Shown one piece after another: positions 1 through 34,100 of a DNA stretch of 34,100 nucleotides. The DNA comes from Candidatus Omnitrophota bacterium (GTDB lineage: Bacteria > Omnitrophota > Gorgyraeia > Gygaellales > Profunditerraquicolaceae). Location of the stretch: NCBI GenBank assembly GCA_016782485.1, contig JADHYK010000006.1, positions 1 through 34,100 on the forward strand. Reading direction: 5' to 3'. Position numbers and translations under genes: made by a program. Numbering within the stretch: the first letter of the stretch is position 1; each line of letters opens with the position of its first letter. Below the pieces are notes generated by a model. The model searched no databases. It saw only the letters and a list, made by a program, of their open reading frames with translations, and was not told the origin of the DNA.

Positions 1-90
1 TGGCGTAAAGTCGCGATGCCGAAAATTTTTTAATGCGCGCTCACAAACCCTCCGCAGGATATATCAAAAGCCTGGCTCTTTTGCGGCTGG

Positions 91-270
91 CAAGGCTCGG
101 GATTTCGAGGGACGTAGAGGCAAGGAGCGGGCATGGTTCTCGCAGCCGGCTCCAAAATTAAAAAAAACGGATTTATCCACCGCCCGGCTGCGGGAGAGCG
201 ACGCAGCCGACCCGAGCGAAGCATTTCCACGCCGGGGAAATGCGAGCGTTCCCGAGAAACACGAGCCTTG
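91..270. repeat. Large nested-dyad structured element in the region 3' of ribE
   Basis: CAAGGCTCG (91-99) pairs with CGAGCCTTG (262-270). TTTC-GA-GGG (103-111) pairs with CCC-GA-GAAA (251-259). Inner hairpins are GCATTTCC/GGAAATGC (221-228/236-243) and CGGCTGCG/CGCAGCCG (185-192/202-209). Confidence 0.6.
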
Positions 271-296
271 ACAGACGCAAAACGTCATGGAGTGAA

Positions 297-866
297 TCAG
301 CGTCTTTTGGCGAGAATGTCGAATTCGATATTAACCTTATCGGAAGGGCCTTTGAAACCGAGAGTGGTATTTTTAAGAGTATGAGGGATAATGTAGACGC
401 TGACAGCACCGGCTCTTGCATTGGCGATAGTCAGGCTTATCCCGTCAACCGCGATAGAGCCCTTAGAAAGACAGTGTTTCAAGAATTCCGGTGGAACGGC
501 AATTTCAAAGCAAAGATTGTTATTGACCAGGCTTTTCTTGCGGATAAGCCCCAAGCAATCAACGTGCCCGGTGACAAAATGCCCGGATATCCTGTCGCCT
601 ACCTTTAAACTGCGCTCTAAATTAACCTGATCGCCTGCCTTAAGACAGCCTAAATTGCTCAATCTTAAGGTCTCCGGCATTACCTCAAAAAACAGGGAAC
701 CATCTTTCTTTTCTATCACCGTCAGGCAGGCGCCGTTCACAGAGATGCTCTCGCTTACAGCGGTATCCTGCGAGACCGTATTCATACTGATTTCAAGCAG
801 GGTATTGTTGCCGCGCCGGACGATACTTTTTACCCTGCCTAATTCTTCTATTATTCCGGAAAACAT
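297..866 (-). CDS. ribE: Riboflavin synthase, alpha subunit
   Basis: Starts MFSGIIEELGRV; duplicated lumazine-binding pattern (GHFVTGHVD, VDGISLTI); lies in a rib operon. Confidence 0.95.
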   Translation of the reverse strand: MFSGIIEELGRVKSIVRRGNNTLLEISMNTVSQDTAVSESISVNGACLTVIEKKDGSLFFEVMPETLRLSNLGCLKAGDQVNLERSLKVGDRISGHFVTGHVDCLGLIRKKSLVNNNLCFEIAVPPEFLKHCLSKGSIAVDGISLTIANARAGAVSVYIIPHTLKNTTLGFKGPSDKVNIEFDILAKRR

Positions 867-869
867 ATA

Positions 870-1961
870 TTATTTTATATACCCCTCCACTAAGAAATCT
901 TCTCCCAGGCGCCTGAATCTGACATCTTTTATCTTGATCGCCCTGTCTATGCGCGAAATACCCTGCCCCATCACTGAACTTATGGCATCTTTGCCCCCGA
1001 TGATTTTGGGGCTGATAAAAAATAATACCTTATCGACCAGGCCCTCATCGAATAATGAACCCGCGAGCGTGCCGCCGCCCTCGACCAGAACGCTGGTTAT
1101 ATTTAAGCGTGCCAGCTTCTTCAGCGCATCCCTGAGGTTTACCTGGCCTGCCTTTTCCTTTACCTCAAAAATCTTTGCCTTCTCCTGCAGGATCCTTCTG
1201 TTGTCCGTTTCCTGCCCTGCCTTAGAGGCAAGCGTAATAATGATTACCTCTCTCTTTGCGGTAAATATATTTGCATCCTGCGGAACGCTTAACTGGCTGT
1301 CCACTATAACCTTGACCGGCTGCTTCTTGGAAAACCAGGCATCCAGCCGGGGATTATCCACCAGCACCGTATTAACGCCGACCATCACCGCATCATAATC
1401 ACGGCGTAAGCCGTGCGCAAAGGCGCGCGATTTATCGGAAGTGATCCATTTGGAGTCCCCGTGTCTAGTGGCAATCTTACCGTCAAGCGATTGGGCGGCT
1501 TTGACGGTAACAAAGGGCATTTTTTTAGAAATATATTTAATAAAGAATTCGTTTATCTTTTCTAACTTTTCCTCCAGGATCCCGACTTTAACCTTTATGC
1601 GGTGGCTTTTTAGTATCTCAATGCCCCTGCCTTTATTCAGCGGATTAGGGTCAACCATTCCGATGACAACCTCTCTAATGCCGCTCTTTATGATTCTATC
1701 CACGCAGGGCGGGGTACGGCCGAAATGCGTGCAGGGTTCAAGGGTTATATAAAGCGTTGCGCCTTTGGACTTATCCATCGCCTCATCCAGGGCAACTATC
1801 TCTGCGTGCGCTGCCCCTGCCATCTTATGATACCCCCTGCCGAGTATCTGCCCCTTTTTTACCACCAGCGCCCCGACCAGCGGGTTGGGTGAGGTCCTCC
1901 CCCTTGCCTTAAGGGCAAGCCGCAGGGCCAGCTGCATAAAATATTCGTGGGTTTTCTGCAT
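870..1961 (-). CDS. ribD: Bifunctional diaminohydroxyphosphoribosylaminopyrimidine deaminase / 5-amino-6-(5-phosphoribosylamino)uracil reductase
   Basis: Deaminase motif HAEIVALDEA...TLEPCTHFGRTPPC plus C-terminal reductase domain (VLVEGGGTLAGSLFDEGLVD). Confidence 0.95.
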   Translation of the reverse strand: MQKTHEYFMQLALRLALKARGRTSPNPLVGALVVKKGQILGRGYHKMAGAAHAEIVALDEAMDKSKGATLYITLEPCTHFGRTPPCVDRIIKSGIREVVIGMVDPNPLNKGRGIEILKSHRIKVKVGILEEKLEKINEFFIKYISKKMPFVTVKAAQSLDGKIATRHGDSKWITSDKSRAFAHGLRRDYDAVMVGVNTVLVDNPRLDAWFSKKQPVKVIVDSQLSVPQDANIFTAKREVIIITLASKAGQETDNRRILQEKAKIFEVKEKAGQVNLRDALKKLARLNITSVLVEGGGTLAGSLFDEGLVDKVLFFISPKIIGGKDAISSVMGQGISRIDRAIKIKDVRFRRLGEDFLVEGYIK

Positions 1962-2777
1962 TTAAATTTTCGCCTGCTTTAATTTTTCTACCAATTCGTA
2001 ACTTACCTTAACCGAACCGATTTTAACGTTAGGTTTGGGTTCGCCATGGTAATCCGAGCCGCCGGTAACCAGTAAATTACATTTTTTAGCTATCTCTAGA
2101 TAGTGATTAACCATACCTTGCGTATGTTCCGGATAATATACCTCCAGGCCCCTAAGGCCAAAACCGCTGAATTCGGATATTAATTCGTCATTGTTCATAA
2201 TATATGGGTGCGCCAGGACAGGTATGCCGCCTGTATCTTTAATTATTTTTATTGCCTCCTGCGGCGAAAGCCTAAAACCTAGAACATAAGCCGGGCATTT
2301 ATCGCCGATATAGATTTTAAAGGCGCCATAGATGGAATTTACCAACTTCTCTTTTACCATTGCCCGGGCGATATGCAGCCTGCCCACCGTCCCCTTCCCG
2401 GCAATGGCAAATACCGCTTCCGGCTTTAGGACAACGCCCATATTTTTTAACTTATCCGTTATTTTATAGATACGCTCGATGCGGTTTTCTTTGAGGATTT
2501 TTAATTTTTCCAGAAGGCTTGGAGATTCATAATCGATCAAATAACCCAACAGATGTATCTCGTTGCCCTTATATTCAACGGTTAATTCTATGCCGGGGAG
2601 GAGTTCAATATTTTCTTTTTCGGCTATCGCGGCGGCCGAAGGAATCCCATCGACCGTATCATGGTCGGTAATTGCGATTGCAGACAGCCCGGCCCGGGCG
2701 CTCTCGGCAACCAGCTGTTGCGGCGTATATGTCCCGTCGGAAAAAACGGTATGTAAATGCAGGTCTGCGAACTTCAC
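1962..2777 (-). CDS. PHP-domain phosphoesterase (YciV / RNase AM-like)
   Basis: MKFADLHLHTVFSDGTYTP...AITDHDTVDG...LPGIELT...VLAHP...GGSDYHG metal-ligand motifs. GTG start at 2775-2777 lies inside the repeat element. Confidence 0.88.
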   Translation of the reverse strand: MKFADLHLHTVFSDGTYTPQQLVAESARAGLSAIAITDHDTVDGIPSAAAIAEKENIELLPGIELTVEYKGNEIHLLGYLIDYESPSLLEKLKILKENRIERIYKITDKLKNMGVVLKPEAVFAIAGKGTVGRLHIARAMVKEKLVNSIYGAFKIYIGDKCPAYVLGFRLSPQEAIKIIKDTGGIPVLAHPYIMNNDELISEFSGFGLRGLEVYYPEHTQGMVNHYLEIAKKCNLLVTGGSDYHGEPKPNVKIGSVKVSYELVEKLKQAKI

Positions 2778-2856
2778 CCCGCCCTTCCTTTCCTGTCTAT
2801 AATATACCCGCCGCTTGCCAATGTTAGCAAAACTTTTGTTTTAGGAAGGGCGGGGT
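2776..2856. repeat. 81-bp intergenic element with 14-bp terminal inverted repeats, copy 1
   Basis: ACCCCGCCCTTCCT (2776-2789) / AGGAAGGGCGGGGT (2843-2856) perfect IR. 74/81 identical to the copy at 7722-7802. Confidence 0.92.
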
Positions 2857-2860
2857 TCAT

Positions 2861-3277
2861 TTATTTATTCTTTTCTGTCTTTACTTTATCCAGTATTGCG
2901 TTGACAAACTTGCCGGCTTCCGAACCGGAATATTTTTTGGCAAGCTCCACCGCTTCGTTAATGGAGACCTTGGGAGGGATATCATCGCAGAAAAGAAGCT
3001 CAAAACAACCCATACGCAAAATATTACGGTCAATAACCGCCATACGCTCCAGCTGCCAGTTTGTCGCATACTGGACTATTTTTTTGTCAATTGACTCCAG
3101 GCTTGCCGCGACACCTCTGACCAGGCTCACCGTAAAGTCTTTGAGTTCCCGGTCAATATCTTCCTCTATGCGGTCACGCCAAAAATTTTCCATGGCCAGC
3201 TCATGCTTATCGCCGGTTATATCGACCTGATAAAGGATATGCAGGGCATATTCTCTGGCGCGGGTACGTTTACGCAT
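2861..3277 (-). CDS. nusB: Transcription antitermination factor NusB
   Basis: MRKRTRAREYALHILYQVDITG...DRNILRMGCFELLFCDDIPPKVSINEAVELAKKYSGSEAGKFVNAILD. Confidence 0.95.
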   Translation of the reverse strand: MRKRTRAREYALHILYQVDITGDKHELAMENFWRDRIEEDIDRELKDFTVSLVRGVAASLESIDKKIVQYATNWQLERMAVIDRNILRMGCFELLFCDDIPPKVSINEAVELAKKYSGSEAGKFVNAILDKVKTEKNK

Positions 3278-3745
3278 CTATTTAATCTTCGGCAATAAAT
3301 TCACCATCTCAATGGCAGACATTGCTGCATCGCGGCCTTTATTGCCGTCTTTTGTCCCGGCACGCTCAACAGCCTGCTCGATTGTATCAGCGGTAATCAC
3401 GCCGAAAATAACCGGTAACCCTACCTCCTGAGAAACCCTGGCTACTCCCTTGGATACCTCCGCAGCAATATAATCAAAATGTGGCGTCGAGCCGCGGATA
3501 ACCGTCCCTAAACAAATTACGGCATCGTAGGACTTGGCCCTGGCAAATTTCTGCGCCGCCAGGGGAATTTCAAATGCCCCGGGGACCCAGGCAAGAACCA
3601 GATCAGACTCCTCCGCACCGTGGCGCTGCAGCGTATCAATACAGCCGGAAACCAGCTCCTTGGTTACAAAATCGTTAAAACGCGAAGCAACTATCCCAAA
3701 CTTTTTCCCTTTTACAATCAGGTTACCCTCTACCGTCTTTACCAT
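3278..3745 (-). CDS. ribH: 6,7-dimethyl-8-ribityllumazine synthase
   Basis: [62 protein letters not shown]. Confidence 0.96.
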
Positions 3746-3760
3746 CTCTTCTCCTCCTTG

Positions 3761-4981
3761 TTAATCTATATTTAAATTATGACCAAGCTTCTCCTTCTTG
3801 GTCTTCAGATACCGGTAATTCATCGGGTTGGGTTCGGTTTCTAACGGGACACGTTCAACAACGCTAAGGCCGTACCCCTCTAATCCCACTATCTTACGGG
3901 GGTTATTGGTAAGCAGCCTTATTTTTTTCACGCCCAGGTCTACTAAGATCTGCGCGCCTATCCCGTAGTCCCTCAGGTCAGCTGCATGGCCCAACGCCTC
4001 ATTTGCTTCAACCGTATCCATGCCCTTATCCTGCAGGCAATAAGCACGAATCTTATCTGCCAGGCCGATGCCCCTGCCCTCCTGGTTCATATATAATATA
4101 ACGCCCTTTTTATCGTTACCGATAATCTCCATAGCCTTGTTTAACTGCCGGCCGCAGTCACAGCGTAAAGAACCGAATACATCGCCGGTTAAACATTCAG
4201 AATGAACGCGCACAAGAACCGGTTGATTGCCGACCTCGCCCATCACCAAAGCAAGATGTAATTTATCGTTAGTAAGATCCCGGTAAAGTATTAATTTATA
4301 ACTACCGTATTGCGTAGGCAGCGTGGTCTCTGTTATTCTTTCGATCAACCTTTCGGAGCGCCTGCGGTATTCAATAAGGGCGGCGATAGTGCAGATCTTG
4401 AGGTTATTACGCCGGGAAAATTCCAGTAACTGCGGCAGGCGGCTCATCGAGCCGTCCTCATTCATGATCTCACAGATAACCCCTGCCGGATAGAGACCCG
4501 CCAGTTTCATCAGGTCAATCGTAGCTTCAGTATGCCCTGCGCGCACCAACACTCCTCCTTTGCGGGCCCTTAAAGGAAAAAGATGCCCGGGGCGGATTAA
4601 ATCCTCGGGCTTAGACTGGGGGTTAATCAGAACCTCTATCGTGCGTGCGCGGTCATAAGCTGAGATACCGGTGGTTATGCCTTTAGCGGCATCAACAGAA
4701 ATCATCCATGCGGTCTTAAAAGGGTCCTCCTGGCGCGGCTTCATACCGCTTAACATGGGCTCCAGCGCAAGCTGTTTTAGCCTCTCTTCTTCCATCGGCA
4801 CACAGATAAGCCCCCTGCCGTAGGTAGCCATAAAATTTAAATCCTGCGGCCCGGCAAAAGAAGCGGCAATCACCAGGTCGCCTTCATTCTCGCGGTCCTC
4901 ATCATCCACCACCACGACCATTCTGCCGTTTTTGAAGTCTTCTAATATTTCCGGAATAGTATTAAACATAAGTGAAGACAT
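3761..4981 (-). CDS. ribBA: Bifunctional 3,4-dihydroxy-2-butanone-4-phosphate synthase / GTP cyclohydrolase II
   Basis: [11 protein letters not shown] in the N-terminal domain; [20 protein letters not shown] and [10 protein letters not shown] in the GCHII domain. ATG at 4967-4969 is an alternative start. Confidence 0.95.
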
Positions 4982-5010
4982 AATTTATGGAGCGAAGCGA
5001 ACATAAATTA
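4981..5010. repeat. GAG/CGAA hairpin abutting the ribBA start
   Basis: TAATTTATG-GAGCGAAGCGAA-CATAAATTA, 9-bp perfect stem. Confidence 0.75.
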
Positions 5011-5023
5011 TCTATCTGAACTT

Positions 5024-5074
5024 ACCCCGCTCTTTCTTAATATTTCATTGGTATTTCTTAGAAAGGGCGGGGTT
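5024..5074. repeat. Degenerate third copy of the CCCCGCCC inverted-repeat element
   Basis: ACCCCGCTCTTTCT ... AGAAAGGGCGGGGT, 14-bp IR with one mismatch, related to the ends of copies 1 and 2 but with a shorter, different interior. Confidence 0.65.
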
Positions 5075-5079
5075 AATTC

Positions 5080-5127
5080 GCACATTGACTTACTCATCCG
5101 CTTACGGCGGATTCGTAAGTCAAATGC
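5080..5127 (-). repeat. Hairpin with tandem GA/GA internal loop, same subfamily as 30781-30823
   Basis: Minus strand: TTGACTTAC-GA-ATCCGC cgtaa GCGGAT-GA-GTAAGTCAA. Confidence 0.75.
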
Positions 5128-5132
5128 TCATT

Positions 5133-5158
5133 AAAAAACCCGAAAGGATATCTTCGGG
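5133..5158 (-). terminator. Intrinsic terminator, expression platform of the FMN riboswitch
   Basis: Minus strand CCCGAAGATATCCTTTCGGGTTTTTT: 6-bp stem plus U6. Confidence 0.75.
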
Positions 5159-5168
5159 CAAAGGAACC

Positions 5169-5364
<196 letters not shown>

Positions 5365-5371
5365 TGATATT

Positions 5372-5399
5372 AGTATACCATTAAATCTTATCTTGTCAA
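5372..5399 (-). promoter_or_regulatory. Sigma70-type promoter for the rib operon
   Basis: Minus strand TTGACA-N16-TATACT; predicted TSS falls at the 5' strand of riboswitch P1. Confidence 0.85.
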
Positions 5400-5421
5400 T
5401 ACAATAAAAAATGTTTATAAT
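5393..5421 (+). promoter_or_regulatory. Sigma70-type promoter for the cinA/pncC gene
   Basis: TTGTCA (5393-5398)-N17-TATAAT (5416-5421). Confidence 0.75.
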
Positions 5422-5428
5422 AAAGCTT

Positions 5429-5896
5429 ATGGAACCCCTTATAAATCATATACATAGCCGCCTGATAAAAAAAGCAATTACAATTGCTGTGGCTGAATCC
5501 TGCACCGGAGGAATGCTCTCTAAAACCCTTACCGATATCTCCGGCAGTTCCGCTTATTTTATCCTGGGCATAGTCGCCTATAGCAACTGCGCAAAAAAAT
5601 CGATTCTGAAGATTCCCGCTAAAATCATCTCCCTGAAAGGCGCTGTTTCGCAGGAGGTCGCCTGCAGGATGGCGCGAGGGATAAGAAAAATCGCTCGCAC
5701 AGATATCGGCATAGGCGTAACCGGCATCGCCGGCCCCTCTGGCGGCACAGCCGCAAAACCCGCCGGAACGGTATTTATTGCCATAGCCAGCCAGGACAAG
5801 ACAGTGAGCAAAAAATTCCGCTTCCGCGGCCGCCGCACATACGTAAGACAGAAAGCAGCCAACAAGGCGCTGGAATTATTGAAAAGGTTTATTTAG
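5429..5896 (+). CDS. pncC: CinA C-terminal-domain nicotinamide-nucleotide amidase
   Basis: TIAVAESCTGGMLSKTLTDISGSSAYF...GVTGIAGPSGGTAAKPAGTVFIAIAS. ATG at 5429 preferred over 5411, which overlaps the predicted -10. Confidence 0.9.
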   Translation: MEPLINHIHSRLIKKAITIAVAESCTGGMLSKTLTDISGSSAYFILGIVAYSNCAKKSILKIPAKIISLKGAVSQEVACRMARGIRKIARTDIGIGVTGIAGPSGGTAAKPAGTVFIAIASQDKTVSKKFRFRGRRTYVRQKAANKALELLKRFI

Positions 5897-5930
5897 CGAC
5901 TGGCTTGGCTGGGAATACAGAGATCGGTAG

Positions 5931-6103
5931 AAACTCAAGCCCGGCTCTGAACGAGCATAAGGCGCGCAGGAGCACGCATATGAGGCGAGACTTTTTAGGG
6001 CTTCTCTTCTTTGAAGCCCCCTGTGGGGGATGGGGGGACCAACCCAAAAAGTCGAGACGAATGCGACGAGCACCGCAGTGAGAGAAGAGCCGGGATTGAG
6101 TTT
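5931..6103. repeat. Large nested-dyad intergenic element between pncC and thpR
   Basis: AAACTCAAGCCCGGCTCT (5931-5948) / AGAGCCGGGATTGAGTTT (6086-6103), 17/18 bp; CGCAT/ATGCG; GAGGCGA/GAGACGA; GACTTTTT/AAAAAGTC; GGGCTTC/GAAGCCC. Confidence 0.75.
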
Positions 6104-6126
6104 AAAACCGAGTGATTATTTGAAAT

Positions 6127-6699
6127 ATGAGAGCTTTTATTGCCATAGAACTGCCTAAAGAGATCAAGGATGCACTGAGCACGCTGCAGGAGGAGCTAAA
6201 ATCCAGCGGCGCGGACGTCAAATGGGTAGCGCCGGACAACATCCACCTCACCTTGAAGTTCCTCGGCGAAATAGACGATAAAAAAGCCGACGAGGTCTCA
6301 AAGATTATCGAAGAGGCCGCCAAAAACAACGTTTCATTTATTATCCGCCTTGCCTCTGTAGGCGTATTCCCGAAGATAAATTATCCGCGGGTAATCTGGG
6401 CGGGAATAGATACGGGCGGGAGGGAATCTGAAAAATTAGCCGCAGGACTCCAGGAACAATTAGCGGCAATCGGCATCCCCAGGGAAGAAAGGCCCTTCTC
6501 CTCCCACATTACCATCGGAAGGGTCAGGTCCCTGCAAAACAAGGATAAATTAATCGAAGGATTAAATAATCTGACGGGTTATTTCGAAGCCAAAAAGCCG
6601 CAGTTTCCGGTCAACAAAATCACTCTTTTTAAGAGCACGCTTACCCCAAAAGGCCCGCTCTACGAAATTCAAAAAGAAGCCAGCCTCAAAGCCGCCTGA
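6127..6699 (+). CDS. thpR: RNA 2',3'-cyclic 3'-phosphodiesterase (2'-5' RNA ligase family)
   Basis: MRAFIAIELPKEIKDAL; HxTL/I motifs IHLTLKFLG and SSHITIGRV. Confidence 0.94.
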   Translation: MRAFIAIELPKEIKDALSTLQEELKSSGADVKWVAPDNIHLTLKFLGEIDDKKADEVSKIIEEAAKNNVSFIIRLASVGVFPKINYPRVIWAGIDTGGRESEKLAAGLQEQLAAIGIPREERPFSSHITIGRVRSLQNKDKLIEGLNNLTGYFEAKKPQFPVNKITLFKSTLTPKGPLYEIQKEASLKAA

Positions 6700-7178
6700 A
6701 GTATGATATTGGTATATAAAGCTGCGACGATGTCATCAACCATCACCCCGAGGCTCCCCTCTAACCCCTGCAGCCTTCCGGCAGGATAAGGCTTCAATGA
6801 ATCAAGGATACGAAAAACTATAAATCCCGCAAAGAGGACCCTTAGATTATAATAAGGTAAGAACGCCAGGCTTAACAACATCCCGCAGACCTCGTCTATT
6901 ACGATACAGCCGGCATCTTTTTTCTTAAATACCCTCTCGGCAGCTGCGCAGGACATAAATCCCGCCGCCATCAAAATAAAAACAGACAGCGTATAAACAA
7001 AAGGGCTATCCCCGATAAAATAGAATATAAACAGCCCTGCCAGGCTGCCGAAAGTGCCGGGGATAAAGGGAAGGTATCCGGCCCCGAAGAAACTGCTTAT
7101 AATTTTGACGCTGATTTTGGGAAGTTCCAATGGCGTATAGCCTGCTAGATGAGGGCAATTATCTTGCGGTTGGCCCAA
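6669..7178 (-). CDS. pgpA: Phosphatidylglycerophosphatase A
   Basis: GAGYLPFIPGTFGSLAGL...DDAGCIVIDEVCGMLL-like motif...FRILDSLKPYPAGRLQGLEGSLGVMVDDIVAAL. Start uncertain because it overlaps pgsA. Confidence 0.9.
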   Translation of the reverse strand: MGQPQDNCPHLAGYTPLELPKISVKIISSFFGAGYLPFIPGTFGSLAGLFIFYFIGDSPFVYTLSVFILMAAGFMSCAAAERVFKKKDAGCIVIDEVCGMLLSLAFLPYYNLRVLFAGFIVFRILDSLKPYPAGRLQGLEGSLGVMVDDIVAALYTNIILQAALRLASF

Positions 7179-7723
7179 AGATACGAGAGCCCCGAATAAA
7201 GAGTAAGGCCGACGGTAAATAACATCAGGAAATATATGCCCTGGCGAAAAAATTTCTCCCAGTCGGGGTCCCAGGTAAAATAGGTGAGCATTGCCTCTTT
7301 TAGTACCACAAATCCCAGGATGGTAAAGATAACCACCATCTGCGAGACGGTCTTGTGCTTGCCGGTGCGCGTGGCCGATAAAACCTTGCCTTTATTCAAC
7401 GCAAACAGCCGCAGCGAGGTAATCAATATCTCGCGGGAGACGATAATCATAAACATCCAGGCATCGATCAGCTGCAGCTGCACAAAAGCGGCAAATGCCG
7501 CCAGCACCAGGATTTTATCGGCAATCGGGTCCATCAGCCTGCCGAAATCAGTAACCATATTTTGCCTGTGCGCAATCATCCCGTCCAGAAAGTCAGAAAG
7601 CGCTGCGACCGCAAAGATTATCAGGCTCACTGCCTTTGCCCAGAGGCCGTTAAGGAATAAAAAAAACATAAAGACGAAGGTAAGCCCAATTCTAAGCATC
7701 GTGAGACGATTTGCAATATTCAC
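7145..7723 (-). CDS. pgsA: CDP-diacylglycerol--glycerol-3-phosphate 3-phosphatidyltransferase
   Basis: MNIANRLTMLRI; CDP-alcohol phosphotransferase motif SDFLDGMIAHRQNMVTDFGRLMDPIADKI. GTG start lies inside the repeat element. Confidence 0.94.
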   Translation of the reverse strand: MNIANRLTMLRIGLTFVFMFFLFLNGLWAKAVSLIIFAVAALSDFLDGMIAHRQNMVTDFGRLMDPIADKILVLAAFAAFVQLQLIDAWMFMIIVSREILITSLRLFALNKGKVLSATRTGKHKTVSQMVVIFTILGFVVLKEAMLTYFTWDPDWEKFFRQGIYFLMLFTVGLTLYSGLSYLWANRKIIALI

Positions 7724-7802
7724 CCCGCCCTTCCTTTCTTATTCATAATATCCCCGCCGCTTAGCAATGTTAGCAAAACTTTTGTTTTAGGAAGGGCGGG
7801 GT
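7722..7802. repeat. 81-bp intergenic element with 14-bp terminal inverted repeats, copy 2
   Basis: Perfect IR ACCCCGCCCTTCCT/AGGAAGGGCGGGGT at the ends. Spans the whole rimO-pgsA gap. Confidence 0.92.
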
Positions 7803-9119
7803 TCATTCTACGGCCTCCCCTGCCAGATCATACTCTAACGTATCGGTTATTTTTACCTTTACAAAGTCGCCGGGTTTCAGCCTTTTTTTTGACCTCACGA
7901 AGACCGAACCGTCTACCTCGGGGGCATCGTATTCGCTGCGCCCCAGATACGCATCGCCCTCTTGCTCGTCAATTAAGACATCTATCACCCTGCCCAGGAA
8001 CCTGTTATTGACCTCCTGGGAAATCTTCTGCTGCATAGACATTATCCTGTTGAGCCGCTCTATTTTTAATTCCTGAGGTAAATGCCCTTTAAAATCATAT
8101 GCGGCTGTCCCCTCCTCCCTGGAATAACTAAATGCCCCCAGGCGTTCAAACTTTACCTCGCGCAAAAAATCCAGCAGCTCCTTAAACTCTTTTTCTGTCT
8201 CGGAAGGAAAGCCGGTTATTACGCTGCTCCTTAAAAATACCCCCGGGATGAACTTGCGGATCTTCTCCACCAGCGCGGCTATTTCTTTCCTGGTAGTATT
8301 CCTGTTCATCAGTTTCAATATACGGTCATTGATGTGCTGGATGGGCAGGTCTATATATCTACATACCCTGGAGGAATCCCTGATCAGTTTCAACAGGTCG
8401 TCCGTAACGCGGCCCGGATATAGATACAAGAGCCTGACCCAGTTGATAGCGGGACTGTTTTTTAGTACCTCTTTCAGAAGCGTGCTTAATTTTGGCCTGG
8501 TGTATAAATCCATCCCGTAACCGCTGGTGTCCTGGCCGATAATATTTATCTCACTAAAACCCTCATGAGCATTAAATTTCTTTACCTGACTGATTACTGC
8601 ATCCATATCCAGGCTACAGAGCCTTCCCTTTATCTTCGGAATAACGCAGAAACTGCACTGATTAATACAGCCCTCGCAAATCTTAAGGTACGCATAGTGG
8701 CGGGGGGTGATGGGGAAACGCCAGGACTGGTGGTTTAAAGAAAGCTTTCCCATAAATGCGTCTACCTCAGGAAGCTCTTTTTTTAACCTGCTTTTATAAC
8801 GCTGGGGCAGACATCCGCAAACTATGATCTTTTTTAACCTGCCTTCTTTTTTTAATTCAACCAGGTCAAGTATGGCGTCGATGGACTCACGCCTTGCCTC
8901 CTCTATAAAGGCGCAGGTGTTCACTATCCCGATTTCCGCCGCAGAGATGTTCTCGGCGATGCTATACCCCTTGGAGGAGAGCCGCCCCAGTATAGTCTCC
9001 GAATCCACCAGGTTCCTGGGACAGCCAAGGCTCAAGATGCCAATAGTGTTTTTTTTAATAATATTATTGGTCCTGAGCGAAGCCGAAGGGCCCACGCTGG
9101 TTTTAGCTTTGTCTTTCAT
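7803..9119 (-). CDS. rimO: Ribosomal protein S12 methylthiotransferase RimO
   Basis: IGILSLGCPRNLVDSE, radical-SAM CEGCINQCSFCVIP, TRAM-like C-terminus. ATG overlaps the upstream stop (ATGA). Confidence 0.95.
   Translation of the reverse strand: MKDKAKTSVGPSASLRTNNIIKKNTIGILSLGCPRNLVDSETILGRLSSKGYSIAENISAAEIGIVNTCAFIEEARRESIDAILDLVELKKEGRLKKIIVCGCLPQRYKSRLKKELPEVDAFMGKLSLNHQSWRFPITPRHYAYLKICEGCINQCSFCVIPKIKGRLCSLDMDAVISQVKKFNAHEGFSEINIIGQDTSGYGMDLYTRPKLSTLLKEVLKNSPAINWVRLLYLYPGRVTDDLLKLIRDSSRVCRYIDLPIQHINDRILKLMNRNTTRKEIAALVEKIRKFIPGVFLRSSVITGFPSETEKEFKELLDFLREVKFERLGAFSYSREEGTAAYDFKGHLPQELKIERLNRIMSMQQKISQEVNNRFLGRVIDVLIDEQEGDAYLGRSEYDAPEVDGSVFVRSKKRLKPGDFVKVKITDTLEYDLAGEAVE
9069..9092. repeat. 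GAG/CGAA palindrome inside the rimO reading frame
   Basis: GGTCCT-GAGCGAAGCCGA-AGGGCC; encodes GPSASLRT in RimO on the minus strand. Confidence 0.75.
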
Positions 9120-9907
9120 CGCGGGATCTCCATGCCCTGGCGGGTGATCACTATATTCTTTAAAGCCTGGCCCTTCCTGCCTAAGTTTGCAAAAAGCTGG
9201 CCGTTTACCTCCAGTTCAACTGCCCCGGCATTACCCAGAGAAAGCTCTATTTTATTTTTCGCCTTCCAGCTTTCAAAACGCCCCTTTGTCAAAACCCTCT
9301 GAAAGACAATGCGGCCGTCCACCTTCAGGGTTATCCAGCAGTTATCCTTGGCCCTGATGCCCAATCTGATTTCTGAAGAAATATCATTTACGGGCCTGGT
9401 TTTTTTAACCGCGGCCTTTGCCTTTGGCCTGGCAGTTACAGTCCCCGCTGCGGGACGAGGCACGCTGCTGCCGCGTTTTGAAAAAATGGCCTTTCCCGCC
9501 TTAATCAGGCCCATTAACAAAAATGCCCCCGCCAATACGATTATGATAACCCGGCTTATTTTTTTATTCGGCCGCAGTGACCTCATTCTAAGGCGGGCAT
9601 CCTTTAAAAATGACCTTGATTCCTGAATGCGCTGCGGGAATTCTTTAACCAGCGGCTCAGCGCTTGCCCCTTCTAACCCCCTCGTCTCTTTATAATCACC
9701 CAGATAATGCCGGGAATCAACGCCGAGAAATTTACAATAAATCTTTAAGAAACTCTTCAGGTATATGGGGCTCAGGTCGGTAATAGCATCCCCCTCTATC
9801 GCCCTTAAGATATTCGGATGAATTTTTGTTTTCTTCTGAATCTCCTCCAGGGAAATTCCCTTTTCCAGACGTAATTTTTTAAGCCGGGTGCCTTTAGTCG
9901 GTTCCAT
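9116..9907 (-). CDS. RodZ-like helix-turn-helix membrane protein with DUF4115-like C-terminus
   Basis: GTRLKKLRLEKGISLEEIQKKTKIHPNILRAIE HTH, one TM segment (VIIIVLAGAFLLMGLI), C-terminal beta domain. Confidence 0.85.
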   Translation of the reverse strand: MEPTKGTRLKKLRLEKGISLEEIQKKTKIHPNILRAIEGDAITDLSPIYLKSFLKIYCKFLGVDSRHYLGDYKETRGLEGASAEPLVKEFPQRIQESRSFLKDARLRMRSLRPNKKISRVIIIVLAGAFLLMGLIKAGKAIFSKRGSSVPRPAAGTVTARPKAKAAVKKTRPVNDISSEIRLGIRAKDNCWITLKVDGRIVFQRVLTKGRFESWKAKNKIELSLGNAGAVELEVNGQLFANLGRKGQALKNIVITRQGMEIPR

Positions 9908-9909
9908 AA

Positions 9910-12069
9910 TTATTCCTTATGCTCCTCTTGAGCAATTACCTCTTTAAGCCAGTCCTCCCTATCTACCAGAATCCTGCGCGGCTTACTCCCTTCAAAAGGA
10001 CCCACCAGCCCCTCCTGTTCCATCGTGTCAATAATCCGGGCTGCCCGCGTGTATCCCAGGCGCAGGCGTCTCTGCAGAATGGATACCGATGCCTGATTGC
10101 TCTCCATAATAATCCTTACCGCCTCGTCATAGATTTCATCCTTATCGCCGCCGGCGGCATTGCTTCTCTGGCGGTCCTTGAGGATCTCCTCATCGTAAAC
10201 AGGCTCCCCCTGCTTCTTGATAAAATCCATGACCCTCTCAATCTCCTTATCGCTGACCAGCGTGCACTGAATACGGATTAATTTCGATTCGCCCGGCCGC
10301 ATGAATAAACTATCCCCCCGGCCCAGTAATTTGTCCGCGCCATTGCTATCCAGCACGGTGCGCGAATCCACTTTGGAGGCGACCTTAAAAGAGATGCGTG
10401 CCGGAAGGTTCGCCTTGATCACGCCGGTGATAACATCTACCGAAGGCCTCTGGGTAGCCAATATCAGGTGAATCCCTACGGCGCGAGAAAGCTGCGCCAG
10501 GCGGGTGATCGCGTTTTCAATCTGGTCGGGGACCACAGTCATCAAATCGGCAAATTCATCGATAATCACAATTATATAAGGGATCTTTTCCTGCTTTTCA
10601 TTATAGGATTCGATATTTCTGACCCCTGCCCTTGCCAGCAGTTTATAACGCTCTTCCATCTCGTTCACTACCCAGTTAAGCGCAACCGATGCCTTCTTGG
10701 CATCGGTAATCACCGGACAGAGCATATGCGGCATTTCGCTAAAAAGCCGCAATTCCACCATCTTCGGGTCGATCATCACGAACTTCAAATCATTGGGGCT
10801 GTTGCGGAATAATAACGCCAGGATCAAAGAATTCAGGCATACGGTCTTGCCGGAACCGGTGGTGCCGGCAATTAACAGATGGGGCATTTCATCCAAATCC
10901 GCAACGATGGAGTGCCCGGCAATATCCTTGCCTAAAGCAAGGGTAAGCGGCGACTCTAACTCCTGAAACGCCTTTGAAGAAAGCACCTCTTTCAGATAAA
11001 CCAGGCTGCTCTGGATGTTAGGCACCTCCACGCCCACCCTGGCCTTGCCCGGAATAGGCGCGATTATCCTTACTGACTGTGCCTTCATCGCCAGGGCGAT
11101 ATCGTCGCTTAATGCCACGATGCGGTTCAGTTTTACCCCCGGGGCAGGCTCAACTTCGTAGCGTGTAATTACCGGCCCGCGTTCAATATCAGTAACCTTG
11201 ACAGAGATACCGAAGTCCCCGAGTGTCTCCTCCAATATCCGGGCATTGCCCTCCAGGTCCTCCTTGATCTGCCTGGCTTCTAAAGGCGGCGGCGAATCCA
11301 GCAGTTCCAACGAAGGCGCCTGGTAGTCCCCTATTTTTAACTCTTTGGGCGGGGCCTTAAAATCGGAGACCGGTAGCTTTGCCTTAATCTGAATTTTAGG
11401 CCTTAGGGGGATAAGCGGTCCCTCCGGAGAGACTGGTTTTATTCTTTCTGCGGCCGGGCCGCCGAGCCGGACACGCGGAAGAGGAGCTGCGGGAAAAACT
11501 TTTAGCCTTTTCTTTGTTTTAAAAAGTGAGGCCCAGAAATACTTTATCCGGTTAAAAATATTAAAAAATAACGAAGAGATAAGTATTTCCGTGACCAGGG
11601 CCAGCGATAAGATAATGAAGGTGGTAAAGATAATCAGCCCGCCTAAACGGCTGAAATAATTTGTCACAAAGACGGATATATTGGATCCCAGGAATCCGCC
11701 ATAATAAAACCTGAGGTAGACATTATGCAGATTGAGCATCCCGATGAAGGAGCTTACCGACAATAGGAAGGTAAGGATCCCCAGCCCCCTAGGTATGCTC
11801 AGGTGCGGCTTTTCCTGCTGGAAGAATTTTATCCCCAATGATAAAATCAGCAAAGGAATGAGAAAGCTCGTTGCCCTGCCGAAGAGAAAAACAACTATTC
11901 CCCCCAGCCAGGCGCCGAATATGCCCAGAAAATTCTTTGGCGGGATATTAGGATAAGAGGTGTACCAGGCCAGGTCGAAACGGTCAAACCTGATGAGGCT
12001 CGCCAGCAACATCAACCCCAATGCAATCAAAACAACGCCCTTAGCCTCGTTTATCCTCTTTTCGTTCAC
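9910..12069 (-). CDS. ftsK: DNA translocase FtsK/SpoIIIE
   Basis: N-terminal TM segments; Walker A HLLIAGTTGSGKTVCLNSL; Walker B IIVIIDEFADLM; C-terminal gamma winged helix. Confidence 0.95.
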   Translation of the reverse strand: MNEKRINEAKGVVLIALGLMLLASLIRFDRFDLAWYTSYPNIPPKNFLGIFGAWLGGIVVFLFGRATSFLIPLLILSLGIKFFQQEKPHLSIPRGLGILTFLLSVSSFIGMLNLHNVYLRFYYGGFLGSNISVFVTNYFSRLGGLIIFTTFIILSLALVTEILISSLFFNIFNRIKYFWASLFKTKKRLKVFPAAPLPRVRLGGPAAERIKPVSPEGPLIPLRPKIQIKAKLPVSDFKAPPKELKIGDYQAPSLELLDSPPPLEARQIKEDLEGNARILEETLGDFGISVKVTDIERGPVITRYEVEPAPGVKLNRIVALSDDIALAMKAQSVRIIAPIPGKARVGVEVPNIQSSLVYLKEVLSSKAFQELESPLTLALGKDIAGHSIVADLDEMPHLLIAGTTGSGKTVCLNSLILALLFRNSPNDLKFVMIDPKMVELRLFSEMPHMLCPVITDAKKASVALNWVVNEMEERYKLLARAGVRNIESYNEKQEKIPYIIVIIDEFADLMTVVPDQIENAITRLAQLSRAVGIHLILATQRPSVDVITGVIKANLPARISFKVASKVDSRTVLDSNGADKLLGRGDSLFMRPGESKLIRIQCTLVSDKEIERVMDFIKKQGEPVYDEEILKDRQRSNAAGGDKDEIYDEAVRIIMESNQASVSILQRRLRLGYTRAARIIDTMEQEGLVGPFEGSKPRRILVDREDWLKEVIAQEEHKE

Positions 12070-12104
12070 TTTAAGCAGCTGTTCCTGTGCATCCGGTTAG
12101 ATCT

Positions 12105-14198
12105 TTATTTCGACTTGCCTTCTTCCTGCGGAACCTGTTTCTTGCTAAGGTTGACCCTGCCTAACTCGTCTATGCCTATAACTTTAACCTTGAATTCATC
12201 CCCTATCTTTACCACGTCCTCTACATTCTTCACAAAACCCTCTGCTAACTCTGAAACATGCACCAGGCCGTCTTTTCCGGGGGCAATTTCACAGAAGGCG
12301 CCGAAGTTTACGATCCGCCTTACCTTACCTAAATAAATCCTCCCTACTTCGACTTCATCGGTTATTGCTTTAATCAACGCAATCGCTTCTTGCGACTTGG
12401 CGGCATCGTTGGAGCCGACAAAGACGTTGCCGTCATCCTGGATATCGATAGAGGCGCCGGTCTGGGCAATAATCTTTTTTATGATCTTGCCTCCGGGGCC
12501 GATCAGCTCGCCTATCTTTTCCGGATTGACTTTCAGCACGTCTATACGCGGCGCATACGAAGAAAGTTGCTGCCGCGGGCTAGAGAGGGCCTCGCTCATC
12601 TTGCCCAGAATAAACATCCTGCCTTCCCTGGACTGCGCAAAACAGTCCTTTAATAGCTCCAATCCGATACCGTCAATCTTAAGGTCCAGCTGCACCGCAG
12701 TAATGCCTTTATGGGTACCGGCTATCTTTAAATCCATATCGCCGAAGTGGTCCTCAAGGCCGGCGATGTCTGTCAATATAACGGTTTTATCCTTTTCTTT
12801 AACCAACCCCAGCGCAACTCCTCCGACGGCATCCTTTATCGGCACCCCCGCATCCATTAATGCCAGGGTAGCGGCACAGACCGTTGCCATACTGGAAGAA
12901 CCGTTGGATTCCAGGATTTCGGAAACCACCCGTATAGTGTAAGGAAACTCTTCTTTTGTAGGCATCACCGCCAATAGCGACCTCTCTGCCAGGGCGCCGT
13001 GGCCGATCTCTCTGCGGCCCGGACCGCGCACGGGCTTGGTCTCGCCTACGCTAAAAGGCGGAAAACTATAATGCAGCATAAAGGTCTTGTATTTTTCCCC
13101 CTCCAGCGCCTCAATAAGCTGCTCATCATCCCCTGTACCCAGGGTGGTAACTGCCAGGCTCTGGGTCTGGCCGCGGGTAAAAAGGCAGGAGCCGTGCGTC
13201 CTGGGCAAAACCGAAATCTCGCACTGAATAGGTCTTATCTCCTTCAGGCCCCTGCCGTCAAAACGCACATCCTGCTCTATAATCTTTTTTCTTACCTGTT
13301 CTTTTTCCAGCTCGGTCAAAGCTATTTTGATATCCGCGGATGTATCTTCTTCGCTGATGAGCTTCTCCTCCAATTCCTTGCATAGAAGAGCCATCTCTTC
13401 TTCGCGCTCTTCTTTCTTGCTTAAGCCATAAACCCTGGCCAACCTCTCTTTTGAAAGCTGCGCCACCTTCTCCTTTAGCGCCGGGTCGGTTTTTTTGAAT
13501 TCAATGCCGGCCTTTTTTTTGCCGTGCTTGGCGCTGAACTCTTTCTGTAAATTAATGATCCCCCCAAGGCTCTCTACCCCGAATTTAACCGCCTCCAGTA
13601 ACCTCTCCTCTGTTACCTCCCTGGCCCTGGACTCAAGCATGACCACCCCTTTGCTGTTCGCCACCACCACCAGGTCCAGCTCCGATTTCCCTAACTCGGC
13701 ATAAGTAGGGTTAAGTACGAATTCGTTATTAACCAGCCCTACGCGGCAGGCTGCCAGAGGGCCGTTAAAGGGGATTTCCGACAGGGATAAAGCCGTTGAT
13801 GCGCCGATCACCGCCAGGATATCGGGATCGTTTTCTCCGTCACTGGATAAAACAATGGCCATCACCTGGACTTCGTTTAAAAAACCTTCCGGGAATAACG
13901 GCCGTATGGGACGGTCGATGAGCCGGGCGGTGAGAATCTCGCTTTCGGAAGGCCGTCCTTCCCTTTTAAAAAAACCTCCGGGGATCCTGCCGGCGGCATA
14001 AGTCTTCTCCTGACACTCCACCGTTAAGGGGAAGAAATCCCGTCCCTCCTTGATCTCCCGGGACATGCAGGCGGTAACCAGGACCACCGTCCCGCCATAA
14101 CTAACGGTAACCGAACCGTTTGCCTGCTTGGCAAGCCTTCCCGTCTCTATGATTAAGTCATTACGGCCAAACTTTACTTTCACAATACCTTCATGCAT
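12105..14198 (-). CDS. pnp: Polyribonucleotide nucleotidyltransferase
   Basis: Two RNase PH domains, KH (IGPGGKIIKKIIAQTGASIDIQDDG) and S1 domains. Confidence 0.97.
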   Translation of the reverse strand: MHEGIVKVKFGRNDLIIETGRLAKQANGSVTVSYGGTVVLVTACMSREIKEGRDFFPLTVECQEKTYAAGRIPGGFFKREGRPSESEILTARLIDRPIRPLFPEGFLNEVQVMAIVLSSDGENDPDILAVIGASTALSLSEIPFNGPLAACRVGLVNNEFVLNPTYAELGKSELDLVVVANSKGVVMLESRAREVTEERLLEAVKFGVESLGGIINLQKEFSAKHGKKKAGIEFKKTDPALKEKVAQLSKERLARVYGLSKKEEREEEMALLCKELEEKLISEEDTSADIKIALTELEKEQVRKKIIEQDVRFDGRGLKEIRPIQCEISVLPRTHGSCLFTRGQTQSLAVTTLGTGDDEQLIEALEGEKYKTFMLHYSFPPFSVGETKPVRGPGRREIGHGALAERSLLAVMPTKEEFPYTIRVVSEILESNGSSSMATVCAATLALMDAGVPIKDAVGGVALGLVKEKDKTVILTDIAGLEDHFGDMDLKIAGTHKGITAVQLDLKIDGIGLELLKDCFAQSREGRMFILGKMSEALSSPRQQLSSYAPRIDVLKVNPEKIGELIGPGGKIIKKIIAQTGASIDIQDDGNVFVGSNDAAKSQEAIALIKAITDEVEVGRIYLGKVRRIVNFGAFCEIAPGKDGLVHVSELAEGFVKNVEDVVKIGDEFKVKVIGIDELGRVNLSKKQVPQEEGKSK

Positions 14199-14229
14199 AA
14201 TAAGATCCTTTTTTAGGAAAACCTTTGAA

Positions 14230-14499
14230 TTATTTTCTCAAGTTAAGTTTCGCCAAGACCTCTTCGTATTTCTTGGGGTCCTTGTCCTTGAGATAATTGA
14301 GGAGTCTGCGGCGCCTGCCTACAAGGATAAGCAAGCCGCGGCGAGAATTGAAATCCTTTTTATGCTCTTTAAAGTGGCCCCCTAAAGAATTAATTCTTTC
14401 GGTAAGGATTGCAATCTGGACCTCTGCAGAACCCGTATCCCTGGCATGAACCTTGAACTCGTCAATAATCTTTGTTTTCTTTTCTTTAACCAACGCCAA
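14230..14499 (-). CDS. rpsO: Ribosomal protein S15
   Basis: [63 protein letters not shown] start at 14499 preceded by SD GGGAGG gives 89 aa (MALVKEKK...). Confidence 0.93.
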
Positions 14500-14530
14500 A
14501 ACCTTCACCTCCCTTTCCATTTGCTATACT

Positions 14531-14559
14531 ATTATACGCTATTATTAAAAATAAGTCAA
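14531..14559 (-). promoter_or_regulatory. Sigma70-type promoter for rpsO and downstream genes
   Basis: Minus strand TTGACT-N17-TATAAT. Confidence 0.8.
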
Positions 14560-14610
14560 CACATTCGCTCCCCTATGTTTCTATAATTTCCCCCTCTCTG
14601 CAGGGGCATG

Positions 14611-14684
14611 CTCAGTGTTGACACTGAGAGCGGCAAGCTTCTTGAATCTTCCAAACCATTGGAACTTGCCGCCGAATGTGTCAA
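14611..14684. repeat. Two mutually exclusive hairpins, one with GAG/CGAA internal loop
   Basis: CTCAGTGT-TG-ACACTGAG (14611-14628) versus TTGACAC...GCGGCAAG / CTTGCCGC...GTGTCAA (14618-14684). Confidence 0.65.
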
Positions 14685-14755
14685 TATCTTCATCTCGATT
14701 TAAAAACAACCTGTTCTTTGCGCAAAGGCTATATTGGGGTAAAACAGATGGCGGC

Positions 14756-15199
14756 TTATTTATAATAGTCGGTACCACGCAAAAGGAATTGCTCGTCAAT
14801 ACGTTTGGGCGAGAAAAATCTTTTGACAAACGACCTGGCCTTATCTCTGTCAAACTGCTTACAGCAATAAATATCAACGGAAATGAAATTCTTGCAGGAT
14901 AAGGTATGGATTACTATGGAGCTCTCTACCAGCGGCGCCCATCCGGAAAGCCCGGCCTTGTCGGGGAAACGCTTGGCATCCGTAAAAAATATGCCCGGCG
15001 GAGCCTGTTTCTCCATACCCAAGTATCCTACGATTTCATCGAGAAATTTATAACAAAGAGCCAGGTCATCGCAGGCGCCGGGCTTGCAATCGTATAAATC
15101 CAGCAGAAGCTGATACCCGAAAGCGCAACATCCCTTACTCTGCTTTAGCGGCGCAGGGGGCTCCAGGATACCTGTTTTGGGCAACTGGGCGTTTTCCAT
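14756..15199 (-). CDS. S-adenosylmethionine decarboxylase (SpeD)-family pyruvoyl enzyme
   Basis: GYQLLLDLYDC...APLVESSIVIHTLSCKNFISVDIYCC; ES cleavage site, H at +5 and C at +20 from the Ser match the SpeD catalytic layout. ATG at 15199 preferred over TTG at 15220. Confidence 0.78.
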   Translation of the reverse strand: MENAQLPKTGILEPPAPLKQSKGCCAFGYQLLLDLYDCKPGACDDLALCYKFLDEIVGYLGMEKQAPPGIFFTDAKRFPDKAGLSGWAPLVESSIVIHTLSCKNFISVDIYCCKQFDRDKARSFVKRFFSPKRIDEQFLLRGTDYYK

Positions 15200-15209
15200 A
15201 GCTATTACT

Positions 15210-15236
15210 ATTATACACAAAATTCAGAAATGTCAA
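15210..15236 (-). promoter_or_regulatory. Sigma70-type promoter for the speD-like gene
   Basis: Minus strand TTGACA-N15-TATAAT. Confidence 0.65.
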
Positions 15237-15258
15237 AAAAAATCTTTAAAACTTTCTC

Positions 15259-16473
15259 TTATATTTCCCCTGCTTTTTTGATGGCCATCGTTGAAAGGAC
15301 CGGCCCGATCAGTTCATGGATAACCGTCGCCCCGATGGTAATGCTGATAATTATATCCGCAAGGCTGTTAAACTCCGGGGTCTGTTTTATCAATAAAGCC
15401 AGGCCGATTACAATCCCGCCCTGGGGGATAAGGCCGGCAGCGGTATATTTTTTAATCTTCAAAGAGGAATGCGCAAGGGCCGCGCCTGTAAAAACACCTA
15501 AAAACTTCCCGGCAGTCCTGAAGGCCACGAACAAAAATACCGGAATAAGTACTGTCTTGAGTACCGCGAAATTAAGGTGCATGCCGCTTAAGGTAAAAAA
15601 GAGCACAAATATAAGCTCTTCGGTATAACGCTCAAGGACCCTAAAAATCTTATCCCTCTTGACGTTAAAATTGACCACCACTATCCCCATAGTCATGGTT
15701 GAAAGCAGTTCATCGGCATTAAGAAGCGTAGCTAAACCGAAACAGATGGGCAAGAGGGCAAATATCAGCACGATAAAGAAACCTTCGGTTTCCTTTTTGA
15801 TGTATGCGGTAAGGATATTGAAGATGAACCCGAAAACCGCCCCCAGTAATACCGACCCGCCTATAATCATCAGCGGTTTTAATACCGAAGAATATAAACT
15901 CAGCTGTTGATGCGAGATAAGCGTTGCGGCTATCGTGGCAGCCAGACTGAAATTTATTATTCCGAATACATCGTCAAATGCGGCAACGCTCATGATCATG
16001 GAAGAAACCTCTCCCCTGGCCTTATATTGATGCACCACCGCTAATGTGGCAGAAGGGTCAGTGGGCGAGGCAAGCGCGCCGAGAAGCAGGGCAAAGGGGA
16101 TAAAAGTGGCAAACCAGCTGGAACCGGGGTTGTGCATAAGAAATGGTATGGTTACTAAAAACCCGGCAATAACGGCAAGAAAGGCAAACTCCGCCTCGAA
16201 TACAGTAATATAAATTACCCCCTTACCCAGCCTTTTTATTCTGGATAAAAGCAGCGTCCCTCCTATGGAAAAGGTGATAAAGGAAAGCGCGATGTTGGTA
16301 ATCAGGCCGGTATTGTCCAGAAAACTTTTGGGTATAACGTTAAACAGCCCGGGATTTAAAAATACGCCTGCCAGGATATAGCCGGTAACCGCAGGAAGCT
16401 TCATCTTCTTGGCTATCTCCCCGCCGATAAGTCCGCTGATAATAATAATTCCGACGCTTAAAATGGCTGGCAT
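15259..16473 (-). CDS. CPA2-type cation:proton antiporter
   Basis: About 12 hydrophobic segments; LPAVTGYILAGVFLNP and ALLLGALASPTDPSATLAVV motifs of Na+/H+ exchanger family. Confidence 0.88.
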   Translation of the reverse strand: MPAILSVGIIIISGLIGGEIAKKMKLPAVTGYILAGVFLNPGLFNVIPKSFLDNTGLITNIALSFITFSIGGTLLLSRIKRLGKGVIYITVFEAEFAFLAVIAGFLVTIPFLMHNPGSSWFATFIPFALLLGALASPTDPSATLAVVHQYKARGEVSSMIMSVAAFDDVFGIINFSLAATIAATLISHQQLSLYSSVLKPLMIIGGSVLLGAVFGFIFNILTAYIKKETEGFFIVLIFALLPICFGLATLLNADELLSTMTMGIVVVNFNVKRDKIFRVLERYTEELIFVLFFTLSGMHLNFAVLKTVLIPVFLFVAFRTAGKFLGVFTGAALAHSSLKIKKYTAAGLIPQGGIVIGLALLIKQTPEFNSLADIIISITIGATVIHELIGPVLSTMAIKKAGEI

Positions 16474-16480
16474 ATCTATT

Positions 16481-17608
16481 TTATCCTAAACTCCTGCGGA
16501 ACCTCAAGGTACTTAAAGTAATGATAAAGCAGCCCATGACCAGAAGCGGCAGGAGCTGCACCCAAATAATCTCAATGCCTACGCCTTTTAAAAAGATACT
16601 CCTGATTACCACCATAAAATAACGCAGCGGGTTTATAAAGGTAAACTGCTGGATGATTTTCGGCATATTCGCTATCGGATAGGCGAATCCGGAGAGAAGC
16701 ACCGTCGGCATATAGAAGAGGAAAACCGACATCATCGCCTCCTGCTGGGTCGAGGATATCGTGGAGATAAACAGGCCTATCCCTAAAGTGGTAAATAAAT
16801 ATATGCAGGTGGAAAACAGCAGTAAAAACAGGTTCCCCCTTAAGGGCACATGAAACCAGAGCACCCCCAGCGCGGTAATCAGGGCAATCTGGATCAGCGC
16901 GATTACCGCAAAAGGAAGGAGCTTGCCGATAATAAGCTCGATCGGCTTCAGCGGGCTGACCATCAATTGCTCCATGGTGCCGATCTCCTTTTCTTTGACT
17001 ATAGCCATGGCAGTCAGTAAAAGAGACATCATGGTTACGATGGTAGCGATTACCCCCGGCAGGTAATAGTTCCTTGAGACCAGGTTGCCGTTAAACCAGG
17101 CGCGGTCCCGTAAATCCACCTTGGGTATATTCGCTATTTCTTTGGTAGCCTCAATCTTCTGGTTCAGGAGGTATTGCTGGTAATTGCTGACCACGGTATT
17201 GGCATAACCCATGATAATCATCGTGGTATTTGAATCAGAGCCGTCATAAGCCAGTTGTATGGCGGCACTTTTTGAGGCATTAATGTCGCGGCCAAAACCG
17301 CGGTCTATATGGATGACTACGCTGGCTAAGCCCTTATCCAGGACTTGGTTCTGCTCCTCCTGGGTAAAGATATAGTGTTTGGGGACAAAATACTTGGAGT
17401 AGGTGAACCTGCGCAGCAGCTCCCGGCTTTCCGGCGTATTGTCCCGGTCGAGGATCGCGGTGGGGACGAAATTTATGTCTTTATTGGCGGCGTAGCCGAA
17501 GAGGATGATCTGAACCAGCGGGGTGATAAAAATAACCGTCTTCATCCGCGGGTCGCGGAAGATCTGTTTGAATTCTTTTACCAGGATCGCCATTGCCCGT
17601 TCAAACAT
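16481..17608 (-). CDS. ABC-2 type transporter permease (YhhJ/YbhR-like)
   Basis: N-terminal TM, large periplasmic domain, KEKEIGTMEQLMVSPLKPIELIIGKLLPF motif, five C-terminal TMs. Confidence 0.9.
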   Translation of the reverse strand: MFERAMAILVKEFKQIFRDPRMKTVIFITPLVQIILFGYAANKDINFVPTAILDRDNTPESRELLRRFTYSKYFVPKHYIFTQEEQNQVLDKGLASVVIHIDRGFGRDINASKSAAIQLAYDGSDSNTTMIIMGYANTVVSNYQQYLLNQKIEATKEIANIPKVDLRDRAWFNGNLVSRNYYLPGVIATIVTMMSLLLTAMAIVKEKEIGTMEQLMVSPLKPIELIIGKLLPFAVIALIQIALITALGVLWFHVPLRGNLFLLLFSTCIYLFTTLGIGLFISTISSTQQEAMMSVFLFYMPTVLLSGFAYPIANMPKIIQQFTFINPLRYFMVVIRSIFLKGVGIEIIWVQLLPLLVMGCFIITLSTLRFRRSLG

Positions 17609-17611
17609 AAT

Positions 17612-18754
17612 TTAGGCCACCTTTTTTTTGAACTTCTTCACCGCCAGGCCAAGCATCAGAAAAGCGAATAATAGCAGAAAAAGCCCCTCGTCCCACATCG
17701 TACGTATTCCGACGCCCTTTAAAAACAACGACCTTAAGATGACGATGTAATAGCGCGCCGGAATCAAATATGTAACTGCCTGTATAAACTTCGGCATATT
17801 AAAAATCGGGTAGATAAACCCGGAAAGAAGTATAGTCGGTATCATGGTGGTCAGGCTTGCCAATTGGCTGGCCATCAACTGCGTCTTGGCGACTACGGAA
17901 ATATAAATGCCCTGTGATAAAGCCCCGGTTAAAAACAGCACGCTGAAGAAGGCCAGCAGAAGGTAGCTGCCTCTAAAGGGGACACCAAATAAAAACCTGG
18001 CCATCACTACCCCCACCAACAGGTCAAAGGACCCGATGGCAAAATAGGGTATAAACTTGCCGATCACCAACTCCGGGGCTTTTACGGGAGTAGAGATCAA
18101 CTGTTCCATGGTCCCCCTCTCCCATTCCCGGGCAATGCAGAGGGAAGTAACCAATGCCGCGACAATCATAATGATTATTGCGATTACCCCCGGGACAATA
18201 AACCAGGTGCTGGTCAGGCCCATATTATACCAGATCCTCGAACGGGCATCCACTGATTCAGGGGCTGTAAGGCCTGCCTGAGCAAAGGTATCGGTCATAA
18301 GATTAACATTGTATTTGGAGACTACGGTCTGCACGTAGCCCCTGGCGATAAGCGCGGTATTGGCATCGCTTCCGTCTAATATTAACTGCAGCGGCGCTGG
18401 TTTACCGGACTCCAGATAATGAGAGAAATGTTTTGGAACAATCAAGGCCATCAATACATGGCCGCTGTCAATCATATGCTGGATATCGCGGTAGTTATCG
18501 CTATAGGTGACTATTCTGAAATACCTGGAATTTTTAAAATTCAGCAGAAAATTGCGGGTAAGCTCGGAACCTGCGTCCTGATTCCAGACTACCGTGCGCA
18601 CGTGGTCAATATCCAGGGAGAGCCCGTAGCCGAAGATAAAAAGCAGGAAGATCGGAATCGCAAGAGACAGTCCCAGCGAACGCGGGTCGCGCTTAATCTG
18701 CACAAATTCTTTCCAAGCTATGGCTTTAATTCTTATGAGGCTCTGTCTGGTCAT
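17612..18754 (-). CDS. ABC-2 type transporter permease (YbhS-like)
   Basis: Same architecture; REWERGTMEQLISTPVKAPELVIGKFIPY. Confidence 0.9.
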   Translation of the reverse strand: MTRQSLIRIKAIAWKEFVQIKRDPRSLGLSLAIPIFLLFIFGYGLSLDIDHVRTVVWNQDAGSELTRNFLLNFKNSRYFRIVTYSDNYRDIQHMIDSGHVLMALIVPKHFSHYLESGKPAPLQLILDGSDANTALIARGYVQTVVSKYNVNLMTDTFAQAGLTAPESVDARSRIWYNMGLTSTWFIVPGVIAIIIMIVAALVTSLCIAREWERGTMEQLISTPVKAPELVIGKFIPYFAIGSFDLLVGVVMARFLFGVPFRGSYLLLAFFSVLFLTGALSQGIYISVVAKTQLMASQLASLTTMIPTILLSGFIYPIFNMPKFIQAVTYLIPARYYIVILRSLFLKGVGIRTMWDEGLFLLLFAFLMLGLAVKKFKKKVA

Positions 18755-19676
18755 AATTTTCTATCGAGGAAACAAACACGTCTTCCAGGGAGGGAAGGAT
18801 TTTATTGACGCTAAACTCGCCTGCTTTCTCCTTCTCCAGAAAGTCCCTTATCGCAGGTATTGCCTTGGAGCTGTCATAGACAACCGTATGGATTGTCGCT
18901 CCGAAGAGCGCGGCCTCCTTGACCCCTTCAATTTTACTCACCCGGTCAAGCCAGTCCTGGGAATTAGGTAAGGCGATCTCAACCACTTCATTTTTCATGT
19001 TTTTGGTCTTCATCTCTTCCGGGGTTCCTGCGGCGATAATTGTGCCGTGGTAGATTAAAACCATGCGGTTACAGTTCTCCGCCTCATCCATATAATGCGT
19101 GGTGACAAAGATGGTTACCCCGTGAGAAGCCAGCTCTTTGATCGTGCCCCAGAAGTTGGCGCGGGTTATCGGGTCAACCCCTGAGGTCGGCTCATCCAGA
19201 AAGATGATCCTCGGCTTATGCAGGAGCGCGCAGCCCAGCGCAAGGCGCTGCTTCCATCCGCCGGCGAGCGTGGCGGTAAGACGCGATTCCATCCCTTCTA
19301 ACCCGGCGGTGTGCAGGGCAGCTGCAAAACGTTCTTTCTTTTCCTGAGCCGGAATCCTGTATATGCCGCTGTAAAAATTAATGTTTTCTTCCACGGTCAA
19401 ATCATTATAGAGAGAAAATTTCTGCGACATATATCCGATATGCTCCTTGATCTTATGCTGCTCTTTGATAATATCGTAACCGCCCACCGTGCCCGAACCG
19501 GAGGTGGGAGAAATTATCCCGCAGAGCATCCTGATGGTGGTGGATTTGCCCGCCCCGTTGGGCCCGAGAAAACCGAAAATCTCGCCCCTCTCTACTTCAA
19601 AGTTAATCCGGTTGACCGCGGTAAAATCGCCGAACTTCTTTTCCAGGTTCTGCACGCTTACGGCAATGTCATCCAT
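18726..19676 (-). CDS. ABC transporter ATP-binding protein
   Basis: GFLGPNGAGKSTTIRML Walker A, LAGGWKQRLALGCALLHKPRIIFLDEPTSGVDP. Confidence 0.95.
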   Translation of the reverse strand: MDDIAVSVQNLEKKFGDFTAVNRINFEVERGEIFGFLGPNGAGKSTTIRMLCGIISPTSGSGTVGGYDIIKEQHKIKEHIGYMSQKFSLYNDLTVEENINFYSGIYRIPAQEKKERFAAALHTAGLEGMESRLTATLAGGWKQRLALGCALLHKPRIIFLDEPTSGVDPITRANFWGTIKELASHGVTIFVTTHYMDEAENCNRMVLIYHGTIIAAGTPEEMKTKNMKNEVVEIALPNSQDWLDRVSKIEGVKEAALFGATIHTVVYDSSKAIPAIRDFLEKEKAGEFSVNKILPSLEDVFVSSIENYDQTEPHKN

Positions 19677-19689
19677 AATTATTCAATTA

Positions 19690-19748
19690 GCGGATAGCGG
19701 ATAGTAAAAGTTTCCCTATACGCTCTACGCTATACGCTCTACGCTATC
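19690..19748. repeat. Heptameric tandem repeats AGCGGAT x2 and AGCGTA(G/T) x4
   Basis: + strand AGCGGATAGCGGAT; minus strand AGCGTAGAGCGTATAGCGTAGAGCGTAT, containing the upstream ATPase stop codon. Confidence 0.75.
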
Positions 19749-20474
19749 CTTTTCGGTTTCATTTATTATCGCAATGAATGCCTCTTCCAGGGTCTTGACA
19801 TTACATTCTTTTTTGATCTTATCGGGAGAATCGCAGCGCAGAAGCTTGCCCTTATGCAACATGCCGACCCTGCGGCAACGCTCGGCTTCATCAAGGTAAC
19901 TAGTGGAGCAGAAAATGGTAACCTTCTCCTTAAGCAGCTCATATAATATATTCCAGAAATCCCTGCGGGAGACCGGGTCAACGCCGTTGGTGGGCTCATC
20001 CAGAAATAAGACGCGGGGGGTATGGATCAGGGCGCAGGCAAGGCCCAATTTCTGTTTCATACCTCCGGAGAGCTTGCCGGCAAAACGCTGTTTAAAGGGA
20101 AGAAGCCCGGAAAACCCGAGCAGGCGCTCGATATCTTGTTCGCGTTTTTCTTTAGCCACGCCGTAAACATCGGCGTAAAAATTGATGTTCTCCAAGACGC
20201 TTAATTCTTCGTAAAGCCCGAAACGCTGGGACATATAAGCGATGTTCTCTTTTAACGGTTCGGCTTCCTTCACGGTATGTTTGTTATAAACCCAGGCCTC
20301 GCCTTCGCTAGGGTCTAAAATTCCGGTTAAAAGGCGCATGGTAGTGGTCTTTCCTGCCCCATCCGGGCCGACCAGGCCGAAGATCTCCGCCTCTTCTACC
20401 TCTAAGTTCAGGTGGTCAAGGGCGGTCAATGCCCCGAATTTACGGGTAAGGTTTTCGGCTTTAATCGTAATCAT
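19725..20474 (-). CDS. ABC transporter ATP-binding protein
   Basis: GLVGPDGAGKTTTMRLL, KLSGGMKQKLGLACALIHTPRVLFLDEPTNGVDP. Confidence 0.95.
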   Translation of the reverse strand: MITIKAENLTRKFGALTALDHLNLEVEEAEIFGLVGPDGAGKTTTMRLLTGILDPSEGEAWVYNKHTVKEAEPLKENIAYMSQRFGLYEELSVLENINFYADVYGVAKEKREQDIERLLGFSGLLPFKQRFAGKLSGGMKQKLGLACALIHTPRVLFLDEPTNGVDPVSRRDFWNILYELLKEKVTIFCSTSYLDEAERCRRVGMLHKGKLLRCDSPDKIKKECNVKTLEEAFIAIINETEKDSVERIA

Positions 20475-21325
20475 TTTTCGGCAATCATTATATAGGCATC
20501 TGCGGGCATCCCCGGCTTTAAGTCCAGGCTGGAATTATCAACCCGCACCTTTATCCTGTAAACGTATTTGACTCTTTCTTCGGTAGTCTGGATGTATTTA
20601 GGGGTAAACTCCGTCTGTTCGGAAATGAATGAAATCCAGCCGTCATATTTCTTATCGCGGTAAGTATCAGTTTTGACGTATGCGCTCTGCCCTAATTTAA
20701 CCTTTGCCAGATCCCTTTCGTTAATATAAGCGGTCACCCAGATATCATTCAAATCGATTGCCGTAAAAACAGGCGCACCTATCTGCACCACCTCTCCGGT
20801 CTCTGCGCTCTTGGAGGTTACATAGCCGTTAAGCGGGGAGGCTAAACGCGCAAAACCCAGCCTCGTATTTGCCAGCTCCAGAGAGGCGCGCAGTTGTGCT
20901 ATCCTTGCCTTGGTGGCATCGGCTTTGGTCCTGGCCTCGTCTCTTTTCTGCACGGAGATTGCCCCGGCCTTCAGCAAGTTCTCTGCCCTGATATAATCGT
21001 CGTAATCCAGTTTATACTGCACCTCGGCGGCCTTAAGCGAGGCCTCCTGTTCTGCCTTTATCTTCTCCAGCTCATCGGTGTCCAGCCTGGCTACTATATC
21101 TCCGCGCTTCAGGAGTATCCCTTCATCGGCCAGAAGTTTTTCAATCTGGCCTTCGACCCGGAAAGAAATGCGCACCTCATTGCCCTCTATGTTTCCGGAT
21201 ACCTTGACGACGTTTTTATTCTTTTCATCCCTCTCCCAGATTGCAAAAAAGATTATGCCCGCAATTACGGCGGATAAAATTAGAGCGATGATTATTATTT
21301 TTTTAGTCGGTATTTTTTTCATCAC
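20471..21325 (-). CDS. HlyD-family periplasmic adaptor
   Basis: N-terminal signal anchor, biotinyl-lipoyl-like halves, coiled coil, RLGFARLASPLNGYVTSKSAETGEVVQIGAPVFTAIDLNDIWVTAYINERDL. Confidence 0.93.
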   Translation of the reverse strand: MMKKIPTKKIIIIALILSAVIAGIIFFAIWERDEKNKNVVKVSGNIEGNEVRISFRVEGQIEKLLADEGILLKRGDIVARLDTDELEKIKAEQEASLKAAEVQYKLDYDDYIRAENLLKAGAISVQKRDEARTKADATKARIAQLRASLELANTRLGFARLASPLNGYVTSKSAETGEVVQIGAPVFTAIDLNDIWVTAYINERDLAKVKLGQSAYVKTDTYRDKKYDGWISFISEQTEFTPKYIQTTEERVKYVYRIKVRVDNSSLDLKPGMPADAYIMIAEK

Positions 21326-22910
21326 TTGCCTCCTTTAACGGATACGCCCTGCCCATAGTCCGGTCTAATGCTGCCTCTGCCATAATATAATCATAAATGC
21401 CTTCGGAAAGATTTTTTTCTACCTGAGATAAAGCCACCTGCGCATCTAAAACATCCAGGTTAGTCCCTACGCCGTTGTCGTAACCAATCTCGGAGATCCT
21501 CAGCGCATCCTGGGCCTCTGCGATATTATCCTTCTGGGAATCGATAATCGACTGGGCCTTGACCAGGTCGAGGCAGGCCTTTCTTATGTCCACCGCCACC
21601 TGTTCAATCAAATCCTCCTTCGCAAGGTTGGCCTGTGCATAGCGGGCCTTTGCCTGCTCTACCTTTGACTTGGTATAAAAACCGTCAAATATCGGCATGG
21701 TAAAGGTTACGCCGATATTCCAGTTATTGTGCCTTTTGTTGAACATATCCCCCCAGTTATTCGAGATATAATCATATCCTCCGCCGGCATCAATCTGCGG
21801 CAGGCCGCTTGAACGGGCTACCTTAATCGCCCATTTCTTTATATCAATGCCCAGGGATCTCAAAATCATCTCCGGCATATTCAGGTATGCCTCTTTTAAA
21901 AACTCTCCTTCGTTAATATCAACCTGCCGGTAATCAAGTTTACCATCCGGCTCGATCGCATCCTGCATCTTTAAATAAAGCAGTTTTTTAAGCTCTGCCT
22001 TTATCAAATCAACCGCGGCCGTAGCTTTGACCAGCTCCGGCACCGTCAGGGAGACATGGACCTTTGACTGTAACAGGTCGAATTTAGAGGAGGTCCCGTG
22101 TTCAAATTTGCGTTTTACGTTTTGATAATGGTCCTCTGCCTGGTCCACCAGGTCTTGCATAATGCGTTCGGTCTCATACGCCAGAAGCAGGCCGTAAAAA
22201 AGCCTCTTTGCCTCAAATTCGATATCCAGCTTTTTAGCCCGCAGTGTCTCCTCCTGGGTAGTCAGCCCCAACTTTGCCATCGCTAATTTGGAGATGTTTG
22301 CCCCGCCGGTAAATATCGATTCATCAAAACTGACCCCCAATTGATTGTCATCCATAAAACCGGAAAAGATCCTGACATCTTTTTTGCCGCTGCCGCCGGA
22401 TTTTTCCAGCACTGCCCCGTTATGGGTATATGCGCTATCCAGGTTCAATTTGGGCATAAAGTTGCTTTTTGCCTCCAGTATCTGGCCCCTGGCAACCTGG
22501 ATCTCCTGTTCCTGAATCTGGATCTGCCTGTTATTCTCAAAGGCTATTGATATGGCATCCTTAAGCGACAGGAATAAGGCCGGATCGCTTTTATCCTGGC
22601 AATAAGAACCGCGGGGAAGAATAAAAATTGCCAGGAGTAAGAAAATTAAAGCGATAATACCTTCTGTCTTAAATAAAATACTCTTCAGCTCCTTATATAT
22701 AGGATATTCTTTATTGGCCCGGAAATATCTGGCGTTGGCCCTGAACTCGCTTAACAGTATCCCCTGACTCTCCATGGTATTGAGAGTCCTCTGGAAGACC
22801 CCCGGCTTCTTATGCAGAAACCTGCCGATCTGCTGCATGTAGAAAGACTCGTTGGGGTGGGTATAGAAAAGCTTCAGCAGTTTTGCCCTGTTTTTACTTA
22901 GCTCTTTCAT
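21303..22910 (-). CDS. Fusion: N-terminal winged-HTH + hydrophobic segment + TolC-family outer-membrane efflux protein
   Basis: Residues ~1-80 KNRAKLLKLFYTHPNESFYMQQIGRFLHKKPGVFQRTLNTMESQGILLSEFRANARYFRANKEYPIYKELKSILF are wHTH-like; IIALIFLLLAIFIL is hydrophobic; remainder is TolC/OEP-like. Single uninterrupted ORF. Confidence 0.85.
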   Translation of the reverse strand: MKELSKNRAKLLKLFYTHPNESFYMQQIGRFLHKKPGVFQRTLNTMESQGILLSEFRANARYFRANKEYPIYKELKSILFKTEGIIALIFLLLAIFILPRGSYCQDKSDPALFLSLKDAISIAFENNRQIQIQEQEIQVARGQILEAKSNFMPKLNLDSAYTHNGAVLEKSGGSGKKDVRIFSGFMDDNQLGVSFDESIFTGGANISKLAMAKLGLTTQEETLRAKKLDIEFEAKRLFYGLLLAYETERIMQDLVDQAEDHYQNVKRKFEHGTSSKFDLLQSKVHVSLTVPELVKATAAVDLIKAELKKLLYLKMQDAIEPDGKLDYRQVDINEGEFLKEAYLNMPEMILRSLGIDIKKWAIKVARSSGLPQIDAGGGYDYISNNWGDMFNKRHNNWNIGVTFTMPIFDGFYTKSKVEQAKARYAQANLAKEDLIEQVAVDIRKACLDLVKAQSIIDSQKDNIAEAQDALRISEIGYDNGVGTNLDVLDAQVALSQVEKNLSEGIYDYIMAEAALDRTMGRAYPLKEASDEKNTD

Positions 22911-22924
22911 CGTATCCGCCTATA

Positions 22925-22985
22925 TATGCATTTTGCATACAAATATATGCATTGTGAATATAATTATATGCATTTAGCATACAAT
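22925..22985. repeat. Three 21-bp-phased dyad iterons, probable operator array
   Basis: ATGCAT at 22926, 22947 and 22968. Dyads: TATGCATTTTGCATA, TATGCATTGTGAATA, TATGCATTTAGCATA. Confidence 0.88.
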
Positions 22986-22991
22986 TGTCAA
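22963..22991 (-). promoter_or_regulatory. Consensus sigma70 promoter for the efflux operon, overlapped by the iterons
   Basis: Minus strand TTGACA-N17-TATAAT, both hexamers perfect. Confidence 0.9.
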
Positions 22992-23028
22992 GAGAAATCT
23001 TGGGCCCTAAGGCCAAGATTTCTCTTGA
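22989..23028. repeat. 16-bp near-perfect palindrome at the -35 of the efflux promoter
   Basis: TCAAGAGAAATCTTGG...CCAAGATTTCTCTTGA. Confidence 0.85.
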
Positions 23029-23067
23029 TCCTGAGGCGCTCTCTATTAATCCCAGCGCCGAAGGATC
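23027..23067. repeat. GAG/CGAA hairpin upstream of the efflux operon
   Basis: GATCCT-GA-GGCGCT...AGCGCC-GA-AGGATC. Confidence 0.75.
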
Positions 23068-23099
23068 TTACTCATATAGTATTTTATTGCGAAAAAAGA

Positions 23100-23134
23100 A
23101 AAGGGCGGTTCAGATTATCTGAACCGCCCTTTAC
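23100..23134 (-). terminator. Intrinsic terminator for the 23151-23534 gene
   Basis: Minus strand AAAGGGCGGTTCAGATAATCTGAACCGCCCTTTTCTTTTTT. Confidence 0.88.
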
Positions 23135-23150
23135 TGGAATGTATAAAGGA

Positions 23151-23534
23151 CTACTTTTCTTGATAAACGGTAATAACTTCGCCTGTATCCTGATCTACAA
23201 AGACCCAAACGTCTTTTGTAGGAGACTCTTCCGCAAAATCGAAAAATACCACTTGATACTTTTTCTCTACCAGTATGCCGCCCGGCAAATTGCCGTGGTT
23301 AGGGTCACTCGGCATCTCCTCTATCATCATAACCCTTTCTTCCCAAAGCGCATTCTCTTCGTCGTAGATAATCTCCACATCCTCCAGGACAATATCCGCA
23401 TCCTGCATTGCCTTTATTGCCACAGCCTTCAGCTGCTCTTCAGGTAACCCCTTCCCTACCTCTACCTGGGCAAATAAGGGCGATGATGCCAAAAGCAAAC
23501 CCAGCATCATTATTCCCGCCAGTAGCTTCTTCAT
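23151..23534 (-). CDS. Small secreted hypothetical protein, possibly PepSY-like
   Basis: Signal peptide MKKLLAGIMMLGLLLASSPLFA; SD AGGAGG; own promoter and terminator. Confidence 0.75.
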   Translation of the reverse strand: MKKLLAGIMMLGLLLASSPLFAQVEVGKGLPEEQLKAVAIKAMQDADIVLEDVEIIYDEENALWEERVMMIEEMPSDPNHGNLPGGILVEKKYQVVFFDFAEESPTKDVWVFVDQDTGEVITVYQEK

Positions 23535-23561
23535 GGTTCCTCCTTTTTTTCACACTAAAGA

Positions 23562-23590
23562 ATTATATACCCGATTTAGCTTAAAATCAA
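23562..23590 (-). promoter_or_regulatory. Sigma70-type promoter
   Basis: Minus strand TTGATT-N17-TATAAT upstream of the 23534 start. Confidence 0.7.
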
Positions 23591-23618
23591 CTGTTTTTTG
23601 CCTCTCTTGGCAGCTTTT

Positions 23619-24038
23619 TTAGAGGTCTATTTCGCGGATTTTTGCACGCAGAGTTTTTTTTAGGGAATGGCGGCGTTTTGCCTCCAGTATCTTTAGCTTT
23701 GCCTTCCTGGAGCGCCGGCGCTTCTGCCGGCGGATCCTGGTGATACGCCTCTTCTCCTCAGACAACTCTCCCAGAACGACTGCCTCTATCTTAGCCGCCA
23801 GGATCCTTCTGGCAATAAAACGGTTTAAGGCCTGGGAGCGTTCCTTCTGGCATTTGACTTGGATCCCCGAAGGCAGGTGCTTAAGATAAACGCAGGTGGA
23901 GGTCTTATTGACATTCTGCCCGCCGGGGCCGGCAGACCTGATAAACTTCTCAACGATATCCGCCTCCCTGATGCCAAAGCGCAGCATCTTCTCCGACAAG
24001 GCCTTTTCTTTCTCAGGGCTTACCCCAAATCCAGACAT
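23619..24038 (-). CDS. Peptide chain release factor-like protein (RF-1 domain, GGQ)
   Basis: IRSAGPGGQNVNKTSTCVYLKHLPSGIQVKCQKERSQALNRFIARRIL and a basic C-terminal tail. Confidence 0.88.
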   Translation of the reverse strand: MSGFGVSPEKEKALSEKMLRFGIREADIVEKFIRSAGPGGQNVNKTSTCVYLKHLPSGIQVKCQKERSQALNRFIARRILAAKIEAVVLGELSEEKRRITRIRRQKRRRSRKAKLKILEAKRRHSLKKTLRAKIREIDL

Positions 24039-24049
24039 AGGCTCTTCTT

Positions 24050-24574
24050 TTATCTTTCTCTCAAGAATCTATCACCACCCCAGATCCATATTTCTCCTCC
24101 GGAAGGGGCGATGCAGGAACAGATATCGCCGTCACACTTGAATTTACCTACCTTTATTCTGGCAAGCATAGAACTATAATCCGTCTCTATCCCGCAGCTG
24201 CTGTCTATGGTAAAAATTTTCTGGAATTTATCGCCTTTGAGGCTGTAGATATCCAGGACCTCGGAATCATCCCTCTTTCTATAGTGCGCCGATATATGCT
24301 TACGCGGGCTGATATCCAGCTGCATAAACTCTAAATTTTTCAGGCGGCCGGGAACAGAAAAACTGCCTATCTCCATCTTATTCCTCTTCAGGGCGATAAT
24401 TATGGTCTTGGATTGCGTATCAAATTTATCTTTTACCTTTATAATCTCGTTGGCATTATCTGCGTTTATATCGGCCTGATACAATATATCCGTCGGCTCG
24501 TCCTTATATTTATCTATCGAAGAACAGCCGCTTAATAAAAACACAGTTATTATAACCGCGCATGCTATTTTCAT
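24050..24574 (-). CDS. Hypothetical lipoprotein
   Basis: Lipobox signal MKIACAVIITVFLLSGCSS. Confidence 0.7.
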   Translation of the reverse strand: MKIACAVIITVFLLSGCSSIDKYKDEPTDILYQADINADNANEIIKVKDKFDTQSKTIIIALKRNKMEIGSFSVPGRLKNLEFMQLDISPRKHISAHYRKRDDSEVLDIYSLKGDKFQKIFTIDSSCGIETDYSSMLARIKVGKFKCDGDICSCIAPSGGEIWIWGGDRFLRER

Positions 24575-24593
24575 TTTGTCTCCCGTATGTTAA

Positions 24594-25247
24594 TCATGTT
24601 ATCTGGGTCTGTAGTTTTTTAATCAGCTCTTCCGTTTCTTTGATAATGGCCGCGGGCAGGAGCTTTGAGATTTCAATCTCGCGTTTTAATGCTTTCAGCG
24701 TCCCCAGCAGCCTTCTGACGGCGGAAAATTTCTTTTGCTCCCAGGCCTCCTCTGAACTTAGCTCCTTCCTTTGCCTGATCAGGGCGGTTAAATCCCGCTT
24801 TACCTGGCGGACATCCTTACCTTTCTCAAAAATCTCTTTTTTAAAGGCAAGGTAATCGTCATCGCCTAATTCCTTTTTATTCCTGGCCAGCCGCAGGAGG
24901 TCGACGGATTCATAGGTAGGGACTTTGGCGGCATCGGCCGAAGCGGTATACTCCTCTCTTAGGTACTGCGGCTCCTCCTTCTCCAGAAAATAATACGACC
25001 TTAGAAGCTTCATCGCCGTCTCTTTGCGTATGCCTATTTCGCGCCCGGTATATGCCTCAAAGGTTGTATATCCCCACAACTTGTACATTTTATCCTTTAA
25101 TACCGAATAGAGCGCGCGGCCCAGCTCTATCCAGGAGCTCTTAAAGTTTTTGGCGCTCTCCAGGACATGGTAGCGCAATGAACCCTCTTCCATCCCCTGC
25201 ATCTTTTCCTCGATATTCCTTAGAGATTTTGGCTTTGTGCCCTCCAT
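24594..25247 (-). CDS. Conserved hypothetical protein, mostly helical
   Basis: 217-aa uninterrupted ORF in line with neighbours; family not recognised. Confidence 0.6.
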   Translation of the reverse strand: MEGTKPKSLRNIEEKMQGMEEGSLRYHVLESAKNFKSSWIELGRALYSVLKDKMYKLWGYTTFEAYTGREIGIRKETAMKLLRSYYFLEKEEPQYLREEYTASADAAKVPTYESVDLLRLARNKKELGDDDYLAFKKEIFEKGKDVRQVKRDLTALIRQRKELSSEEAWEQKKFSAVRRLLGTLKALKREIEISKLLPAAIIKETEELIKKLQTQIT

Positions 25248-25372
25248 CGCGGCTCTCCCTTTTTATCCTATTTATAAATCTTGAAAAAATTAAGTTTAGC
25301 TGCAATAATTATAGCAGAAACAGCCGGTTTCCAGAAGCAATATTAAACCCCTTTAAGATCCGGGAGGAAGAG

Positions 25373-25786
25373 ATGAAAAAGACACTGCGGTTAATCTTCT
25401 TAATGCTATCCACCCTTGCCTTTATTTTACCCCTATTTGCCTTTGACCTGGGCACAAAAAATTTCTTTGATAATCCCCCTGCGGCAAACCTGGTCTATCC
25501 GGCTAAAGAAGAAGCCCTCCTCGCAGGAAAAGGCTCCCTGGAATTTCAATGGTCTGACGATTGCCCTATCGAAACCGAAGGTTACGAATTCAGGCTCTAT
25601 AACGGCTATGGAATGAATGATGCAGTCTTGATTGCTAAAGAGAACCTGCCCGGCGGCACAACTGCGCTGAAAATAAACGCCGATAAATTCGAGGACGGCT
25701 CAACTTACACCTGGTCAGTAAAACGTATCGCTAACGGCGGCCGTAAAAGCGATCCCGCCTATAACTCCTTCCGGGTCAAAAAATAA
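25373..25786 (+). CDS. Secreted protein with fibronectin-III-like domain
   Basis: SD GGGAGG then ATG; signal peptide MKKTLRLIFLMLSTLAFILPLFA; LVYPAKEE...LEFQWSDD...TYTWSVKRI. Confidence 0.7.
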   Translation: MKKTLRLIFLMLSTLAFILPLFAFDLGTKNFFDNPPAANLVYPAKEEALLAGKGSLEFQWSDDCPIETEGYEFRLYNGYGMNDAVLIAKENLPGGTTALKINADKFEDGSTYTWSVKRIANGGRKSDPAYNSFRVKK

Positions 25787-25848
25787 CCCTCTCGTCTATA
25801 GGTTTCACTAATTATATCATAAATATCAAAAATAGAATTGTTTTTATA

Positions 25849-28758
25849 TTATCGGTCGGTGGCAGAGGGGCAGATTTGGGCGTAGGCGCAGTAGCGGCAG
25901 GCCATATAGGCGGGGGTGGCCTGGAAATTCCGGCTGCGGATACCGTCGGCAACTATCTTGATCTTCTCTCGTACCTCTTCTAAATATTTTTCTGTTACCT
26001 TGGCGCTGCCGATAATCCCGGACTCCAGGAAATATAACTCCACGCGTTTGGGCAGCTGCTTAAATATATTCTTATAAGCCAGCGCATAAAGCAAAAGCTG
26101 CATACTTTCCTTTACGCGCTTATCCGCATCCTTTTGCGTCTTAATCTGGGAGGTCTTAAAATCCATAATTACCGCCTGGTCCTCTTCTTTATCCACCCGG
26201 TCGAACCTGCCGGTAATCTTGTTGCCGTCGAGCATAAAGGAAAACGGCTCTTCGATAAAGTGGGGATGGGAGCCGCGTTTTTCTTCCGCTGCGAAAAATC
26301 TGATTAACGCCTCTTCCCCTGTGCGCAGGCGCTCCTCCTGGTGTGCCAGGCCCAGAAAACCCTGCGGGTCAAAGCTTGCCCTGAAGGCGTTCAATAGATC
26401 GGCCAGCTCTATCTTTTTACCGGCCTTTTTATATTCAAAATACTTTCCCACTGCCTCATGCATTGCCCGGCCGTAAATAACGGTGTGGTGCTCCATAATC
26501 GGCACGCGCAAGATATTCACATATTTGTATTTTAAAGGGCAGGTCAGGTAGTCATCGATATGGTAATAACTCAAGGCCACCGGTTTTGTTTCGGGGATCT
26601 TTGCGGGTTTTTGTAGGCTCGGCTCCTTTTGCGGGGCAAAGCGTTTTATCGCTTCGATTGCGCTTATCTTTTTCTTCTTTCTTTCCTCTGCCTCTTTTCC
26701 CAGCGCTTCAATTACAAACTGACTCACCCGCTTGAGCCGTTTTCCTCCGTAATCCTCTGCGCTGGTAAGATATAACTCCTCTTTAGCCCGGGTCATCCCC
26801 ACGTAAAAAAGCCGGCGCTCTTCCTGAATATGAAAATCCCCTGAAGGCAATACTTCCTTTATCAAGGCATCCGGCAGCTCTATCGGCTGGCTGCGCCTGG
26901 GCCAGGGAAAACGGCCCTGTACCAGGCTTACCAGAAAGACCACCCTGAACTCCAGCCCTTTGGCCTTGTGGATAGTCAGTACGTTTACCGCATCGCTATC
27001 TTGGTCTGCCTGCACCGTCGCCGGGTCGTCCCCGGCCTCAATCAGAAGATTCAGGTAATTGACAAAGTTGATTACCCGGTCCTCCCTGGCAACAAGTTCG
27101 AAATCCCTGACGATACTAAAGAACCTGGCTAAGTTCTGAATCTTGCTTTCATTTTCCAGGTTCTGCTCTTTAGTGAGTTCTTTTAGGTATCCGGTATCGG
27201 TGAGGAAACTATACAACAGCCGGCCGGTCGTCTCCTGACGGGAGAGTTGCAGGAAATTTCTTAGGTCTTTCAATATTGCTTCTACCTTCTTCCTGAATTC
27301 TGGGCTTACGGCTTCCAGCTCCGGGATCTTATCCAGTTCCTGAAAGACAAGATAAAGCGCTTTATTGCGGCGCCTGGCATAATGGCTGCAAAGGCCAAGC
27401 TGCGCAAGGTCCAGCGCATAGACCTCGCCGCTGACTAAGTAATATAAACTCATGGAATCGGACAGGTTCGCCGCCACGCGCAGGAAATTTATGCAGAGCT
27501 TGACCTCTTCCCGCGAATAAAGCCCCTGGTTGCCGCTGAACTGCCAGGGGATATTCTGCATATTCAGCGACTGCAAAAACCCCTGGGCATCGGAGTTGGA
27601 GCGCACCAGGATTGCAAAATCGCTGTATTTGAATTTTTCCGAAGCAGCCTTCTCTTTGATAATCTGGGCTACCTTATCCGCCTCTGTGGAGTAGCTGTCA
27701 AAATGCAGGTGCTGCGGGGGCGCACCTGTTTTATTCAGGCCGATCAGCCTCTTATTGATATTGGCCTTGACCTCAAAGCGTTCGGGGTTATTCTGCTGAA
27801 TCAGGCGGTATGCGCCGTCAAGAATGGGCTGGGTGGAGCGGTAATTCTGAACAATGCTTATCTTTTTGGCATCAGGGAAATCCCGGATAAAATTTAAAAG
27901 ATTTGAATAGGCGGCGCCCCGGAAGCGATAGACACATTGGTCATCATCTCCTGCGACAGTAATATTATGGTGCTGACCAGCCAAGAGTTTTGCCAGTTGA
28001 TATTGTGCGAAGTTGGTATCCTGAAATTCATCTACTAAAATATATTTGAACTGCCTGCGGTAATTTTGCAATATCAAAGGGTGCCTGCGCAACAGATTTA
28101 AGGCCAGATAGAACTGGTTGCCGAAATCCAGCACCCCTTCACGCTGGAGCAACTCCTGATATTTAGCATAGGCTGCTGCCACTTCCGTTAAAATCATCGC
28201 CTGCTCCTGTTGCGCTTCATCAGCAGGAGCCTCTTTTGCCTTCATAGCGCAATCCCGGGCATAGTTGATATACTCCTGCGGTGAGATGTCCTCATCTTTT
28301 GCGCGGCTGAATAAGGAAATCAGGGCTTCGATAAAACGGGTGGGTTCTGATAAGGGACGGAAGTAATTAAGGGGGAATTCAAAGAGATACTCGCGTACGA
28401 AGACCGCTGATTCCGAACGCGAAAGCACCTTAAAATCAGGGTTAAGCCCGGCTGCCAGGGCATTCTCGCGTAATAACCTGTCACCGAAGGCGTGAAAGGT
28501 AGAGATCCAGATATCCGTATAACCGTAAGGCAGGAGAATATCGACGCGCTCCTGCATTTCGTTAGCCGCCTTATCGGTAAAGGTAAGCGCTAAAATTTCC
28601 TCTGTTTTAGCCAGGCCTGCGGACAATAGCCAGGCAATCCTGCGGGTGATCACCGTGGTCTTACCCGTACCGGCACCGGCAATAATCAGCAGCGGCCCTT
28701 GTTTATGCGTAACCGCTTCCGCCTGCTGCTTATTTAACCCCTCTAATATCCTGTCCAT
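25849..28758 (-). CDS. UvrD/PcrA-family helicase with C-terminal PD-(D/E)XK nuclease domain
   Basis: LLIIAGAGTGKTTVITRRIAWLL, VDEFQDTN, VLTIHKAKGLEF, RLFYVGMTRAKEELYLT; GRFDRVDKEEDQAVIMDFKTS and Cys set CPLKY...CRYCAYAQIC. Confidence 0.92.
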   Translation of the reverse strand: MDRILEGLNKQQAEAVTHKQGPLLIIAGAGTGKTTVITRRIAWLLSAGLAKTEEILALTFTDKAANEMQERVDILLPYGYTDIWISTFHAFGDRLLRENALAAGLNPDFKVLSRSESAVFVREYLFEFPLNYFRPLSEPTRFIEALISLFSRAKDEDISPQEYINYARDCAMKAKEAPADEAQQEQAMILTEVAAAYAKYQELLQREGVLDFGNQFYLALNLLRRHPLILQNYRRQFKYILVDEFQDTNFAQYQLAKLLAGQHHNITVAGDDDQCVYRFRGAAYSNLLNFIRDFPDAKKISIVQNYRSTQPILDGAYRLIQQNNPERFEVKANINKRLIGLNKTGAPPQHLHFDSYSTEADKVAQIIKEKAASEKFKYSDFAILVRSNSDAQGFLQSLNMQNIPWQFSGNQGLYSREEVKLCINFLRVAANLSDSMSLYYLVSGEVYALDLAQLGLCSHYARRRNKALYLVFQELDKIPELEAVSPEFRKKVEAILKDLRNFLQLSRQETTGRLLYSFLTDTGYLKELTKEQNLENESKIQNLARFFSIVRDFELVAREDRVINFVNYLNLLIEAGDDPATVQADQDSDAVNVLTIHKAKGLEFRVVFLVSLVQGRFPWPRRSQPIELPDALIKEVLPSGDFHIQEERRLFYVGMTRAKEELYLTSAEDYGGKRLKRVSQFVIEALGKEAEERKKKKISAIEAIKRFAPQKEPSLQKPAKIPETKPVALSYYHIDDYLTCPLKYKYVNILRVPIMEHHTVIYGRAMHEAVGKYFEYKKAGKKIELADLLNAFRASFDPQGFLGLAHQEERLRTGEEALIRFFAAEEKRGSHPHFIEEPFSFMLDGNKITGRFDRVDKEEDQAVIMDFKTSQIKTQKDADKRVKESMQLLLYALAYKNIFKQLPKRVELYFLESGIIGSAKVTEKYLEEVREKIKIVADGIRSRNFQATPAYMACRYCAYAQICPSATDR

Positions 28759-28767
28759 CTTATTTCC

Positions 28768-28795
28768 TTGACAATGGCATGTTTTTAGGTATACT
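28768..28795 (+). promoter_or_regulatory. Sigma70-type promoter for rpmB
   Basis: TTGACA-N16-TATACT. Confidence 0.8.
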
Positions 28796-28823
28796 TTAAT
28801 CTCTAAACACGAGGTGATTAATT

Positions 28824-29054
28824 ATGTTAAAGAAATGTGCTATCTGCGATAAAGGTGCGCTTACCGGAAAAGTGGTGACGCGTAAAGGTATGGCGAAGAG
28901 CAAGGGCGGCACCGGCAGCAAAATCAGCCGCTGGACCAAGCGTAAATTCATGCCCAACCTGCAAAGGATGCGTATCCTAATCAAAGGCCATCCTGCCAGA
29001 GTGTATGTATGCACCAAATGCATTAAAAAAGGCGCTCTCCAGAGAGCTATCTGA
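28824..29054 (+). CDS. rpmB: Ribosomal protein L28 (four-cysteine form)
   Basis: MLKKCAICDKGALTGK...NLQRMRI...VYVCTKCIKKG; SD GAGGTGA. Confidence 0.95.
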   Translation: MLKKCAICDKGALTGKVVTRKGMAKSKGGTGSKISRWTKRKFMPNLQRMRILIKGHPARVYVCTKCIKKGALQRAI

Positions 29055-30735
29055 AAATTATATCCCTGGCCTCCAGAAGAAGCGAAGTCTCTCCCAGCCA
29101 GGAATCCATTCTCGGGCTATACACCAGATCAAAACACTCTGCCGCCTCAAGGCTGGACTTAAAACTGCCCATCCCAAAGCCGATTGCCTGATAGGTATTA
29201 TCGGTATCGGTAACCCAGAACTTCAGCGTGTCCCTGCTTAATACCTGCGGCTGCCCCTTTAATTTAAGGTTCCTGGTATAGAACAGCGGTTCGGGGTTAC
29301 CCTTGCCAAAAGGCTCCAGAGCTTCCAATTGCCGGATCGCCTCTTCATTCAACTCTGATAAAGACAGCTCCATATCTATCTCTAAACTGGGCAAGAGGTC
29401 TTCTAAAGTCAGCTTCTCTTTTGCCAGACGGTTAATGCTCTCCTTAAAATCATTGATATTATCCCGCGTAACCACCAACCCCACGGCATGGCTGTGCCCG
29501 CCAAAGGCATTCAAGAACTTGCGGCACCCGCGCAGGGCATTAAGAAGATGGAAGCTCTTTATCGAGCGTCCGGAACCCCGGCACAACTCTTCATTCAAAG
29601 AGATAACAATTGCCGGCCGGTAATACCTGTCCGCAAGCTTTGACGCCACTATCCCTAAAACTCCGTGATGCCAGTCCTCCTTGGCCACCACGATAACCTT
29701 ATGCTCGCCAAACTTAAAATCCCGGTCGATTAACTCCTGCGCCTCCTCTAAAATTTTATTCTCTACCTTCTGGCGCTGGCGGTTATGCCCCTCGATGACC
29801 TTGGCGAGCCTCCCCGCCTCTTCTTCAGTCCGGCTCAATAATAATTTTAAAGAGGTCTCGGCAGTATCCATGCGGCCGCTGGCATTTATGCGCGGGCTGA
29901 GTATAAAACTTACATAGGTAGAGTTAAACTTACGGTTCTTGATGCCGGCATTATCTATGAGCACCCTTAACCCGGCCCTGCTGGTCTGCGCCATCCTGGA
30001 TAAACCCTCTTTGGCAATGATACGGTTCTCTCCGGTCAACGGGACGCTGTCGGCAATCGTACCCAGGGAAACTAAATCCAGCTCCTCCAGTAATTGCGAG
30101 CCGCTGAGTGCCTGGCAGAGTTTATAGGCCACCCCCACCCCGGCTAACTCCCGGTATTTATAACCGCTGGACTCTTCTTTGGGATTGATGATTGCTTCTG
30201 CCGCAGGCAATCTTGCGCAGGAGGGTTCATGGTGGTCGGTGATTATGGTATCTATGCCGTTACGTTTTAATTCCACGATCTCTTTATGGTTGCTGGTGCC
30301 GCAGTCAGCGGTGATCAAAAGTTTTATCTCCTGGCTGCGGCAAAGCTGGGTTATATTTTTACTTAAGCCATAGCCCTCCTTTACCCGGTGCGGCAGATAA
30401 TGCAGGCTTTCGATTCCTATCTTATGCAGGGTCTCTTTAAGCAGGGCGATGCTCGTCACTCCGTCAGTATCGTAATCCCCGAAGAGCATCACCCGTTCCT
30501 TATCCAGGCGGGCTTTTTTAATCCGCGCCACCGCCTTGGGCATCTGCCTGAATAAAAAGGGGTCGTGGAAGTTGCTGATGGTTACGTGTAAAAATCTTTC
30601 CGCTTTGGCAGGGGTATTTATTCCTCGGTTAATCAATACCTGTGCTAATATCCCGGAGATACCCAGCTCTTTACTTAAAGTATCCTGAAGCTGGCGGTGA
30701 GGGCGGGCAATCTTTAGAATTTTATGAGGGGACAT
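29047..30735 (-). CDS. recJ: Single-stranded-DNA-specific exonuclease RecJ
   Basis: FGDYDTDGVTSIALL, ADCGTSNHKEI, TDHHEP, SGRMDTAETSLKLLL, GGHSHAVGL. Confidence 0.95.
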   Translation of the reverse strand: MSPHKILKIARPHRQLQDTLSKELGISGILAQVLINRGINTPAKAERFLHVTISNFHDPFLFRQMPKAVARIKKARLDKERVMLFGDYDTDGVTSIALLKETLHKIGIESLHYLPHRVKEGYGLSKNITQLCRSQEIKLLITADCGTSNHKEIVELKRNGIDTIITDHHEPSCARLPAAEAIINPKEESSGYKYRELAGVGVAYKLCQALSGSQLLEELDLVSLGTIADSVPLTGENRIIAKEGLSRMAQTSRAGLRVLIDNAGIKNRKFNSTYVSFILSPRINASGRMDTAETSLKLLLSRTEEEAGRLAKVIEGHNRQRQKVENKILEEAQELIDRDFKFGEHKVIVVAKEDWHHGVLGIVASKLADRYYRPAIVISLNEELCRGSGRSIKSFHLLNALRGCRKFLNAFGGHSHAVGLVVTRDNINDFKESINRLAKEKLTLEDLLPSLEIDMELSLSELNEEAIRQLEALEPFGKGNPEPLFYTRNLKLKGQPQVLSRDTLKFWVTDTDNTYQAIGFGMGSFKSSLEAAECFDLVYSPRMDSWLGETSLLLEARDIIFR

Positions 30736-30741
30736 TTAAAA

Positions 30742-30776
30742 AGATCCTTCGCCCGCCTGCGGCGGACTCAGGATAA
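30742..30776 (-). repeat. GAG/CGAA hairpin followed by a T-run; possible terminator between argS and recJ
   Basis: Minus strand ATCCT-GA-GTCCGCC gca GGCGGGC-GA-AGGATCTTTTT. Confidence 0.7.
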
Positions 30777-30780
30777 ATTT

Positions 30781-30823
30781 ACGCATTGAGTTACTCATAC
30801 TATCGTATTCGTAACTCAAGCGT
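30781..30823 (-). repeat. Hairpin with tandem GA/GA loop, homologous to 5080-5127
   Basis: Minus strand ACGC-TTGAGTTAC-GA-ATAC gata GTAT-GA-GTAACTCAA-(T)GCGT. Confidence 0.8.
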
Positions 30824-30827
30824 TCAT

Positions 30828-32465
30828 TTACATTGTTTCGGGTTTGCTTACTCCCAATAAATCCAATCCGGCAGCGATGATAATCCTCACCGCCTCAATC
30901 AGCGCCAGGCGCGCTGCCTCAAGCGCCTGCTCCACTCCCAACACGCGGTGCAGGTCATAAAACTTATGGAAGGCCTCGGCAAGCTCCTGCAGGTAAACCG
31001 TCAGCCTGTAGGGGTCTTCGGTGTTCAGGCAGATATTGAGGATATCGCTGAATTGCAGCGCCTTTTTTACAAGCTGCAGCTCCTCTTTTTCCTTGAGCAG
31101 CGCCAGGCCGCTCTCTTTTTTAAACTTTAGCGTGCTGTTGCGCAGGATACTGCAGATTCTGGCGTGGGCATATTGAACATAATAAACCGGGTTTTCCGAA
31201 CTCTGCTTTCTAGCAACGTCCAGGTCAAAGTCCAGGTGGCTGGAGGTGCGGCGCATCAGGAAAAAGAACCGCGCGGCATCCCTACCCACCTCATCCAGCA
31301 CCTCTCTTAAGGTGATGTACTGGCCTTTACGCGTGGACATATGCAGGGGCTTGCCCTCCTTGGAGATGGTAGCCAGCTGAACGATGATAATGGAGAGGCT
31401 CTTTGCGGGGTGGCCTAATGCCTCTACCGCCGCCTCAAGCCTCTTGATATAACCGTGATGGTCAGGCCCCCAGATATTAATCAGGCGTTCAAAGTCCCGG
31501 CCGTATTTGTCGCGGTGATAGGCGATATCCGGGGCAAGATAGGTATAATTACCGTCGCTTTTTCTTACCACCCGGTCTTTATCGTCCCCGAACTGCGTGG
31601 ACTTAAACCAGAGCGCGCCCCCCTCTTCGTATAAAAACCCCTTCTTATCCAGGTACTCCAGCGCCTTCTCGATCTTGCCGCTCTTTGCCAATGCCTTCTG
31701 GGAAAACCAGGAGTCGAAACTGACCCCGAAATCATCCAGCTCCTTCCTGATGATCTTGAGGATATATCCGGCGGCAAAATCCCCTAACCCCTGCCGGTTA
31801 TGCGCCGGCCCCTGCGCCTCCTTTGCGATATCGTAAATGTATTCGCCCTGATAATAGTTATCGGGAAACTCTAATCTTTCTCCGGCAAGCTCTCTTATCC
31901 TTAACTCTACGGACTCGCCCAGTATATTAATCTGATTTCCCTCATCATTCAGATAATACTCCCTTTTAACCTTAAAGCCCATGAATCCGAATATATTTGC
32001 CAGGACATCCCCTGCCGCAGCCTGCCGGGCATGTGCCACTGATAAAGGCCCGGTGGGGTTTGCGCTCACAAACTCTATCAATACCCCCTTGCCCCTGCCC
32101 AGCTCCGATTTCAAACAATCGCCGCCTGATCTGATTACATCAGAGAGGCGTTCATAAAAATATTTATCCTCAAGGTAAAAATTGATAAAACCCTGCCCCT
32201 CGCACTTAATCTCCCTGACATAACCGCCTGCAGGGCTGTCTTTCAAAAACTTTTTTATCGTTTCGATAATGCTAGAGGCGATCTCGCGCGGGGATTTATT
32301 GAGGGTTTTACTTAACTGCAGGGCAATACTGGTGGTAAGGTCGCCGAAGCGGCTGTCGGTGGGTAAATCCAGGTAGAGCCCCCCGAAGGCAGACTCATCG
32401 AGCGTGAATCCCCTTGCGGAGCTTTTTATTGCCGATATAAGCGTATCCTGGATATTGTTCTTCAA
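30828..32465 (-). CDS. argS: Arginyl-tRNA synthetase
   Basis: IEFVSANPTGPLSVAHARQAAAGDVLANI, KMSTRKG-like HMSTRKGQYITL, DALR-type C-terminus. Confidence 0.96.
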   Translation of the reverse strand: MKNNIQDTLISAIKSSARGFTLDESAFGGLYLDLPTDSRFGDLTTSIALQLSKTLNKSPREIASSIIETIKKFLKDSPAGGYVREIKCEGQGFINFYLEDKYFYERLSDVIRSGGDCLKSELGRGKGVLIEFVSANPTGPLSVAHARQAAAGDVLANIFGFMGFKVKREYYLNDEGNQINILGESVELRIRELAGERLEFPDNYYQGEYIYDIAKEAQGPAHNRQGLGDFAAGYILKIIRKELDDFGVSFDSWFSQKALAKSGKIEKALEYLDKKGFLYEEGGALWFKSTQFGDDKDRVVRKSDGNYTYLAPDIAYHRDKYGRDFERLINIWGPDHHGYIKRLEAAVEALGHPAKSLSIIIVQLATISKEGKPLHMSTRKGQYITLREVLDEVGRDAARFFFLMRRTSSHLDFDLDVARKQSSENPVYYVQYAHARICSILRNSTLKFKKESGLALLKEKEELQLVKKALQFSDILNICLNTEDPYRLTVYLQELAEAFHKFYDLHRVLGVEQALEAARLALIEAVRIIIAAGLDLLGVSKPETM

Positions 32466-32812
32466 GGGGTGGAAACTCTGACTCTTTTTGCATCATGCCA
32501 GAGGCGCTCCAAAGAATAAAACTCTCTCATCGGTTTATAAAAGACGTGCGCTACGGCGGAAACGAAATCCAAGACTACCCAACCTGATTCATCGTTAGGC
32601 AGCACCTTTGAGAGAGGTTTTATCCCTTGGCTGTCTAAGGCCTCTTGTATGCCCTGCGCGATTGCGTTGACCTGCCGGAGGGAAGAGCCGCTGCTAATGA
32701 CGAAATAGTCGCAGAAGGCCGAAACCTTGCGCATATCGAGTATGATTACCCTTTGCGCCTTCTTGCTCTTTGCCGCAGCAGCAATGCGTTGTGCTGTTTT
32801 TTTTGTTTCTAT
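32462..32812 (-). CDS. rsfS: Ribosomal silencing factor RsfS, probable non-canonical AUA start
   Basis: (I)ETKKTAQRIAAAAKSKKAQRVIILDMRKVSAFCDYFVISSGSS...GWVVLDFVSAVAHVFYKPMREFYSLERLWHDA. Frame is open to a TAA just upstream of SD CAGGAG; no ATG/GTG/TTG before 32734. Confidence 0.8.
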   Translation of the reverse strand: METKKTAQRIAAAAKSKKAQRVIILDMRKVSAFCDYFVISSGSSLRQVNAIAQGIQEALDSQGIKPLSKVLPNDESGWVVLDFVSAVAHVFYKPMREFYSLERLWHDAKRVRVSTP

Positions 32813-32827
32813 TAGATACTCCTGTGC

Positions 32828-32977
32828 TTATTTTGTTCCCAGAATCTTGTACATTCCGGTCCCGCAATCAGGGCATTTTCCCTTTACTGCCAGGCGGCCG
32901 TTCTTCATCGTAACCTTCTGCGTGTCCTTCATATCCTTTTTGCCTTTGCATTTGACGCAATAACCTGTCTCTGCCAT
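32828..32977 (-). CDS. 49-aa DUF5679-like four-cysteine protein
   Basis: MAETGYCVKCKGKKDMKDTQKVTMKNGRLAVKGKCPDCGTGMYKILGTK*; SD AAGGAGG. Too short for the ORF track. Confidence 0.85.
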   Translation of the reverse strand: MAETGYCVKCKGKKDMKDTQKVTMKNGRLAVKGKCPDCGTGMYKILGTK

Positions 32978-33031
32978 GCCACTCCTCCTTGGTTAAATAA
33001 GACGAACACAAACCATCCTTCTTAATTTCCT

Positions 33032-33060
33032 ATTATACACACAAAGGCCGAAGCGGTCAA
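33032..33060 (-). promoter_or_regulatory. Sigma70-type promoter for the DUF5679-rsfS-argS-recJ block
   Basis: Minus strand TTGACC-N17-TATAAT. Confidence 0.75.
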
Positions 33061-33063
33061 AGT

Positions 33064-34083
33064 TTATTTTTTAATCCTCACCGCTCGCTTCTCATCCAGG
33101 TCCCCAACAATCTCCTCAATCAGGTCCTCCAGGGTCACCAGGCCCACCGCCTTTTTATTCTCATCCAGCACGATTGCCATATGGATATTATCCGCCTGGA
33201 ACTTCTTCAATAACTCGTTCACCCGCATGGAGCTGGGGGCATAATAGGCCTCCCGGATAAGGTCAGGCAATAAAAATAACCGCTTATCCTTTAATATATA
33301 AAGCAGGTCCCGCGCATATATTATGCCGATAATATTATCGGTGGTATCTTTATAAACCGGCAGGCGCGCATGCCCCTCTTCAATAAAGATATCCAGCAGC
33401 TGCTCTGAGGTAACGTCGGCGTTTACCGCCACCACCTTCTCCCTGGGCATCATCACCTGGTCTATCCGCTTGTCCGCGAACTCAAAGATACGCTGCAGCA
33501 TCCTGCGCTCTTCATCGGTGACCACCCCTTCTTCCCTGCTGATCTCTATCATCATGCGCAGCTCCTCTTCGGTAATTACCGGAATGCGCTTGCCGGGCTT
33601 AACCCCCGCGGCCTTAAGGATCAGGTTGCTGATTGAGGTAAAGATAAAGATCACCGGGCGGAACAGTTTAATAAAAAACTCCATCAGCGGCGCGGTGAAT
33701 AACGCCACCCTTTCCGGATGCCGGGTAGCCAGCATCTTGGGGGTGATCTCGCAGGCAATTAAGACAAAAAAGCTGGAGACAAAGGTGGCAATGATTACCC
33801 CCCAGCGATAACCTAATAACTCTACGGCTATGCCGGCGATGATGGCGGAGATGGCGATATTTACGAAATCATTGCCGATCAGGATAGCGGCGATAAACTT
33901 ATCGATTTTCTTAAGCAAACGCTGGATGCCCTGGGCGCGCTTGATGCCCTTGGCGATCATATGGCGCAGGCGGATCTTGCTCAGGCCGATTACCGCCGTC
34001 TCTGCGGCGGAAAAGAAAAAGGAGAATACGGCAAGCAATATTATCAACAGCAGTATTACCGGTAAAGAAAATGTGGAGTTCAT
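33064..34083 (-). CDS. CNNM/HlyC/CorC-family (DUF21 + CBS pair) membrane protein
   Basis: FFSAAETAVIGLSKIRLRHM; EEGVVTDEERRMLQRIFEFADKRIDQVMMPREKVV; CBS repeats ending VTLEDLIEEIVGDLDE. Confidence 0.93.
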   Translation of the reverse strand: MNSTFSLPVILLLIILLAVFSFFFSAAETAVIGLSKIRLRHMIAKGIKRAQGIQRLLKKIDKFIAAILIGNDFVNIAISAIIAGIAVELLGYRWGVIIATFVSSFFVLIACEITPKMLATRHPERVALFTAPLMEFFIKLFRPVIFIFTSISNLILKAAGVKPGKRIPVITEEELRMMIEISREEGVVTDEERRMLQRIFEFADKRIDQVMMPREKVVAVNADVTSEQLLDIFIEEGHARLPVYKDTTDNIIGIIYARDLLYILKDKRLFLLPDLIREAYYAPSSMRVNELLKKFQADNIHMAIVLDENKKAVGLVTLEDLIEEIVGDLDEKRAVRIKK

Positions 34084-34100
34084 TTTACCGCCTCTCCCTC

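Follow-up and report, generated by a model that had tools for sequence, protein, structure and literature searches.

Control of efflux genes by a repressor whose operator lies over the promoter is a general arrangement, and autoregulation of efflux is common. In the type IV toxin-antitoxin systems exemplified by AbiEi and Rv2827c, an N-terminal winged helix-turn-helix (wHTH) domain binds to inverted repeats that overlie its own promoter and represses the operon it belongs to (PMC3985639, PMC7319586). Membrane-anchored regulators such as ToxR and CadC combine a cytoplasmic N-terminal winged helix with a single segment that crosses the membrane and a C-terminal part that is exported and is a periplasmic sensor (PMC10269533); that survey of transmembrane transcription regulators makes no mention of TolC, MarR or ArsR. 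In the ybiH(cecR)-ybhGFSR operon of E. coli, which encodes an ABC-2 exporter, the regulator is encoded first, together with an adaptor, an ATPase and two permeases, and the pump is thought to use the TolC channel (PMC7190983).

The locus considered here, from a 34,100-nucleotide stretch of Candidatus Omnitrophota DNA (the window), has elements in common with each of these systems. As in AbiEi, a wHTH domain is predicted to act as an autorepressor, and relatives of this domain are also joined to a nucleotidyltransferase. However, AbiEi carries a C-terminal antitoxin domain and is accompanied by a separate toxin gene, whereas the partner here is an exported TolC channel, and the AbiEi operator consists of two long inverted repeats (23-3-23 bp) rather than the 4-11 short half-sites described below (PMC3985639, PMC7319586). 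In place of an antitoxin domain encoded beside a DUF1814 toxin gene, an outer membrane efflux protein (OEP) domain is found and the neighbours are efflux genes. As in ToxR and CadC, the structural model and the sequence point to a cytoplasmic wHTH followed by a membrane segment, a topology that is predicted; there is no periplasmic sensor, the C-terminal part being an outer-membrane channel with an export signal, and repression of its own operon is predicted. The operon resembles ybiH-ybhGFSR in exporter type and gene content and likewise encodes its regulator first, but in E. coli the regulator, CecR, is a soluble TetR-family protein in its own right and the TolC gene lies elsewhere, whereas here regulator and channel form one polypeptide (PMC7190983).

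The wHTH-TolC fusion and its operon

The fusion gene is read from the minus strand, as is the operon that follows it, and begins with an ATG at 22910. Its wHTH domain (residues 1-84; 22659-22910), delimited with a structural model and homologues, contains the recognition helix KKPGVFQRTL (residues 36-48). The model has pLDDT values of 93-95 for residues 11-70, and its helix 72-97 continues into a hydrophobic export signal or anchor of about residues 85-104 (22599-22658), which is apparent from the sequence and is the point at which wHTH-less TolC orthologues start. The channel part begins at about residue 105 and extends through the stop codon (21303-22598). Both hallmarks of the TolC/OMF family are present in it, an OEP domain (PF02321, E 2e-75, 253 bits against a cut-off of 22) and the TolC fold (Foldseek, E 1e-22). 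In Foldseek, the closest structures to the wHTH model are regulators of the MarR/ArsR type, AntR and MepR among them, and its predicted fold is like that of the efflux repressors of this type (MepR, MexR, AntR). The likeness is one of fold: compared by sequence, the wHTH had no significant match in PDB or NCBIfam and only sub-threshold ones in Pfam (MarR_2, 13.8 bits against a cut-off of 27, E = 0.068), which places the domain outside the MarR family; in contrast to those repressors, it also has no separate dimerisation or ligand domain.

Downstream lie genes for a membrane-fusion (adaptor) protein (20471-21325), a first ABC ATPase (19725-20474), a second, DrrA/RbbA-like ABC ATPase (18726-19676) and two ABC-2 permeases (17612-18754 and 16481-17608). 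Adaptor and first ATPase genes follow the intact fusions of relatives wherever the locus extends far enough. For the window, the possibility that TolC has an internal start was rejected, since codons 60-105 contain no in-frame ATG, GTG or TTG, which leaves the channel with no evident separate start; some relatives do have such codons in this region. No second member of the wHTH family was found in the source genome by homologue search.

An array of alternating half-sites over the promoter

The original prediction described three copies of ATGCAT spaced by exactly 21 bp, each within a 15-bp dyad, TATGCA-N3-TGCATA, with a degenerate middle copy, and called them dyad iterons. ATGCAT does recur at 22926, 22947 and 22968, exactly 21 bp apart, and the three dyads are present, with no mismatch at 22925-22939 and one each at 22946-22960 and 22967-22981; the third copy as well as the middle one is thus off by one base. 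The 21-bp spacing holds for the window and not for all relatives, and the word iteron misleads for repeats, real as they are, that belong to no replication origin. What is conserved across orthologues is not the 15-bp dyad but a 5-bp half-site, TATGC, alternating with GCATA at start-to-start steps of 10 (sometimes 9) and 11 bp, which sets the units 20 or 21 bp apart. Half-site orientation flips about every 10.5 bp, giving one half-site per helical turn on one face of the DNA, and six alternating half-sites are the better description of the element. Among the half-sites of orthologues, the right half of the middle unit is usually the weakest.

Pattern and chain scans place these units on the minus strand as TATGC and GCATA in the -35/-10 spacer, touching the -10 (unit 1, 22967-22981); TATTC and GCATA just past the -10, over the predicted transcription start (unit 2, 22946-22960); and TATGC and GCATA in the 5' UTR (unit 3, 22925-22939), with 14 bp between the end of the final half-site and the ATG. 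The promoter, TTGACA-N17-TATAAT (22963-22991, minus strand), matches the consensus at 12/12 positions and is conserved in relatives, so that the perfect promoter and the position of the array over its spacer, -10, predicted start and 5' UTR were both correctly foreseen. When chains of alternating half-sites joined by 9-11 bp steps are scored, with TATGC, the half-site of the window, as the only one counted, the six consecutive half-sites of the array reach 13.4, while none of 5000 dinucleotide-preserving shuffles exceeds 8.6 (0/5000 as good). Elsewhere in the window every TATGCA-N3-TGCATA site has at least two mismatches (two or three), the total of loose matches being at the level of the shuffles, and a pattern scan of the source genome sequence examined (1.04 Mb, 90% complete) revealed no further dyad pair.

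A terminator-like hairpin (23097-23135, minus strand) isolates the promoter from the upstream gene. That gene (23151-23534) encodes a small, secreted-looking protein of 127 aa with no Pfam match; several relatives instead have, at this place, a divergent gene whose product is about 152 aa long. At 22988-23028, two 16-bp arms (TCAAGAGAAATCTTGG / CCAAGATTTCTCTTGA) form a perfect inverted repeat around a 9-bp loop. The repeat adjoins and overlaps the -35 hexamer; inspection by eye showed no counterpart upstream in relatives, and the repeat is perhaps a site for a second regulator.

Orthologous fusions, upstream of which the dyads should be missing if the prediction were wrong, instead retain the array throughout. 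It stands directly before the start codon, over or beside the promoter, in 37/37 recovered Omnitrophota wHTH-TolC fusions, a number that includes three broken ones (L029, L031, L097), and its register with the promoter is nearly always fixed: in nearly all fusions the -35 hexamer lies 9-10 bp ahead of the first half-site. The hexamers are exactly TTGACA in 31 and exactly TATAAT in 27 of the 37. Six half-sites are present in most fusions, and eight or more in some. The fusion is also found in other families, among them that of Ca. Velamenicoccus archaeovorus, whose complete genome carries one (L179; NZ_CP019384, from about 255197).

Operator type and recognition helix

The same wHTH family is also joined to a small nucleotidyltransferase, sometimes within the same genomes as the fusions, and this provides another partner with which to compare operators. 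Across the phylum, most wHTH-nucleotidyltransferase genes (upstream regions L053-L072, L116 and L126-L165) carry a promoter palindrome that matches the class of their recognition helix. KPGxFQ helices go with TATGC/GCATA half-sites, VG(T/S)xHREL with GTTCTC/GAGAAC (7/7), PVSxxRKEL with ATTAC/GTAAT (12/13), DPGNLSKE with TACAATTGTTGTA (7/8) and DPKNTETK with ATGGTAA/TTACCAT (4/4), motif patterns that were drawn up after the sequences had been viewed and among relatives that are not independent. For the TATGC chain, 27/31 nucleotidyltransferase members with a KPGxFQ helix lie above the 99% shuffle level, against 1/58 with other helices, a very large contrast (Fisher p = 2e-17, a nominal value as relatives are not independent); the remaining 4/31 fall short of that level. 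By this comparison the operator follows the recognition helix and not the C-terminal partner, and its specificity matches the regulator's own DNA-binding domain. KPGxFQ nucleotidyltransferase records with TATGC sites bear labels that include Deltaproteobacteria, Aminicenantes, Stahlbacteria and Firestonebacteria, although some labels of metagenome bins may be wrong. Counted among the 31 KPGxFQ members is one record (L221:3001 onwards) in which a wHTH of the same type is followed by a different, possibly PAS-like part (208 aa from the match), with GCATA-N6-TATGT upstream; it is possibly a third kind of wHTH partner.

This swap of specificity between helix class and operator is the strongest evidence for the wHTH as the predicted ligand of the array. 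The encoded wHTH had been the candidate from the outset, and it gains support both from the pairing of helices with operators and from the same half-sites at nucleotidyltransferase genes with the same helix. Because the array follows the recognition helix and not the C-terminal partner, autorepression by the wHTH-TolC fusion is strongly supported, and the array is very probably the autoregulatory operator of a self-repressed pump operon. The operator also overlaps the promoter of its own gene, as that of an autorepressor does, both at the window coordinates and in the 37 fusions. A point against autoregulation is that the array persists in the three relatives with a broken fusion. Two of these are interrupted by a frameshift at the wHTH-signal junction (L029/L202) and by truncation after the signal (L031/L189), and near these two no gene for an adaptor or an ATPase was found.

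Small genomes often have regulators in trans, and a separate, trans-encoded regulator could bind the array, the fused wHTH then being a relic or having another target. This is unlikely, since the half-sites track the KPGxFQ helix across phyla and C-terminal partners, and the array was not seen, by inspection, at four wHTH-less TolC orthologues (L015-L018). Nor does the wHTH resemble a relic: over 29 fusions it is in frame, with 57% mean column identity and invariant K35, P36, G37, F39 and Q40.

Repression or activation

If the fused wHTH is the ligand, it might still activate the promoter, or do so in one of two states, as activation is the mode of action of many one-component regulators anchored in the membrane (ToxR, CadC). 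Activation is judged very unlikely, however, because the sites extend over the spacer, the stretch past the -10 and the 5' UTR, and because most relatives have a near-consensus promoter, which should need no help. It is the position of the sites that argues for repression. A role for the repeats as RNA hairpins of the 5' UTR, in attenuation or translation control, is more improbable again: the dyad at 22925-22939 can form a hairpin near the start codon, but transcription starts downstream of unit 22967-22981, relatives lose or gain units without keeping a pairing partner, and the stability of the leader does not exceed that of shuffled sequences (z = -0.92), on which ground this role was dropped. 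Least credible is a chance repeat or an artefact of an AT-rich promoter. The AT-richness of the array and its partial overlap with TATAAT speak for this reading, but the shuffles and the chain scan of the fusion loci, with the array conserved in every fusion and no dyad pair elsewhere in the genome sequence examined, already refute it.

In the favoured reading, autorepression by the fusion, wHTH domains would bind the alternating TATGC half-sites, one per helical turn and probably cooperatively, and would line one DNA face all the way from the -35/-10 spacer into the 5' UTR. Their occupancy would keep RNA polymerase off a promoter that is otherwise near-perfect, and the operon for channel, adaptor, two ATPases and two permeases would in this way repress itself.

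Origin of the fusion and additional arrays

In a tree of wHTH domains, which has few columns and modest resolution, the TolC fusions fall on one side of a branch in 93% of bootstrap trees. It is likely that a TolC gene captured a KPG-type wHTH once, along with the operator type. Fusions typically have six half-sites, compared with typically four at nucleotidyltransferase genes (Mann-Whitney p = 6e-11, nominal), and it might be expected that a membrane-bound repressor needs more cooperative sites.

The chain scan also detected an additional array, of four or five half-sites and 0.4-1.2 kb upstream, at 5/30 fusion loci, and none in reversed and shuffled controls of the scanned 173 kb. A further second array, in G010, was found by pattern, and in L174/G031 an extra pair adjoins the main array. 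The second TATGC arrays (L119:2521-2556, L120:2463-2498, L125:2578-2613, L123:2405-2440, L124:1318-1353 and L122:1637-1672) lie mostly between converging gene ends, that of L122 being the exception. Because those of G026, G010, G029, G096 and G100 are so placed, where no promoter is expected, they fit auxiliary operators better than promoters of other genes, a reading that was considered, and their position suggests that they act by looping. The window has no second array, by chain scan at a loose threshold. In G079 and G017, arrays occur away from the fusion. Arrays off the fusion promoter lie at L118:2288-2323, in the gap between the end of an efflux operon and a phosphofructokinase-like gene, and at L121:218-253, on a contig without a fusion, and are possible further targets.

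A proposed repressor on an export signal

The fate of the wHTH during export of the channel is less certain than the block of polymerase. The wHTH may stay in the cytoplasm as the leading portion of a signal anchor, and signal peptidase may free the channel and leave a wHTH-membrane stub in the inner membrane. The most likely scheme is that each stub would report one exported channel, so that repression would rise with channel number; stub turnover, membrane stress or a ligand of the wHTH are candidates for its relief. The full proposal is tentative, if quite possible: a repressor built into the signal peptide of the channel, whose peptidase-cut stub would count exported channels, or whose uncleaved precursor would report blocked export, and which would feed back on the pump operon and in some species also loop DNA to a second array 0.4-1.2 kb away.

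A wHTH-TolC fusion was not found in the open-access literature, which is weak evidence of absence, and a TolC channel with its own DNA-binding repressor before the export signal is undescribed in the open-access papers searched. What is new here is a DNA-binding domain that is predicted to form the cytoplasmic N-terminus of an outer-membrane channel precursor. Such an arrangement would link gene control to the export of the same polypeptide, and it raises the question of the fate of a wHTH carried on a signal peptide. The pairing of recognition helices with operators may in turn be read as a small natural recognition code with many members.
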